From the NCBI RefSeq assembly GCF_029094545.1, contig NZ_CP117835.1, forward strand, positions 3,204,001-3,268,000: 64,000 nucleotides of DNA. The letters are read 5' to 3'. The stretch comes from Alkalihalophilus pseudofirmus. GTDB taxonomy: Bacteria > Bacillota > Bacilli > Bacillales > Bacillaceae_D. The notes below the pieces were generated by a model that saw only the letters and a program-made list of their open reading frames with translations, had not been told where the DNA came from and ran no database searches. This document shows, one piece after another, positions 1-64,000 of the stretch. Made by a program: the position numbers and the translations under genes. The stretch's first letter is position 1; each line of letters opens with the position of its first letter.

Positions 1-574
1 ACGATTCAATCCCGCGGTCAAATAATTCATTTGCTACAGCACCCATTAAATAGGTTTTTCCTACACCGAATTTCCCGTAAAAGTATAAACCTCCACCGTC
101 CTCACCCGGATTTGCTTTTAACGCAAACTCAAGCGCTGCCGCTCCCGCTTCTCCTCTCTCGCCGTCCATATCAATCTCCTCAAAACGAGCAGATAAGATA
201 TCTTTAGGAATGTAAAGGGACTTCATGAGCTGACTTTGTTCTTTCTGCTTTTTCTCCTGTACTTTTAGGGCACAAGGAAGGTAATGAAGCTCTAAGTGCC
301 CCCGCTCAATTGATAAAGAAGGCTGATACCCCTTCATCATGTTAGGACACTCTTTAAGCCCGGGACAGTTTGCACAAGCTCTGCGCTCTTTTTTAAATTC
401 ATAAAGCTTAACCATTCCGCTATCGATCATCTCATTTGTCACGGAATCTTTATTTTCTCTAATAAATGCCTTAATATAGGGATCAGTTAGAAGCTCTTCT
501 CTTTGTTTATCTAAACGTTCTTTTAATCCTGTGCTTTTGGCCCATTGTTTAAGCGTTGATTGAATGGATTTCAT
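1..574 (-). CDS. dnaI: DnaI, primosomal helicase loader (3' end cut off by window edge)
   Basis: AAA+ ATPase that loads the replicative helicase DnaC onto DNA together with DnaB and DnaD. About 191 codons are present; the C-terminal part lies beyond position 1. The N-terminal zinc-binding cysteines are at C67, C70, C76 and C101, the same spacing as B. subtilis DnaI, and the Walker A motif GKFGVGKT is at about residues 167-174. The ATG at 574 overlaps nothing but sits only 2 bases after the dnaB stop, with a GGAGAAAG-type ribosome site inside the dnaB 3' end, so the two are translationally coupled. Confidence 0.95.
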   Translation of the reverse strand, partial: MKSIQSTLKQWAKSTGLKERLDKQREELLTDPYIKAFIRENKDSVTNEMIDSGMVKLYEFKKERRACANCPGLKECPNMMKGYQPSLSIERGHLELHYLPCALKVQEKKQKEQSQLMKSLYIPKDILSARFEEIDMDGERGEAGAAALEFALKANPGEDGGGLYFYGKFGVGKTYLMGAVANELFDRGIES

Positions 575-576
575 TA

Positions 577-2088
577 TCAGCTTTCTCCTTTCTCCCTTTT
601 TCGTGCCCTAAGCTCTTCCATCATCTTCTCAAAACGCTTTTGGGCATCTGTCGTCTCTTTACCCGCTCCATTAGAAAGGTTTTCTGATGATGGACCGCTT
701 TTAGCACCTTCACTCTCGTCCTCTTGCTTATTTTTATTCTGCTGCGTACCTTTATTCTTTTCTTTTTCTTTTTCTTCTATCAGCCATTTAGGTAAACGAT
801 CGCGTCTTGTAGTCTTCCTTGTACCTTGACTTCTTTTTGCAGCTGGAGTACTCTGGCCTTTTTCCTTTGCTAATGCCTTTTTCTCTTGTTCTTCTCTTGC
901 TAAAAGCATAGCATCTTTCACTTTTTGGATCTTCTTTCGTGCCCAGTGAGCAGCGATCTTATCAATGAATGCTTTTTGCAGCTTCATATCATGCTGATAC
1001 AACACATAGTCAATTAAGACATTCGCTACACCAGGAAGTAAATGATAATCAATGAGCAATGATTCTACAATTTTCGCATCAGCTGGCGCGACATACGCCC
1101 CGTCTGACCTGATTTCTAGTAAGGTTAACGGCGGTATGGTTTCATAAAATTTAATAATTTTTTCTTCTTCTGTTTCAGGTTCCTTTTCACGCATCGTCTG
1201 GTGCTCTGCAGGATGCGTCCTTAATCCAAGCGCAGGAGGCTCTGAACTATGTTCGATCTTGTACCATTCTTGAGCTTTTTTCCGCAAGACATCAAGGTCT
1301 ACTTCATCATCATGCAAAACAGCCTGGCCTACAATGCGGCTCATCTCAAGAGGCTTGATCCGATACACAAATGCCAGTTTAAGAATGGCATTTTTCACTC
1401 CTTCCGTAAGAAGGCGCTCTGGAACGAGGAAGCTTGATAAGTCTTTTTTCATTAATTCAAAGTCAAATTCATCCTCACTAAATAATAAAGAATCGCTTTC
1501 CTCCCCTAACAATTCCATCTCCCCGCTAAACTTCATAGCATCTGATGTTTCAGATTGAAGGTTTGAGACAATTTCTGAATGATGGAGAGAGGTAAACACC
1601 TCATCAAAGGAATGAGTTAATTCTGTATATGTTTCTTCTTTCACAACTTCGACAGCAAAACGATCTCTCATTTGTCTGTACTTTTGTTTGCCTAAACGAT
1701 TTAATAAATAAACACTAAGCACATCATTTTCAAAAAACTGCTTAGGATTCATAGGTTTTTGTAATTCATATAAATAAGAAGAACCTTCCTCTGTTGTTTC
1801 TTTAAATGTTCTTATTAACCCTATAGCTTCTAGCTTTTTCCGCTCTTCAAAAATCGTTTGGAGAGGAATATTCATCATGAGCATCAGCTGTCTGTGAGGT
1901 TGACGTTCACTCCAGTATTGATCTCTTTCTAACTGAGCCCAAAATGTCATATATAAACTATGAGCTACTGCTCCAACCAGCGGCTGATACAATAATGTCA
2001 TTACTTTTTGATCCAGGTCCGTCAAATAATCTGAAACACGTACTGTAAAAGGATCAACAGGAAGCAGTTCCTTCCAATGCCAGCTCAT
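577..2088 (-). CDS. dnaB: DnaB, replication initiation and membrane attachment protein
   Basis: Firmicute primosome protein (not the E. coli DnaB helicase) that acts with DnaD and DnaI to load helicase at oriC and at restart sites. 503 residues. The middle and C-terminal parts carry DnaD/DnaB-type helical domains (about 320-400), followed by a lysine/glutamate-rich, low-complexity stretch and a final helix. A longer reading frame begins 20 codons upstream, but the ATG at 2088 has GGGAGGAATAAAT directly before it and begins MSWHWKELLPVDPF, typical of the family. It lies between nrdR and dnaI in an operon-like array, as in B. subtilis. Confidence 0.93.
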   Translation of the reverse strand: MSWHWKELLPVDPFTVRVSDYLTDLDQKVMTLLYQPLVGAVAHSLYMTFWAQLERDQYWSERQPHRQLMLMMNIPLQTIFEERKKLEAIGLIRTFKETTEEGSSYLYELQKPMNPKQFFENDVLSVYLLNRLGKQKYRQMRDRFAVEVVKEETYTELTHSFDEVFTSLHHSEIVSNLQSETSDAMKFSGEMELLGEESDSLLFSEDEFDFELMKKDLSSFLVPERLLTEGVKNAILKLAFVYRIKPLEMSRIVGQAVLHDDEVDLDVLRKKAQEWYKIEHSSEPPALGLRTHPAEHQTMREKEPETEEEKIIKFYETIPPLTLLEIRSDGAYVAPADAKIVESLLIDYHLLPGVANVLIDYVLYQHDMKLQKAFIDKIAAHWARKKIQKVKDAMLLAREEQEKKALAKEKGQSTPAAKRSQGTRKTTRRDRLPKWLIEEKEKEKNKGTQQNKNKQEDESEGAKSGPSSENLSNGAGKETTDAQKRFEKMMEELRARKREKGES

Positions 2089-2164
2089 ATTTATTCCTCC
2101 CTTCCTAAAAAAATCATGAGTAAAAAAGAGCTTATAGCGCAACAACACTACAGCTCTTTGATCT

Positions 2165-2620
2165 TTAACCTTTATTCATTAATTCGGTCAATTCTTTTAT
2201 AAAAACATTGATATCTTTAAATTGACGATAAACCGAAGCAAAACGCACATAAGCTACATCATCAATTGTTGCGAGTCTCTCCATCACTAACTCGCCTACA
2301 TCTTGACTGTTGACTTCATTTTTGCCTCTGCCTCGAAGTTCCCGCTCCACTTCGTTAACAATCTGCTCTAACGTCTCAAGAGGTACTGGACGCTTCTCAC
2401 ATGCACGAATAAGGCCACGCAATATTTTATCACGATTAAACTCTTGGCGTGTGCCATCTTTTTTTACTACAATTAAAGGAACTTCTTCAACCATTTCAAA
2501 GGTTGTAAAACGATTGCTGCATGATTCGCACTCTCGTCTTCTTCGAATTGAACGTCCCTCGTGGCTTGGTCTTGAGTCAAGCACCCTTGTTCCATTATAT
2601 TGACAAGCTGGACACCGCAT
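2165..2620 (-). CDS. nrdR: NrdR, ribonucleotide reductase repressor
   Basis: Zinc-finger plus ATP-cone repressor that senses dATP/ATP and binds NrdR boxes upstream of ribonucleotide reductase genes. The 151 residues are the usual family length. The zinc ribbon is formed by CPAC at residues 3-6 and CESC near 31-34, followed by the conserved RFTTFE segment. The ATP-cone spans about 49-139 ([16 protein letters not shown]). A clear AAGTGGAGATGATTAC ribosome site precedes the ATG. It is 76 bases upstream of dnaB on the same strand and probably cotranscribed. Confidence 0.96.
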
Positions 2621-2744
2621 GTAATCATCTCCACTTACTGTACCCTAACACGTGTCACCTACACCGATACAGTCTGGTTCTTAACTCTATCATATAAAAA
2701 AAGAAGGTATCTGACAAGCCAAGCTAATGAATTTGCCTTATTCT

Positions 2745-3146
2745 CTACACAAATTCATCTGCCATTCCGGTACCTAAATACGGCAGTTCCTTATCTAATT
2801 TCTCATAAATAGCCACAACGATCTTTTTACTTTTTCCAAAATCACTTGGGAGGCTTGTACCGCTTGAACAAGAAATATCAATAGCCGTTCGGTAAGGCTT
2901 TACCGTTACGATAGTGGCGACTAGAAGGGACTGTCCACCTTTTTGGGGCTCGGCAATCACTTCTCCTCGGCCGGTTTCTGCCTCTTTGATTTTCCATCCG
3001 GATGAAGAAAGTACAGATTCAACTGCATGCATGGCTTTATCTTTAGAAGTTTTATAGTAACGAGTTCTTAACCGTTCATCATAATGAGATTCAGCTGTTT
3101 CAGTATGATTATTAATAAATTGACCAATAAACTGACGAATAGACAT
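2745..3146 (-). CDS. Conserved hypothetical cytosolic protein between speD and nrdR
   Basis: Not confidently recognised. 133 residues, no signal peptide or membrane segment. The central part (about 40-115) has alternating short hydrophobic strands (GWKIKEAETGRGEVIAE, LVATIVTVKPYRTAIDISC), which suggests a small alpha/beta fold. The ATG at 3146 is preferred over a GTG three codons upstream because TTAGGTGAATATA places a ribosome site correctly only for the ATG. It lies downstream of the speD terminator and 124 bases before nrdR, so it may head the nrdR-dnaB-dnaI transcript. B. subtilis has no gene at this point as far as I recall. Confidence 0.75.
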   Translation of the reverse strand: MSIRQFIGQFINNHTETAESHYDERLRTRYYKTSKDKAMHAVESVLSSSGWKIKEAETGRGEVIAEPQKGGQSLLVATIVTVKPYRTAIDISCSSGTSLPSDFGKSKKIVVAIYEKLDKELPYLGTGMADEFV

Positions 3147-3218
3147 TATATTCACCTAACTTTTCTTTTTCTTTCATTAATCATACCACACTCATCTAAG
3201 CAAATCAGTTTCAGTACA

Positions 3219-3257
3219 CACAAAAAAGAGGAGCATCTATGCCCCTCTTTTTATGTG
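3219..3257 (-). terminator. Intrinsic terminator of speD
   Basis: An A/T-flanked hairpin, AAAGAGGGGCAT paired with ATGCTCCTCTTT in the minus-strand reading, followed by a T-rich tract, lies 35 bases after the speD stop. Confidence 0.85.
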
Positions 3258-3291
3258 CGCAAACTAACCTGCGCCAAATGTTCTCTTTATG

Positions 3292-3675
3292 TTAGAACGC
3301 ATTTACTGTTGTTTTTTCTACTTTGACTGGTCCCATTCCTCTTGGTACTTCAATCACTTCACTTGTACTAGCACCAAGCGCTTCAGCAATATAATTAGAT
3401 GCTACATTAGGATCAATACGATCTCCACATGTATAGACATCAATACTTGCATATCCATGTTCTGGGAAGCTGTGAATCGTTAAATGAGACTCTGAAATGA
3501 TGACTACGCCGCTAACACCATGTGGTGCAAATTTGTGAAATGCTACTTCACGTACTTCTGCACCTGCTTTAAGTGCAGCATCTACAAATGTTTGTTCGAT
3601 AAAACTCATATTATTCAACTTCTCAATATTACATCCCCAAAGTTCTGCAATAACGTGACGACCCATAGTGTCCAT
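3292..3675 (-). CDS. speD: SpeD, S-adenosylmethionine decarboxylase proenzyme
   Basis: Pyruvoyl enzyme that decarboxylates S-adenosylmethionine to supply aminopropyl groups for spermidine. It is the short prokaryotic class (127 residues). Self-cleavage should occur between E62 and S63 in SESH; H68 and C83 are the other conserved catalytic residues and both are present. The ribosome site AAGGGGG is unusually G-rich. In B. subtilis speD lies downstream of gapB; here a 363-base gap and its own sigma-A promoter separate the two. The long leader could control translation (see the leader entry). Confidence 0.97.
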
Positions 3676-3817
3676 AAGTTGAATCCCCCTTCACAAAAAA
3701 TTCATGCCTTCTCAAGCATGTAGGATCGTTCAGTTACACGGGGGAAAGTTAGTCCAAAGAGGTCCTAACCCTTTCTGCAAGTAAACGCATCCTGGTTTGC
3801 TTTAATTGAAGTTCACG
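3676..3817 (-). promoter_or_regulatory. Possible structured leader RNA of speD
   Basis: Inferred untranslated leader of about 140 nt between the speD promoter and ATG. In the minus-strand reading it holds a GGGTTAG...CTAAC hairpin (3742-3771), a segment TCCCCC (3740-3745) complementary to GGGGGA in the ribosome site (3683-3690), and a CATGC...GCATG hairpin (3703-3720). TCCCCC overlaps the base of the first hairpin, so an SD-exposed and an SD-paired state are both possible. The structure is my inference; I do not match it to a known riboswitch. Confidence 0.4.
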
Positions 3818-3823
3818 AAAATC

Positions 3824-3852
3824 AGTATACTTGTTTTATAAATTGAATGCAA
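3824..3852 (-). promoter_or_regulatory. Sigma-A promoter of speD
   Basis: The minus strand shows TTGCAT, a 17-base spacer and TATACT, a near-consensus housekeeping promoter. The predicted start is near 3817. Confidence 0.75.
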
Positions 3853-4038
3853 CCAATCCTTGTCATTTTTTTAAAAGAAATTTTTGCTACATTTTTTAAT
3901 GTATAGTGAAACAATGACCAGGACTGGTGCAAACATAGGTATACCTTCATTTCATGGGCACTTCTCTTTTGTTAGGGTAACCAAACAGGACATTGCTATG
4001 AGCTTATATACGATAAAGCAATCGTACAAACGTTAAAA
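3853..4038. other. Gap between speD promoter and gapB
   Basis: No convincing reading frame. It holds only weak inverted repeats, such as TACGAT/ATCGTA near 4012-4030, and no T-tracted terminator after gapB, so gapB transcription could read into speD. Confidence 0.5.
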
Positions 4039-5064
4039 TCAGCTCACATGAGTAGGTTCAGCTATTTTTTTTGCCACAAGATTCATGAGATCGACTACGC
4101 GGCAAGAGTATCCCCATTCGTTATCATACCAAGCAAGAACCTTCACTTGACGATCGCTCATCACCATTGTTGATAAACCGTCAATTACAGATGATTGCTC
4201 TTCACCGTTAAAATCAATGGAAACAAGCGGTTCGTCAGAGAAACCTAAAATACCTTTAAGTGATCCTTCTGCAGCCATCTTAAGAGCAGTATTCACTTCT
4301 TCTTGAGTCACGTCCTTTTTCACTTGAACTACTAAGTCCACTAAAGACACGTTAGGTGTAGGAACACGTAATGCCATCCCGTTTAATTTGCCTTCAAGCT
4401 GCGGAAGAACTTTAGCAATTGCTTTTGCAGCCCCTGTTGAAGTAGGAATAATGGATTGTCCGCATGCACGAGCGCGGCGAAGGTCTTTGTGCGGATTATC
4501 AATATTCTTTTGATCATTTGTATAAGCGTGTACCGTTGTCATTAAACCGCTTTCAATTCCAAACGTCTCATCAATAACCTTTGCAACAGGTGCAAGGCAG
4601 TTTGTTGTACATGATGCGTTAGAAATAATATGGTGATTACCTGGGTCATATTCATGATCATTTACACCCATCACAATCGTTACATCTTCATCTTTTGCTG
4701 GAGCTGTGATTAATACTTTCTTTGCACCAGCTTCAATATGATATCCAGCCGTTTCTTGTGTTTTAAATTTACCAGTAGCTTCAATAACAATGTCTACTCC
4801 AAGCTTTGCCCATGGCAGCTCACGAGGGTCACGTGAATGAAGCAGTTGGACTACTTTTCCATCAACTACAATCGTATCGTCTTTCGCTTCTACAGGAAGA
4901 GTGTATGTTCCATGGATACTGTCATATTTAATTAAGTGAGCAAGTGTTTCTGCCGGGTAGCTCGCATTAATCGCAACAACCTCCACTTCATCCTCAAGCA
5001 TTGCTTTACGAAATACCATACGGCCAATACGACCAAATCCATTGATGGCAACTTTAACCTTCAT
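4039..5064 (-). CDS. gapB: GapB, gluconeogenic glyceraldehyde-3-phosphate dehydrogenase
   Basis: Oxidoreductase of the lower glycolytic/gluconeogenic pathway. The coenzyme region reads INASYPAETLAHL, as in B. subtilis GapB (NADP-preferring), rather than the aspartate-containing form of glycolytic GapA. The catalytic cysteine lies in NASCTTNC (about residue 152). 341 residues. The ATG at 5064 is chosen over one six codons upstream because GGAGAGGGGAATTCTA precedes it. A CcpN-like site overlaps the promoter, which fits repression by glucose. The gene is followed by the speD leader region. Confidence 0.96.
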   Translation of the reverse strand: MKVKVAINGFGRIGRMVFRKAMLEDEVEVVAINASYPAETLAHLIKYDSIHGTYTLPVEAKDDTIVVDGKVVQLLHSRDPRELPWAKLGVDIVIEATGKFKTQETAGYHIEAGAKKVLITAPAKDEDVTIVMGVNDHEYDPGNHHIISNASCTTNCLAPVAKVIDETFGIESGLMTTVHAYTNDQKNIDNPHKDLRRARACGQSIIPTSTGAAKAIAKVLPQLEGKLNGMALRVPTPNVSLVDLVVQVKKDVTQEEVNTALKMAAEGSLKGILGFSDEPLVSIDFNGEEQSSVIDGLSTMVMSDRQVKVLAWYDNEWGYSCRVVDLMNLVAKKIAEPTHVS

Positions 5065-5118
5065 TAGAATTCCCCTCTCCAAATATATGTTATACTCAAT
5101 ATTGTTTTTATGTTAATT

Positions 5119-5129
5119 AGTATATCATA
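5119..5129 (-). promoter_or_regulatory. CcpN-like operator at the gapB promoter
   Basis: TATGATATACT on the minus strand fits the published CcpN consensus TRTGHYATAYW at every position and overlaps a -10 hexamer TATACT. CcpN represses gapB and pckA in glucose-grown B. subtilis. The regulator gene is not in this window, so binding is inferred. Confidence 0.6.
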
Positions 5130-5186
5130 TATACCATAAAAGGACGATTACTTTTTGAAAAAAACTGTGGAAAATGTGTGTCTGAC

Positions 5187-5224
5187 TATAAAAAGAACCC
5201 TTCTAACTGATTAGAAGGGTTCTT
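5187..5224 (-). terminator. Terminator embedded in the coaE 3' end
   Basis: AAAGAACCCTTCT pairs with AGAAGGGTTCTTT, then a T-tract. The upstream arm encodes the last coaE codons (K-E-P-F-stop). Confidence 0.9.
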
Positions 5225-5810
5225 TTGACCAATGTTGTATCACATTTTTTAATTGTTGAAAGGTTTCTTCAAGAGATCGGCTGTTATCTATAATATAATC
5301 TGCACGCGATTTTTTATCCTCTAATGGCAGCTGCGAGGCGATTCTTGCTTTTGCATCTTCACTTCCTGCCTGGTCTCTGTCTAGCAAACGGTTCAGTTGT
5401 GTTTGTTTATCAACATACACAAGCATCACCCGATCAACAAGATGAAACAAGTTACTCTCAAATAAAAGCGGAATATCAAAAATAATTGTCTCGTGACCTT
5501 CGGCTTCATACCTGTCTTTTTGGGCAAGCATTTCACGCCGAACCGCAGGATGAACAATTTGATTTAATTCCGACCGCTTTTTCTCATCCTTAAATATTAT
5601 AGAACCTAGCTTTTTGCGATTAATCGTGCCATCTTCAAATAATATCTCACGTCCAAACTGCCCTACAATCGCTTCGTAAGCACCCATGCCTGGCTCTACC
5701 ACATCTCTTGCAATTTTATCCGCGTCAATTATGGGATAACCGTGTTCACTCAGCCAGTTGGAAACGGTAGATTTCCCGCTGGCAATACCCCCTGTTAATC
5801 CAATCAGCAT
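5211..5810 (-). CDS. coaE: CoaE, dephospho-CoA kinase
   Basis: Phosphorylates the 3'-hydroxyl of dephospho-CoA, the last step of coenzyme A synthesis. 199 residues, normal for the family. The P-loop GLTGGIASGKST is at residues 4-15; the CoaE-typical DADKIARDVVEPG follows at about 30-42, and FDIPLLFE near 110. The ATG has GAAAGGGTACGGAT before it. It is the last gene of polA-mutM-ytaF-coaE, and its stop codon lies inside the terminator stem. Confidence 0.97.
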   Translation of the reverse strand: MLIGLTGGIASGKSTVSNWLSEHGYPIIDADKIARDVVEPGMGAYEAIVGQFGREILFEDGTINRKKLGSIIFKDEKKRSELNQIVHPAVRREMLAQKDRYEAEGHETIIFDIPLLFESNLFHLVDRVMLVYVDKQTQLNRLLDRDQAGSEDAKARIASQLPLEDKKSRADYIIDNSRSLEETFQQLKNVIQHWSKEPF

Positions 5811-5828
5811 ATCCGTACCCTTTCTTCC

Positions 5829-6464
5829 TTACAGACTTAAAATTCCTAAAACAATTAAAAGCAACCCAGGAATAAATGAAAATTTCTTCATCATGCGCGA
5901 CTCTGAAAAACGGAATCCGCTCTTCATGCCGAGCGTGACAAATAAAGCACTCATTAAGGCCACACTTACAGCCATTGGAATCGGAGAAAAACCAATTAAA
6001 GCCGCTCCTATCCCCGCCCCAAACGCATCAAGGGACAGAGCAATCCCAAGCAACACGGCTTCACGGCCAGTAATGGTACCGGAATTGTCAATATCAGCAA
6101 CCATCGGCTTTCTCAGTATTCGAATAACGACACCAAACATTTTAATTTCAAAGTTCATAATGATCTCATCTTCTTTTGTTTTCTCGGAAGCTTTTGCCGG
6201 CCTGAACACTTGATACATGGCCCAAGCTCCAATCAAGATCAAGATCATCCCGCCGATAGAGCCCGCGACCTCAGCTGGCAGAACTCGCTGGATTACACTT
6301 CCAAATGCCATAGCTAGTAAAATGGAGGTTGCAGAGCAGCAAGCAATAAAAAGTAAAGATTTGAATGGCAGTTTCATTTTCCTAAGTCCATACGTTAACC
6401 CTACACCGAAACTATCTAAGCTCACAGCAAGTGCGAGCGCAAGTAATGAAAGAATCTCAACCAT
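5829..6464 (-). CDS. ytaF: YtaF, sporulation-associated MntP-like membrane protein
   Basis: Integral membrane protein of the YtaF/MntP (DUF204) family; in B. subtilis it is linked to sporulation, function not settled. 211 residues with six likely membrane helices arranged as two repeats, each containing a characteristic SLDSFGVG or SLDAFGAG motif (about residues 15 and 145). The ATG at 6464 is preferred to an upstream in-frame one because GGGAGGAGCTTATCACG precedes it. It lies 18 bases before coaE and 63 after mutM on the same strand. Confidence 0.9.
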   Translation of the reverse strand: MVEILSLLALALAVSLDSFGVGLTYGLRKMKLPFKSLLFIACCSATSILLAMAFGSVIQRVLPAEVAGSIGGMILILIGAWAMYQVFRPAKASEKTKEDEIIMNFEIKMFGVVIRILRKPMVADIDNSGTITGREAVLLGIALSLDAFGAGIGAALIGFSPIPMAVSVALMSALFVTLGMKSGFRFSESRMMKKFSFIPGLLLIVLGILSL

Positions 6465-6527
6465 CGTGATAAGCTCCTCCCACCTAGACGATACGATAGT
6501 ATATGGCAAAAGCCTATCCGATGTACG

Positions 6528-7352
6528 TTACAATTGGCAATTTGGACAAAAATGAGTGCCTCGGCCTCCCACAACGGTCTTTAAAATGTCCGTACCACAC
6601 TGACGGCAAGGTTCGTTTTTTCTTCCGTACACATCTAATTTCTGTTGAAACATCCCCATTTCACCTTGACCATTCACATAGGACTTAATCGAGCTTCCTC
6701 CCATTTCAACTGCTTCTTCTAAAGTAGAAACAATCGCCTTATGCAATACAGCCATTTCCTCTTTGCTTAAAGAATGTGCTAATCTCTCAGGATGAATACG
6801 AGCTCTAAATAATGCCTCATCGACATAGATGTTTCCAAGCCCTACCACCGTTTTTTGGTCTAGGAGAGCAACCTTTATTTTCCGATTGGTTTTCTGAAAT
6901 GCGTTCATTAAAAGCTCTGAGGTAAATTGCTCAGAAAATGGCTCTACCCCTAAATGAGCTAAAGGCAGGACCTTCTCTTCTGAGCCTTTTGGAAATAGAT
7001 GCATCGTGCCAAACTTCCTCACATCCTGATACCTTAGCTCTTCCCCATCTGTAAAATGGAAAATAACATGAGTATGAGGAGGCAGCGGCTCTTCTTTTTC
7101 ATATAGACCATAACGACCTTCCATTCGAAGGTGAGAAACCATTACGATATCATCGAACTCAAAAAGTAAAAACTTCCCTCTTCTTCGTATGCTCCGAATC
7201 GTTTGATTCATAAGAAGTGTTTCAAACTCCAAAACATCCGCCGGCTCTTTAATTATATTTGCCCACTTAACGGTTATTCCGGCTATCGTTTTACCGATCA
7301 CTAATTCTGTTAACGTCCGTTTGACCGTTTCAACTTCAGGTAATTCAGGCAT
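6528..7352 (-). CDS. mutM: MutM, formamidopyrimidine-DNA glycosylase
   Basis: Base-excision repair enzyme that removes 8-oxoguanine and cuts the AP site. It begins MPELPEVETV, where Pro after Met-removal is the catalytic nucleophile and the following Glu is essential. The zinc finger at the C-terminus has CRQC and CPNC near 246-271. 274 residues, standard length. It starts 14 bases after polA; polA-mutM pairing is common in Bacillaceae and couples repair excision with gap filling. Confidence 0.97.
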   Translation of the reverse strand: MPELPEVETVKRTLTELVIGKTIAGITVKWANIIKEPADVLEFETLLMNQTIRSIRRRGKFLLFEFDDIVMVSHLRMEGRYGLYEKEEPLPPHTHVIFHFTDGEELRYQDVRKFGTMHLFPKGSEEKVLPLAHLGVEPFSEQFTSELLMNAFQKTNRKIKVALLDQKTVVGLGNIYVDEALFRARIHPERLAHSLSKEEMAVLHKAIVSTLEEAVEMGGSSIKSYVNGQGEMGMFQQKLDVYGRKNEPCRQCGTDILKTVVGGRGTHFCPNCQL

Positions 7353-7366
7353 GTTGTCCTCTCTCC

Positions 7367-9994
7367 TTACTTCGCATCATACCAAGTATCACCGGCTGAT
7401 ATATCAACTTTTAGGGGAACAGCCAGCTCTACTGCATTCTCCATCACTTCAGGAACTATTTTCATCATCTTGTCCACCTCTTCAGGCGGCACTTCAAATA
7501 TTAGTTCATCATGCACTTGCAAAAGCAGTCTGCTCTTTAGGTTTGCCTCTTCTAAACGAAGAGCCATCTCGACCATGGCTTTTTTAATGATATCTGCTGC
7601 GGTTCCTTGAATAGGTGTATTCATTGCGGTTCGCTCAGCAAAGCTGCGCTGATTGAAATTACGGCTTGTTAATTCAGGGAGATAACGGCGTCTGTTAAGC
7701 AATGTAGATACATAACCATTTTCTCTCGCCTCTTCTATAATTCGTTCCATATATTCTGCTACATTCGGATAACTCGCTAAATAACGCTCAATGAATTTTG
7801 CTGCTTCCTTACGAGTAATCCCCAAGCTTTGTGATAGTCCATAATCACTAATTCCATATACAATTCCGAAGTTAACTGCTTTAGCACTTCTGCGCATCAT
7901 TGAAGTAACATCTTCTTCACTTACATGGAATACATCCATGGCCGTTTTCGTATGAACATCCATATCTTCTTTAAAGGCAGTAATCAGCTTTTCATCCTGT
8001 GCGATATGTGCAAGCACCCGCAATTCAATTTGCGAATAATCGGCAGCAAGGATCTTCCAGCCTTCCTCAGACGGAATAAACGCTTTTCTAATTTTTCGGC
8101 CTTCCTCTAAACGGATCGGGATATTTTGTAAGTTCGGGTCCGTAGAGCTTAATCTGCCTGTTTGTGTCAGTGCTTGATTAAATCGCGTATGAATTTTAGA
8201 CGTACCCTTATGTGTCACTTTTACTAAGCCCTCAATGTAGGTTGAGTTAAGTTTGCCAAGCTGACGGTAATGAAGAATATGACGAATGATTTCATGGTCT
8301 TCGGCAAGCTTCTCAAGAACATCAGCCGAAGTAGAATAGCCTGTTTTTGTTTTCTTAATGACCGGCAGACCGAGCTTCTCAAACAGCACTTCCCCTAGCT
8401 GCTTAGGGGAGTTAATATTAAAGGACACCCCAGCATGCTCATGAATATGTTTTTCAAGCTCCGCTAACCTGCTTGCTAGATCTTCACCCATTGCTTTTAA
8501 TTGGTCGATATCAACTTTTACACCTTCTGTTTCCATGCGCCCAAGCACGACCGATAAAGGCATTTCTAAGTCTTTAAACAGCTCAAATTGTTCATTTTTC
8601 TTCAGTTCTTCTTCCATCCGCTCTTTCAGTTCATAAATGACATTAGCTTTTCTCACTAAATGTTCAGCCAACACGTCTGTCTCAGGCACTTTTCGTTTAG
8701 CACCTTTTCCATACACAGCTTCATCCGCTTGAATACTCTTTGCTCCTTTTCGAGTCGCAATGTCACTTAGGTCATGAGATGAATGAGATGGATCAAGCAG
8801 ATAAGACGCCATCAGTAAGTCAAAATCAACTCCATCTAACAGCACATCTTTCCACCCTAAAACGACCACACCACGTTTAGCATCTAGCAGCCACTTTTTC
8901 TTCGTTTCATCTTTTGCCCACTCAACAAACAAATCAGAACGAAGAGCCGTTTCTGTCGGGATAAAGTACCGGCCTTTCTCATGTACAAGAGCAAACCCTG
9001 CAATATCTGCTTGATGATAGTTTTCCTCTAATACTTCAACGACCATAGCAGCGGGCGTTGCGAGATGTTCTTCTTTTACCTCTTCCACTACATCAAAAGA
9101 TAATTCCTCTAACTCCTTTTCTGCAGCACTCACGCCTGTATCAAATTGATCCACTAACGATTTAAATTCCAACTCTTTAAAGAGCGACACGACTTTTTCT
9201 TCATCGTATTCACCAAACTTTAGTTCGTCTAAGGTAAGGTTATACGGAACTTCTGTAAAAATGGTCGCAAGCTCTTTACTCATCAATGCTTGTTCTTTAT
9301 TTTCCGAAAGTTTTTCTTTAAGCTTTTTGCCAGAAACGTCATCAACAGAATCTAACACGTTCTCAATCGTTCCAAACTGTTTCAGTAATTTAAGCGCAGT
9401 CTTCTCACCGACTCCAGGCACTCCAGGGATATTATCTGAACTATCTCCCATCAGTCCTTTCATATCAATGATTTGATGCGGCTTAATACCATATTTTTCA
9501 TCGATCAACGCTTCATCATATGACTCGACATTCGTAATTCCTTTTTTAGTAAGGACCACTGTGACGTAATCCGAGACTAACTGCAGCAAGTCTTTATCAC
9601 CAGAAACAACTTTCACTTCCCACTTTTCTTTTTCTGCTTCCTTACTAAGAGTACCGATAATATCATCTGCTTCATAATTATCAAGCTCGAACCTTTTAAT
9701 ATTAAAAGCATCTAATAACTCACGAATTAAAGGAAACTGCTCAGAGAGTTCCGGCGGAGTCTTTTGACGTCCTCCTTTATATTCTTCATATGTTTTATGA
9801 CGAAACGTCGTTTTACCAGCGTCAAATGCGACAAGCATATGAGTCGGTTTTTCTTCTTGGATAATTTTTAACAGCATCGTAGTAAAGCCATAAACAGCAT
9901 TTGTATAAACACCTTTATCGTTATTAAGCAGCGGCAAGGCAAAAAATGCACGATATGCAATACTATTTCCATCAATTAATATGAGCTTCTTCAA
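7367..9994 (-). CDS. polA: PolA, DNA polymerase I
   Basis: Repair and Okazaki-fragment polymerase. 875 residues: 5'-nuclease domain (1-290, with GDKDLLQL and the GLMGDSSDNIPGVPGVG helix-hairpin-helix), a degenerate 3'-5' exonuclease-like domain (about 300-470) as in other Bacillus enzymes, and the palm/fingers polymerase domain with DYSQIELR, RRSAKAVNFGIVYG and LQVHDELIFE. The start is TTG, supported by AAAGGAG eight bases upstream and by the MKKLILIDGNS beginning. It heads polA-mutM-ytaF-coaE after the hflC terminator. Confidence 0.98.
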   Translation of the reverse strand: MKKLILIDGNSIAYRAFFALPLLNNDKGVYTNAVYGFTTMLLKIIQEEKPTHMLVAFDAGKTTFRHKTYEEYKGGRQKTPPELSEQFPLIRELLDAFNIKRFELDNYEADDIIGTLSKEAEKEKWEVKVVSGDKDLLQLVSDYVTVVLTKKGITNVESYDEALIDEKYGIKPHQIIDMKGLMGDSSDNIPGVPGVGEKTALKLLKQFGTIENVLDSVDDVSGKKLKEKLSENKEQALMSKELATIFTEVPYNLTLDELKFGEYDEEKVVSLFKELEFKSLVDQFDTGVSAAEKELEELSFDVVEEVKEEHLATPAAMVVEVLEENYHQADIAGFALVHEKGRYFIPTETALRSDLFVEWAKDETKKKWLLDAKRGVVVLGWKDVLLDGVDFDLLMASYLLDPSHSSHDLSDIATRKGAKSIQADEAVYGKGAKRKVPETDVLAEHLVRKANVIYELKERMEEELKKNEQFELFKDLEMPLSVVLGRMETEGVKVDIDQLKAMGEDLASRLAELEKHIHEHAGVSFNINSPKQLGEVLFEKLGLPVIKKTKTGYSTSADVLEKLAEDHEIIRHILHYRQLGKLNSTYIEGLVKVTHKGTSKIHTRFNQALTQTGRLSSTDPNLQNIPIRLEEGRKIRKAFIPSEEGWKILAADYSQIELRVLAHIAQDEKLITAFKEDMDVHTKTAMDVFHVSEEDVTSMMRRSAKAVNFGIVYGISDYGLSQSLGITRKEAAKFIERYLASYPNVAEYMERIIEEARENGYVSTLLNRRRYLPELTSRNFNQRSFAERTAMNTPIQGTAADIIKKAMVEMALRLEEANLKSRLLLQVHDELIFEVPPEEVDKMMKIVPEVMENAVELAVPLKVDISAGDTWYDAK

Positions 9995-10052
9995 CGAATC
10001 GGCTCCTTTCTACACGTTTATTCTTGTCTTTAATTGTAGCATAACGGCTAAC

Positions 10053-10083
10053 GAAAAAGAAAAGTCTCGCATATGCGAGACTT
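10053..10083 (-). terminator. Terminator of hflK-hflC
   Basis: Perfect 11-bp inverted repeat AAGTCTCGCAT/ATGCGAGACTT followed on the minus strand by TTTCTTTTT. Confidence 0.9.
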
Positions 10084-10103
10084 CCTTTTATGAATAATCC
10101 TGT

Positions 10104-11036
10104 TTAATCGATATACCCCATTAGAATACGAGCATACGGAGAGTCAGCAGGTAAGACAATGACTGTTTCTTCACCAATTGTCTGCTCATAAGATTGAAGT
10201 GTGCGGTACAACTGATAAAAATCAGGGTCACGTCCGAACGCGTCATTGTAAATAGACGCAGCTTCTTCCTCCCCTTCCCCTTCAATCACACGCGCATCTG
10301 CTGTTGCGGTTGCAACAATTTCTTGTACTTCTCGATCTGTATTCGCTTTAATACGGTTGGCTTCGGCGTCACCTTGAGACAAATAATCCTGTGCTGTCGA
10401 TTGACGCTCTGAAATCATCCGACGATAGACAGCCTCTTCATTTTCCTCTGGTAAATCCGTACGCTTCATTCGAACATCAGTCAAGACAATACCGTAATTG
10501 CTGCGTTCTAATGCTTCGTTTACTCGTTCACGAACCATTTCATTAAAACTTCCTCTAGAAGATTTCTCTTCATTAATAATCTCATCAAAATTCAGCTGTC
10601 CTAACTCTGCACGGATGGCTGAGAAAATAATTTCACCCATAATCGCTTCCGCACGCTCAATCGTTGCAGCATTAGAGATCATTAATTGCGGGTCTTCTAT
10701 CCGCCATAATGCATAATGGTCGGCTAGCATTCTCTTTTTATCTAATGTATTAATTTCAGCAGGCGGAATATCATAGATCATTTGATATTTGGGCAGGGTA
10801 GTGACTGATTGAATGAAAGGCAGTTTATAATTTAATCCTGGCTCATCTACCACACGCACAACCTCACCAAATTGGCGGACAACTTTATATTCACCTTGTT
10901 CAACAATAAACAAATTACTAATAATTGTAGCTAATATCGTAATTAAAATAATGGCCACAGCAATCAATTTCACATATTTACGCCACTCGTCACTAGGACG
11001 ACGTTCATTTAAATCGACAATGTTCTCGTCACTCAT
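10104..11036 (-). CDS. hflC: HflC, SPFH-domain membrane protease regulator
   Basis: Membrane-anchored SPFH/prohibitin-family protein which, with HflK, forms a large ring that modulates FtsH in E. coli. 310 residues. One transmembrane helix at about 23-45, then the SPFH domain (VVRQFGEVVRVVDEPGLNYKLP) and a glutamate/alanine-rich coiled coil near 215-260. Its ATG overlaps the hflK stop (TAATG), showing translational coupling. B. subtilis lacks this pair; here it lies between phoPR and polA. Confidence 0.93.
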   Translation of the reverse strand: MSDENIVDLNERRPSDEWRKYVKLIAVAIILITILATIISNLFIVEQGEYKVVRQFGEVVRVVDEPGLNYKLPFIQSVTTLPKYQMIYDIPPAEINTLDKKRMLADHYALWRIEDPQLMISNAATIERAEAIMGEIIFSAIRAELGQLNFDEIINEEKSSRGSFNEMVRERVNEALERSNYGIVLTDVRMKRTDLPEENEEAVYRRMISERQSTAQDYLSQGDAEANRIKANTDREVQEIVATATADARVIEGEGEEEAASIYNDAFGRDPDFYQLYRTLQSYEQTIGEETVIVLPADSPYARILMGYID

Positions 11037-11986
11037 TAGTTACTTCCCCCCTCTGCAGCCTCAGGACGACGCTCAAGCGGTCTAATCGGCAAATAATTAA
11101 CCGTATCATTGTTGCTGTCCATAATATAAATCTCTGTATTCGGAAGAACTCGATCAAGTGTTTCTAATACTAAACGCTGTCTTGTTACTTCTGGATTGAC
11201 GACATATTCACTGTATAAAGAGTCAAATAAAGCAGCATCCCCGCGGGCACGCTCAATCCGCTCTGCTTTTGTCCCTTCTGCACGAGAAATAATGGCATCC
11301 TTTTCCCCTTCAGCTTCATTTATTTGCTGATTTCTGTATTTGTTTGCTTCATTTATTTTAGTTAAACGCTCCTCACGAGCATCTGTTACATCTGTAAACG
11401 CACGACGAACTTCTTCAGTCGGCAGCTCAACGTCTTGTAGTTTTACATCTTGAATACTAATGCCAATCTCGTACATCTCAAGCAGCTCTACCAAATTTTC
11501 AAATACTTTCGCTTCAATCTCCGGGCGTTGGTCAGTAAGGGCTTCATCAATACCAGAACTTCCAATTACACCGCGCAGTGCTGCTGAGGTTGCACTGTAC
11601 AACACAGTTCTAGCATCCTCAGTACTGTATAAATATTGCTCAGGATCTGTGATTCTCCATTGAACAGCAAGATCAGCAAAAAGGATATTCTCATCCCCTG
11701 TGATCATCTTTGCTTCATTTGTAAACTCAACCACTTCACCATCTTGCTCACTGTATCCTACTTGAAGATTGTATGTACCTCTAGATAAGATCTCTACTCG
11801 TTGAATCGGCCAAGGCATCTTAAACTTCAAGCCTGGTTCTGTGACTGTTTCGTCAACCTTTCCAAATGTAATTAATGCGGCTTGCTCTGATTCATCGACA
11901 ATATACCAGCCTGTTGCAAGAAATAAAGCAAGAATGGCTATACCGATCAAGGAGACAAACCCAACAACTAATTGTTTGATTGTCAT
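11036..11986 (-). CDS. hflK: HflK, SPFH-domain membrane protease regulator
   Basis: Partner of HflC. 316 residues with an N-terminal membrane helix (about 6-27, rich in LFLATGWYIV), an SPFH domain (ITFGKVDETVTEPGLKFKMPWP) and a C-terminal coiled coil ending in a charged tail. The ATG at 11986 with GAGGGGGAGTACAT before it is chosen over a frame extension of 20 codons. Assigned as HflK from its upstream position and sequence. Which protease it serves is not shown; the FtsH link is from E. coli. Confidence 0.9.
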   Translation of the reverse strand: MTIKQLVVGFVSLIGIAILALFLATGWYIVDESEQAALITFGKVDETVTEPGLKFKMPWPIQRVEILSRGTYNLQVGYSEQDGEVVEFTNEAKMITGDENILFADLAVQWRITDPEQYLYSTEDARTVLYSATSAALRGVIGSSGIDEALTDQRPEIEAKVFENLVELLEMYEIGISIQDVKLQDVELPTEEVRRAFTDVTDAREERLTKINEANKYRNQQINEAEGEKDAIISRAEGTKAERIERARGDAALFDSLYSEYVVNPEVTRQRLVLETLDRVLPNTEIYIMDSNNDTVNYLPIRPLERRPEAAEGGSN

Positions 11987-12433
11987 ATGTACTCCCCCTC
12001 TATTATCATTAGTACTTATACGAGATGACTTTCCAAAAAGATTCAAATCCTATGAAAAAAGAATGATAGATTCTATACGATTGATTCTGTAATGTTAGAA
12101 AATCCCTTACTATTATAGTATAGATTCTCTCTAACATGCAGGAAAAATTGTAAATAATGATAAAATGTTGGTGAATTTTGTGTGTGAAGTAGGATGTACA
12201 GGAAATGGGAAAAGACGAAAGCTAAGGGGGTGCTTTCGTCTTTTTAAGGGGATGTAAATCAACGTGAACAAACAAATAGATGGGATGAGCACCTAACGTT
12301 TGCCCGTATTGATGAAACCGTTCACTAATCATTGTAGATGATCTTCATTAAGCATTAATGAACAGAATGTAAATATATTGTAAAATTTTCATTTTTCTAT
12401 TCTATCCATACAGCTAGCTTCTCACTGTTTCTT
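11987..12433. other. 447-base gap between hflK and phoR
   Basis: No credible protein gene. It contains the palindrome TACTATTATAGTA (about 12107-12119), probably part of the hflK promoter region, and the isolated hairpin at 12211-12243. The remaining 12244-12433 shows nothing I can name. Confidence 0.5.
12211..12246. terminator. Orphan bidirectional hairpin with G/C-rich loop
   Basis: AAAGACGAAAGC pairs perfectly with GCTTTCGTCTTT around a nine-base loop. Plus-strand reading ends TCTTTTT, minus-strand reading TCTTTT. It is about 190 bases after phoR and not adjacent to any gene. The minus-strand loop is ACCCCCTTA. It could end the phoPR transcript or a small RNA. Confidence 0.6.
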
Positions 12434-14203
12434 CTATTCAGTCATCTGATCTTTCATAAAATGAATCGTGAACGTTGTTCCATGACCAAGCTCACTTTCA
12501 ACTGAAAGCTTTCCGTTATGTGCTTCTACTAAATGTTTAACAATCGCAAGACCTAGACCTGTCCCTCCGGAATTTCTGCTCCGTGCCCGGTCTACGCGGT
12601 AAAACCTTTCAAATATTCGCGGCAATTCACTTGATTCTATCCCAATTCCATTATCTGACACAGTAAATAAGATTGATTGATGATCCTGTGTGACTGAGAC
12701 ATTAATTTCACCATGGTTTGGAGTATAGGTTATTGCATTGCTGATTAAATTAATCGCAACTTGTTTCAGTCGTTCTGAGTCCCCGTCCATTTCTACTGAG
12801 GAGGCTGTATGCAGTGATATAGCAATTTCTTTTGCCTCAGCCTTTGGCCTTAATAACTCAACGGCATCTTGAACAATTTTTGTTAACTCAGCCCGTCCCC
12901 AATTCAACCGAAAATAATGTTGTTCTAATTTTGAAAGCTCGAGTAAGTCTTGAATCAAACTTTGCAGCCTTTCGCTTTCTTTATGGATAATCGTTAGAAA
13001 CTTTTCCATATAAGCAGGATCGGCCATAGCGCCATCAAGCAGTGTTTCTGAAAATCCTTTGATTGAGGTAACAGGCGTCTTTAATTCATGGGACACATTT
13101 GCTACGAAGTCTTTTCGCACCTGCTCTAATTTTTTTAGTTCTGTTATATCATGGAGGACAAGTACAATTCCTTTTACCATACCCATTTCACTCACAATAG
13201 GAGCTGCATGAATATCAAAGTGCTTTGTATCGATTCCGGTAACAAGTTGTATCTGTTCTCGATGTCTTTTTTCGGTTATAAATATTGTTTGCACAATTTT
13301 GATTAACTCTTTGGACTTGAATACTTCATGGTACACCTGATTGAGCCACTTATCTGTATTTTCTTCAAAGATCTCGTGACATTTTTGGTTAATCAGCGAA
13401 ATATCCCCTCTTGTATTGATGAAAATGAGTCCGCTTCCCATATTGTTTATTAACGTCGCCAGTCTCTCTTGCTGCGCTTCGTGACGTTTTGTTATTTGTT
13501 CAAGATTATAAGCAAGTACATTCATAGAACGCGTCAGCTGACCGACTTCATCCTGTTTCCCTTCAAATGTTCTCGCTTTAAAATTACCTTCTGCAAGTTC
13601 AATCGCTACTTCTGAAGCATTTTCAATTGGTCTGATCATTTCATTTGCTATACGGTATGTAATCGAACCAATTACAATAAACGCAACTGTAAAGCTGACA
13701 ATGAGGATTGTCCAAATAGTCTCATTCAACTTAGCAATCGTCTGTGTTGCAAGACCAAGTCTTACATATCCAGATTGCTCAGCATCTACTCGATAAGGAA
13801 CTGCATAATACAACAGCTCTTGTCCAATCGTATCACTGTACCTCATCTCTGTTCCATTTTTACCTTCACGGACTTCCCTGATTTCAGGCCGGTCTGCATG
13901 ATTATCCATATCCTCTGGATCGGTTGCGGACTCTCCTAGAACAGTTCCATCTGCTGCAATGATTGTGACCCGGGCATCGAGCCTTTCACTCATCCTGAGC
14001 GCCAGTTGCTGTTCATCAATTGCTTCTTCTGAATGAGATTCGATCGTAAAAGCAGCAAGCTCAGCTTCTTTCATTAGTCGATCTGTTAGATGATTTTCAT
14101 ATATATTTTTATATACTTGTCCAATCACTAATCCTAAGCTTGCCATCACAAGCAGCGTAACGCTTAGGATCGCAAAGACAAGCCTGAATTTAAGCTTATG
14201 CAT
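12434..14203 (-). CDS. phoR: PhoR, phosphate-starvation sensor histidine kinase
   Basis: Membrane sensor kinase that phosphorylates PhoP when phosphate is scarce. 589 residues: membrane helix 1 (about 6-28), an extracytoplasmic sensor domain, helix 2 (about 165-185), HAMP, PAS (about 250-350), HisKA with NVSHELKTPVTS holding the phosphorylated histidine, and HATPase with NLISNAITYTPN and GTGLGLAIVKH. It overlaps the end of phoP by 8 bases, so both are made from one transcript. Confidence 0.95.
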   Translation of the reverse strand: MHKLKFRLVFAILSVTLLVMASLGLVIGQVYKNIYENHLTDRLMKEAELAAFTIESHSEEAIDEQQLALRMSERLDARVTIIAADGTVLGESATDPEDMDNHADRPEIREVREGKNGTEMRYSDTIGQELLYYAVPYRVDAEQSGYVRLGLATQTIAKLNETIWTILIVSFTVAFIVIGSITYRIANEMIRPIENASEVAIELAEGNFKARTFEGKQDEVGQLTRSMNVLAYNLEQITKRHEAQQERLATLINNMGSGLIFINTRGDISLINQKCHEIFEENTDKWLNQVYHEVFKSKELIKIVQTIFITEKRHREQIQLVTGIDTKHFDIHAAPIVSEMGMVKGIVLVLHDITELKKLEQVRKDFVANVSHELKTPVTSIKGFSETLLDGAMADPAYMEKFLTIIHKESERLQSLIQDLLELSKLEQHYFRLNWGRAELTKIVQDAVELLRPKAEAKEIAISLHTASSVEMDGDSERLKQVAINLISNAITYTPNHGEINVSVTQDHQSILFTVSDNGIGIESSELPRIFERFYRVDRARSRNSGGTGLGLAIVKHLVEAHNGKLSVESELGHGTTFTIHFMKDQMTE

Positions 14204-14921
14204 GAAGCTGCGGCTCTTCTAATTTATAGCCTAGGCCCCTCACTGTTTTAATGTACACTGGTTTTTTCGTATTCGGTTCAATTTTTTCTCTCAGATGGCT
14301 GATATGAACATCCACTATTCTTGTATCACCCACAAACTCATAGTTCCATACTGCATTTAATAATTGGTCTCTCGTCAGCACCCTGCCCTTATGATTAGCT
14401 AAATAAAGAAACAGTTCAAATTCTTTTGGAGTCAGTTCTAATGCTTTTTTATGAACGAGAACTTCATAATTTTCAGGAAAAATCTCCACATCACCAATTT
14501 TTATGACACGTCCGTTTTCTTCATTATTAGACGCCTCACTTGTCTCTGAGAGTTGAGCGGAACGTCTTAAGATCGCTCGGACTCTAGCCACTACTTCTCT
14601 TGGACTAAAGGGCTTCGTCATATAATCATCCGCACCAAGCTCAAGTCCTAATACTTTATCGAACTCATCGTCTTTGGCTGTCAGCATGAGAATAGGCGTC
14701 ATTTTTTTGTTTTGTCTTAGCTGCTTACAAATATCTAAGCCATCAATTTTAGGTAACATTAAATCAAGTATCAATAGATCAAAAGGTTCATCCTTAGCAA
14801 GTGCTAATCCTTCTTCTCCATCTGATGCGACAGTCACTTCAAACCCTGACTGCTCTAAATTAAATTGCAATAGTGTTGCAATCGATTCTTCATCATCTAC
14901 TACTAAAATTCTTTGTGCCAT
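14196..14921 (-). CDS. phoP: PhoP, phosphate-regulon response regulator
   Basis: OmpR-type transcription factor activated by PhoR. 241 residues. Receiver domain at 1-120 (acidic VVDDEES, phosphoacceptor aspartate in LLILDLMLP near 53, conserved K in MTKPFSPRE) and winged-helix DNA-binding domain at about 140-235 (LTPKEFELFLYLA, RIVDVHISHLREK). The ATG at 14921 with GGAGGGTAACAAA is chosen over a start five codons upstream. In B. subtilis, as here, it follows mdh. Confidence 0.96.
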   Translation of the reverse strand: MAQRILVVDDEESIATLLQFNLEQSGFEVTVASDGEEGLALAKDEPFDLLILDLMLPKIDGLDICKQLRQNKKMTPILMLTAKDDEFDKVLGLELGADDYMTKPFSPREVVARVRAILRRSAQLSETSEASNNEENGRVIKIGDVEIFPENYEVLVHKKALELTPKEFELFLYLANHKGRVLTRDQLLNAVWNYEFVGDTRIVDVHISHLREKIEPNTKKPVYIKTVRGLGYKLEEPQLHA

Positions 14922-15096
14922 TTTGTTACCCTCCACACTCTACCTTATGTAGATCTTATATTAAACGGCTTCAAAAACGTCTTACTTATGTACTCATCCC
15001 TTTTCATAGTTAGTATACCAAAGTTCTTTCACATTTCATCATTCTTTTCTATTTTACTCGTTTAGTTTTTGGCACTGGTTAAAAGTAATTGAGCAA

Positions 15097-15131
15097 ATAA
15101 AAAAGCCTTATGAACATCAGGTCCATAAGGC
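15097..15131 (-). terminator. Terminator of mdh
   Basis: GCCTTATG and CATAAGGC arms with a T6 tract on the minus strand, 14 bases after the mdh stop. Confidence 0.9.
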
Positions 15132-15144
15132 ATACTTCACTGTA

Positions 15145-16089
15145 TCAATCGTTTGGCAGAGCCTGCATTACATTGCGAATAGACTCTACTGATTTTTCTA
15201 GAGCAGATTTTTCTTCATCTGTTAAATCAAGTTCAATTACTTTTTCAATACCGTCGCCGCCTAGAATCGTAGGCACACCGGCATATAAATCTTTATATCC
15301 ATACTCGCCTTCAAGGTAAGCAATTGTAGGAATAACACGCTTCTTATCTTTTAAGATCGCCTCAACCATTTGAGCAAGTGAAGCTGCAGGTGCATAGTAC
15401 GCGCTGCCATTTCCTAATAAGCCAACGATTTCACCGCCGCCCTTACGTGTACGCTCAACAATCGCCTCGATACGATCTTGTGGAATCAACTTCTCTAATG
15501 GTACTCCTCCAGCTGCTGAGTAACGGATTAGAGGGACCATATCATCTCCGTGGCCGCCAAGAACAAAACCAGTAATATCTTCAACTGATAAATTTAATTC
15601 TTGTGCAACAAATGTGCGGAAACGAGCCGTATCAAGAACACCAGATTGACCGATTACGCGGTTTTTAGGAAATCCTGATTCTTTATACACAGTATACGTC
15701 ATAGCATCTGCTGGGTTCGTTAAAACGATAATATAGCAGTTTGGCGAGTGTTTGACTACTTCTTTCGTTACAGCTTTCATAATACCGGCATTAGTGCTGA
15801 CTAAATCGTCACGGCTCATCCCTGGCTTACGAGCAATACCTGCAGTGATCACGACAACATCTGAATCCTTCGTATCTTCATAGCTGGATGTGCCGATAAT
15901 GTTTGAGTCCACACCTTGTACAGGCGTTGATTCAAGCATATCTAATGCTTTCCCTTTAGTCGGCCCCTCTAATTGAGGGATGTCCACTAATACAACATCG
16001 CCAAGCTCTTTTTGAGCGACCATTAATGCTGTAGTGGCTCCGGTAAAACCTGCACCGATAACTGAAATCTTTCTACGCTTAATTGCCAT
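15145..16089 (-). CDS. mdh: Mdh, malate dehydrogenase
   Basis: NAD-dependent oxidation of malate to oxaloacetate in the TCA cycle; LDH-like class. 314 residues. Rossmann motif [12 protein letters not shown] near residues 9-20, catalytic-loop sequence [14 protein letters not shown], and active-site histidine in [10 protein letters not shown]. Two further in-frame start codons lie just upstream, but CTGGGAG is best placed for the ATG at 16089. Third gene of citZ-icd-mdh. Confidence 0.97.
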
Positions 16090-16166
16090 CTTCATCAACT
16101 CCCAGTTAGGATAGTGAAACGATTTTCCATAAATTAAGTTTATACCATTTTACCCTTAGATACAAA

Positions 16167-16203
16167 GAATTCAAAAAGCCCTAAATAAGGACTTTTTGAA
16201 TTC
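16167..16203 (-). repeat. Long hairpin between icd and mdh
   Basis: A 12-bp perfect inverted repeat GAATTCAAAAAG/CTTTTTGAATTC around a 13-base loop. It lacks a good T-tract, so it may be an mRNA stability or processing element rather than a full terminator. Confidence 0.7.
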
Positions 16204-16220
16204 ATAAACGTTTTATGATC

Positions 16221-17489
16221 TTAAAGATTTTTAATTAACTCATCAGCAAAGCCTGAACATTTCACTTCAGTTGCACCGTCCATTAGACGAGCAAAGTCAT
16301 ATGTTACTACTTTACTTGCAATTGTTTTATCCATAGAAGCCATGATTAAGTCAGCAGCTTCGTTCCAGCCTAAGTGACGAAGCAATAGCTCACCAGATAG
16401 AAGAACAGAAGATGGGTTTACTTTATCAAGTCCAGCATACTTAGGTGCTGTACCGTGTGTTGCTTCAAAGATTGCATGACCAGTATCGTAGTTGATGTTT
16501 GCTCCAGGAGCAATTCCAATACCTCCAACTTGTGCAGCAAGGGCATCAGAAATGTAATCACCATTCAAGTTCATTGTAGCTACTACGTCGAACTCTTTTG
16601 GACGAGTTAAGATTTGTTGTAAGAAGATATCAGCAATTGAATCTTTTACAATGATTTTGCCAGCAGCTTCTGCATCAGATTGAGCTTTATCTGCAGCGTC
16701 TTTGCCTTCTGCTTCAACAATCTTGTCATATTGAGCCCAAGTGAATACTTTATCTCCAAATTCACGCTCAGCTACTTCATAACCCCAGTTCTTGAAAGCA
16801 CCTTCTGTGTACTTCATGATGTTTCCTTTATGAACTAGTGTTACACTCTTACGGCCTTCATCAATTGCATATTGAATAGCCGCACGAACCAGTCGGTCTG
16901 TACCTTCTTGTGATACAGGCTTAATACCAATACCAGATGTTTCAGGGAAACGGATCTTGCTAGCTCCCATTTCTTCACGAAGGAATTTGATTAATTTCTT
17001 TACTTCATCAGAACCTTCTTGATACTCAATTCCAGCATAGATATCTTCTGAGTTCTCACGGAAGATAACCATGTTCGTATCTTCAGGACGTTTAACAGGA
17101 GATGGAACTCCTTCAAAGTAACGTACTGGACGCAGACATACGTACAAATCTAACTCTTGACGTAATGCAACGTTAAGCGAACGAATTCCGCCGCCTACTG
17201 GTGTTGTAAGAGGGCCTTTAATTGCGATCATGTATTTTCGAACCGCATCAAGAGTTTCATCCGGTAACCAGCTTCCAGTTTCGTTGAATGCTTTTTCACC
17301 AGCTAAAATTTCTTTCCAAACGATTTTCTTTTCGCCATTATAAGCTTTCTCAACTGCAGCATCCATTACACGTGAAGCTGCTGCCCAAATATCAGGACCA
17401 ATTCCGTCACCTTCGATATAAGGAACAATTGGGTTATTAGGGACATCAAGTACCCCGTTATCTACCTTAATTACATCTCCGTTTGCCAT
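16221..17489 (-). CDS. icd: Icd, NADP-dependent isocitrate dehydrogenase
   Basis: Oxidative decarboxylation of isocitrate to 2-oxoglutarate with NADPH formation. 422 residues, the bacterial homodimeric type. Substrate-site [17 protein letters not shown] (about 110-126) includes the serine and arginines that bind isocitrate; [10 protein letters not shown]-like [12 protein letters not shown] is near 22-33 and the metal-site aspartates lie in the NLNGDYISD region. The start ATG has GGGAGGTAATGTAAC. It lies between citZ and mdh as in B. subtilis. Confidence 0.97.
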
Positions 17490-17565
17490 GTTACATTACC
17501 TCCCTAGATTGATAAAGCTGTCTTTCTTTTTGACAAGTATGACCTTGTCCGCTTATTACGTATGT

Positions 17566-17588
17566 ACAAGGAGATAAAAGCTCCTTGT
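17566..17588 (-). repeat. Hairpin between citZ and icd
   Basis: ACAAGGAG/CTCCTTGT with a 7-base loop and no T-tract, 10 bases after the citZ stop. Candidate mRNA-processing or stabilising structure. Confidence 0.6.
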
Positions 17589-17598
17589 TACGCTGAAA

Positions 17599-18714
17599 TT
17601 AGCGCTGTTCAATTGGAATATATGTTTGTTTAGCCGGTCCTACATATTCAGCACGTGGACGGATTAATCGGTTGTCACTGTATTGCTCTAGAATGTGAGC
17701 TAACCAACCTGATGCACGGCTGACAGCGAAGATTGGCGTAAACAAGTCATGTTTGATCCCAAGACTATGGTAAACACTAGCAGAATAAAAATCAACATTT
17801 GGAAGCAATCCTTTTTCGCCAGTAACCATATCTTCAATCTTAATTGACATGTCATACCACTTAGATTCGCCTGTAATACCGGTTAAACGTTTAGACATTT
17901 CACGTAAGTGTTTCGCACGCGGGTCACCGTTTTTATATACTCGGTGTCCAAAGCCCATAATTTTTTCTTTATTATCAAATGCTTTGCGAATGTATGGTTC
18001 TACATTCTCAACTTGATCAATTTCCATCAGCATAGACATTACAGCTTCGTTCGCACCGCCGTGAAGAGGACCTTTAAGAGCGCCGATTGCCGCTGTAATT
18101 CCAGAATATACATCAGAAAGAGTAGCTACACATACACGTGCAGTAAACGTTGAAGCATTAAGCTCATGGTCAGCATGCAGAACAAGTGCTTTATTAAATG
18201 CATTTACTGCAATTTCGTCCGGCTCTTCACCATTTAGCATGTATAAGAAGTTTGCAGCAAACCCTAAATCCTTGCGAGGAGCAACTGGTTCTTTGCCTTC
18301 ACGCACTCGAGAAAACGCTGTCACAATTGTTGGGATTTGTGCTTGGATCTTAAGCGCCTTTAGTCTGTTCGCTTCTTCTTCCATTACATCTGCACTTTCA
18401 TCAAATAATGCGAGACTTGAAATAGCCGTACGAAGAGCAGCCATCGGATGAACTTCATTGATTGGATATGACTTCATCTGATCAATGATTGCTTGTGGAA
18501 TTTCTGCATGATCAGCAAGCTCTTGAGTAAATGAACGTAATTCATCTTCTTTAGGAAGACGTCCATTCCAAAGCAGGTAAATTACCTCTTCAAAACTCGC
18601 ATTATCTGCTAAATCGTCAATATCATACCCTTGATAGGTTAAGACGCTTTCAATAATTGAACTGACACTTGATGTCGTTGCAACAATTCCTTCTAGACCA
18701 CGAGTTGTACTCAC
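17599..18714 (-). CDS. citZ: CitZ, citrate synthase
   Basis: Condenses acetyl-CoA and oxaloacetate into citrate. 371 residues, the short Gram-positive type. Catalytic residues sit in GPLHGGANEAV (first His), GFGHRVYKNGDPRA (second His) and the later aspartate in NVDFYSASVY. The start is GTG with AAAAGGAGAGATTAAC. First gene of citZ-icd-mdh, with a strong promoter and a downstream cre-like site. Confidence 0.97.
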   Translation of the reverse strand: MSTTRGLEGIVATTSSVSSIIESVLTYQGYDIDDLADNASFEEVIYLLWNGRLPKEDELRSFTQELADHAEIPQAIIDQMKSYPINEVHPMAALRTAISSLALFDESADVMEEEANRLKALKIQAQIPTIVTAFSRVREGKEPVAPRKDLGFAANFLYMLNGEEPDEIAVNAFNKALVLHADHELNASTFTARVCVATLSDVYSGITAAIGALKGPLHGGANEAVMSMLMEIDQVENVEPYIRKAFDNKEKIMGFGHRVYKNGDPRAKHLREMSKRLTGITGESKWYDMSIKIEDMVTGEKGLLPNVDFYSASVYHSLGIKHDLFTPIFAVSRASGWLAHILEQYSDNRLIRPRAEYVGPAKQTYIPIEQR

Positions 18715-18755
18715 GTTAATCTCTCCTTTTCCCTAATTATCTTTTTTCATCTTTC

Positions 18756-18769
18756 GGTAAATGCTTACA
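18756..18769 (-). promoter_or_regulatory. cre-like CcpA site in the citZ leader
   Basis: TGTAAGCATTTACC on the minus strand is close to the cre consensus TGTAAGCGCTTACA and lies about 50 bases downstream of the predicted citZ start, a roadblock position. citZ is under carbon catabolite control in B. subtilis. Confidence 0.5.
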
Positions 18770-18823
18770 TTTCCAATTAAAAAAAGAAATGTGCGCTATG
18801 TAGGAAGGATGTACACAAGCACC

Positions 18824-18852
18824 ATTATAAACATTTTTTACACTTTTGTGAA
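18824..18852 (-). promoter_or_regulatory. Sigma-A promoter of citZ
   Basis: TTCACA, 17-base spacer, TATAAT on the minus strand. Confidence 0.8.
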
Positions 18853-18879
18853 CGTTTAAATAGTAATTAAATTGAATCA

Positions 18880-18918
18880 TTTTAAAACTATCACTACATT
18901 TAGTATTCTGATAGTTTT
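18880..18918 (-). terminator. Terminator of ytwI
   Basis: AAAACTATCA/TGATAGTTTT inverted repeat with a T-rich end, 15 bases after the ytwI stop. Confidence 0.75.
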
Positions 18919-18932
18919 AATCAGCAGCGGTC

Positions 18933-19418
18933 TTACCCGCCTAAATTTGAAAAGAATTGTACAACCCTCATCGCTAGATAAGCAATGCCCGCACCGATTA
19001 AGGGACCTACTGCGACTCCATTAAATAGGGCAACCGCCAAGATCGTACCAAACACCAATGCCGTTGTAATATGAGGATCATTTTTTAAAAGGTCAATTCC
19101 ACTTGCTGCAATGAGTGCAACAAGAATGCCTGAGGCTAATGCAATCCACGCATAGGAAGACCGCACTGCTTCACCAAGTTGTTTAAAACCAATGTCACCT
19201 GTAACAATCGGCGTTAAAACCGCTATCGTTATAACAGTGACTCCTATATTAATCCCCTTTTGTTGGAAAATTGGAAATAATTTATCGCCAAGCCCTACCC
19301 ATTTTATAATAAGCAAGAATCCAACAGCAACTAATAGAGATTGGTTTTTAGCAAGAAGGGCAACGGCAAGTAGAATCAGCATAAATAACGTTGCTTGTGA
19401 AAACAAGTTTGTACCCAA
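18933..19418 (-). CDS. ytwI: YtwI, DUF441 (UPF0756) membrane protein
   Basis: Integral membrane protein of unknown function. 161 residues with about four membrane helices; the stretch GVTVITIAVLTPIVTGDIG and the C-terminal AVGPLIGAGIAYLAMR are characteristic of B. subtilis YtwI. The start is TTG: AAGGAGG lies just upstream. A second TTG five codons later aligns with the family start, so the exact N-terminus is uncertain. It lies between fxsA and citZ; ytvI, its B. subtilis neighbour, is absent here. Confidence 0.88.
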   Translation of the reverse strand: MGTNLFSQATLFMLILLAVALLAKNQSLLVAVGFLLIIKWVGLGDKLFPIFQQKGINIGVTVITIAVLTPIVTGDIGFKQLGEAVRSSYAWIALASGILVALIAASGIDLLKNDPHITTALVFGTILAVALFNGVAVGPLIGAGIAYLAMRVVQFFSNLGG

Positions 19419-19517
19419 CCTTCCTCCTTAGCAATTCTACTTTATCATATCATAGTTTTGAAAATTCCGCCATGTTTCACGCTTTTGCTACAAATTGGGA
19501 AATGTTTCATATGAAAA

Positions 19518-19551
19518 GAAAATAAAAACCACAGCTTTATATGCTGTGGTT
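19518..19551 (-). terminator. Terminator overlapping the fxsA stop
   Basis: AACCACAGC/GCTGTGGTT with a 7-base loop then TTTTATTTT; the stem starts in the fxsA stop codon. Confidence 0.9.
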
Positions 19552-19945
19552 ATCGTCTAGACATAATTATAAAATTGCCATTTTTAATCATTTTATTAAA
19601 GATCGAGAGCAGGAAGCCTTTTGCAATCCCGCGAGTTGCTGGGATTAGCAGAAAGAAACCTATCGCATCTGTAATAAATCCCGGGGTTAAGAGAACAACT
19701 CCCCCAACTAAAATACAAATACCATCAAGCATTACACTGCTAGGCAGCTGACCTTGACTCGCTTGAAGCTGAGCTACTCGAATCGCTTGAAGCCCTTCTT
19801 TTTTGGCAAGCCATGCCCCGAGTACTCCTGTTAAAATGATAAGAGCAATGGTAGGCCACACACCGATCGTATTGCCAGATAGAATAAGAACGGCAATTTC
19901 TAGGGCAGGAACGATAATAATTAGTAATAAGAGGATTCTAAACAT
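19550..19945 (-). CDS. fxsA: FxsA-family membrane protein
   Basis: Small membrane protein of the FxsA family; the E. coli member, when overproduced, relieves exclusion of phage T7 by the F plasmid, but the normal role is unknown. 131 residues, hydrophobic segments at about 4-24, 28-47 and 74-100. The family signature GAWLAKKEGLQAIR is at about 44-57 and LLTPGFITDAIGFFLLIP follows near 83-100. It corresponds to ytzA of B. subtilis, downstream of pyk. Confidence 0.9.
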   Translation of the reverse strand: MFRILLLLIIIVPALEIAVLILSGNTIGVWPTIALIILTGVLGAWLAKKEGLQAIRVAQLQASQGQLPSSVMLDGICILVGGVVLLTPGFITDAIGFFLLIPATRGIAKGFLLSIFNKMIKNGNFIIMSRR

Positions 19946-19989
19946 CGTTCTCTCCTTTATTTATAAGTCATGCACCCAAAACACATGTG

Positions 19990-20026
19990 ATAAAAAAAGA
20001 GAGAAGGAAAAATCCCTTCTCCCTAC
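19990..20026 (-). terminator. Terminator of pfkA-pyk
   Basis: GAGAAGG and CCTTCTC arms with a T7 tract on the minus strand, just after the pyk stop. Confidence 0.88.
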
Positions 20027-20032
20027 ATCTTA

Positions 20033-21787
20033 TTATAATACACTTGCATGTCCTCTGTAAATGTCACCGCGTGCGCCGTCTACTGTAATCTCTTCACCAT
20101 CTTTGAATAGATCAAGTGCATTAACCACACCAACAATCACAGGTGTGCTTAGACTTAAACCGACTACTGCAGCGTGAGACGTTAGACCGCCTTCTTCTGT
20201 AATAACAGCTGCTGCCTTTTCAAAGGCCGGGATCATGTCTTTATCTGTGCTGTACGTGACAAGAATAGAACCTTCTTTTACCTTTTCATTAGCTTCTTGC
20301 GCATTTTGAGCTACGACTACTTTACCTGAAGCTGAACGACGGCCAATCCCTTGACCTTTAGCCACAACTTCTCCAATTACATGTACTTTCATCAAGTTCG
20401 TCGTACCAGTTTCGCCTACAGGAACACCCGCCGTAATAACGACAAGATCTCCTTGACCAATTTGACCCGCTTGTACGGCCGTATTTACCGTTGTATCGAG
20501 CATTTCATCTGTTGTTTGAGCTGTTTGACCCATTAGCGGGAATACACCCCATACAAGGCTTAATGTGCGCATAACACGCTCATTGCTTGTCACCGCAATG
20601 ATTGGAGACTCTGGACGGTATTTAGCTACGACACGAGCTGTGTAACCACTCTCTGTAGCTGTTAGTATAGCTGATGCATTCAAATTAAATGCAGCATGAG
20701 CTACAGACTGGCTGATTGCACTTGTAATCGAAGGACGCGTTTCCTTTGTATGCTTAGAAAGAATCGCTTGATAGTTTAGTGCTTGTTCTGTACGAGCAGC
20801 AATGTTGTTCATTGTCTGCACAGCTTCTACAGGATAATCACCTGCTGCTGTTTCCCCTGAAAGCATAATCGCATCTGTACCATCAAAAATAGCATTTGCG
20901 ACATCACTCGCCTCAGCACGAGTCGGACGAGGATTGCGCTGCATAGAATCAAGCATTTGTGTAGCTGTAATAACAGGTTTTGCTACTGCATTACATTTTT
21001 TAATTAATTCTTTTTGTACAAGCGGAACTTCTTCTGCTGGGATTTCCACACCTAAATCTCCGCGAGCAACCATTAATCCATCAGACACTTCAAGGATTTC
21101 ATCAATATTGTCGACACCTTCTTGGTTTTCAATCTTAGGGATAATCTGGATGTCAGTTGCTTGATTCTGCTCAAGAAGTTCACGAATCTCAAGCACATCC
21201 GATGCACGGCGTACAAATGAAGCGGCGATAAAGTCTACCCCTTGTTCAATACCAAATTTAATATCAGCCGTATCTTTTTCAGTGATACCAGGAAGCTTCA
21301 CACTTACATTAGGGACGTTAACACCTTTTTTGTTTTTAAGAGTACCGCTATTTAAAACTTTTGTTTCAATTTCTTTCTCTCTAACTTCTACAACCTCTAA
21401 TCCAATCAGGCCGTCATCAAGCAAGATTTTTGAACCCGGATGCACATCTTGAACAAGTCCAGGGTATGTAATCGAAATCTTCTCTGCATTGCCTACTACT
21501 TCTTCCATTGAGACAACAAGGCTTTGACCTGCTTTTAATTCAGCAACGCCGCCTTCTAGTGTCTGTGTGCGAATTTCAGGACCTTTCGTATCAAGTAAGA
21601 TCGCTACTGTTTTGCCTGTGCGCTTACTCGCTTCACGGATGTTTTCAATTCTCGCACCGTGTTCTTCAAAATCACCGTGAGAAAAGTTTAATCTTGCAAC
21701 GTTCATTCCAGCTTCTATTAATTCAACCAACGTATCAATCTGCTCACTCGCTGGACCAATCGTACATACAATTTTCGTTTTACGCAT
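20033..21787 (-). CDS. pyk: Pyk, pyruvate kinase with C-terminal PEP-utilising domain
   Basis: Transfers phosphate from phosphoenolpyruvate to ADP. 584 residues: catalytic barrel with [24 protein letters not shown] and [11 protein letters not shown], then the allosteric domain to about 470, then an extra C-terminal domain with [11 protein letters not shown] typical of Bacillus enzymes. That segment resembles the phosphohistidine domain of PEP-utilising enzymes and has the THAA-type histidine as SHAA. It lies 51 bases after pfkA, one operon. Confidence 0.98.
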
Positions 21788-21838
21788 ATTCTGCCTCCTG
21801 TAATTGCTGATCTACTATCTAGAATCTATTTTTTGGGG

Positions 21839-22825
<987 letters not shown>

Positions 22826-22828
22826 TTA

Positions 22829-22857
22829 TATATCTAAAAGAGACCTTAAATTGACAA
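22829..22857 (-). promoter_or_regulatory. Probable sigma-A promoter of pfkA-pyk
   Basis: TTGTCA, 17-base spacer, GATATA on the minus strand; the -10 hexamer is imperfect. Confidence 0.5.
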
Positions 22858-22969
22858 TCCCTTTTTTTACAAGGTGCCAAACCTACATTCTTCGTGCTTT
22901 CCACCTATTATCATGCTCTCATTTTAAAAAAATACCACTTAAATCAACTGAACACAATACAGATGCTTC

Positions 22970-23008
22970 CAAAACAAAAAGTGCTTTCTATAATCCAGAA
23001 AGCACTTT
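22970..23008 (-). terminator. Terminator of the accDA operon
   Basis: AAAGTGCTTTCT/AGAAAGCACTTT with a 7-base loop and T-rich tail, 4 bases after the accA stop. Confidence 0.9.
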
Positions 23009-23011
23009 ACC

Positions 23012-23989
23012 TTATTCTACGCCAATGGTATCGTTTACAAACGTAAATTGTCCGATTTTTTTGTATTTTTGATAACGTGTATTCACCAGCTCATCTTTTG
23101 ATAATTTTTCCAAATCTTCTAGTGATTCATGCAGCAGTTGATCCATTGCTTCTGCTTGGCTTTTCACATCTCGGTGAGCCCCGCCTTTTGCTTCACGGAT
23201 AATTCCATCGATGATTCCTAATTCTTTAAGATCAGGTGCTGTAATCTTCATCGTTTCAGCAGCTTTTTGGGCGAGAGACGCATCTTTCCATAGAAGCGCC
23301 GCTGCTCCTTCTGGTGAAATAACAGAGTAAGTAGAATTCTCGAGCATGAAAATACGATCTCCTACTCCAAGTGCCAATGCTCCGCCGCTTCCGCCTTCAC
23401 CGATGACAATGCAAATCACAGGCACAGTCAAACCAGCCATTTCAAGCAAGTTTCTTGCAATCGCTTCACTTTGGCCTCTTTCCTCTGCTGCCATACCAGG
23501 GTATGCACCTTTTGTATCAATAAAGCACACAATTGGACGATTAAACTTTTCTGCTTGTTTCATCAAACGAAGCGCTTTGCGGTAGCCTTCAGGATGAGGC
23601 ATTCCGAAATTTCGGCGAATATTTTCTTTCGTATCTTTTCCTCTTTGGTGTCCAATGACTGTAACTGGCTTCCCGTGATACTTTGCAATACCGCCGACAA
23701 TAGCAGCATCATCTCCATATAAGCGGTCCCCATGCATTTCAAGGAAATCTGTAAATAAATGCTCAATGTAATCAAGGGTAGTTGGACGGTCGCTATGCCT
23801 TGCTATTTGAACACGTTCCCATGGCTGGAGATTGCCGTAAATATCTTTTTCTAATTGTTGAAGTCTTTTCTCAAGCTTCTCGATTTCATCACTTAAATCA
23901 ATTTCTTTTTCACTTGTAAACGCTTTAAGTTCTGTAATCTTGTCTCTTAATTCAACAATCGGCTTTTCAAAACCTAGTTCACTTGCCAT
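23012..23989 (-). CDS. accA: AccA, acetyl-CoA carboxylase carboxyltransferase alpha subunit
   Basis: With AccD transfers carboxyl from biotin to acetyl-CoA, giving malonyl-CoA for fatty acid synthesis. 325 residues. An N-terminal helical region (about 1-50) precedes the crotonase-like core; [20 protein letters not shown] and [15 protein letters not shown] are the conserved acyl-binding segments. ATG with GGAGGTGTAGAAA. It starts 13 bases after accD. Confidence 0.97.
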
Positions 23990-24002
23990 TTTCTACACCT
24001 CC

Positions 24003-24851
24003 TTATGCATGTTGATGAATATCTAATATAGTCGTAAGGACTTTTTTCATTTCTTTACGAGACACAACACGATCAAGCTGTCCATGTTTTAATAGGAATT
24101 CAGCAGTTTGGAAATCATCTGGAAGCTCCTGGCGAATCGTTTGTTCAATAATTCTTCTGCCGGCAAACCCAATTAACGCACCTGGTTCAGCAAAATTATA
24201 ATCACCAAGAGAAGCAAAACTCGCCGATACCCCTCCAGTAGTTGGGTGCGTCATAATTGAAATAAACAAACCGCCATTACGATGTAGCTTTTGAAGGGCA
24301 GCGCTTGTTTTAGCCATTTGCATTAAGCTAAGTACACCTTCTTGCATACGAGCTCCACCTGAGGCTGAGAACAATAAGAAAGGATAGTCTTTTTCAATAG
24401 CCGCTTCGATCGCCCTTGTGATCTTCTCACCAACGACAGAACCCATGCTTCCCATACGAAAACGTGCATCCATTACTGCAATGACTGCAGGAAACCCATT
24501 AATGTCTCCCTCGCCAGTGACCACGGCTTCGTTTAGGTTTGTTTTTACTCGGTCCGCTTCAAGTTTTTCTTCATACGTTGGGAAATCAAGCGGATTCTTC
24601 CCAATCATACCTTTGTCGTATTCAACAAAGCTGCCTTCATCAAACAAGCTTTCCATTCTCTCATAAGCACTCATACGATGATGATGACCGCATGAAGCAC
24701 ATACATTTAGATTTTTCTTTAACTCTTTTGTATACATGATGGTACGACATGACGGACATTTCGTCATTAAGCCTTCTGGTACTTCTTGCTTTGCACGCTC
24801 TGACGGAATCGTTGCATATCGTTTCTTTTTAGTGAATAAATCCTTAAGCAT
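24003..24851 (-). CDS. accD: AccD, acetyl-CoA carboxylase carboxyltransferase beta subunit
   Basis: Partner of AccA. 282 residues. The zinc ribbon has CPSC near 32-35 and CASCGHHH near 51-58. The catalytic domain contains [20 protein letters not shown] and [14 protein letters not shown]. The ATG is preceded by GAGGTGCTGAG. It lies 83 bases after the GntR-type gene and directly before accA. Confidence 0.97.
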
Positions 24852-24934
24852 CTCAGCACCTCACTAGCTTCGGAGCCATATTTTTTAGAGCATATGATCA
24901 CTTGTCCTAAAATAGTACAACCTTATTAACTTAT

Positions 24935-25600
24935 TTAAAAACGACTATTTTCCAGGTGATTGCGCAACGCATCGAGTGCATCTTCTAACCTCTGGTCAAC
25001 TAACGCTTGATAAATGGCTTCATGTTCACAAATGGAAGCCTCAGGACGTCCTTCTCGTTTGAGAGATTCTCTGATTGCTACTTTGTTATACTCAACCAAA
25101 GAAACCCAGATGTTAAGCAGCAGCCTGTTCCCGCAAGCTTCTACAATTGTTTTATGAAACAAATAATCTTCATCAACCGGGAAATCACCATGCTCCCATT
25201 CTTCCCTAGACTGATCAATTAAAGACCTGAGTTTGAGAAGCGTCTCAGGAGTCATTCTTCCAAATGCTAAACGTGTCGCTTCTAGTTCTACAATTCGCCT
25301 AGTTTCAGTTAAATCCTGCTTAGCACTTTCCTCTTTTAATAAAAATGAAAGAATGATGTTCACAAGGCGGTGACTATTTGCTGGCTTTAAAAATGTCCCC
25401 TCTCCTCTTCTGGTTTCGATCAAATCTAATAATTCTAATGCCCGAAGAGCCTCACGCACAGAGGAGCGACCGACATTAAGCCGGTCGCTCAACTCGCGCT
25501 CTGAGGGGAGACGATCACCTTGTTTTAAATTATCCTCTTCCATAATCTCATTGATTTTATTAATAATCTCAATGTAGATTTTTGGCTGATGGAGTGACAT
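24935..25600 (-). CDS. FadR-subfamily GntR transcriptional regulator
   Basis: 221 residues: an N-terminal winged helix (about 10-75, LPSERELSDRLNVGRSSVREALRALE is the typical recognition region) and a C-terminal FCD ligand domain (about 90-215) with the metal-binding D/H pattern EDYLFHKTI and CEHEAIYQAL. The ligand is unknown. It sits between the malic enzyme and accDA genes in one orientation. A perfect palindrome of FadR type (TGGTCAGACCA) lies just downstream of the operon promoter, suggesting autoregulation and joint control of malic enzyme and malonyl-CoA supply (inference). Confidence 0.88.
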   Translation of the reverse strand: MSLHQPKIYIEIINKINEIMEEDNLKQGDRLPSERELSDRLNVGRSSVREALRALELLDLIETRRGEGTFLKPANSHRLVNIILSFLLKEESAKQDLTETRRIVELEATRLAFGRMTPETLLKLRSLIDQSREEWEHGDFPVDEDYLFHKTIVEACGNRLLLNIWVSLVEYNKVAIRESLKREGRPEASICEHEAIYQALVDQRLEDALDALRNHLENSRF

Positions 25601-25632
25601 GAGTCAACCTCTCCTCATTTTCAACTACCTTT

Positions 25633-26871
25633 TTAGTCTTGACCAATTACAGCAAGCTGACGAGTTTTTTCAGCAACTTGTTCAGGGTCAACTTTTAAAC
25701 GCGCTACGCCTGTTTCCATCGCCGTTTTCGCCACTGCTGCAGCTACAGCTGGAGCTACACGCGGGTCAAATGGAGCTGGAATCACATAATCTGATGACAG
25801 GTCTGCTTCTGCTACTAAATCAGCAATAGCATATACCGCTGCTACTTTCATTTCTTCGTTAATATGTGTAGCACGAACATCCAGCGCTCCGCGGAAAATA
25901 CCTGGGAATGCTAAAACGTTGTTTACTTGGTTCGGGAAGTCTGAACGTCCTGTTCCAATGACTTTTGCACCTGCAGCTTTAGCATTTTCAGGCATAATTT
26001 CTGGAACTGGGTTAGCCATTGCAAAAATAACAGGGTCTGCATTCATTGTTTGAATCATTTCTTCAGTTAAAGCACCAGCAACAGATACACCAATAAATAC
26101 ATCTGCTCCTTTAATTACATCCGAAAGACTGCCTTCAAGACGGTCACGATTAGTAAATTTAGCTACTTCAGCTTTCACATCGTTCATTCCGTGAGAGCGT
26201 CCATCAAAAATAGCACCTTTAGAGTCACACATAATAATGTCGCGGACACCCATACGCTGCATCAATTTAATGATGGCAATCCCAGCTGAACCAGCGCCAT
26301 TTGCAACAACTTTAATCTCAGACATTTTCTTGCCTGTAATCTTTAACGCATTAATTAAACCAGCAAGCGTTACGATCGCTGTCCCATGTTGGTCGTCATG
26401 GAACACAGGGATATTTGCTTCTTTTTTAAGACGTTCTTCAATTTCAAAGCAGCTCGGTGCCGCGATATCTTCTAAGTTCACTCCGCCAAAAGTCGGCTCC
26501 ATTAATTTCACTGTCTCAACAATCGTATCGACATCTGTTGAGCGCAGGCAAATAGGGAACGCATCTACGCCTGCGAAAGATTTAAATAGAACTGCTTTAC
26601 CTTCCATAACAGGAAGTGAGGCTTCAGGACCAATATTTCCAAGTCCAAGCACCGCTGTACCGTTACTTACTACCGCAACCATATTACCTTTCATTGTATA
26701 TTCATAAACGGATTCAACATCTTCAAAAATCTCTTTGCAAGGCTCTGCAACACCTGGTGAGTAAGCAAGGCTTAGATCCCGAGCATTTTTTACAGGCACC
26801 TTTGATTTTGATTCTAATTTCCCTTGGTTAGCGCGATGCATATGCAGCGCTTCCTCTCTTGTTGTTGGCAC
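25633..26871 (-). CDS. ytsJ: YtsJ-type malic enzyme
   Basis: Oxidative decarboxylation of malate to pyruvate; the B. subtilis counterpart YtsJ uses NADP. About 412 residues. Conserved LAYSPGVAEPCKEI, the NAD(P)-binding VVANGAGSAGIAIIKL and metal-site FHDDQHGTA are present. Two GTG starts are possible; the inner one at 26871 is best spaced from AAAAGGAGA. Head of the ytsJ-gntR-accD-accA array; NADPH and pyruvate made here could feed fatty acid synthesis. Confidence 0.94.
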   Translation of the reverse strand: MPTTREEALHMHRANQGKLESKSKVPVKNARDLSLAYSPGVAEPCKEIFEDVESVYEYTMKGNMVAVVSNGTAVLGLGNIGPEASLPVMEGKAVLFKSFAGVDAFPICLRSTDVDTIVETVKLMEPTFGGVNLEDIAAPSCFEIEERLKKEANIPVFHDDQHGTAIVTLAGLINALKITGKKMSEIKVVANGAGSAGIAIIKLMQRMGVRDIIMCDSKGAIFDGRSHGMNDVKAEVAKFTNRDRLEGSLSDVIKGADVFIGVSVAGALTEEMIQTMNADPVIFAMANPVPEIMPENAKAAGAKVIGTGRSDFPNQVNNVLAFPGIFRGALDVRATHINEEMKVAAVYAIADLVAEADLSSDYVIPAPFDPRVAPAVAAAVAKTAMETGVARLKVDPEQVAEKTRQLAVIGQD

Positions 26872-26959
26872 AACAGACACTCTCCTTTTAGTTCGGCAGC
26901 AAGACCGTTTTTTTTATTTTTATCACTTGTCCAATTTCATGATCGACAGAACAGAAAAT

Positions 26960-26970
26960 TGGTCTGACCA
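26960..26970 (-). promoter_or_regulatory. FadR-type operator upstream of ytsJ
   Basis: TGGTCAGACCA is a perfect 11-bp palindrome of the TGGTNNGACCA class bound by FadR-subfamily GntR proteins. It lies at about +9 to +19 of the predicted transcript, where repressor binding would block elongation. Confidence 0.6.
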
Positions 26971-26985
26971 CCAAAATCATTCTTA

Positions 26986-27014
26986 ATTATAAACAAAACT
27001 AAATCGATCAACAA
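26986..27014 (-). promoter_or_regulatory. Sigma-A promoter of ytsJ-gntR-accDA
   Basis: TTGTTG, 17-base spacer, TATAAT on the minus strand. Confidence 0.65.
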
Positions 27015-27106
27015 GGGGGTAATTACTTGAAAGCCTTTACGAGCCCCTTATCTAAGACCGCTTATTCATATGGTTCATTTATCATATCGTGTAAACGGAA
27101 GATGCG

Positions 27107-30100
27107 TCATTTCAACACAACTTGCTCCCTGCCAAGCAGTTCCATTAAATGATTCATGCACTCTTCGCTAGGCCCCACCTCATAAACAGGCTGCATCTGT
27201 ATTGTTTGTCTCTCCTTCTCCAAATAGGTAATGACTTTTGTAGCCCCTTCATCACCTATCAGCAGTTTCTTTACATCCGGCAGCAGCGATTGATCTTTTA
27301 ATTTAAGGTATAACACCTTTTCTTTAGGAGCTGAAGCGACAATCGATTGAACAAGTACACTCCTTTTTAGGAGGAATTGAGGCTTGTCACGTGTATGATC
27401 AAATGACCCTTCCATGAAAAGAAGCTCATCTTCTCTTATCATCGTTCCGTATTGTTTCCACACATCTGGGAAAACAACCACTTCACAATGGCCAGATTCG
27501 TCTGCAGCCTCCAAAAAGGCCATTGGATCTCCTTTTTTTGTCGTGATTTTTTTCAAGCTAGACACCATGCCTGCAATTCTCAATCGTTTACGCTCTTGAC
27601 CTTTTGGGTCTTGAATCATATCTGCGATTGGCACACGTTGATATTTAGCTAACACATCGCTTACTTGCTCTATCGGATGCCCCGATACATAGACACCAAG
27701 AGCTTCTTGTTCAAAAGAAAGCTTTTCTTGCAGAGATAAAGAGTCAACGTGTTCATACTGAGGGGTTTCAATATCTAACGTAAACAAGCCAGCCATTTCA
27801 TCTTGGAAAGATAGTACTTTCTCAGCAAAAGAATACGCTTGATCAAGGTTATATAAGAGGGTCGCACGATCTTCCCCCCATTCATCCATGGCCCCAGCTT
27901 TGATTAAATTTTCAGTAGCGCGCCGATTAACGATGCGCTGATTAACTCTCACACAGTAATCAAATAAATCTTTATATGGCTCCTCTCTGGCTGTATCAAT
28001 GATATGCTTTGCCGCCTGCACCCCTACATGACTAACCGGCAGAAGGCCAAAACGAACAGTGTGGCCATGATCTTCAAGAGTAAACAACAAACCACTTTTC
28101 GAGATACTTGGAGGCATGATGTCAATCTTCCTCTTTTTAGTCTCTTGAAGTAATTCCGTCAGCTTTTCTGGGGTATTCCATACACTCGATAGTAAAGCTG
28201 TATAAAAGGCAGTCGGAAAATGGGCTTTCAAATAGGCAAGTTGATAACTGATCATACTGTATGCAACAGCATGACTTCTATTAAACCCATAATTCGCAAA
28301 TCGTTCGATGAGTTGAAATACTTTATTCGCTATGTCTTCGTTATATCCTTTTTCTTTGGCACCTTTTAGAAAATCTTCACGGCTTTTTTCTAAATCGGCT
28401 TTGTTTTTTTTACTAATTGCTCGTCTCAATAAGTCAGCATGGGCTAGTGAAAAGCCAGCCATTTTAACAGCAATTTGCATAATTTGTTCTTGATAAACAA
28501 TGACGCCGTATGTTTTTCCAAGGATTGGAGTTAATTCCTCATGTATATCATTAATGGGGGCTTTCTTATGTTTTCCGTTAATATACACTTGAATATAATC
28601 CATCGGACCCGGCCGGTAGAGAGCATTCACTGCCACGATATCTTCAAATTCTGTCGGCATAAGAGAGCGCAGGACTCTTCTCATCCCCTGAGACTCTAGC
28701 TGAAATACTCCTGTTGTATCACCCTTCGCTAAAAGTTCATAGGCTTTCACATCATCCCAAGGAATGGAATGAATATCCACTCTTCTTCCTGATTCCTGTT
28801 CTATAATAGAAAGAACTCGCTCCAGCAAAGTTAAATTACGTAATCCGAGAAAATCAAATTTCACTAATCCAATTTCCTCTACAATACCCATCGTTGCTTG
28901 CGTCAACCGAACGGGTCCTTGCCCTTTTTGCAAAGCGACAAGCTCTGTTAATGGAACAGGACTTATAACGACACCTGCTGCGTGAGTAGACACATGTCTC
29001 ATCAGACCTTCGATTGATTCTGCAATCGTGAGGAGTTTGTTTGCATCCTCTGAATCATTTCTTATTTGTTGTAACCCTCTCTCTTGTTCCATTGCTTTTT
29101 TAATTGTAATTCCAGGTGTTGAAGGGATGAGTTTCGCAACCTTTTCAATTAAAAAAGAGTCACAAGAGAGTGCCTTTCCTGTATCTCTTATCGCAGCCCT
29201 GGCTGCCAGCGTACCAAACGTAGCAATTTGCGCCACATGATCTGAGCCGTATTTCTCCTGTACATATTGAATAACCTCATCTCTTCTATGATCTGGGAAA
29301 TCAATATCAATATCTGGGAGTGAAATTCGTTCAGGATTAAGAAATCGTTCAAATAAGAGATCGTATTTCAGCGGATTTACATCTGTTATATATAACACAT
29401 AAGCTGTCAAAGACCCTGCAGCAGAACCTCGCCCCGGGCCTGTCATCATGTTTCGTTTTCTTGCATGTTGCATAAAATCTGCAACGATTAAAAAGTAATC
29501 ATTGAATCCCATTTGGTCAATGACTGCTAATTCTTTTTCAAGCCTTCTTCTTACCTCATCTGTGATGGTGTGGTTGAACCTCTTGTTAGCACCCTCCAAG
29601 CATGCTTTTTTCAGCACTTCTTTTGCAGGCTCACTCTTTGTAAAAGGATAGGCAGGTAAATAACGCTGGTCTAAATCGATCGTAATGTTGCATTGTTCAA
29701 CGATTTCTCCTAACCCGCTTAAAGCAGCAGGAACCAACGAAAATGATTGCTTTAACTCTTCTTTACTCTTTAAATAAAATGACCTTTCAGCGTGTCCCTC
29801 GTCCTCAAGGTGAATCGTTTTCCCCTCACGTATCGCTCTAACTGCCGCATACGCTTCATAATGCTCCTTACTTGTAAATCGAACAGGGTTAGACCCGCAT
29901 AGTTTCAAGTTAAAGCGCGATGCAAATTGAGAAACCGCTTCCCAATGGTGACTTTCTCTATCAGGATGTCCAGCAAGGTCGATATACCAATCCTCTTTTT
30001 TGGAACGTGTGATCCAGCGCACACACCATTCTTTTGCTGCTTCTACATCTCCTGCCTTGATCAATTGATGCATCGGACTGTCATAAGGAATAATGATGAT

Positions 30101-30460
30101 GCAATCATTAATACGCGAACGTAAGTCATCGGGTGCTAATCCAGCACGTAGGTTGTCCTCTGTTTGAAGAAGGGTCGAAATCTTTAATAAGCTCTTATAT
30201 CCTGTGGTATTTTTAGCTAGCAGTCTTAATGAACCGCTGTGCTCATTGTCTTTAATAGGTATCTCTAAACCTATTACAGGCTTGATCCCCGTTTCCAAGC
30301 AGGCTTTATAAAAAGGGACGGCCGCAAACATATTCCCTTTGTCTGTTAATGCAAGCGCAGTGAAACCTGTCTCTTTTGCTTTACTCACCAGCTCCTTAAT
30401 ACGATTCGTCGAGGAAAGCAAACTGTATTCACTATAAACATTTGTATGAAGCAAGTTCAC
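27107..30460 (-). CDS. dnaE: DnaE, replicative DNA polymerase III alpha subunit
   Basis: The second Firmicute replicative polymerase, which extends primers at the lagging strand. 1117 residues. PHP domain (1-210), palm with GPGRGSAAGS and PDIDIDFPDHRRD, helix-hairpin-helix, and C-terminal OB domain (about 960-1040). The start is GTG at 30460, with GAGAAGGTGAAAC before it; an upstream ATG extension of 36 codons has no ribosome site. The PHP metal-binding motifs are degraded: HTNVYSEYS where the B. subtilis protein has HLQVHSGYS, and LTDKG where it has LTDDH. Confidence 0.96.
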   Translation of the reverse strand: MNLLHTNVYSEYSLLSSTNRIKELVSKAKETGFTALALTDKGNMFAAVPFYKACLETGIKPVIGLEIPIKDNEHSGSLRLLAKNTTGYKSLLKISTLLQTEDNLRAGLAPDDLRSRINDCIIIIPYDSPMHQLIKAGDVEAAKEWCVRWITRSKKEDWYIDLAGHPDRESHHWEAVSQFASRFNLKLCGSNPVRFTSKEHYEAYAAVRAIREGKTIHLEDEGHAERSFYLKSKEELKQSFSLVPAALSGLGEIVEQCNITIDLDQRYLPAYPFTKSEPAKEVLKKACLEGANKRFNHTITDEVRRRLEKELAVIDQMGFNDYFLIVADFMQHARKRNMMTGPGRGSAAGSLTAYVLYITDVNPLKYDLLFERFLNPERISLPDIDIDFPDHRRDEVIQYVQEKYGSDHVAQIATFGTLAARAAIRDTGKALSCDSFLIEKVAKLIPSTPGITIKKAMEQERGLQQIRNDSEDANKLLTIAESIEGLMRHVSTHAAGVVISPVPLTELVALQKGQGPVRLTQATMGIVEEIGLVKFDFLGLRNLTLLERVLSIIEQESGRRVDIHSIPWDDVKAYELLAKGDTTGVFQLESQGMRRVLRSLMPTEFEDIVAVNALYRPGPMDYIQVYINGKHKKAPINDIHEELTPILGKTYGVIVYQEQIMQIAVKMAGFSLAHADLLRRAISKKNKADLEKSREDFLKGAKEKGYNEDIANKVFQLIERFANYGFNRSHAVAYSMISYQLAYLKAHFPTAFYTALLSSVWNTPEKLTELLQETKKRKIDIMPPSISKSGLLFTLEDHGHTVRFGLLPVSHVGVQAAKHIIDTAREEPYKDLFDYCVRVNQRIVNRRATENLIKAGAMDEWGEDRATLLYNLDQAYSFAEKVLSFQDEMAGLFTLDIETPQYEHVDSLSLQEKLSFEQEALGVYVSGHPIEQVSDVLAKYQRVPIADMIQDPKGQERKRLRIAGMVSSLKKITTKKGDPMAFLEAADESGHCEVVVFPDVWKQYGTMIREDELLFMEGSFDHTRDKPQFLLKRSVLVQSIVASAPKEKVLYLKLKDQSLLPDVKKLLIGDEGATKVITYLEKERQTIQMQPVYEVGPSEECMNHLMELLGREQVVLK

Positions 30461-30714
30461 CGTTTCACCTTCTCTCTTTCTTAACGAACTAAAGCTCCTA
30501 TATAATCTTGTTTCATTTATCTTCTTTATTATAGTACGCATTCGATTTAAGACACCATAGCTTTGCATTTTTATTTAACGATGTCTATTTTCTACTCATC
30601 TTGTCAGCCCATTCGTTTTTAGTAATTTAACCAGATCAAGCATAAAACGTATTCCTCATTTATATAGTATATAAAATGGTCAGGACAACCTGATAAAGGA
30701 TGTGGGAAAGCAAT

Positions 30715-31053
30715 ATGGATCGTGACCTTCTCGCAAATTTAATTATTGATTATTTTGTCGCATTTGGTGTCATTGTCGGCGGTGCAATTATAGGTGGAAT
30801 TGGAGCATTCCTAATTGGCAAGCCGCCTCTGTCGGTTATGTACAATTTAGCTGGCAGCTTAAAGATTTGGGCGATTGTCGCTGCAATTGGGGGAACCTTT
30901 GATGTCATTACAAATATTGAGCGCGGCCTGTTTAACGGGACACACGATGATATATATCGAACATTATTTCTTATCTTCGCTGCTCTATGCGGCGCACAAA
31001 CCGGCACAAAATTAATTCAATGGATTGTTGGTGGTGAGCAATTGCCGTTATGA
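30715..31053 (+). CDS. ytrH: YtrH, sporulation membrane protein
   Basis: Small integral membrane protein of the mother cell, needed for normal spore formation with YtrI in B. subtilis, where it is under sigma-E. 112 residues with about three hydrophobic stretches (13-35, 46-70, 85-105). The ATG at 30715 is chosen because GGGAAAG lies 5 bases upstream; an earlier ATG lacks that. It overlaps ytrI by 4 bases. I could not fix a sigma-E promoter with confidence. Confidence 0.9.
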   Translation: MDRDLLANLIIDYFVAFGVIVGGAIIGGIGAFLIGKPPLSVMYNLAGSLKIWAIVAAIGGTFDVITNIERGLFNGTHDDIYRTLFLIFAALCGAQTGTKLIQWIVGGEQLPL

Positions 31054-31556
31054 GAATCCCACCTTATTACAAACGACCGGGATGGCAGCGTTTTTTTGCA
31101 GGGATCGTGATTGGTGTATTAATTGGGTGGGTGTTCTTTCTCTATCAGTATGGCTTAATTTATGAAGAGCTGATGGTTAAATTATCAGAACAAGAAGTAA
31201 CCATTCAAAGCCAAACAAAAACGATTGAAGAGCTGCGAAGCCAGCAAAAAGAGGAAAATGAAGAAAATGCACGTAAGTTAACGGTACAAAAAATTGAAAT
31301 TCATTTCACCAATACTCAGCGGCTGCGCCTAAACCAATTAACGTTGTTTGAATTACAACAGCAAGCCATAGAAGAACTGGCTTTTCTTGAACGAAAGAAC
31401 ATTGCTTCTGTATCTGAAACAGAAGATTTAATGATCCGTACCATTGAAAACAAATTATTTGAAGTCGGGGATCACCGCTTTCAGTTGGAAATAGAACGGC
31501 TGCACCTTCATACAACGTTAAAAATCTATGCTAAAATCATCCCGCCTAGGTCATAA
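31050..31556 (+). CDS. ytrI: YtrI, sporulation protein
   Basis: 168 residues. One membrane helix at about 15-36 (FFAGIVIGVLIGWVFFLY), then a coiled coil (about 40-90, rich in E, K, Q) and a small alpha/beta C-terminal domain. The ATGA overlap with ytrH indicates translational coupling. B. subtilis YtrI is a sigma-E dependent sporulation protein encoded next to ytrH. Confidence 0.9.
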   Translation: MRIPPYYKRPGWQRFFAGIVIGVLIGWVFFLYQYGLIYEELMVKLSEQEVTIQSQTKTIEELRSQQKEENEENARKLTVQKIEIHFTNTQRLRLNQLTLFELQQQAIEELAFLERKNIASVSETEDLMIRTIENKLFEVGDHRFQLEIERLHLHTTLKIYAKIIPPRS

Positions 31557-31666
31557 CTTTAACAGTTTTGAGAACATTTCCGTATTTAACAACTAAACTT
31601 CCTTCTTTATTGTATACTGATAGTAATTCAACACGTCACTATATAAATATGAAGGAGGCTGTTAGT

Positions 31667-31885
31667 ATGGATGTAACTGGTAAAGAAATGGTCCTAGATC
31701 GTAAGGCGATGGCTCAGAAAAAGGTCGACAAAATTAAAGCTGGTTTATCAGCATTTGCTGAGACGAAGGAAGTTTCTGAATTAATCCGAAAGCAATTAGC
31801 CAAAGAAGGCATTGCCGTTCATGAAGACGTAACTGAAGTGGGTTCATGGTTTATCCCAGGAGATAAGGGAGCAGCACAATCTTAA
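31667..31885 (+). CDS. Small hypothetical protein downstream of ytrI
   Basis: Not recognised. 72 residues, charged and lysine-rich, no membrane segment. A long helix is likely at about 10-50, followed by a short strand-like segment (VTEVGSWFIPGDKG). The ATG at 31667 has a strong AAGGAGGCTGTTAGT site; the longer frame upstream has none. It ends before a bidirectional terminator shared with nrnA. It could belong to the ytrHI transcript or have its own promoter. Confidence 0.75.
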   Translation: MDVTGKEMVLDRKAMAQKKVDKIKAGLSAFAETKEVSELIRKQLAKEGIAVHEDVTEVGSWFIPGDKGAAQS

Positions 31886-31904
31886 TTTCTTTACACTTGA
31901 TAAC

Positions 31905-31939
31905 TAAAAAAGCGTGGAGTTGAACTCACACGCTTTTTT
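31905..31939. terminator. Bidirectional terminator that overlaps the nrnA stop
   Basis: AAAAAAGCGTG and CACGCTTTTTT flank an inner GAGT/ACTC hairpin. On the minus strand it contains the last nrnA codons and stop. Confidence 0.9.
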
Positions 31940-32879
31940 CATTTTTACATGCTAAAACCAGCTTTTGAATTACTTTATCAGTCTCTTCCCAAGAATATGC
32001 CGAAGCGCCAGCTGCCATCGGGTGTCCACCGCCTTGATGCTCTTGTGCAATGGTGTTGATAACCGGCCCTCGTGAACGGAGTCTTACACGAATTTTTTCA
32101 TCGTCCTCTACAAAAAATACCCATGTTCTAAGACCTTCCACATCTGAGAAGCAATTGACTAATTGAGAGGATTCACTCGATGTAACGTCAAATTGTTCCA
32201 TCACTTCTTTTGTAAGCTTCATAACACCTACCATTCCATCAACGATTTCAAAGTGCTGCAGCACATACCCCTCAAGTCTAGTAATCTTCAGGTCTCGTTT
32301 ATGAAACTGGCTGTAAAATTGATTTTGATCAAAGCCCGCTTCAATCAATCGGCTCGTTAATTGCATCGTTTGCGGTGTAGTATTGTTATAGCGGAAACGC
32401 CCCGTATCGCCAACAATACCTGCATACAACAGAAGGGCAGCTTCAGAGTTAAGGATGAGCCCTCGCTCTTTTGCTGCATCAAGCAGCATTACGATCATTT
32501 CACTCGTTGAACTTGCATTTGTGTCGACCCATACGATATCTCCATACGGCTCTTCGTTCGGGTGATGATCAATTTTTATAAGGGTAGCGCCATTTATGTA
32601 GCGCTTATCACTTATTCGATCTGTGTTCGCTGTATCACATACAATCACAAGCGCCCCATTATACACATCGTCAAGAATATCATCCATTTCTCCTAAGAAG
32701 CTAAGTGACGGCTCCGTTTCCCCTACAGCATAAACAGTTTTATCAGGATAAGCCTGTGTTAATATTTCTTTAAGCCCTAATTGAGAGCCTAATGCATCTG
32801 GGTCAGGTCTTTCATGACGATGAATAATAATTGTTCCTGCTTTTTCTACTTCGTCTAGTATCTTATGTATGTAATTCAT
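31926..32879 (-). CDS. nrnA: NrnA, oligoribonuclease and pAp phosphatase
   Basis: DHH/DHHA1 phosphoesterase that degrades nano-RNA and 3'-phosphoadenosine 5'-phosphate. 317 residues. Motifs: RHERPDPDALGSQ (metal site), CDTANTDRI, IDHHPNEEPYG (DHH) and the C-terminal GGGHPMAAGA of DHHA1. ATG with AGAGGAGTACT. It is convergent with the small gene at 31667 and divergent from ytpI. Confidence 0.95.
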   Translation of the reverse strand: MNYIHKILDEVEKAGTIIIHRHERPDPDALGSQLGLKEILTQAYPDKTVYAVGETEPSLSFLGEMDDILDDVYNGALVIVCDTANTDRISDKRYINGATLIKIDHHPNEEPYGDIVWVDTNASSTSEMIVMLLDAAKERGLILNSEAALLLYAGIVGDTGRFRYNNTTPQTMQLTSRLIEAGFDQNQFYSQFHKRDLKITRLEGYVLQHFEIVDGMVGVMKLTKEVMEQFDVTSSESSQLVNCFSDVEGLRTWVFFVEDDEKIRVRLRSRGPVINTIAQEHQGGGHPMAAGASAYSWEETDKVIQKLVLACKNEKSV

Positions 32880-32957
32880 AGTACTCCTCTTTTCTGGTCA
32901 TTAAGATTAAAATACAGCTTTCTTCCATCTCGCTCATCAATAAGACTTGATTAGACA

Positions 32958-33019
32958 CGTTTATTAGACACGTTCATTATTCGCGTTCATTGTTCGTTCA
33001 CTAGCAATTCACGTTAACT
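32958..33019. repeat. Tandem CGTTYATT-like array
   Basis: Copies CGTTTATT, CGTTCATT, CGTTCATT, CGTTCACT and CGTTAACT begin at 32958, 32971, 32984, 32995 and 33012, mostly 11-13 bases apart, between divergent nrnA and ytpI. Function not known. Confidence 0.55.
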
Positions 33020-33061
33020 CACGCTACAATAAATATAGCATATAGGGGAGGAAGTTGTAGC

Positions 33062-33349
33062 ATGGATAAAGTGATGACAATTATTATTGTCTTTTCTGCG
33101 GTCTTTTTTATTTATAATAAAGTTAAAACATGGAAAACTCCTGAAGGTCTTTTGAAACGTATTTACCAAACGAAGGCAAACATTTCGATCGGCTTTTTCT
33201 TGGTCGCAATCAGTATTAATCTATTGATCGCTCCGCGCAGTACGGTCGATGTGGTAGTAGGGATTGTGTTTCTTATTTTAGGTATAGCTAATGTTGTTTT
33301 AGGCTATAAAGCATACCGTCATTATATTCCGCAGCTAGATAATAAATAA
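33062..33349 (+). CDS. ytpI: YtpI family membrane protein
   Basis: 95 residues with three hydrophobic segments (about 4-18, 39-55, 64-82), resembling B. subtilis YtpI; function unknown. ATG with GGGGAGGAAGTTGTAGC. Its position between nrnA and ytoI matches B. subtilis. Confidence 0.9.
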   Translation: MDKVMTIIIVFSAVFFIYNKVKTWKTPEGLLKRIYQTKANISIGFFLVAISINLLIAPRSTVDVVVGIVFLILGIANVVLGYKAYRHYIPQLDNK

Positions 33350-33354
33350 ATGCA

Positions 33355-33390
33355 AAAAGGCCAGGTAACATAACGTTTACCTGGCCTTTT
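33355..33390. terminator. Bidirectional terminator between ytpI and ytoI
   Basis: AAAAGGCCAGGTAA/TTACCTGGCCTTTT with T-tracts in both directions, 4 bases from the ytoI stop. Confidence 0.92.
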
Positions 33391-33393
33391 GGT

Positions 33394-34701
33394 TTATTCA
33401 ATTAATTGCGCCATCATAAGAGCCTTACCTACTATTTCTCCCTCATGAAACATCTCTACATCAATTTTACCGTGTTTACGGCCGATTTCTAGCACTCTAG
33501 GCTGAATCACAATACGACTTTCAATTTGAACAGGTTTTATGAAATATAACGTAATATTCTCAACAACCAGATCACCTTTTTTATATTTACGCATAATTCG
33601 GCTGCCAGCTTCTGTCACTAGAGTTGTCATAACTCCATATGAGATCGTACCTAGCTGATTGGTCATTTGCGGTGTCACTTCACACTCATACGCATAATCA
33701 GAATCTATCATCTGCTCTTCTATGCGGCTTGTAACCGTATCTTCAATCGTTTCACCCACATGAGGCTGCCGTTGAATCATCTGCAGCGCTTTTAATACGT
33801 CTTGACGGCTGATGACTCCAATTAAGCGGCGCTGGCTATCGATAACTGGCAATAACTCAATGCCTTCCCACACCATTACATGTGCAACAGATGCCACCGA
33901 TGTCCGTTCATTTACTGTAATCGGATTTTTCGTCATAACCTTCTCGATCGGCGTTTGCTTTGTTGCCCCTAATACGTCTTTTGCAGCAACCATCCCTTGA
34001 ATACGCATATGTTCATCAATAACAGGATATCTGCTGTGACCTGTCTTCGAATTCAACTCATGCCATTTTTCCACTGCATTTGCTGTTGTCATATAATACG
34101 TATCCTGCAGTGGAATGAGAATATCATCGACGAGGATAATCTCTTTTTTGATGAGTTGATCATAGATAGCCCGGTTAATCATCGCAGCCACTGTGAAGGT
34201 GTCATAACTTGTTGTGATGATAGGGAGGTTCAATTCATCAGCGAGCTGTATAACTTCTTCACTCGTATCAAAGCCGCCTGTTATTAATACAGCTGCCCCT
34301 GCTTCAAGGGCAAGCTTATGACCTTGATAACGATTTCCTACGATTAATAAATTTCCAGCCTCTACATAACGCATCATCGCATCTAACTTCATCGCCCCAA
34401 TCACAAAACGGTTTAGGGTTTTATGAAGACCGTCTTTACCGCCTAGAACTTGTCCATCAACAATATTTACAATTTCAGCATATGTTAACTTTTCAATATT
34501 TTCTTTTTTCTTTTTTTCAATACGAATGGTTCCTACACGCTCAATCGTACTTACTAAACTTTGATTTTCAGCTTCTTTAATTGCACGATAAGCTGTCCCT
34601 TCGCTTACCTGAAGCGCTTTGGCAATTTGGCGGACTGAAATTTTCTCGCCTACTTCTAAATTTGAAATATATTCTAAAATTTGCTCATGCTTTGTAGCCA
34701 T
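33394..34701 (-). CDS. ytoI: YtoI, DRTGG-CBS-hotdog regulatory protein
   Basis: 435 residues with an N-terminal helix-turn-helix (about 5-60, SVRQIAKALQVSEGTAYRAI), a DRTGG domain (about 70-180), a pair of CBS domains (190-310; KVMTKNPITVNERTSV and GVISRQDVLKAL) and a C-terminal thioesterase-like hotdog domain (about 320-435). Likely a nucleotide-sensing protein; the ligand and target are unknown. The ATG at 34701 follows GTGGAGGCTATC. Confidence 0.9.
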   Translation of the reverse strand: MATKHEQILEYISNLEVGEKISVRQIAKALQVSEGTAYRAIKEAENQSLVSTIERVGTIRIEKKKKENIEKLTYAEIVNIVDGQVLGGKDGLHKTLNRFVIGAMKLDAMMRYVEAGNLLIVGNRYQGHKLALEAGAAVLITGGFDTSEEVIQLADELNLPIITTSYDTFTVAAMINRAIYDQLIKKEIILVDDILIPLQDTYYMTTANAVEKWHELNSKTGHSRYPVIDEHMRIQGMVAAKDVLGATKQTPIEKVMTKNPITVNERTSVASVAHVMVWEGIELLPVIDSQRRLIGVISRQDVLKALQMIQRQPHVGETIEDTVTSRIEEQMIDSDYAYECEVTPQMTNQLGTISYGVMTTLVTEAGSRIMRKYKKGDLVVENITLYFIKPVQIESRIVIQPRVLEIGRKHGKIDVEMFHEGEIVGKALMMAQLIE

Positions 34702-34807
34702 GATAGCCTCCACACATTCATTCTAATCAGCTGTACCAACATGTAATTGGGTAACTGTACTAGTCCTATTATACGGCTGATAGAATACAGTATCAAGGCT
34801 ATCTTCA

Positions 34808-35047
34808 TTATCCTCTTACTTTGACTTGCTTGCCTCTTGACACAGCTTGGCTCTTTTTCAGTTGAACAGGCCTGCTAAATTGTGATAACAGTCCGTAGAT
34901 ATTTCCGCCGATAACAAGAAAACTAAAGGCTAACCAGCTCCAAGCAAAAATTCCTGCCATGCCGCTTTCTTGAAAAGGGAGATACCCAAAACTGTAAATT
35001 AATAATGTACTAGCAACTAGTAGACTGATGATAAGTCTCTGTTTCAA
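34808..35047 (-). CDS. Small two-helix membrane protein
   Basis: 79 residues, not recognised. Hydrophobic helices at about 4-24 and 34-56, then a basic tail (KKSQAVSRGKQVKVRG) predicted to face the cytoplasm. TTG at 35047 is chosen because GAGGAGG lies 8 bases before it; the longer frame has no comparable site. It lies between ytoI and ytkL and has the same orientation. Confidence 0.65.
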   Translation of the reverse strand: MKQRLIISLLVASTLLIYSFGYLPFQESGMAGIFAWSWLAFSFLVIGGNIYGLLSQFSRPVQLKKSQAVSRGKQVKVRG

Positions 35048-35098
35048 CAAAGTCCCTCCTCGTTTTTCTTTTACTAGTACATATATGTCCATCGGCAT

Positions 35099-35135
35099 AA
35101 AAAAAGACCGAACAAGAGCATTCTCTTGTTCGGTC
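35099..35135 (-). terminator. Terminator of ytkL
   Basis: Perfect 13-bp stem GACCGAACAAGAG/CTCTTGTTCGGTC, loop of 4, T7 tract on the minus strand; 11 bases after the ytkL stop. Confidence 0.95.
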
Positions 35136-35145
35136 CTATAAATAC

Positions 35146-35829
35146 TTATACGTCCATTGACTCTCCCACTTCTAACACTTTTCCTTTTTTACCTGATAGG
35201 TTATCAGCAAACTCGTGTGCATCCTGTTCAATAACAGGGAATGTATTAAAGTGAATAGGAACGACCTGTTTGGCTTGAAGCCATTCAGCCGCCACACTTG
35301 CATCCTCAGGCCCCATTGTGAAATTATCGCCAATTGGAATAAATGCAAGATCAATCATATTGCGTTCTCCGATTAATTTCATATCTGAGAACAGTGCGGT
35401 ATCTCCCGCATGATAAATCGTTTTGCCTTCTGCTGTTAGTAAAATTCCAGCTGGCATCCCTGTATAAATAATCTCTTGTTTTTCTTCATCTGTATAAGCA
35501 GAGCCATGAAAAGCCTGAGTTAATTTAACTGTCCCAAAATCAAAGGTATGTGCTCCGCCAATATGCATCGGGTGTACCTTTACCCCTTTCCACCCTAAGT
35601 ATGTAGCAAGTTCAAAAGGTGCAACGACTAACGCATCATTCCTTTTTGCAAGCTCAACTGTATCACCTACATGGTCATTATGGCCATGAGTCAATAAGAT
35701 TACATCTACTTCCAGCTTGTCTGCATCCAAGTCCGTTAACTCATTGCCCGAGATAAATGGATCGATAATAATCTTTTTCCCATTTGCTTCAACTTGAACA
35801 ACTGAATGGCCATGATAACTTACCTTCAT
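35146..35829 (-). CDS. ytkL: YtkL, UPF0173 metal-dependent hydrolase
   Basis: Metallo-beta-lactamase fold. 227 residues. Metal ligands [10 protein letters not shown] at about 53-62, [10 protein letters not shown] near 143 and HFNTFP near 190 are intact. The substrate is unknown for this family. ATG with AAGGAGTGTCATTAA. It stands alone between terminators. Confidence 0.93.
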
Positions 35830-35922
35830 TTAATGACACTCCTTAAGAAAATGTTTTCTTTGTTTTCCTTTACCTTTTAACATTACAATTAAACCATTAC
35901 ACATAAACGTTAAAAATCCTGC

Positions 35923-36777
35923 TTACTTTCCGTTTTCTCTGTTTACTTCAAAGAAGTTTTGTTTTTTTACTCCAGCCGTTTCAGTTACATAAGACGCTTC
36001 AATCACTGCACTTGAATCAACTGACATGACAACTTCTTTCAATTTTGGATACATAAAGCGGTTGGTTATACAATAGATGAGTAAACGTTCATCCCCTGTA
36101 TACCCGCCTTGACCGTATAAATACGTAATTTGTACATCTAGTTCCTCTATAAGCTTTGCCCCCACTTCATGCGGGGCATCAGAGATAATCATTACCGATT
36201 TTCCTTGATTTAACCCATCAAGAACAAAATCAATTAACTTAGAAACAATATAAAATACAGCTACACTGAACATGGCTTGCTCAAGAGAGAAAACAAATGC
36301 TGCTCCTGTTAAAATAACCGCATTTACAGCTAATAAGAAGGTGCTGATAGGTATATGAAACTTCCTTTGAGCCCAGACGGCAATCATTTCTGTTCCGTCT
36401 ACTGCTCCTCCTGCCTTAACGACGAGTCCTACTCCTAATCCAAGCATAAGCCCTCCATATAAAACAATCAGCACTTCAGAGGATGTAATGGCTTGCATCG
36501 GAGCTAAAAGAGATAAGGCAATAGAAGTTACAGCGTTTGCATATAACGTGCGAATGACGAAACGCTTACCCATATACTTCCCGCAAAATAATAAAGCAGG
36601 TATATTCAGTGCGAAATAAATCAGCCAAATAGGCACTCCAAATAAATAGTTACCCATTATAGCAAGAGCTGTGACCCCGCCATCGACAAGACTATTAGGA
36701 GCTAATATTAGCTCTAAGCCAGCCGCAACGATGATCGCACCAACTGTCAAGATTAAATAATCAATCAGTTTCTTCAT
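35923..36777 (-). CDS. YitT family membrane protein
   Basis: 284 residues. The N-terminal 170 residues form about five membrane helices (DUF161/YitT repeats; ILAPNSLVDGGVTALA is a family signature) and the C-terminal 90 form a soluble DUF2179 domain (VMIISDAPHEVGAKLIEEL). Function unknown; Bacilli have several paralogs and I cannot say which one. ATG with AAGAGGAGAAGTGG. Confidence 0.88.
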   Translation of the reverse strand: MKKLIDYLILTVGAIIVAAGLELILAPNSLVDGGVTALAIMGNYLFGVPIWLIYFALNIPALLFCGKYMGKRFVIRTLYANAVTSIALSLLAPMQAITSSEVLIVLYGGLMLGLGVGLVVKAGGAVDGTEMIAVWAQRKFHIPISTFLLAVNAVILTGAAFVFSLEQAMFSVAVFYIVSKLIDFVLDGLNQGKSVMIISDAPHEVGAKLIEELDVQITYLYGQGGYTGDERLLIYCITNRFMYPKLKEVVMSVDSSAVIEASYVTETAGVKKQNFFEVNRENGK

Positions 36778-36854
36778 CCACTTCTCCTCTTAACCCTTTC
36801 TCCTATTCATTTTACCATACATCACACTACTAAGAATAATCAGACAAACTACAA

Positions 36855-36887
36855 AAAGAATAAAGCTGCCTGAATGACGGCAGCTTT
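36855..36887 (-). terminator. Terminator starting in the stop of the exported-protein gene
   Basis: AAAGCTGCC/GGCAGCTTT stem and ATTCTTTTT tail on the minus strand; the stem begins in the preceding stop codon. Confidence 0.88.
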
Positions 36888-37263
36888 ACTCGTTATTCCA
36901 TACCCATGTATAAAGTTTGCTCTCTTCATTCATATATCGAATATCTACCTTACTCACATTTGGATGAATTTGCTTTAATTCACGCACCATCGCATCAATT
37001 GCAGCATCTTCTTCTAAATTGATCAGCGAGACGAGACGAGTAACCTTTTGTTTCGCTTCCGCTCCCCTCTCGACATGGTTTCCTTCCTCGTACTCATAAT
37101 AATCAGGATTATCAAATTCGTATTCATAGGTTACATCCTGCTCTGTAATCGTCACTCTAAAAGAAAGAGGACCCATTACATTTGCCGCTGAACTAGTAGT
37201 CGCACTCATAAATAAGAATAAGAAACCCATGGATAAAATGATCGGGATCGATTTATTATTCAA
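36886..37263 (-). CDS. Exported hypothetical protein (YusW-like?)
   Basis: 125 residues. The N-terminus is a Sec-type signal peptide (MNNKSIPIILSMGFLFLFM, then SATTSSAAN with likely cleavage after ASA-like SSA). The mature part is acidic, with a YEYEFDNPDYYEYEEG segment and a C-terminal strand/helix. It faintly resembles YusW-type proteins, but I am not sure. The start is TTG with GAGGTGATAATCA. It is the next gene after the SDR gene. Confidence 0.7.
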   Translation of the reverse strand: MNNKSIPIILSMGFLFLFMSATTSSAANVMGPLSFRVTITEQDVTYEYEFDNPDYYEYEEGNHVERGAEAKQKVTRLVSLINLEEDAAIDAMVRELKQIHPNVSKVDIRYMNEESKLYTWVWNNE

Positions 37264-37316
37264 TGATTATCACCTCATTATTAATGTGTGAAGATCATTG
37301 GATGATTATACATATT

Positions 37317-38075
37317 TTAACGGTAGCGGTGTATGACATCTACTCCGCCGGTTACTTCCACAACCGTTCCTGTTACCATATCAGCATCTTCTTCACATAA
37401 AAAGAGGACCGTTCTCGCAATATCTTCTCCTGTACCTGAGCGGCCAATCGGCGTGTCTGAATCAGGATGCTCCCTAGCTTCTTTGATCGTCGACTCTTTC
37501 ATCTCACCAAGAATATTACCTGGGCAGACCATATTAGCTGTGATACCGTATTCTGCTTCTTCTATTGAGATGGTTTTCATTAAAGAGACTAAGCCTACTT
37601 TTGCTGCAGCGTATGCCGAACGATAGATCCAACCCGGGGCACTGTTTGCCCCTTGAAATCCATACATCACGATACGTCCGTATTGTTGCTTTCGCATAAT
37701 TGGAACGACTTGTTTTAAAAGATGATAGACGGCGCTTAGGTTGCCTTCAATCATCTCGTACCATTCTTCTTCATCATAATCAATCAGTTTTTTTCTCTCA
37801 AATACGTAAGGCCCGGCATTATTAATTAATAAATCAATTCTCCCAAATCGACTAAATGCTTCTGCGACAGCCCTCTTACTATCTTCTTTATTTGTCACAT
37901 CCGCTTGAACGAATTGAAGACGGTTTAAGTCTTCCTTCCACTTTTCTTTCATTTTAAGAACAGCTTTTTCATCACTTCTATATGTAATCGTAACTGAATA
38001 TCCACTTTTTAATAAACCTTCTGTCACTTGAACACCTAATCCTTTAGTTCCTGCTGTGATTAACGCATGCCTCAT
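37317..38075 (-). CDS. ytkK: YtkK-like SDR oxidoreductase (FabG family)
   Basis: Short-chain dehydrogenase/reductase, 252 residues. The cofactor loop reads ITAGTKGLGVQV instead of the usual TGxxxGIG (TAGTKGLG), NNAGPYVF is conserved, and the catalytic Tyr/Lys lie in YRSAYAAAKVG. The catalytic serine site reads YGFQGAN where a Ser is usual, so activity is uncertain. ATG at 38075 with GAGAGGGGAATGCTTA. Substrate unknown; the gene lies near argH as in B. subtilis. Confidence 0.85.
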   Translation of the reverse strand: MRHALITAGTKGLGVQVTEGLLKSGYSVTITYRSDEKAVLKMKEKWKEDLNRLQFVQADVTNKEDSKRAVAEAFSRFGRIDLLINNAGPYVFERKKLIDYDEEEWYEMIEGNLSAVYHLLKQVVPIMRKQQYGRIVMYGFQGANSAPGWIYRSAYAAAKVGLVSLMKTISIEEAEYGITANMVCPGNILGEMKESTIKEAREHPDSDTPIGRSGTGEDIARTVLFLCEEDADMVTGTVVEVTGGVDVIHRYR

Positions 38076-38254
38076 TAAGCATTCCCCTCTCAAGTCAAGC
38101 TTTATATCATTCGTTACTATTTCATTTGCTTTTGCTTTATTTAATTAATCAACTGCTATTTGATCATACTATTTATCAAATTCAATGTAAAAAAAGATGA
38201 TTCCTTGTGTAGTTCGTTCGCTGTCTCTATGTATGATTCCTTCTCCAACCGAAA

Positions 38255-38293
38255 AAAAGCACGTCTTCTGCTTATAAGCAGAGACGCACTTTC
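38255..38293 (-). terminator. Terminator of the small gene before argH
   Basis: Nested inverted repeat GCGTCT...AGACGT around CTGCTTATAAGCAG, then a T7 tract on the minus strand. Confidence 0.8.
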
Positions 38294-38298
38294 TCTTG

Positions 38299-38466
38299 TT
38301 ACGTTAATTGACCATCCTCTAAATTTTCCTGCTGCTGATCATTCTCAGCTGTGTTTGCCTTAGGAGTTTCATTTGTGCCTGCATAATAAGCGTTCATCAC
38401 TTGATCATGGACAGCATTTACCCCTTTTTCATCATACAAAGAATTACTTAGCTTATGTTCTTTCAT
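38299..38466 (-). CDS. ytzD: Small hydrophilic protein at the ytzD position
   Basis: 55 residues, with a start at 38466 supported by GAGGAGAGTGACTTGAACG. It begins MKEHKLSNSLYDEKGVNAVH and ends in a Q/E/N-rich tail; no membrane segment. Too short for automatic gene calling thresholds. Its position between ytkK and argH matches B. subtilis ytzD, which is the only reason for the symbol. Function unknown. A terminator immediately follows its stop. Confidence 0.7.
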   Translation of the reverse strand: MKEHKLSNSLYDEKGVNAVHDQVMNAYYAGTNETPKANTAENDQQQENLEDGQLT

Positions 38467-38532
38467 CGTTCAAGTCACTCTCCTCTCATAAACATATGTT
38501 TAGTATGAGCAACTTAAACGATTATTATGATT

Positions 38533-39927
38533 TTATGCTAGAGTTTCTTCTTTTACCTGTAAGATCTTATCTGCTTTAGTAAGTGCCAGTTTAACCTGCT
38601 CAAATCCTGTACCGCCAGCACTATTTCTTCTAGCTACAACCGTTTTGGGCTGCAGAACCTCAAAGATATCCTCTGAAAATAAATCACTAGCTTGTTTGTA
38701 TTCTTCGATCGTTAAATCGAGCAAATACACACCTTTTTCAATCGCTGTGAGCACCAGTTTCCCAACTACTTCATGCGCTTCACGGAAAGGCATTCCTTTT
38801 GTAGCTAAGTAATCAGCAAGCTCTGTAGCATTTGAAAAATCTTGGTGAACGGCTTTTTCCATCGTTTCATTATTTACTGTCATCGTATCAATCATGCCGG
38901 CAAAGATATTTAGCGACCCTTTTACTGTTTCAACGGCATCAAACATACCTTCCTTATCTTCTTGCATATCCTTGTTGTATGCTAGAGGAAGTCCCTTTAA
39001 TACTGTAAGCAAAGAAAAAAGGCTGCCATATACTCGGCCGGTTTTTCCACGAATCAATTCAGCCATATCTGGATTTTTCTTTTGCGGCATAATACTGCTT
39101 CCTGTTGCAAAGCTGTCGTCCATTTCAATGAATTGAAATTCTTGTGAAGACCATAAGATTAACTCTTCACAAAGACGTGACAAATGCATCATCAGTGTAG
39201 CAGAGGAGCTCAGAAATTCTAAAATGAAATCACGATCACTGACGGCATCCAAACTGTTTTGATAAATTCCATCAAACCCTAATAATTCTGCTGAATATTC
39301 ACGGTCGATCGGAAAGGTTGTTCCTGCTAATGCCCCCGCACCTAAAGGAGAAATATTAACACGCTTTAGGCTGTCTTCATAGCGGCTGAAATCACGCTCA
39401 AGCATCCAAAAATAGGCCAATAGATGATGAGCAAATGATACAGGCTGGGCACGTTGAAGATGCGTATAACCTGGTATTAATGTTTCTACATGCTGCTTCG
39501 CTTGGTTCACAAGAGCTTGCTGTACATTTCTTACGGCACCCATAATCTCTTTCGTTTCATTGCGCAAGTATAAGTGCATATCTGTTGCTACTTGGTCATT
39601 TCTGCTTCGTCCTGTATGAAGTTTTCCGCCTACTGGTCCAATTTCATCAATTAACAGCTTCTCTAGGTTTAAGTGAATATCTTCATTTTGAACAGAAAAC
39701 TCTAGTTCACCTGCATCAGCTTTTTTCTGAAGAGTCTTAAGACCTTCTGTAATCTGCTCAACCTCATCTGCAGGCAGAATTCCACATTTGCCTAACATCG
39801 CTACATGGGCAAGACTTCCAGTTAGATCTTCTTTTACTAATTTTTGATCAAAGCCGATCGATGCACCGAATGCATCGACCCACTCTTCTGCCGTTTTTGT
39901 AAAACGACCTCCCCACAGCTTACTCAC
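38533..39927 (-). CDS. argH: ArgH, argininosuccinate lyase
   Basis: Splits argininosuccinate to arginine and fumarate. 464 residues. Fumarase/lyase signature [12 protein letters not shown] (catalytic Ser loop), with [12 protein letters not shown] and the HLQRAQP motif. GTG start at 39927 overlaps the argG stop (GTGA), with AGGAGGCAGTAAAGCT. The upstream frame extension is inside argG. Cotranscribed with argG. Confidence 0.96.
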
Positions 39928-41135
39928 AGCTTTACTGCCTCCTTCTGTTTGTTCACAATGCTGTGCACTTTCGTTGGAAGACCCCAAAGTGAGATGAAGC
40001 CAACTGCTGCATTATGATCAAATTCATCGTCTGGTGTATAAGTCGCAAGCTTCTCATCATATAAAGAGAAATCAGATTTACGTCCTTCTACAACCGCATG
40101 CCCTTTAAACAACTTCACACGAACAACGCCTGTCACAGACTTTTGTGTCTCTTTTAGGAAGGCTTGAATAGCTGGCTGTAATGGTGAGAACCATAGACCT
40201 TCATAAATTAGTTCCGTTAACTTTTTCTCCACTACCGGTTTAAAGTGCGCTACCTCTTTAGGAAGCGTTAAATCTTCTAGCTCTTTATGGGCTTTGATTA
40301 ACGTCATCGCACCTGGGCACTCATACACTTCACGTGATTTAATTCCTACAAGACGGTTTTCTACATGATCAATACGTCCAACACCATGCTTACCTGCTAT
40401 GTCATTAAGCTTTAAGATTAACTCATCTAATTGATAAGGTGCTCCATCAATGCTTACAGGAACCCCTTTATCAAATCCAATTTCAATTACATCCGCTGTA
40501 TCAGGAGCATTTTCAATTGAAGCTGTAAGCTCATATGCCCCTTCAGGAGGTGTTGCCCATGGATCTTCTAAGATGCCACACTCATTACTGCGTCCCCATA
40601 GGTTTTGATCAACAGAATATGGATTATCTAAATCAACTGGGATCGGGATATTATGTTTTTTTGCATATTCGATTTCTTCATCACGAGACCATGCCCACTC
40701 ACGCACCGGCGCTAACACTTCTAAGTTTGGATTCAAAGCTTGAATGGACACTTCAAAACGAACTTGGTCATTCCCTTTTCCTGTACATCCATGTGCAACT
40801 GCTGTCGCTCCAGTTTGCTCAGCGATCTCTACAAGCTTTTTAGAGATTAGCGGACGTGATAGAGCAGATACTAGTGGATATTTTTGCTCATATAATGCAT
40901 GTGCTTGCAGAGCAGGAAGTACAAATTCTTCTGCATACTCTTTCTTTGCATCAATTGTATACGATTGACTTGCCCCTACTTTTAATGCTTTCTCTTTTAC
41001 AAAATCTAAATCCTTTCCTTCACCCACGTCTAAACCAACTGCAATGACATCATACCCTTTATCTGATAACCACTTAATTGCTACTGATGTATCTAGACCA
41101 CCTGAATATGCTAAAACTACTTTTTTCTTTGTCAT
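39924..41135 (-). CDS. argG: ArgG, argininosuccinate synthase
   Basis: Joins citrulline and aspartate with ATP. 403 residues, same as B. subtilis. N-terminal [12 protein letters not shown] is the PP-loop; [13 protein letters not shown] follows near 118. ATG with TTTGGAGGGAATGTAAA. It has its own promoter and a leader of about 125 nt with a possible anti-Shine-Dalgarno hairpin. ArgR-box-like A/T-rich segments are also in the leader, but I cannot assign them firmly. Confidence 0.97.
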
Positions 41136-41198
41136 TTTACATTCCCTCCAAATGAATATTCATACTTCTGTTATTATTTTTATGCATTTCTTTGTATA

Positions 41199-41226
41199 AA
41201 AGGAGGTGACTTCTATTCATCACCTT
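41199..41226 (-). promoter_or_regulatory. argG leader hairpin containing an anti-SD sequence
   Basis: On the minus strand AGGTGA...TCACCT forms a hairpin followed by CCTTTT. The downstream arm TCACCTCCTTTT matches the 3' end of 16S rRNA and its CCTCC can pair with the argG GGAGG, 60 bases downstream. Alternative pairing is inferred. Confidence 0.35.
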
Positions 41227-41266
41227 TTGTATAAAACCAAACAACTAACTTATTAATATACAAAAT

Positions 41267-41295
41267 ACTTTACCAACGATTCTCCATTTTGGCAA
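41267..41295 (-). promoter_or_regulatory. Sigma-A promoter of argG-argH
   Basis: TTGCCA, 17-base spacer, TAAAGT on the minus strand. Confidence 0.65.
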
Positions 41296-41384
41296 GGGGT
41301 ATTTTTAATTTTTTCTAAATGATATTTAATTGATCGTGACTTTCACTCAGGGATTTCGTTACAATATAAGAGAGGGGTGATGAA

Positions 41385-41690
41385 ATGGACGTTGAATTTG
41401 TATACGATGAGCGTTTAAAGATTTCTCTTCCTCGATTTCATACAGCTTGGGATGAACTTGAGGAGATAAGACAAGCTCAAATTCTTCGTATGTGGGAAGA
41501 GATTCGCGGTAATATCCCAGAGCGTATTAAAGAATTAGAAGAGCTCATTAACGAAAAGAATGCTGCTTTATCAGAAGAAATGAATTTTGAACGTTCTTGT
41601 CTTCTTAATACGGAAATAGCAGAATTAGCATCCATTATTAACGATCTCTGGATATGGTTTAGATTAAATCCTTCGCTGTCTAAGGGATGA
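41385..41690 (+). CDS. Hypothetical coiled-coil protein divergent from argG
   Basis: Not recognised. 101 residues, acidic and largely helical. It starts with a short strand region (DVEFVYDERLKISLPRFHTAW) and continues as a heptad-like helix (about 40-80, ERIKELEELINEKNAAL) with W-rich ends. AGAGGGGTGATGAA precedes the ATG. It is one of few plus-strand genes in this part of the window, and shares the 249-base gap with the argG promoter. It stops before a bidirectional terminator. Confidence 0.75.
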   Translation: MDVEFVYDERLKISLPRFHTAWDELEEIRQAQILRMWEEIRGNIPERIKELEELINEKNAALSEEMNFERSCLLNTEIAELASIINDLWIWFRLNPSLSKG

Positions 41691-41714
41691 GCCCTTAGCT
41701 ATAAGCCTCCTAAT

Positions 41715-41755
41715 AAAAAACTCGTCTTGAAGTAGTATATCAAGACGAGTTTTTT
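41715..41755. terminator. Bidirectional terminator between the orphan gene and the EcsC gene
   Basis: AAAAAACTCGTCTTGA/TCAAGACGAGTTTTTT perfect 16-bp inverted repeat, 9-base loop. Confidence 0.95.
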
Positions 41756-41761
41756 CTATGC

Positions 41762-42598
41762 TTATTGGTTGCGCTCTGATAATAATCGTTTCTGATAAAA
41801 TTTATGTGATAGTTCAATCACTTGCTGCGATAATCTGTAGTTTATACCAGCGCCAAATGCCATTCCAACAAGCGGCAGCCCTTGAAACACTTTTTTTCTG
41901 AGCATTGTAATGACGAAGCTTTTCGCCATCTGACGTATAAACTGTCCCAGCCACTCAGGTTCAACAATTTCCTCTGAACCTGCATAAAAGATATCATCCG
42001 TATGGTGCTGATCTAGATCCTGCCACAGCCGCTCCCATTCATGCGCTTGAAATGCTTTTGGCAAGGTTGACAAATGCAAAAGCTTTAAAGCAATAACCAT
42101 TTCAACTGGACGTTTTAAATCGTACCCATAGATCGTCGCAATCTGTTGAATCGAACGGAGATTAATGGCTATCACTGCAGGAAGGTCAACTGCTAATAAA
42201 AACATCCCGCCCATTCCCGTTAATCCGCCTTGACCAAGCGCGAGAAGACGCTGTTTGGCCATTAATTGGTCAGTCATGTAATCGAGCTGCTCCACCGGAA
42301 GATATTGAAGGTCTTCAATGGAATCAACCGTAGGAGCAAACACTTTAGCATATTGCAGAATTCGTTTTCTAGTCTCCTCATGGGATCTGGTGTTTTGGAG
42401 ATAAGCATGCAGATGAATAAAAACGTGGTCAATCTGCAAAAGGACTTTCTGTCTTCTATGATCACCTAATTGTTCAAATAATTTATCTGTCCACTTTAGA
42501 TAGGTGTATTCTACATCAGTGGCTTCATGCGAAAAATATGTATCTTCCCATTCAATAATTGCTTGGTATCTCTTTTGATCTCTTTCTTCCTGTCTCAT
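41762..42598 (-). CDS. EcsC family protein
   Basis: 278 residues of the EcsC family, which takes its name from a protein encoded by the B. subtilis ecsABC operon; molecular function unknown. The conserved core is LALGQGGLTGMGGMFLLAVDLPAVIAINLRSI-like, split here over about 140-170, with hydrophobic stretches that could associate with membranes. ATG with AAGGTGAGCG. It follows the YhaM-like gene by 52 bases on the same strand. Confidence 0.8.
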   Translation of the reverse strand: MRQEERDQKRYQAIIEWEDTYFSHEATDVEYTYLKWTDKLFEQLGDHRRQKVLLQIDHVFIHLHAYLQNTRSHEETRKRILQYAKVFAPTVDSIEDLQYLPVEQLDYMTDQLMAKQRLLALGQGGLTGMGGMFLLAVDLPAVIAINLRSIQQIATIYGYDLKRPVEMVIALKLLHLSTLPKAFQAHEWERLWQDLDQHHTDDIFYAGSEEIVEPEWLGQFIRQMAKSFVITMLRKKVFQGLPLVGMAFGAGINYRLSQQVIELSHKFYQKRLLSERNQ

Positions 42599-42650
42599 TC
42601 GCTCACCTTCTTTTTTATGAGTAAATCATTAATTTAGTATGAGTTATACA

Positions 42651-43589
42651 TCATGAATGGTGCATCTTACGTTTAAACATTGGAGAATACACCCATTCTT
42701 CTTCACTTCGTTCACGGATCATTTCAATGGCATGAAGTTTTGTATTCATTTCTTTTATAGATGCCAGCATGATTGCTTCTGCCGTTTTTTCCGATACAGC
42801 GCTCCCATATCCTTTTTCTACATCCCCGTTCTGGCTGAGCATAAGATGTTTCAATGCAATAACTTCCACATCATCGGTCGAAATCCCTGCTTCTCTCGCT
42901 GCTTCATTAATCATTTCAATTCCAAGCACCATATGTCCCATTAATTCTCCGCTTGATGTATACTCTGGCGCTACTACATCCCGCAGCGCCTTCGTTTTTC
43001 CAATGTCCCCTAACAAGCATGCTGATAACACTAAATCTCGATTGACATAAGGATAGAGTGGCAGGAGCTGATATGCCGCTCTAGATAGCTCTACAATATG
43101 ATGCATGAGGCCAGCATAGTAGGCATGATGATATGTTTTAGAGGCAGGCAGAGTCGTTAGTTTTTCCCGAATGGTACGTTCAGAATAAACCCGACGTAAA
43201 ATATTTCGTAAAATGGGAGAAGTAACTTCCTCCATCAACATACGCAGCTCTTGCCATAACTCTTCTCTAGATATTCCTTTTCTAGAAATCAGTTCACTAA
43301 TGGATACAGGGTCGTCTGATGTTGCTAATCTAACTCTTAATAGCTTTAATAACTTCTTTTGCTTAAAGGTAGTGACAATCCCTTCTCCTTTAATTAATGC
43401 TTTGGGCTGCAAGGATTCTTTTTGCTCTTTCGTAAGGTCCCATAATTGAGCAGGGATAATCTCTAAGTTACGTTCTAAAAGAAAGGTTGCATATTCACTT
43501 CCATTAGAAGCCTGTTTTAACTCTCTTTCACGAATTAAAAAGAAGTTTGTAAACTTCTCTCCTTCATTTGCTTTTGAAAACAATCCCAC
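42651..43589 (-). CDS. YhaM-like OB-HD protein lacking catalytic residues
   Basis: 312 residues, the length of YhaM 3'-5' exoribonucleases (about 314). N-terminal OB-like domain (about 10-90, LIKGEGIVTTFKQKKLL) and C-terminal HD-type domain (about 150-300). The first HD histidine (GLMHHIVEL) and LGHMVLG remain, but the central HD is GD (LLGDIGK), the later histidine pair is QN (LSQNGD), and the acidic residue of IDNxD-type is replaced (SIKEMN). It is therefore probably catalytically inactive. The GTG start at 43589 has AAAGGAGGTTTATGAT, better than upstream ATGs. It is next to ackA. Confidence 0.8.
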   Translation of the reverse strand: MGLFSKANEGEKFTNFFLIRERELKQASNGSEYATFLLERNLEIIPAQLWDLTKEQKESLQPKALIKGEGIVTTFKQKKLLKLLRVRLATSDDPVSISELISRKGISREELWQELRMLMEEVTSPILRNILRRVYSERTIREKLTTLPASKTYHHAYYAGLMHHIVELSRAAYQLLPLYPYVNRDLVLSACLLGDIGKTKALRDVVAPEYTSSGELMGHMVLGIEMINEAAREAGISTDDVEVIALKHLMLSQNGDVEKGYGSAVSEKTAEAIMLASIKEMNTKLHAIEMIRERSEEEWVYSPMFKRKMHHS

Positions 43590-43693
43590 ATCATAAACCT
43601 CCTTTATGGGTGTTGCTTTATATATACCCCTTTTAAGATCTCTTACTATCATAGTCTTTTTTTGATTTAGATGTAAACAACGTGAAGATGTAT

Positions 43694-43732
43694 TTAAAAA
43701 GAGCATCACTTACATGATTGTAAGTGATGCTC
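43694..43732 (-). terminator. Terminator of ackA
   Basis: GAGCATCACTTAC/GTAAGTGATGCTC 13-bp stem, 6-base loop, TTTTT tail, 13 bases after the ackA stop. Confidence 0.95.
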
Positions 43733-43745
43733 AAAGGAACTTATA

Positions 43746-44933
43746 TTAGTTAGATAGACGTACTGTATCACGTGCAATCATTACTTCTTCATTCGTAGGA
43801 ATAATGATTACTTTTACAGGTGAGTGCGGATAGTTAATGAACGCTTCTTTTCCGCGTACTTTGTTTAATGATGGATCCCAATATACACCCATGAATTCTA
43901 GGCCGCGAAGAACTCGCTCACGGATAACATCACTATTTTCACCAATACCAGCTGTGAAAATAATCGCGTCAACTCCGCTCATGCGAGCCGCATATGAACC
44001 GATGTATTTGTGAATACGTGAAGTGAATACTTCAAGAGCAAGCTCAGCACGCTCGTTTCCAGCTTCTGCTTCACTTTCAATGTCACGCAAGTCACTAGAA
44101 AATCCTGATACACCAAGAAGTCCACTCTTTTTATTTAACGTGTCTAATACTCCATTTGCATCTTGTCCTGTTTTTTCCATGATATATGGAATTAAAGCAG
44201 GATCGATGTTACCTGAACGTGTACCCATTGTTACCCCTGCAAGAGGTGTAAAGCCCATAGACGTATCAATTGATTTTCCACCATCAATCGCAGCGATACT
44301 AGCACCATTACCTAAGTGACAAGATAATAAACGTAATTGCTCGATTGGACGACCTAATAATTCTGCTGCACGTTCAGACACATACTTATGACTTGTTCCG
44401 TGGAAACCATATTTACGGATTCCAAACTCTTTATAGTAATCATAAGGTAAGCTGTATAAGAATGAGCTCTCTGGCATTGTTTGGTGGAAAGCTGTATCAA
44501 ATACTGCTACTGCAGGTACATTTGGCAATACTTCTTTAAATGCTTTTATTCCAACAATGTTTGCAGGGTTGTGAAGAGGAGCTAATTCAGAAACTTCTTC
44601 AATTCCCGCAAGTACTTCATCAGTAATAAGAACAGAGTCGTTAAACTTCTCTCCACCGTGAACGACACGATGTCCGATTCCGTCAATTTCATCAAGAGAA
44701 TCGATAATTCCAAGTCCTGTAAGCTTTTCAAGCAGAATTTTTACTGCTATAGAGTGATCTGGAATTTCAGTTGTTTCTTTTTGTTTTTCACCATTTACTT
44801 CAATTGTAAAAATACCGTCACCAAGACCAATACGTTCAACTAAGCCTTTTGTTACTACTTCTTCTTCAGGCATTGTTAGTAATTGGAATTTTAATGATGA
44901 GCTACCAGCATTAATCGCAATAATTTTCGCCAT
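43746..44933 (-). CDS. ackA: AckA, acetate kinase
   Basis: Interconverts acetyl phosphate plus ADP and acetate plus ATP in overflow metabolism. 395 residues, ASKHA fold. Motifs: [14 protein letters not shown] at the N-terminus, [21 protein letters not shown], the [11 protein letters not shown] phosphate loop, and [12 protein letters not shown] with AAGGGAGCTGTCTTAAC. A cre-like site lies about 150 bases upstream, where CcpA activates ackA in B. subtilis. Confidence 0.97.
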
Positions 44934-45082
44934 GTTAAGACAGCTCCCTTAATTAAGTAATTTATATAATTTGACTATCAGAGTAGATATCAATACCTTT
45001 CCATTTAAGCACCCTGAAAATACGTTTTCAAGTAAAATCGGCTATTTTCGCTTGTTTTCTCTTGAATTCTTTATTTTCAGAC

Positions 45083-45098
45083 TTGAAACCGCTTAAAT
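45083..45098 (-). promoter_or_regulatory. cre-like site upstream of ackA
   Basis: ATTTAAGCGGTTTCAA differs from the WTGNAANCGNWNNCAW consensus at one fixed position. An upstream location fits activation by CcpA. TGAAAACGTATTTTCA (about 45025-45040) is a second, weaker candidate. Confidence 0.4.
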
Positions 45099-45142
45099 AC
45101 TGTACACTTTTGTAAGGAGAGCCAGACACTTTTATATAACAT

Positions 45143-45179
45143 CCAAAAAAATCCTGCTCCCAAATATGGAAGCAGGATT
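45143..45179 (-). terminator. Terminator of ytxK
   Basis: AATCCTGCT/AGCAGGATT stem with T7-type tail on the minus strand, 4 bases after the ytxK stop. Confidence 0.88.
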
Positions 45180-45183
45180 CATC

Positions 45184-46179
45184 TTATAAGTTAAGTTCGA
45201 GTTCAAACCACTTATTAATACGTGTCATCATATCCGTTAGTGCTGTTTTGTTACTGAAGGATGGAAGTTCTGCGAGCAGTGCTTGTTTTGCCTGAGACAC
45301 ACCTTCCCCTTTTTTCTGCAGCATTAATATACTTTTGCCATGATTATCAGAGGTAAACATCGTTTTTGGAAGCTGCAGCAGTCCATGGATCATCGCATGC
45401 TCTTTTAGATAGGCATGCAGCTTTGGTGCTTGTTCGCTTTCAAATAAGAAGTTAGGAACAATATAAAACAAGAACCCGCCATCTTTCACACTGTTTATTC
45501 CTTTTTCAATCATAAGGTGATGACTAAAGGAATGACCTTCATCTGCCTTCACCTTATATTCCTTTGCAATTTCATCATGCGGGTAATAACCAATCGGCAG
45601 GTCTGTAACTACTAGATCTACTTCAGGAAATGTAAGCGGCTCGATAGAGTCCTTGTGGAACAGTTCAAGTTCAATCTCTTGTAAATTAGAGCTGACAAAA
45701 GCCAGTTTAAGAAGTGTTTCATCCACCTCAAATCCAAATCCTTTTGCAGGGTTTTCAGATTGATTTAACAGCGCTGTTAATAAATTGCCCGAACCCGCTG
45801 CCAAGTCTAAGACCGAATAACCACCCTTTGCTTTAGCCATCACTTTATTCACAAGGTAGCTTAAAAACAAACAAACCGCATCCGGTGTCATCGAATGATT
45901 TGGCTGTGTTGCTCCCTTCATTCCTTTTAAAACCGTTAACTGAAAAGCTTTACGGATATCTTCTTTTGAAAATTCACTTACGTCAAGCGGCCGCATTAAA
46001 TCATAAAGACGGTCTTTCACTTCTGGTGTAACCGTTTGTACCACTTCACCTTGAAATAAGTTTTCTCCCATCTCAGAGAGTCCCTCTAGATAAGTAAAGG
46101 ATTCGTGTTCCTCTAAGAGAGAAGCCCCTTTGTCTAGAAAGATAAAGAGCTCTTCCATTTTCGAATTCATTACGCTCAT
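45184..46179 (-). CDS. ytxK: YtxK, methyltransferase-like protein
   Basis: 331 residues with an N6-adenine DNA-methylase-type fold. SAM-binding motif I is VLDLAAGSGNLL (about 124-135). Motif IV, NPPF/Y in active enzymes, reads VTDLPIGYYP (about 195), the form seen in YtxK proteins, so true DNA methylation is doubtful. It lies between ackA and tpx as in B. subtilis. ATG with TAGGAGTTGAAAAA. Confidence 0.88.
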   Translation of the reverse strand: MSVMNSKMEELFIFLDKGASLLEEHESFTYLEGLSEMGENLFQGEVVQTVTPEVKDRLYDLMRPLDVSEFSKEDIRKAFQLTVLKGMKGATQPNHSMTPDAVCLFLSYLVNKVMAKAKGGYSVLDLAAGSGNLLTALLNQSENPAKGFGFEVDETLLKLAFVSSNLQEIELELFHKDSIEPLTFPEVDLVVTDLPIGYYPHDEIAKEYKVKADEGHSFSHHLMIEKGINSVKDGGFLFYIVPNFLFESEQAPKLHAYLKEHAMIHGLLQLPKTMFTSDNHGKSILMLQKKGEGVSQAKQALLAELPSFSNKTALTDMMTRINKWFELELNL

Positions 46180-46193
46180 TTTTTCAACTCCTA

Positions 46194-46241
46194 GCCTAAA
46201 AAAAGGTCACCCACCACTTAGCAAGCGGGTTGACCCTTTTA
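46194..46241 (-). terminator. Terminator of tpx
   Basis: AAAGGGTCAACCC and GGGTGACCTTT arms, T7 tract on the minus strand. Confidence 0.85.
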
Positions 46242-46269
46242 ACATTCTTTTTAAATGTAACCAGCGTGC

Positions 46270-46770
46270 TTAGTTTGCAGCTTTTGCTGCTTCTATAGCT
46301 GCTTCGTAATCTGGATGATTCGTTGCTTCAGATACATACTCCGCATAAGTTACCACATCATTTGAATCAATAACAAAAACGGAACGAGCTAACAGACGAA
46401 GTTCTTCAATTGCAATACCGAATGCTTGTCCAAATGAAAGCTCACGATGGTCTGATAATGTTTGAACATTTTCAATACCCGCAGCTGCACACCAACGTTT
46501 TTGAGCAAATGGCAAATCTACACTTACCGTTAATACTTCTACATTGCCAAGTGATGATGCCTCTTCATTGAAACGGCGGGTTTGTTGGTCGCAAACACCC
46601 GTATCAATCGATGGAACCACGCTGATTAAACGAACCTTTCCTTTAGTATCAGCCAAAGATACTTCTGATAAATCATTTGCAAGAACTTTAAAATCAGGAG
46701 CTTTTTCCCCAACCTTTACTTCTTTTCCAAGTAACGTTACAGGATTGTTTTTAAATGTAATTTGTGCCAT
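46270..46770 (-). CDS. tpx: Tpx, thiol peroxidase
   Basis: 2-Cys peroxiredoxin of the atypical Tpx type that reduces peroxides with thioredoxin. 166 residues. Peroxidatic cysteine in [14 protein letters not shown] (about 60) and resolving cysteine in KRWCAAAG (about 94) are both present. ATG with GGAGGGTGTTCAC. Stands between ytxK and ytfJ. Confidence 0.96.
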
Positions 46771-46893
46771 GTGAACACCCTCCTATGATCGTTCCAAATT
46801 ATGTACGTACTCATCATACATGAGCAGGGGCCTCAAATTCAAGTAACAACCTATTCATCATCCCCAAAAGGATGCAAACACCAACTTTATACA

Positions 46894-46926
46894 CAAAAAA
46901 AGAGAGTGGGAGGATCCCATTCTCTA
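46894..46926 (-). terminator. Terminator embedded in the ytfJ stop
   Basis: AGAGAATGGGA/TCCCACTCTCT stem and T7 tract; the stem begins in the TAG stop codon. Confidence 0.9.
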
Positions 46927-47418
46927 AATTGGCGGCTGATCATTACGCTGCTGGTAATTCATATTTGAATTATTCGTATACGTTTGATTAGTTGACTGTG
47001 ATTGATTTGAATACGATGCGTTCGTACCTGACTTGATCATTTGTTGAATTTTATCAACTACTTGCGGAGCAAAATCCAATAATTTCTCGTACAGGTGAGT
47101 GCTGCTATCAAGATGAACCATTTTCACACCTTGATGTCCTACTACTAAAAAGGCTATCGGTGTGATAGAAACACCGCCGCCGCTACCGCCGCCAAATGGG
47201 TGCTTTTGCGAGTGTCCTTCTGTAGAAGATGGTCGGTGCTGATCAATGACAAACTCACTTCCGCCAGCTGCAAACCCGAACCCTACTTTAGAAACAGGCA
47301 TGATCACACTTCCATCAGGTGTCTCAACCGGATCCCCAATAATCGTGTTGACATCTACCATTTCTTTAAGATTTTCCATTGCCGTCTTCATTAGCCCTTG
47401 AATAGGATGATCAGACAT
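46924..47418 (-). CDS. ytfJ: YtfJ (GerW family) sporulation protein
   Basis: 164 residues. Core domain 1-120 (IIGDPVETPDGSVIMPVSKVGFGFAAGG and GGGSGGGVSITPIAFLVV, given here as short characteristic segments) followed by a Q/N/S-rich tail (about 130-164) that is probably disordered. In B. subtilis YtfJ is a sporulation-induced protein; GerW affects germination. ATG with AAAGGAGGAAAAGGTT. Upstream ytfI overlaps in operon logic with 34 bases between. Confidence 0.92.
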   Translation of the reverse strand: MSDHPIQGLMKTAMENLKEMVDVNTIIGDPVETPDGSVIMPVSKVGFGFAAGGSEFVIDQHRPSSTEGHSQKHPFGGGSGGGVSITPIAFLVVGHQGVKMVHLDSSTHLYEKLLDFAPQVVDKIQQMIKSGTNASYSNQSQSTNQTYTNNSNMNYQQRNDQPPI

Positions 47419-47452
47419 AACCTTTTCCTCCTTTAAATACCTTCATTCTTTC

Positions 47453-48121
47453 TTACATCGTTTCAGTAGCTTTTTGGTCTTGATCTTGATTCCACTTTGG
47501 TCTTCGTTTCCAATGCTTTATGATCGAAAGACCTACAAAAATAGCATGCCCTATCCGAAACATAAACATGCAAGAAAAATAGGTATGTGAAACAACGGCT
47601 TGATAATGGGGGGTCACAGACATTTTAGGCATCCTATGCATTTTCACATGGTTCCCTACTAGGCCTGCCATCATCCCTTTCAGTGACCAGAGCATACCAG
47701 CAGCAGGTCCTGTTAAAGCAGCATCACCGACGCCAACATCCGAGTACCAATCAAATTTATGCACATGAACATGCCTAAGAAATCTGCGGATAATGCGATT
47801 CAACCCGACTACATGCCTGATCCAACGTTCCGCTAAATGAATATCGTGAATGATTGTTTGCAGCGTTACTTTCTTATCTTTTTTACTTTCTGAGCCAGCT
47901 ATATTTTCTTTTTCCTCTACAATGATTGCTGGTGACTCTTCATTTATTTTTATTAGAGGTGCTTCAAAGGTATATACACGCATCCACCAAATCGTTACAG
48001 CTGCCACTAACAGATCATCATCTTTTGTATGTTTATAAGTGAGTTCTATTTTTATTTTTGTAAGTAACAGGATGAGTAATAAGACAATAACTACAGCAAG
48101 AATGATTAAAAACCAAGTCAT
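47453..48121 (-). CDS. ytfI: YtfI, DUF2953 membrane-anchored protein
   Basis: 222 residues. An N-terminal membrane helix (about 3-21, IILAVVIVLLLILLL) and a basic C-terminal half containing a hydrophobic segment (about 180-200). DUF2953 members, usually next to ytfJ, have unknown function and a likely role in sporulation. ATG with AAAGGGAGTTTAAC. 34 bases before ytfJ, so cotranscription is likely. Confidence 0.85.
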   Translation of the reverse strand: MTWFLIILAVVIVLLLILLLTKIKIELTYKHTKDDDLLVAAVTIWWMRVYTFEAPLIKINEESPAIIVEEKENIAGSESKKDKKVTLQTIIHDIHLAERWIRHVVGLNRIIRRFLRHVHVHKFDWYSDVGVGDAALTGPAAGMLWSLKGMMAGLVGNHVKMHRMPKMSVTPHYQAVVSHTYFSCMFMFRIGHAIFVGLSIIKHWKRRPKWNQDQDQKATETM

Positions 48122-48169
48122 GTTAAACTCCCTTTAAGACAGCGTTGATTATTCTAGGATATCCCTGCC

Positions 48170-48208
48170 AAAAAAAAATAAACCTGTGCGTCATGACACA
48201 CAGGTTTA
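48170..48208 (-). terminator. Terminator after yteJ
   Basis: AAACCTGTG/CACAGGTTT stem and T8 tract on the minus strand, 8 bases after the yteJ stop. Confidence 0.92.
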
Positions 48209-48215
48209 CCCTCTT

Positions 48216-48800
48216 TTATCTTTTTTCATAAATCACATAGGAATCAGCAATCATATCATGCAAGCCTTGCTTAGTAGACGTAAAAGCAACTGTTATATAA
48301 AGAATATAGAGGAGAGCAAAAGACTGGTGTAACACTCGTCCTACTCCTTCTCTAAATATGACCTCTCTCCATGAAAGCAAGTCTCCTTCTTTTGAAACGA
48401 CTCGCAGACCAAATACCATCTTGCCTATAGTCGCACCATAAAACTTAGTCATAAGGGCGAAGTAGGCGAAGAAGAATACGGCTGATACAACTAAGTCAAA
48501 AAATCCGTACATTCCACCCAATGCGTAACGAAGATCCGTTAGATTTAAGATTGGACCAATAAGCAGCCAACGTAAACTCAGCAGCATAAGAGCATCAAGG
48601 CTAAACGCCCAGAATCTCATCCAAAAACCAGCATAGTGCCGCTCTTTCGCATAATAGGTTTCACGCTCTATCTCTTCCTGACGGTTAAGGCCTTCACTTT
48701 CTCTGTTAAGTTGAAGCGAGCGCTCCTGTCTCTTTTTTCTTTGCTGGAGTATACGGCTCCTTCTTGGGCGAGACCCGCGGTTTATCATTCCTTGCTCCAA
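48216..48800 (-). CDS. yteJ: YteJ, RDD-family membrane protein
   Basis: 194 residues. A 60-residue basic N-terminal extension precedes the RDD domain with AGFWMRFWAFSLDALML (about 58-74) and two or three further membrane helices (92-140 and 155-180). RDD proteins are suspected transporters; function unknown. Start is TTG at 48800 with AGGGAGGGATCATT. It directly follows sppA by 12 bases, an operon. Confidence 0.87.
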   Translation of the reverse strand: MEQGMINRGSRPRRSRILQQRKKRQERSLQLNRESEGLNRQEEIERETYYAKERHYAGFWMRFWAFSLDALMLLSLRWLLIGPILNLTDLRYALGGMYGFFDLVVSAVFFFAYFALMTKFYGATIGKMVFGLRVVSKEGDLLSWREVIFREGVGRVLHQSFALLYILYITVAFTSTKQGLHDMIADSYVIYEKR

Positions 48801-48812
48801 AATGATCCCTCC

Positions 48813-49808
48813 CTATTCAGTGTAAAGATATTTTAATGTCGGTGCACGGCGCTCTGTAATTAATTGTTCAATACTTGCCAGTTCATTATTCGAAGATAAC
48901 ATTTTAGCAGCTGTCATTGAAAATAAACTGTACAGACCCGTATCAGCCTCATATTTAATTACACTATAATTTGCACCTAAGTCTTCACGCATCATGGCAA
49001 TCGTATCATCAAGACTTCCAAGCTCATCAACTAAATCTATTTCTAAAGCCTGGTTTCCTGTATAGATTCGCCCGTCTGCTAATTGTCTTACTTCACTTTC
49101 AGACATGTTGCGTCCTTCAGAGATAATACGTACAAACTCATCATAAGACTCATCAATTAATGATTGTAAAATTGCACGGTCGCCTTCTGTCATCTCACGC
49201 GTCGCTGACATGATATCTTTGTATTCTCCGCTTTTAATCGTGTTGAATTTAATACCGTAATTCTCAGCCAGTTCAGCAATATTAATAGACTCCATAATAA
49301 CGCCTAAGGAACCCGTAATCGTCTGTGGGCTAGCTACAATCTTATCAGCCGGTGCTGCTATGTAATAACCACCAGAAGCCGCCATACTGCCCATTGAGAT
49401 ATAGACAGGCTTATTATACTCTTCTTGAACTTCTACGATCTTTTCATGAATTTCTGCACTTTCAACTACCCCGCCGCCTGGTGTATTCACTCGAATAATT
49501 AACCCTTGCACAGAGGAATCCTTCGCAGCATGCTCAATTTGAGAAAGAAAAGCTTGGTGCCTGTAGCCTTGTGCATCAAAAATACTAACAGCATCTCCTG
49601 TATCTTGAATCACTCCATTTAATTCAAGCACAACAATAGAGTTTCCAAAATCGTCTCCTTGTTCAATCACTCTCTCAGCCCAGCCATGTTCACTTCCAAA
49701 CATTCGGTCTAAATCTGCCCCTGCTTGTGAAGTGGCCACATTAACTCCTACAGCAGCTACAACCAACATAAGAGCTGCAATTAAAGCCAGCCAGCGTTTG
49801 CGATTCAT
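48813..49808 (-). CDS. sppA: SppA, signal peptide peptidase
   Basis: Membrane serine protease of the S49 family that degrades cleaved signal peptides. 331 residues, the short Bacillus form. N-terminal signal anchor (about 5-27), conserved LIIRVNTPGGGVVESAEI and the nucleophile serine in MGSMAASGGYYIAA; the lysine base comes from a later YKDI(M)SATR-type segment. ATG with AAGAAGGGGTGGGATC. yteJ follows. Confidence 0.95.
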   Translation of the reverse strand: MNRKRWLALIAALMLVVAAVGVNVATSQAGADLDRMFGSEHGWAERVIEQGDDFGNSIVVLELNGVIQDTGDAVSIFDAQGYRHQAFLSQIEHAAKDSSVQGLIIRVNTPGGGVVESAEIHEKIVEVQEEYNKPVYISMGSMAASGGYYIAAPADKIVASPQTITGSLGVIMESINIAELAENYGIKFNTIKSGEYKDIMSATREMTEGDRAILQSLIDESYDEFVRIISEGRNMSESEVRQLADGRIYTGNQALEIDLVDELGSLDDTIAMMREDLGANYSVIKYEADTGLYSLFSMTAAKMLSSNNELASIEQLITERRAPTLKYLYTE

Positions 49809-49974
49809 GATCCCACCCCTTCTTTTTGTATCACGTTTTGTTTCCGATTACGTAAACGATAATAATTTTTGATTCTTTTCCTGAACAAAGGTTATGATAA
49901 CATAGAATCCTGTCAAATTTCACTTGAAGTGGAACTATTCACCTGATTTAATTCCTCTAGAAAGGATGATTTTG

Positions 49975-50772
49975 ATGATTTCACGTAAAAACCTATACTT
50001 CTTCTTTAAACAAACGCCAGAAATGCAAGACATCGTAACACCTCTTAAAAACTTAGCTGAGGTACATGGCTTTCATTTAGTTCATTCTATTAAAGAAGCA
50101 AATATTGTTGTAAGTGTAGGCGGTGACAATGCGTTCTTGCAAGCATTAAGAAAAACCGGCTTTAGAGAAGACTGTCTTTATATCGGAGTAAATACAGACC
50201 AACTAGGCTTCTACACTGATTTTACAATCAATGACCAGGAACGCATGATTCAAGCGATGAAAAATGAAGAGCTTGAGGTACGCCGCTACCCTGTATTAGA
50301 AGTATCGGTCAATAACGAGAAACCTATTTATTGCTTGAATGAATGTTCTATCCGCTCAAATGTGATTAAGACCTTTGTTATTGATGTTGTCATTGATGAT
50401 TTTGCTTTTGAAACATTTAGAGGAGATGGCATGATTGTTTCCACACCAACAGGCAGCACCGCCTATAATAAATCCGTTAGAGGCGCTGTTATTGACCCTA
50501 CTTTGCCATCTATGCAAGTAAGTGAGCTAGCTTCTTTAAATAATAATCAATACCGTACTCTTGGCAGTCCGTTTGTACTCGGTCCAGATCGTACGTTGCT
50601 TTTAAAAGTGGTCCAAGACGGAAACGACCACCCAATCATCGGCGCAGATAATGAAGCGTTAAGTCTGCGCCATGCTAAAAACATCCGTATTAAGTTAGCA
50701 GACCGACAAATAAAAGTGTTAAAACTTAAAACAAACTCGTTCTGGCAAAAGGTACAGCGAAATTTTTTATAA
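49975..50772 (+). CDS. ytdI: NadK2-type NAD kinase (YtdI/PpnKB), GGDN variant
   Basis: Phosphorylates NAD to NADP. 265 residues. The substrate loops NECSIRSN and FRGDGMIVSTPTGSTAYN are intact. The usual GGDGT motif at about 53-57 is replaced by GGDNA: the catalytic Asp remains, but the following Gly-Thr is Asn-Ala. The ATG at 49975 with AAAGGATGATTTTG is preferred over an upstream in-frame ATG. It is divergent from sppA and followed by the repeat region. Confidence 0.94.
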   Translation: MISRKNLYFFFKQTPEMQDIVTPLKNLAEVHGFHLVHSIKEANIVVSVGGDNAFLQALRKTGFREDCLYIGVNTDQLGFYTDFTINDQERMIQAMKNEELEVRRYPVLEVSVNNEKPIYCLNECSIRSNVIKTFVIDVVIDDFAFETFRGDGMIVSTPTGSTAYNKSVRGAVIDPTLPSMQVSELASLNNNQYRTLGSPFVLGPDRTLLLKVVQDGNDHPIIGADNEALSLRHAKNIRIKLADRQIKVLKLKTNSFWQKVQRNFL

Positions 50773-50825
50773 GAAAAGAATAACGATGAGCTTGATAGTC
50801 CAAGGTTATTCCCACTGAAGTAGAT

Positions 50826-50954
50826 GTTGATCTCCGCTGCAGGCATTCGCTTTCCGCGGGCGGACCGGGAGCTTCCTCGTCGCTTTGCTCCTGTGGGGCC
50901 TCCCATGGTCAACGCTCATTCCACAGGAGTCTCGTACCTTCCGCTCCAATCAAC
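50826..50954 (+). repeat. Dispersed Bacillaceae repeat, copy A
   Basis: GC-rich, palindromic element with a CTCCGCTGCAGGCATTCGCT start and inner CTTTCCGCGGGCGG and CCTCGTCGCTTTGCTCCTG segments. Ends GTTGAT and ATCAAC are inverted. I recognise this family as common in non-cereus Bacillaceae genomes. Far from coding sequence; function unknown. Confidence 0.75.
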
Positions 50955-51108
50955 GGAGCGTGGAGGTTGTATAAAACTCCCATTTTTATTTGAATCTGTT
51001 CAGTGAACTTAGCAGATAACCCCAAGGATATCTTGTTTCTTATAATTTGAACTGATCCATATCTAACTCGTTCCACATAATAATTACAGAAAGCAATAAC
51101 TTAGCGGA

Positions 51109-51213
51109 TGAACTATACGGAGACTTCTACGGGGACTAGAGCAGGAGTGAGATCCCACAGGGCTTTGCCCGAGGAAGCTCACCAGCTCCCCGTGAAAAGC
51201 GAAGTATAGTTCA
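51109..51213 (-). repeat. Dispersed Bacillaceae repeat, copy B (diverged)
   Basis: Same family as copy A, opposite orientation: GGAGACTTCTACGGG, GAGATCCCACAGGG, GAGGAAGCTCACC and GTGAAAAGCGAAG. Terminal arms TGAACTATAC/GTATAGTTCA pair over 10 bp although they differ from copy A, so pairing is kept while sequence varies. Confidence 0.7.
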
Positions 51214-51375
51214 GGAGCGGCAAGTACGCTCCCCCATGGTTTAGGTACTTGAGACTTTAAACAAGCTTTGAACCATAACTACACCGCCCTACTTAGTAAT
51301 TACACAGTGCAATTACACACCCAGCAGATGAACGATATAAAAACACCTGTATGAACCAACTCAGCAAAAAACGAA

Positions 51376-51410
51376 AAAGACGACTTATTTACTTGAAATA
51401 AGTCGTCTTT
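51376..51410 (-). terminator. Terminator of the amidohydrolase gene
   Basis: AAAGACGACTTATTT/AAATAAGTCGTCTTT 15-bp stem, loop of 5, T-rich tail; 4 bases after the stop. Confidence 0.95.
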
Positions 51411-51413
51411 CGA

Positions 51414-53009
51414 CTATTTATTCTTTTGATACATGATAGAGTCATCAACTACCGTCATAAGGACTTCTGCATGTAATAGGTGATCAGGGTCTCCTCCAAA
51501 AACATTGTGATTTAAAACAGTAAAATCAGCAGCATAACCTGGTGCAATCAAGCCACGCTCACTCTCTTTTTCAATCGCACTAGCACTGCCTGTTGTAAAT
51601 AACTTTACAGCTTCAAACATCGATAGCTTTTGATCAGGTAAATACCCTTCATGCGTTTCGCCTGGTTTCTTTCTCGTTACCGCTGCATGGATGCCTAATA
51701 GCGGATCCACGGGTTCAATAGGAGCATCCGATCCTCCCGCACAATGAAGACCTTCTTCAATTAATGTTTTCCAAGCAAAGGAATAAGGCAGACGCTCTTC
51801 ACCAAGCCGCTCCATAACCCAAGGGAAGTCCGCAGCCACAAAACGTGGTTGAATATCAAGAACTATGCGCAACTTCTTCAACCGCTCAATTAAATCTTGA
51901 TTGATGACTTGTACATGGATTAATCGATCACGCCCATTTGTACAAGGATACTTTTCAATCGCATCAATTGCTAAGCGCAGAGCTTCATCTCCGATTGTGT
52001 GAATAGCAACAGGCATGTCTTCATCACGTGCCCGTTTTACTAAGTTTTCAAGCTCGCTCTGTTGATGCATTGCCACTCCGCTTGTTCTTGGGTCATCCGT
52101 ATAAGGTGCGCTAAGAAGAGCCGTTCTTCCGCCTAGTGCTCCATCGGCAAAGATCTTCATGGGTCCCAGTTCAATATAAGGAGTTACTTCACCCTTACTG
52201 TAGCCTGATTCTTTCATCTCATCTATAGCTTCATGATGGACAAGCAAATGTGCTCTAAATTTACAATCTACTCCATTGATCACTTCATTGAATGCATCAA
52301 ATGTCTGTTTAAAGCCGCCGTAATAATTCAAATCCTCCGTATGTCCTCCAACTAAACCTAAGCGGAGCATATCCTCTACTGCTGTTTGAAGTGCTCGTTT
52401 TACATAAGCTTTATCAACAGGAGGAATGACCGATTTAACTAACTCAGTCGCCGCATCAAGCAAATAGCCAGTCGGCATTCCATCTGCATCACGAACAATC
52501 ACCCCTCCTTCAGGATCAGGGGTGTCTTTTGTAATTCCAGCCAGTTCTAACGCCTTAGAATTTACTAAAGCTGCGTGCCTGCATATGCGCGTTAAGTACA
52601 TTGGATGAGATGTTGTTATTTCATCTAATTCCATCCGGTGAAAAATCTTTCGATCTATAAAGTTATTCTCATTCCACCCTTCTGCAAATACCCATTCACC
52701 AGGCAGTGTGTCCTTTACTTTTTTTATCAGTTGATGAACCATTTCACTCGCTTGAGTGGTTTCTGATAAGTCGAGACGGATTAACCGTTCACCATGACCT
52801 ACCATATGCAGGTGACTGTCTACTAAACCTGGATAAACGTATGCTCCTTCTATATCAACCTTCTTGGTGATGCGTTCTGAATATGCTGATGAAAGATCCT
52901 CTGCGCTGCCATGATCAATGATCTGTCCTTCTTCAACATATACAGCATCCGTTGTTTCACCCTCTTTTCTCATTGTAAAAAACGTCCCATTCCACCAAAG
53001 AGTCCCCAC
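51414..53009 (-). CDS. ytcJ: YtcJ-type amidohydrolase
   Basis: 531-residue metal-dependent hydrolase of the amidohydrolase-3 family. Metal ligands VDSHLHMVGHG (about 63-73), HVQVINQ and later GSDAPIEPVDP are present. The substrate is unknown; a position between the NAD kinase and acyl-CoA synthetase genes matches B. subtilis ytcJ. Start is GTG with AGGAGGGAATACA. Confidence 0.9.
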   Translation of the reverse strand: MGTLWWNGTFFTMRKEGETTDAVYVEEGQIIDHGSAEDLSSAYSERITKKVDIEGAYVYPGLVDSHLHMVGHGERLIRLDLSETTQASEMVHQLIKKVKDTLPGEWVFAEGWNENNFIDRKIFHRMELDEITTSHPMYLTRICRHAALVNSKALELAGITKDTPDPEGGVIVRDADGMPTGYLLDAATELVKSVIPPVDKAYVKRALQTAVEDMLRLGLVGGHTEDLNYYGGFKQTFDAFNEVINGVDCKFRAHLLVHHEAIDEMKESGYSKGEVTPYIELGPMKIFADGALGGRTALLSAPYTDDPRTSGVAMHQQSELENLVKRARDEDMPVAIHTIGDEALRLAIDAIEKYPCTNGRDRLIHVQVINQDLIERLKKLRIVLDIQPRFVAADFPWVMERLGEERLPYSFAWKTLIEEGLHCAGGSDAPIEPVDPLLGIHAAVTRKKPGETHEGYLPDQKLSMFEAVKLFTTGSASAIEKESERGLIAPGYAADFTVLNHNVFGGDPDHLLHAEVLMTVVDDSIMYQKNK

Positions 53010-53089
53010 TGTATTCCCTCCTGAAGTTGTAACATCATGTCATTTTTATTCTATCGTGACAGAAAACATAGCAAGATGCAATCTAGAGC

Positions 53090-53126
53090 AAAAAGAAAAA
53101 GCATGGCTGCTATTTAAGCCATACTT
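53090..53126 (-). terminator. Terminator of the acyl-CoA synthetase gene
   Basis: AAGTATGGC/GCCATGCTT with one mismatch, tail TTTCTTTTT. Confidence 0.75.
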
Positions 53127-53185
53127 CCTCTTCTTTATCCTGTACGAGCGCTCGCTCACCAAAGAATAAAGGATATTATCTCTTT

Positions 53186-54778
53186 TTAAGCTTCTGCATA
53201 TTTCGCTTTTTCTTGCTGACGAAGCTCAATACGTCTAATCTTCCCTGATGTCGTCTTTGGAAGCTCGTTTACAAACTCAATTTTTCTTGGGTATTTATAT
53301 GGTGCTGTCATCACTTTCACATGCTCTTGCAATTCAGCTACAAGTTGATCATCAGCTACTGCCTTTTCATCTCTTAATACGATAAATGCTTTTACAACAT
53401 TCCCTCTAATCTCATCAGGAGAAGCTACAACAGCACACTCTTTCACAGCTGGGTGCTTTGTAAGGGCATCTTCTACTTCAAAAGGTCCTATTGTATATCC
53501 AGAGCTGATAATGATATCATCACTGCGCCCTTCAAACCAGAAGTATCCATCTTCATCTAATTTAGCTTGGTCTCCTGTAATATAGTAGTCTCCTCTATAC
53601 GCCATCGCTGTACGTTCAGGATCTTTATAGTATTCACGGAACAATGCAGGGGCACTCTCGTGCACAGCTATATCGCCAACTTCACCTGGCTGAACCGGAA
53701 CACCACTCTCATCCACAATCGCTACCTCATTACCTGGTGTCGGCTTGCCCATAGAACCAGGCTTAATTTCCATCCCTTGAAGTGTACCAATGAGTAAGGT
53801 ATTTTCTGTTTGTCCGTACCCATCACGAACATTTACATTGAATGCTTTTTTAAAGGTTTCAATAACTTGACGGTTAAGAGGCTCACCAGCAGAAACTGTA
53901 CTTCTAAGCTCTGGTAATTTATAACTTTCAATTGATTCAACTTTAGCCATTAGGCGATATTCAGTTGGTGTACAGCATAATACATTAATTTTCTCATCTT
54001 CTAGACGTTGAAGGTACTCGTTAGGGTCAAAGCGGCCATGGTAGACATATGCTGTCGCGCCTACTCCAATGGTTGATAAGAAAGGACTCCAAATCCATTT
54101 CTGCCAGCCAGGAGCTGCTGTCGCCCAAACTTTATCTCCCTCTTGTACATCAAGCCACATTTTTGAAGCAACTTGAAGGTGCGCGTAAGCCCATCCGTGT
54201 GTATGTACAACCGCTTTTGGATTCCCTGTTGTACCAGATGTGTAAGGAAGGAAAGCAAGCTCGTCCCTATTTGTTTCTGCACCTGCATAGTAATCGCTTT
54301 CATTTTCAGCTGCAGCAACTAAATCTACCCATCCTTCTAATGTTTGTCCAACGATTAGTTTAGCGTGAAGAGTAGGAGTTGAATCTCCTAGAGATTGAAT
54401 TTCATCGGTAAAACCAGTGTAAGCAATAACAGCTTTTGCTTCTGCATGATTAATCCTATAAGCTAGATCTTTTGCACGAAGCATTTCAGAACAAGGAATA
54501 ATGACAAGCCCTGCTTTTAAACAAGCTAAATATGAAAAATAAGCTTCTGGAACCCTTGGTAAAATAAGAAGGACCTTATCTCCTTGATTTAACCCTTGGC
54601 TTAATAAAGCATTAGCAAAGCGGTTTGTTTGAGCTACTAATTCAGGGTAAGAAATGATGCGGCGGTTATTCTTATCATCTGACCAATCAATAGCAATTCG
54701 TTCTGTGTCTTTTGCATAACGTTCTACTTCATGAGATAAATTGTAAATCTCTGGTGCGATAAGTTGTTCTCTTTCCAT
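53186..54778 (-). CDS. ytcI: Acyl-CoA synthetase (YtcI/MbcS type)
   Basis: ANL-superfamily adenylating enzyme that makes acyl-CoA, probably from short branched acids, as reported for MbcS-type synthetases. 530 residues. ATP loop LPYTSGTTGNPKAVVHTH (about 185-202), YGQTENTLLIG (about 325), DYYITGDQAKLDEDG and the C-terminal lysine in PKTTSGKIRRIE. ATG at 54778 with GAGGAGGATGATT. Confidence 0.9.
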   Translation of the reverse strand: MEREQLIAPEIYNLSHEVERYAKDTERIAIDWSDDKNNRRIISYPELVAQTNRFANALLSQGLNQGDKVLLILPRVPEAYFSYLACLKAGLVIIPCSEMLRAKDLAYRINHAEAKAVIAYTGFTDEIQSLGDSTPTLHAKLIVGQTLEGWVDLVAAAENESDYYAGAETNRDELAFLPYTSGTTGNPKAVVHTHGWAYAHLQVASKMWLDVQEGDKVWATAAPGWQKWIWSPFLSTIGVGATAYVYHGRFDPNEYLQRLEDEKINVLCCTPTEYRLMAKVESIESYKLPELRSTVSAGEPLNRQVIETFKKAFNVNVRDGYGQTENTLLIGTLQGMEIKPGSMGKPTPGNEVAIVDESGVPVQPGEVGDIAVHESAPALFREYYKDPERTAMAYRGDYYITGDQAKLDEDGYFWFEGRSDDIIISSGYTIGPFEVEDALTKHPAVKECAVVASPDEIRGNVVKAFIVLRDEKAVADDQLVAELQEHVKVMTAPYKYPRKIEFVNELPKTTSGKIRRIELRQQEKAKYAEA

Positions 54779-54914
54779 AATCATCCTCCTCAATTATACA
54801 TAAACCTTTACACATACACCTTGCTTCATTACAGGACTATTTTTTTCGATGTCCTCCTCCACATTATACAGAAAAAAATGATTTTTTTGAATATTATTTT
54901 CATAAAGATTGTGA

Positions 54915-54950
54915 ACAAAAATAAAAAGAGAGCGGATGATCCGCCCTCTT
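54915..54950 (-). terminator. Terminator of the SASP gene
   Basis: AAGAGGGCGG/CCGCTCTCTT stem with ATTTTTTT-type tail on the minus strand, 18 bases after the stop. Confidence 0.9.
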
Positions 54951-54967
54951 AAGCCATTCATATAATA

Positions 54968-55171
54968 TTAGTATTGTTGTCCGCCGAATTGTTGTTCAGC
55001 CATTTGAACTAGACGTTTAGTGATTTCACCACCTACAGATCCGTTAGCACGAGCTGTAGCATCAGGTCCTAATTGTACACCAAACTCAGAAGCGATTTCA
55101 TATTTCATTTGATCAAGTGCTTGTTGTACGCCAGGTACTACAAGTTGATTTGAGCTGTTGTTGTTAGCCAT
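54968..55171 (-). CDS. sspA: Alpha/beta-type small acid-soluble spore protein
   Basis: 67-residue DNA-binding spore protein that protects DNA from UV and heat and is degraded on germination. The GPR cleavage site EIASEFG (about 27-33) and the DNA-binding segment [22 protein letters not shown] (given in part) are conserved. ATG with AAGGAGGTGAGACAC. A sigma-G promoter lies upstream. Symbol by position next to thiI as in B. subtilis. Confidence 0.95.
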
Positions 55172-55195
55172 GTGTCTCACCTCCTTCTGTACTTA

Positions 55196-55226
55196 TAGAA
55201 TGAGTCACATGGCTGTTTAACATGCA
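55196..55226 (-). promoter_or_regulatory. Sigma-G promoter of the SASP gene
   Basis: TGCATG, 18-base spacer, CATTCTA fit the sigma-G consensus TGHATR and CATNHTA on the minus strand, 24 bases before the ATG. Confidence 0.75.
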
Positions 55227-55301
55227 CATTATTTTATGGTAATTAATGAGAGAAATAGATTGACGCTACTTTGGCTTCTACATTAACTAGCAAAAGTATG
55301 G

Positions 55302-56513
55302 CTAAAATAAGTCTTCCATGTCTTTTTCAGCTTTGCTTACGCTTGTAATCTGGACTGATTCCGTGCGTTCCACGGCATCATTTACGTATTTATCGAACTC
55401 TAAATACTTCTCAAACTTGTTCGCATGCTCTCTTTTTGGACGAGTCTTTGAGTCAGAAGGCAAGAAGATTGTACAGCAGTCTTCAAAAGGAAGAATAGAC
55501 GTTTCAAATGTATCAATCTTCTTGGCAATATCAATAACTTCCAATTTATCCATTGTTATTAAAGGACGGATGATAGGTAAATTTGTTACTTCGTTAATTG
55601 TATTCATGCTGTGAAGAGTTTGGCTTGCAACCTGTCCTAAACTTTCACCAGATGCAATCGCTAATATATCTCGCTCACGTGCAATTCGTTCACTAATACG
55701 AAGCATCATTCGTCTCATAAGCGTCATTTGATAATTACTTGGTGCTTCTTTATGAAGGTATTGTTGGATTTCAGTAAACGGTACTAAATGAAGACGGATG
55801 CTTGAACCATACTTCGTTAACGTTTGAGCTAAATCTTTCACTTTTTGCAGTGCTCTTTCATTTGTATATGGAGGGCTGTGAAAATGAACGGCTTCAATAC
55901 GAGCCCCTCTTTTCATTGTCAAATAACCAGCAACCGGGCTGTCAATTCCACCTGAGAGCATTAAGAGAACTTTTCCACCAGTACCAACAGGCAGGCCTCC
56001 AGCTCCCGGATACTGTCCAAAGGTTAGGTACGTTGCTGTCTCTCGTACTTCCACTCGAATATCTAAATCTGGATTGTGAACGTCTACTGAAATATCTTCT
56101 GATTGACTAAGTACATAACCGCCGATCATTTGATTTAATTGCTGAGAATCGATAGGAAACGGCTTATAAGCACGTTTTGACGTGATTTTAAATGTCTTAA
56201 TTCCTTCTGCCGCCTGCTGTTCCTTTAAAATTCCAAGTGCAGCCTTCTTCATTTCATCCACGTCATTTTCTACTTTTAACGCTAAGCTAAATGAGTGGAT
56301 CCCGAAGATATTAGATAGCTTTTCCATGACAGGCTCATGATTCTCACCGTTTAATTCGATCACGATTCTTCCATACGTGCGTTTAAATGTAAGATTTGAT
56401 AATCCTTTTAATGTGAATTTCATATTCTGGAGTAACTGCTTTTCAAAAAAAGATCGATTTTTTCCTTTTAAGGCAAGTTCACCAAAACGAATTAAAATAT
56501 GATTGTATTCCAT
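55302..56513 (-). CDS. thiI: ThiI, tRNA 4-thiouridine synthetase
   Basis: Transfers sulfur from the desulfurase NifZ to tRNA uridine-8. 403 residues. Ferredoxin-like and THUMP domains (1-165), then PP-loop [14 protein letters not shown] (about 183-196). It lacks the C-terminal rhodanese domain of the E. coli enzyme, as B. subtilis ThiI does. Its ATG follows the nifZ TAA directly (TAAATG), with strong coupling. Confidence 0.96.
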
Positions 56514-57656
56514 TTATTTTCTAACCCCCACTAGTGTTGGTATGATCTTCTTTAACTCACGCAAGAAGACATCAATTTCTTGTTCCGTTGTCTCATAAGA
56601 TAAACTGACTCTTATAGCAGAACCAGCTGCTTTTGAATCTTTCCCCATAGCTAGGAGCACTCGGCTGGGTTCGGCTAACTTTGAGGAGCATGCTGACTTT
56701 GTTGAGACATATATTTTTTTAGCTGATAGTGATTGAATTAACACTTCAGGCTTAATTGATTCTACAGAGAAGTTAATAATATGTGGCGCAGATTTCTCTA
56801 ATGGGCTGTTAATCGTCACTCCATCAATCGTTGGCAGACTGTGAATAAGTTTAGAATGAAGTTTTACTAAATGAGACTTCTCTTTTTGAGCCTTCTCCAT
56901 TTCCATTCTTAATGCTCTGGCCATTGCCACAGCCCCCGCAACATGTTCAGTGCCTGAGCGTACTTCCATCTCTTGGACACCGCCATGAATTTGAGGCTTT
57001 AACCTTACTCCGTTACGTACATAAAGCATCCCTGTACCTCTTACTCCATGGAATTTATGAGCAGATGCTGTTAACAGATCAATTTTGGCTTTTTTTATAT
57101 TTAAAGGCACTTTTGTTATACCTTGTACATCATCGACATGGAAACGAACTTGAGGAAAGTGGCTTAATAACTGACCGATCTCTTCTATCGGTTGAATCGT
57201 CCCTGTTTCATTATTAACATGGATAATTGATACTAAAATGGTTTCCTTGCGAATAGCTTTTTTCACATCTTCTAAAGAAACTCTTCCATTAGAGTCTACA
57301 GATAAATATGTTACCTCAAACCCATCTGCCTCTAGTTCCTTATAGGTTTCATATGAAGAAGCATGCTCAACTTCTGTTGTGATCAAATGCCTGCCCCTAG
57401 ATTTTTTATGATACGCTGTTCCTTTAATAGCAAGGTTATTACCCTCTGTTCCCCCGGAGGTAAACAAAATTTCTTTTGCAGATACGTGAAGCTGATCAGC
57501 AATGGCTGATCTCGCTTTGGTCAGTAATCCTTCTGCTTCCATCCCTAATGTATGAAGTGATGAAGGATTTCCAAAATAGTCATAGGACACTTTTGTATAG
57601 GTTTCTAACACGTCTTGATGCGGTCTAGTTGTTGCACTATTATCAAGATAAATCAT
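56514..57656 (-). CDS. nifZ: NifZ, cysteine desulfurase dedicated to ThiI
   Basis: PLP enzyme that delivers persulfide sulfur to ThiI in B. subtilis. 380 residues. Conserved YLDNSATTRPH, PLP-lysine in TASAHKFHGVRG (about 203) and the active-site cysteine in STKSACSSKL (about 325), the short loop type. ATG with AAAGGGGTAAATAATCCA. Confidence 0.95.
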   Translation of the reverse strand: MIYLDNSATTRPHQDVLETYTKVSYDYFGNPSSLHTLGMEAEGLLTKARSAIADQLHVSAKEILFTSGGTEGNNLAIKGTAYHKKSRGRHLITTEVEHASSYETYKELEADGFEVTYLSVDSNGRVSLEDVKKAIRKETILVSIIHVNNETGTIQPIEEIGQLLSHFPQVRFHVDDVQGITKVPLNIKKAKIDLLTASAHKFHGVRGTGMLYVRNGVRLKPQIHGGVQEMEVRSGTEHVAGAVAMARALRMEMEKAQKEKSHLVKLHSKLIHSLPTIDGVTINSPLEKSAPHIINFSVESIKPEVLIQSLSAKKIYVSTKSACSSKLAEPSRVLLAMGKDSKAAGSAIRVSLSYETTEQEIDVFLRELKKIIPTLVGVRK

Positions 57657-58015
57657 TGGATTATTTACCCCTTTAATTATGAACTTCTATAAAAAAATTG
57701 TGCTTCTATCATCACAATTATATCTTCTCACAAACACAACTCTTGCACACATCCCATGTATGCATCATTATATCTTAGCACAAAATGTTTAAATGACAAG
57801 ACAGAAAAGAGATCAGATATGTGAAATAAACTTTATCAAAAAACTGATTATTCTTTCTTTTTTAAAACTATTCAACAATTCGCAACATTTATGATACGAT
57901 AAGCGACGGTAAGTGATAAGGGAAAATTCTCTTATGACTGAAAAAACACGTATACGCTTACATTTATGGAAGCAAGTGCAAATTATACCATTATATTATA
58001 TGTTGGAGGACAACT
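57657..58015. other. 359-base gap between nifZ and brnQ
   Basis: Divergent promoter region. A GATATAAT-type -10 for nifZ occurs near 57718-57725 but has no convincing -35, and TTCAAC with TACGAT (18-base spacer, about 57872-57901) is a weak brnQ promoter candidate. I found no T-box motif. Confidence 0.45.
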
Positions 58016-59317
58016 ATGAATCGTACATTACCAACGAAGGACTTAGCAGCATTAGGCTTTCTAATGTTCGCTCTATTTTTAGGGGCAGGAAACCTGATCT
58101 TTCCACCATTGCTGGGGCAACAAGCAGGAACGGCACTTTGGCCTGCCATAATAGGCTTTCTTGTAACAGGTGTGGGACTGCCGTTACTTGCCATCATTGC
58201 TGTTTCACAGGTCAATGGAGATCTGCATCAATTAGCTAACCGGGTGCACCCAATATTCGCTGTTATTTTTTCATTCACTGTATACCTTGCGATTGGACCA
58301 TTCTTTGGAATTCCTCGTACAGGAACCGTGGCATATGAAATAGGTGTGGTACCATTTTTGCCTGGTGGACAAGCAACCACTACTTCTTTACTTATATCCA
58401 CTCTTATTTTCTTTAGTCTAACGTTCTGGCTAGCTTTGAATCCGGCCAAATTAGTCGACCGGGTCGGGAAAATATTAACACCGTTATTAATTATATTGAT
58501 TGCCATCGTTTCCCTTCGCGGAGTATTTGCCCCGATGGGAAGCTTTGAAGCAGCTGAGGAAAACTATCAAAACGGCGCTTTCTTCTCAGGTTTTATTGAA
58601 GGCTATCTAACGATGGATACAATTGCTGCTTTAGTGTTCGGGATTGTCATCATGAACCGCCTGCAAGAAAGAGGAATTAAAGACCGTGCAGCTATTCAAG
58701 CCTTTACCATTAAAGCAGGTATTATAGCGGGTGTTGGATTATCTCTTGTTTATTTATCATTAGGATACTTAGGAGCAAGCAGTGTTTCCACTATTGGTCG
58801 CTTAGATAACGGAGGAGCTATTTTAGCAGCAGTCGCAAATGCTCTTTTCGGCTCAACTGGTTCGATGATCCTTGCGCTTGTTATTACATTTGCTTGTTTA
58901 ACCACATCAATTGGACTGGTTTCGGCATGTGGTGAATTTTTTGCTAAACGTTTCTCGAGTGTATCTTATCCTGTCATTATTTTTATCTTGTGTGTATTCA
59001 GTTTCACCATGGCTAACTTAGGTTTAAGCCAATTAATTGCCGTTTCAGTACCTGTACTAGTAACGATTTACCCTATAGCTATTGTGTTGATTACACTATC
59101 ATTTCTCCACCATAAAATTGGTCAAAGACGCCAAATTTATATCGGAGCTCTTATAGGGGCATTTATTATCAGCCTGCTTGATGGGATCAGCACAGCAGGT
59201 GTTAATCTAGAGTCTCTCGCATTCCTTAACTGGATTCCATTGTACGGAGAAGGTTTAGGCTGGTTAGTTCCTAGTATCATCGGGGCTCTCATAGGCTGGG
59301 CTGTTTCAAAACGTTAA
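58016..59317 (+). CDS. brnQ: BrnQ family branched-chain amino acid transporter
   Basis: Cation-coupled symporter for leucine, isoleucine or valine. 433 residues with about 12 membrane helices. N-terminal FALFLGAGNLIFPPLLGQQAG is the family signature (about 18-38). ATG with TTGGAGGACAACT. In B. subtilis the gene here is braB. Substrate preference is not shown by sequence. Confidence 0.94.
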   Translation: MNRTLPTKDLAALGFLMFALFLGAGNLIFPPLLGQQAGTALWPAIIGFLVTGVGLPLLAIIAVSQVNGDLHQLANRVHPIFAVIFSFTVYLAIGPFFGIPRTGTVAYEIGVVPFLPGGQATTTSLLISTLIFFSLTFWLALNPAKLVDRVGKILTPLLIILIAIVSLRGVFAPMGSFEAAEENYQNGAFFSGFIEGYLTMDTIAALVFGIVIMNRLQERGIKDRAAIQAFTIKAGIIAGVGLSLVYLSLGYLGASSVSTIGRLDNGGAILAAVANALFGSTGSMILALVITFACLTTSIGLVSACGEFFAKRFSSVSYPVIIFILCVFSFTMANLGLSQLIAVSVPVLVTIYPIAIVLITLSFLHHKIGQRRQIYIGALIGAFIISLLDGISTAGVNLESLAFLNWIPLYGEGLGWLVPSIIGALIGWAVSKR

Positions 59318-59330
59318 AAGGACGAGAACA

Positions 59331-59367
59331 AAAAAAGTGTAGCATCGCTTTGATGCTACACTTTTTA
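59331..59367. terminator. Bidirectional terminator between brnQ and ezrA
   Basis: AAAAAGTGTAGCATC/GATGCTACACTTTTT perfect 15-bp stem, loop of 5; ezrA stop is directly adjacent. Confidence 0.95.
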
Positions 59368-61062
59368 TTATGCGGTATATTGTTCGCTTACCTTTTCAAC
59401 AATCGATGGATCAAATTCCTTTACAGCTTGGTAAGCACATTCAATCGCTTCGGTGTATTCATATTGACGGAACAGCTCCTCAGCCTCAATTAATCCGCTT
59501 CTAGTACGTTCCGACCTGTTACGGTATCTATTAGCAAACTGAATTACTCTCTCTGCAAGCTGAGCTGACTCAATTGTATCTTTAATGAGCTGTTCATTTT
59601 CCTCTACACAACTAAGAGCTTCTTCTACCAATACATTGACACGCCCCATTTCAAGAGGCACCTGCTCAAGCTGTCTTGCCGCTGTAATCACTTTCATTTC
59701 ACTTTCATCTAAGTGATCTACTGCCTCTTGCGGAAGGCCTGGTATGTTACTCTTTTGAAGGAGACGTTTACTCTCAAGCAGCTTTTGTCTTAACTCGATT
59801 AGTGTCTCTTTTGCATCGAGCTCATCTTGACGAAGGTCATTTAGTGCTTGTTTCCCTTTATCAATATCTAGCTGAATCTGTTTGATTTTCTCCATCCATT
59901 CTTCTACCATATCTAAGATAGACGTGTAGGTTTGAGAGTTATTTTCAGAAACATCTACAATCAGCTGCAGCTGATGCATTAATTCATTCAACTGTTTTTT
60001 CACTTTCTCTTGGAAGGAAATTTCTTCTTCTGCCAAACGATAACTTAACTGCACTTGAGTCGTTTCCTCCATTAAAAGAGTGAGTTGTTCATCTACTTGC
60101 TCAACCTGCTCTTTCATTGTAGGCACTGCTTTTGCTACCTCTTGTTTTGCTTCAACTTCAGTTTCTAGCACTTCATATAACTGATCTAGTTGAGCGGTTA
60201 CCTCAGCTGCCTTCTCTTCCATACTTTCTATTTCCTCTAAGGTAGAAATGTCAGCTAGCAGTTGTTCGTTTTCGTTCGTAATCGATTCAATTTTAGACAT
60301 GAGAGCAAACGGTTCTAAACAATAACCAGAATTCTCCATATCTTCAATTCCAAGGATCAACTGGCGTACCTCTTGGGGGATGGTCGTTTTCAATTGAACA
60401 AGAAGAGCAGGCACTTTCTCTACACTCAGTCGTACTAAATCGACTTCTTCTTTCGCTTCTCTCAGATATTCTCTTGCTTTTAAATAGCTTCCTTCTTCTG
60501 TAGCTTGATCAAAATCTTCAAGAAGCTGTTTTGTGTGCGCAAGTTTTTCATCTAAGGTTTCAACAGTTACACCTAGTGAACCTCGTTTTTTTAATACTTG
60601 CTGCATGACTGTATGGAATTGATCTTTTACAGAGCCAATTTCAGTGCTGTTTTGTTCAGCACTTGTCACAAGCTGGTTAATTTCTTCAACCATCACTTGA
60701 AGCTGCGTTTCAATCCCGTTCAGCCTGTCTGTCGTTAAAGCAATCAATTCCTTTGCTTTTTTAAAGCGATATTTAGTAGCTGCTTCTTCAATATCAAATA
60801 GTTGTTCTTCAATATTTGGAAGGATACCGCCCACGATTTCGTCCCATTCACTACGCCACAATTCAAATTTTTCCTCTGTTTCGCCTGACATATGTAAGTT
60901 CTTCACTTTTCCAATTTCACTTGGGATATCACGGTTTAAAATGGTATTTTTCCAGTCGTCTAATTTATCGACCTCTTTATAGATGTTTTTTCTAAATACC
61001 ATTCCAATAACAAATAGTACAGCTATAACGGCTATTGCCGCATAAATTACATACATCGTCAT
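59368..61062 (-). CDS. ezrA: EzrA, FtsZ-ring regulator
   Basis: Membrane-anchored spectrin-like protein that limits and organises Z-rings and links to PBP1. 564 residues: one N-terminal membrane helix (about 3-22, extracellular N-terminus), then a long series of triple-helix coiled-coil repeats to the C-terminus. ATG with GAAGGGGGTCCTCAA. Position next to hisJ and braB matches B. subtilis. Confidence 0.96.
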   Translation of the reverse strand: MTMYVIYAAIAVIAVLFVIGMVFRKNIYKEVDKLDDWKNTILNRDIPSEIGKVKNLHMSGETEEKFELWRSEWDEIVGGILPNIEEQLFDIEEAATKYRFKKAKELIALTTDRLNGIETQLQVMVEEINQLVTSAEQNSTEIGSVKDQFHTVMQQVLKKRGSLGVTVETLDEKLAHTKQLLEDFDQATEEGSYLKAREYLREAKEEVDLVRLSVEKVPALLVQLKTTIPQEVRQLILGIEDMENSGYCLEPFALMSKIESITNENEQLLADISTLEEIESMEEKAAEVTAQLDQLYEVLETEVEAKQEVAKAVPTMKEQVEQVDEQLTLLMEETTQVQLSYRLAEEEISFQEKVKKQLNELMHQLQLIVDVSENNSQTYTSILDMVEEWMEKIKQIQLDIDKGKQALNDLRQDELDAKETLIELRQKLLESKRLLQKSNIPGLPQEAVDHLDESEMKVITAARQLEQVPLEMGRVNVLVEEALSCVEENEQLIKDTIESAQLAERVIQFANRYRNRSERTRSGLIEAEELFRQYEYTEAIECAYQAVKEFDPSIVEKVSEQYTA

Positions 61063-61370
61063 TTGAGGACCCCCTTCTCTAGCATCATATCAGTCTTGTT
61101 TATGAAGGCCTCGATGATTGGTTTATACATATTAACTGCTCCGCACCATTAATCACTATGACCTCTCTACATAAGCTAAAATTCACTACTATTAGACATA
61201 ATCTTTACATGGATTCTCTCTAAAACGTGAAAACCCTTTAATTTCAAACAAAATTATTCATTTTTTTATGTATACGATATGTAATATGATACCATGAAAA
61301 TAAGCTTTTGTATGCCTTTTTATCATAGTTACATCTTCTTATTAATCTTATGTATGAAAGGGGTTTATTC
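61063..61370. other. 308-base gap between ezrA and hisJ
   Basis: A/T-rich divergent promoter region. I see no gene, terminator or clear operator. Confidence 0.5.
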
Positions 61371-62195
61371 ATGATCAAGCACGATGGACACATCCATTCT
61401 CCTTATTGCCCGCATGGAACAGCTGATACATTTGCTGATTATTGCGAACAAGCTATTAGCGATGGTTTATCCGGCATCACATTCACAGAACATGCCCCGC
61501 TTCCTGAAGGGTTCACTGACCCTACCCCAGAGCAGGACAGCGCTATGTCTTATGGCCAGCTGACGTCTTATATAGAGGATTTACAAGCTGTCAAATCTTT
61601 TTATAAGAATAAGCTATCTGTATTAATCGGCCTGGAAGTTGATTTCATTGAAGGATATGAGAAAGAAACGACGACCTTTCTAAATGAGGTGGGCCCAAAA
61701 CTAGATGACAGCATTTTATCTTGTCATTTTATTAACATAAATAACGAATATTATTGTATTGATTATAGCCCTCATGTGTTTTTAACGTGTCAAACATTGC
61801 TCGGCTCAACGGATGCAGTATATAAACATTATTACGAGACGGTTAAAAAATCAGTAAAATCTGACCTGGGTTCATACAAACCCACTAGAATCGGCCATAT
61901 TACTCTTTGTCAAAAATTCAAAAAAAAATACCCTGCGACTGAATTACACAGCCAGGATATCACATCTATTCTCCAATTAATAAATGATCATAATTACAGC
62001 CTTGATTATAACGGGGCAGGTACACTTAAGCCTTTATGCGGAGTGACCTATCCTCCTGGTGACATCGCATCTCTTGCTCATCAATTAGGTATACCATTAA
62101 TTTATGGTTCAGATGCTCATCAAGTAAAGGGAATGGCTGCCGGGGTTGATACCCTTTTTGATACGGATATTCTTTCTGCCCCTGTTCTACGCTAA
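61371..62195 (+). CDS. hisJ: HisJ-type histidinol-phosphatase (PHP family)
   Basis: Dephosphorylates histidinol phosphate in histidine synthesis. 274 residues, PHP fold. The metal-binding histidines HDGHIHSPYCPHG (1-20), ITFTEHAPL, SCHFIN, IGHITL and YGSDAHQ are all present. The ATG at 61371 follows AAAGGGGTTTATTC. Its 3' end overlaps the convergent refZ end by 9 bases. Known as hisK/ytvP in older annotations. Confidence 0.92.
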   Translation: MIKHDGHIHSPYCPHGTADTFADYCEQAISDGLSGITFTEHAPLPEGFTDPTPEQDSAMSYGQLTSYIEDLQAVKSFYKNKLSVLIGLEVDFIEGYEKETTTFLNEVGPKLDDSILSCHFININNEYYCIDYSPHVFLTCQTLLGSTDAVYKHYYETVKKSVKSDLGSYKPTRIGHITLCQKFKKKYPATELHSQDITSILQLINDHNYSLDYNGAGTLKPLCGVTYPPGDIASLAHQLGIPLIYGSDAHQVKGMAAGVDTLFDTDILSAPVLR

Positions 62196-62837
62196 ATTCA
62201 CCCTGCTTATTATGCGATTGGTTCGTGGCTCGCTTATTCCGCACAGGCATGAATCAATCCATCTCACTAGATGCTCTGCATAGCGGTCAATAAAATAAGG
62301 TTCCGTTGTAGATAACTGATAAAGTTCTCTAAAATACTGAGGCGAGTAGTAAGGAAGTGTAATCATTCCGCGTATTTGAATTAAGACAAAATCCACTGGC
62401 TGCCCTATAAACCTGCCCTCTCTCATCCCTTTTCTAATAATTTTCTCTACATCATGTTTTTCTTTCCTCAAATACGTGGACATAAGTTCCCTAACTAATA
62501 TCGAGTCCATTGTCATCTCTCTGTGTACCATTCTAGCTAAATGATAATGTTTCTGCTGATAGCATAACAATGAATGCATCATGGTTAACAGCAGATCTCT
62601 AGCATCTTGGTTTTTAAGTTTTTCCTCATCCACCTTCATTGCCTGTAAGTATCCTTCTAGAAATTCAGTCATTAATAGTTCAAACAACCCTTTTTTTCCA
62701 CCAAAATAATAAGATACGAGTGCAATATTTACATTTGCTTGTTCTGCAATGTGACGGACCGATGTTCCATGATAGCCTTGTGTATAAAATAAACGGGCAG
62801 CTGCTTCTTTCATCTTCTCACGTGTTGTTTCACTCAT
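62187..62837 (-). CDS. refZ: RefZ (YttP), TetR-type regulator of FtsZ
   Basis: 216 residues. N-terminal TetR helix-turn-helix (about 10-50, TSVRHIAEQANVNIALVSYYF) and an all-helical C-terminal domain. RefZ in B. subtilis binds near the origin, helps chromosome capture at the sporulation septum and affects FtsZ. I found no obvious RefZ site in the nearby gap. ATG without a strong upstream ribosome site noted other than AAGGGGGAGAATGC. Confidence 0.9.
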   Translation of the reverse strand: MSETTREKMKEAAARLFYTQGYHGTSVRHIAEQANVNIALVSYYFGGKKGLFELLMTEFLEGYLQAMKVDEEKLKNQDARDLLLTMMHSLLCYQQKHYHLARMVHREMTMDSILVRELMSTYLRKEKHDVEKIIRKGMREGRFIGQPVDFVLIQIRGMITLPYYSPQYFRELYQLSTTEPYFIDRYAEHLVRWIDSCLCGISEPRTNRIISRVNLA

Positions 62838-63100
62838 GCATTCTCCCCCTTAACAATAAACTGCTTGCTATAGTCTTTTACTTCTCTATTGTTTTGATTG
62901 ATCCTCTTTGATTTGTTCGACATTCCCGTCAAACTTTTCTACAAAAAAAGCCCAATAAAACGAATCCTGGCAATAACATGACAGCGTCCACCAAATCTCT
63001 TTTTTATCCTCCAGTATTTTCAGAGTGAATTATTTTGTATTCCTTTGTCTCTTGCTGTAAACTATTTTCTATAATTCTATAGATGCTTGGGGGAGTCGCC

Positions 63101-63580
63101 ATGTTTAATCAAGAAGCTTATAAAGGAGATCTTGCTTCAAATTATCAATTAGTTACTAAGCAATTGAATGCTCTTTTAACAGGAGAGAATGACCTTATTG
63201 CTAATTTGTCTAATGCAAGTGCTCTATTAAGTCAATTTTTGCATGATGTAAATTGGGTTGGTTTCTATTTATTAAAAGACAATGAGCTTGTTCTTGGGCC
63301 ATTTCAGGGGCTGCCTGCATGTGTACGTATTCCACTTGGCAGAGGTGTATGCGGAACGAGCGCAGCTGAGAGAAAAACTCTTCGCATAGAAGATGTTCAT
63401 GCTTTCCCTGGACATATTGCTTGTGCTGCCGCATCACGTTCTGAAATTGTGATCCCCATTATAAAAGATGGTAATCTAGTTGGGGTTCTTGATATTGACA
63501 GTCCAATACTAAATCGTTTCACTGAAGAAGATCAAACACATCTTGAAGCGTTCGTTGAAGAATTAGAACGGCACATATAA
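63101..63580 (+). CDS. ytsP: YtsP, GAF-type free methionine-(R)-sulfoxide reductase
   Basis: 159 residues, one GAF domain. The reductase cysteines are in GLPACVRIPLGRGVCG (about 79-94) and GHIACAAASRSE (about 114-119), as in fRMsr enzymes; they reduce free methionine sulfoxide using thioredoxin. The ATG at 63101 has GGGGGAGTCGCC before it. A terminator follows. Confidence 0.9.
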   Translation: MFNQEAYKGDLASNYQLVTKQLNALLTGENDLIANLSNASALLSQFLHDVNWVGFYLLKDNELVLGPFQGLPACVRIPLGRGVCGTSAAERKTLRIEDVHAFPGHIACAAASRSEIVIPIIKDGNLVGVLDIDSPILNRFTEEDQTHLEAFVEELERHI

Positions 63581-63604
63581 ACAAAATAATAGTTAAATTA
63601 AATA

Positions 63605-63635
63605 AAGCCTAAAAACAATGAATGTTTTTAGGCTT
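63605..63635. terminator. Bidirectional terminator between ytsP and the GGDEF gene
   Basis: AAGCCTAAAAAC/GTTTTTAGGCTT perfect stem with 7-base loop. On the minus strand the TAA stop of the GGDEF gene is inside the stem. Confidence 0.88.
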
Positions 63636-64000
63636 CTTCTTTAAGTGAAGAACTCTCTTGAGCCACATGAATCCGGTTTTTACCTAACCTTTTGGCTGTA
63701 TAAAGCCCGTCATCAGCTTCTTTAATTAATTCTTTTAGCGAGCGGGCAGCTTTATGATGATGCCAATAAGAGACACCGCATGAAACCGTAATAGGCGGCT
63801 CGGTTTGATATTCAACAGCTTCTACGATGCGCACGGCAATTTTTTTAGCATCTTCTAAATTGACTTTTGGCAGATATAGAGCTAACTCTTCCCCTCCCCA
63901 CCTTGCTGCAATATCCTCATCACGAATATTTTCCTTCATAATCTTAGCCACTTGAATAAGCACTTCATCTCCAATTTGATGTCCGTGTGTATCATTAACC
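63628..64000 (-). CDS. ytrP: GGDEF-domain diguanylate cyclase, 3' part only
   Basis: The reading frame stays open to the window edge, so the start and N-terminal sensor part lie beyond 64000. The visible 123 codons hold VNDTHGHQIGDE followed by RWGGEELALYLP (GGEEL, an active-site form of GGDEF) and the ending typical of the domain. It makes cyclic di-GMP. The symbol is by position next to ytsP in B. subtilis. Whether it has a GAF domain cannot be seen. Confidence 0.85.
   Translation of the reverse strand, partial: VNDTHGHQIGDEVLIQVAKIMKENIRDEDIAARWGGEELALYLPKVNLEDAKKIAVRIVEAVEYQTEPPITVSCGVSYWHHHKAARSLKELIKEADDGLYTAKRLGKNRIHVAQESSSLKEEA

Follow-up and report, generated by a model that had tools for sequence, protein, structure and literature searches.

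The window, a stretch of 64,000 nucleotides from the 4.24 Mb genome of Alkalihalophilus pseudofirmus, codes for a protein related to the exoribonuclease YhaM whose metal site has been dismantled. We consider it fairly likely that this protein is a maintained pseudo-exoribonuclease which still binds RNA without trimming it. It belongs to a second YhaM lineage, here named YhaM-P, whose members grade from intact through partly broken to dead. The gene and its surroundings comprise the following features.

42651..43589, minus strand: yhaM-P gene, coding for a dead YhaM-type protein of 312 aa, with GTG start, stop codon included
43598..43605, minus strand: ribosome binding site AAAGGAGG, strong, 8 nt before the GTG
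43648..43677, minus strand: promoter-like site TTTACA-18-TATGAT with 10 of 12 consensus letters, the best of the scan
43701..43732, minus strand: terminator-like stem-loop from a motif scan, at the end of ackA and before yhaM-P
41762..42598, minus strand: EcsC-family gene downstream of yhaM-P (Pfam EcsC, E 2.5e-62)
43314..43562, minus strand: OB-fold half, residues 10-92, the presumed RNA-binding part (AF2 model m7032443c4975)
42717..43154, minus strand: HD-type half, residues 146-291, with dismantled metal site
43005..43010, minus strand: HD motif changed to GD (G194-D195), from the YhaM alignment
42828..42833, minus strand: HH motif changed to QN (Q253-N254), from the YhaM alignment
42753..42755, minus strand: last presumed ligand Asp changed to Lys (K279), from the YhaM alignment

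The reading frame is also open further upstream of the GTG (352 aa in total). As the promoter-like match lies inside this extension, and the terminator-like stem of ackA overlaps its start, the GTG at 43589 is the sensible start. Neither promoter-like sites (11 against a mean of 13.1 in shuffled sequences) nor terminator-like sites (2 against a mean of 2.4) are in excess, and the site at 43648..43677 is thus weak evidence. In the window, yhaM-P and the EcsC-family gene are separated by about 50 nt without a terminator-like site between them, and the two genes are perhaps co-transcribed. Between the EcsC-family gene and argG lies a conserved gene of about 100 aa (41385..41690, plus strand), which is mostly found on the opposite strand. 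It has no convincing Pfam match (best E 0.041), and 19 relatives across the regions compared fall into its cluster, itself counted.

Fold and active site of the window protein

The earlier note had called the protein YhaM-like over its full length, and this holds. With HMMER (phmmer), the window protein matches the YhaM chains 9o7t (E 3.2e-39) and 9h3f (E 5.8e-36), and the matches to these two solved sequences span residues 7-296 and 9-295. The PDB table gives molecule names only for both entries; we take 9h3f to be YhaM from B. subtilis and 9o7t to be that from S. aureus. No paper on either was found among the matches listed in the open-licence literature. The AF2 model (pLDDT 82.5) predicts an OB fold followed by an HD fold, as in YhaM. 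VIA-align superimposes its HD half on 9h3f with a Z of 26.1 and an rmsd of 2.0 over 197 residues at 28% identity, and its OB half matches OB folds with Z values of 10.6-12.6, mostly over model residues 2-102. Pfam OB is found in 17 of 29 YhaM-P members (E <= 0.01) and not in the window protein, which scores 21.2 bits for Pfam HD, just below the cut-off of 22.

The score for the YhaM equivalog model NCBIfam NF010007 (177.9 bits, E 2.4e-52) is below the cut-off of 460. The same applies to three YhaM-P proteins with intact sites (L070, L067 and L132, with 254, 231 and 246 bits), and thus a low score marks the lineage and not the death of the enzyme. Low-confidence loops in the AF2 model (residues 152-156 and 258-261) were considered as a mark of the dead protein and were discarded, as the intact L070 has low confidence at 147-156 and 256-259.

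Seven positions (H164, H194, D195, H219, H253, H254 and D279, forming the site H, HD, H, HH, D) are presumed metal ligands; apart from the HD pair, we assume these roles from HD-GYP-type enzymes. The HD pair has been put to the test in S. aureus YhaM as H192 and D193 (PMC11347170). The window protein retains H164, D195 and H219, and four of the seven ligands are gone, namely by the changes from HD to GD, from HH to QN and from the final Asp to Lys that had been noticed before and that are real in the alignment to YhaM. In addition, a conserved Asp near K279 is replaced by N282, and the conserved H154, H155 and H248 are still present. Sequencing errors can be ruled out because the same QN and K occur in A. 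pseudofirmus OF4 and A. marmarensis, relatives with 99-100% identity, and in L022 from a diverged species of the window genus (78% identity). Judged by its residues, the window protein is a homologue of an active enzyme family from which the catalytic residues have gone, and its status as a pseudoenzyme is well supported.

A second YhaM lineage with graded loss of ligands

A search for an intact yhaM elsewhere in the genome, as suggested in the earlier note, was successful. At G000:C1:747387-748229 a canonical gene codes for a protein with all seven residues, which scores 557.5 bits in NF010007, above the cut-off, and is 29% identical to the window protein. By its sequence, the cell thus has an ordinary YhaM besides YhaM-P. 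A second EcsC-family match (G000:C1:760554-761072) lies about 12 kb from the canonical gene; that both YhaM types are near an EcsC relative may be due to chance.

Phylogenetic analysis was performed without the active-site columns on 57 rows, including 8 of the 18 rows from family f68 and 7 canonical ones. Six duplicates or near-duplicates (L003, L004, L020, L045, L047, L049) and L005-L019 had been dropped from an earlier tree, and pieces under 200 aa from genomes G011 and G036 were dropped from alignments and trees. YhaM-P forms a clade with support 100/100 apart from canonical YhaM. Within it, the family of the window (f1) is a clade (100/99), and f68 (100/96) is placed outside the Bacillales-side members (95/95). 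By sequence, YhaM-P is a separate old lineage, and the window gene did not arise by recent duplication of the canonical yhaM in its genome.

Among 41 genomes of f1, 35 have a YhaM-P gene, which is one open frame in 33 of them, the window copy included. The six genomes without it are five of genus g2 and G031. In G011 (C136:56317-57233) and G036 (C25:41554-42427) the gene is split over frames, which may be a draft error or true decay. A canonical YhaM match accompanies it in each of the 35 genomes; in G036, which is incomplete, this match is partial. One f1 genome has a third YhaM-type copy (L057, G038:C7:134958-135800) with an intact site, which sits on a long branch among the canonical ones.

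A search of 397 genomes of the order detected YhaM-P in 25 (E <= 1e-70), from families f1, f5, f25, f28, f35, f42 and f45. It occurs in four of seven genomes each of f28 and f5, and two of the three f28 genomes without it are only 62 and 80% complete. Order-search matches at about 149-172 bits, represented by 20 fetched regions (L085-L104), are YhaM proteins with intact sites that fall on the canonical side of the tree. A search of the class (398 genomes) gave 36 matches at E <= 1e-55, of which 34 belong to f68, a family of another order that is probably, by our guess, Paenibacillaceae. In all nine f68 genomes tested, a canonical YhaM query (E <= 1e-10) finds only YhaM-P, which therefore is able to work by itself there. 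Fifteen deltaproteobacterial matches, the L005-L019 omitted from the trees, have intact sites.

All seven ligands are kept in f68 (18 of 18 loci), f28 (4 of 4) and the one locus of f45. Six of seven are kept in the single loci of f42 and f35, four in the two loci of f25, and three to five in the four loci of f5. In f1, no member has more than five and 7 of 33 members retain a single one. Both His of the HH motif are lost in all unbroken copies of f1: position 253 is Gln in 33 of 33 and position 254 is never His (0 of 33). K279 occurs in 31 of 33, with Asn and Asp once each, both in genus g6, which is the first branch of f1 in the tree; N282 is found in 32 of 33. The other ligands are lost less regularly, H194 in 15 of 33 (the window genus among these), H164 in 13 and H219 in 11.

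Among the other YhaM rows, canonical and extra copies together, 50 of 51 have all seven ligands. The exception is L160, one of four further, far-diverged YhaM-like copies in f28 genomes (L157, L159, L160 and L161). Its HH motif begins with Ser instead of His, which may be the onset of a further loss.

In f42 only H254 is lost, whereas f5 has lost 253 and 279 and keeps H254 in two of four loci. These different lesions argue for separate losses without proving them. In the best tree, the intact f28 stands beside the broken f25 (90/77), and parsimony on the intact or lost state gives at least 2 changes. The AU test does not reject a tree that unites every broken row in one clade (p = 0.155; p = 0.16 when f35, whose single row L079 is a long branch of unsure placement, is left out).

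Gene neighbourhood and selection

As noted earlier, yhaM-P adjoins ackA. The order ackA - yhaM-P - EcsC, on one strand, is found in 31 of 31 regions compared (the window, L004, L105-L130 and L052-L054) from seven families. In the same 31 regions ackA is preceded on the same strand by a ytxK-like gene. An argG relative is present in 27. A location so constant in seven families speaks for vertical inheritance within the order. If gene ends are set by the longest open frames, the EcsC gene overlaps yhaM-P or follows it within 60 nt in 25 of the 31 regions. In the f42, f45 and three f5 regions the two are separated by another gene or by a fragment of it, and in one f1 region (L053) the gap is 585 nt. 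The intervening gene codes for 805-817 aa in two f5 regions (L127:5804-8254, L122:5414-7828) and in the f42 region, with shorter pieces in the f45 region and the third f5 region; its sequence is reminiscent of a Lon-type protease. In six of six f68 regions (about 5 kb on each side), tblastn with 18 window proteins (E <= 1e-3) found no relatives of the 17 proteins other than YhaM-P.

EcsC-family genes are not confined to this arrangement. They are found in 293 of the 397 genomes of the order (E <= 1e-30), compared to 25 of 397 for YhaM-P. Five g2 genomes of f1 lack both genes, and G031 lacks YhaM-P yet has a weak EcsC match. Given this much wider occurrence, EcsC is independent of YhaM-P, and the two do not form an obligate pair.

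It had also been remarked that the gene, with its intact frame and good ribosome site, looks maintained, and purifying selection bears this out. We analysed nine pairs of f1 proteins, all dead; the pair of the window and G003 has saturated dS. Among the eight pairs with measurable dS, seven near pairs have a dN/dS of 0.023-0.079 and the eighth has 0.28 at a dS of 0.016. For comparison, dN/dS is 0.062 in an intact f28 pair, whose dS of 1.6 is high, and 0.017-0.041 in three pairs of canonical YhaM; dS exceeds 1 in the f28, f5 and f25 pairs. In seven matched genomes YhaM-P diverges about twice as much as canonical YhaM (48% versus 19-24%). As YhaM-P is absent from 6 of 41 f1 genomes and split in two more, its function is dispensable.

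Residue conservation was computed on 29 of the 33 f1 rows. The OB and core positions A27, N29, W50, R87, P148, A149, H155, G160 and H248 reach a conservation of 90% or more among the dead as well as the intact members. The OB positions D40 and G43, conserved in catalytic members, are changed in the dead clade, and thus RNA contacts may differ. The dead clade has thirteen newly fixed residues. The HD half accounts for K151, Q253, K279, N282 and L285, with no His, Cys, Asp or Glu among them in the 29 rows. Before matching, the divergence of the HD half relative to the OB half seemed higher in dead sets (0.90-1.05) than in catalytic sets (0.43-0.76). This was not used as evidence for a relaxed HD half, since in column bootstraps of matched sets the intervals overlap for dead f1 (0.84-1.17) and the canonical copies of f1 (0.55-1.12), and also for f5 (0.56-1.45 for the dead and 0.50-3.05 for the canonical set).

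Proposed role of YhaM-P

We propose that YhaM-P descends from a second YhaM-type enzyme, the metal site of which is complete in other bacteria. Beside an ordinary YhaM, trimming by YhaM-P was probably redundant, and the metal ligands were lost stepwise, in f1 the HH first and the HD pair later. Selection would have continued to act on the OB half, on the HH-A-YY-AGL loop and on the tail. A protein that keeps binding and gave up cutting would then hold or shield 3' ends. The RNA held by YhaM-P would be single-stranded and would most likely consist of 3' ends like those that remain after terminators, which YhaM-P would shield or present in competition with YhaM and PNPase.

By analogy, RNA binding by a dead YhaM-P is plausible because the D193A variant of S. 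aureus YhaM, inactive under standard conditions, still binds RNA; it degrades RNA at high excess, and the H192A variant keeps some activity (PMC11347170). Loss of a single ligand therefore need not abolish activity. YhaM trims about 3 nt off 3' ends made by terminators or endonucleases (PMC7101322), it cross-links to RNA in S. pyogenes (PMC12234827), and in S. pneumoniae Cbf1/YhaM stabilises sRNAs through its nuclease activity (PMC7196914). A more far-reaching version, which we put forward as possible yet doubtful, is that the YhaM-P of alkaliphilic Bacillaceae has become a dedicated non-cutting 3'-end chaperone that caps small RNAs and the 3' ends derived from terminators. In this version the same active site would have been disarmed step by step, and repeatedly, in several families.

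The earlier note had suggested a regulator of a true YhaM. A dead subunit might insert into or cap the active YhaM hexamer and tune its activity, as RNase J2, an inactive paralogue, tunes its partner J1. This is compatible with the presence of canonical YhaM in all 35 f1 genomes with YhaM-P, and YhaM of S. aureus forms hexamers, which may be built as trimers of dimers (PMC11347170). However, the two proteins share only about 29% identity, the lineage stands without a canonical YhaM in the nine f68 genomes tested, and the S. aureus HD mutants assemble poorly (same source). Regulation through mixed oligomers is thus not favoured and seems rather unlikely. We rate it as lower still that YhaM-P has a role independent of RNA, as scaffold or partner of the neighbouring EcsC-family protein. 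The invariant gene order, the close spacing in 25 regions and the joint absence from five g2 genomes would fit. Against this stand the much wider occurrence of EcsC, its weak match in G031, and the f68 regions, where yhaM-P has none of the window neighbours that were tried.

We regard it as very unlikely that the protein has remained active as a one-metal or altered-metal hydrolase, which would employ H164, D195, H219 and other residues. These three residues do remain in the window protein, and the partial activity of H192A shows a certain tolerance (PMC11347170). But the remaining ligands vary too within f1, down to a single one in seven members, the newly fixed residues of the HD half offer no substitute His, Cys, Asp or Glu, and a Lys at the Asp site would oppose metal binding. 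Most improbable is a slow pseudogene without function which is on its way out. The absence from six f1 genomes, the two split copies and the doubled divergence would be expected of it, but it is disfavoured by the low dN/dS in seven of eight usable pairs and by full frames in 33 genomes. A maintained protein that binds RNA without trimming it remains our preferred reading. The initial interpretation as a dead, maintained YhaM-like protein thus stands, refined in that it represents an old separate lineage with a graded loss common to the whole family.

Pseudoenzymes among RNases are known as a kind. RNase J2, with J1, is likewise a dead or weak RNase paralogue kept with an active one in Firmicutes; it has another fold and acts in complex with J1. 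With the 3'-5' exoribonuclease YhaM/Cbf1, the window protein shares length, OB and HD fold, the conserved HH before the HD half, and the core; it differs by the four missing ligands, the score below the equivalog cut-off, and its other lineage and location. The f68 protein belongs to the same YhaM-P lineage (about 40% identity), but has all seven ligands, stands as the sole YhaM in the nine genomes tested, and has another neighbourhood. S. pneumoniae Cbf1/YhaM is of the same family and has the RNA-protective effect that is proposed here for YhaM-P; there, protection results from nuclease trimming (PMC7196914).

According to a YhaM survey from 2024, all its homologues have invariant HD catalytic sites, and B. 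halodurans is named among species with two paralogues (PMC11347170). Among the matches listed in the open-licence literature, no description of a dead YhaM paralogue or lineage was found. The whole selected YhaM-P lineage breaks the rule of an invariant HD site, and its intact, half-broken and dead relatives occur in the same gene order. As a warning for annotation, similarity would readily give the name YhaM to a protein which, in these genomes, is probably incapable of trimming RNA. YhaM-P provides a natural series in which to study the role left to an exoribonuclease once it is unable to cut.
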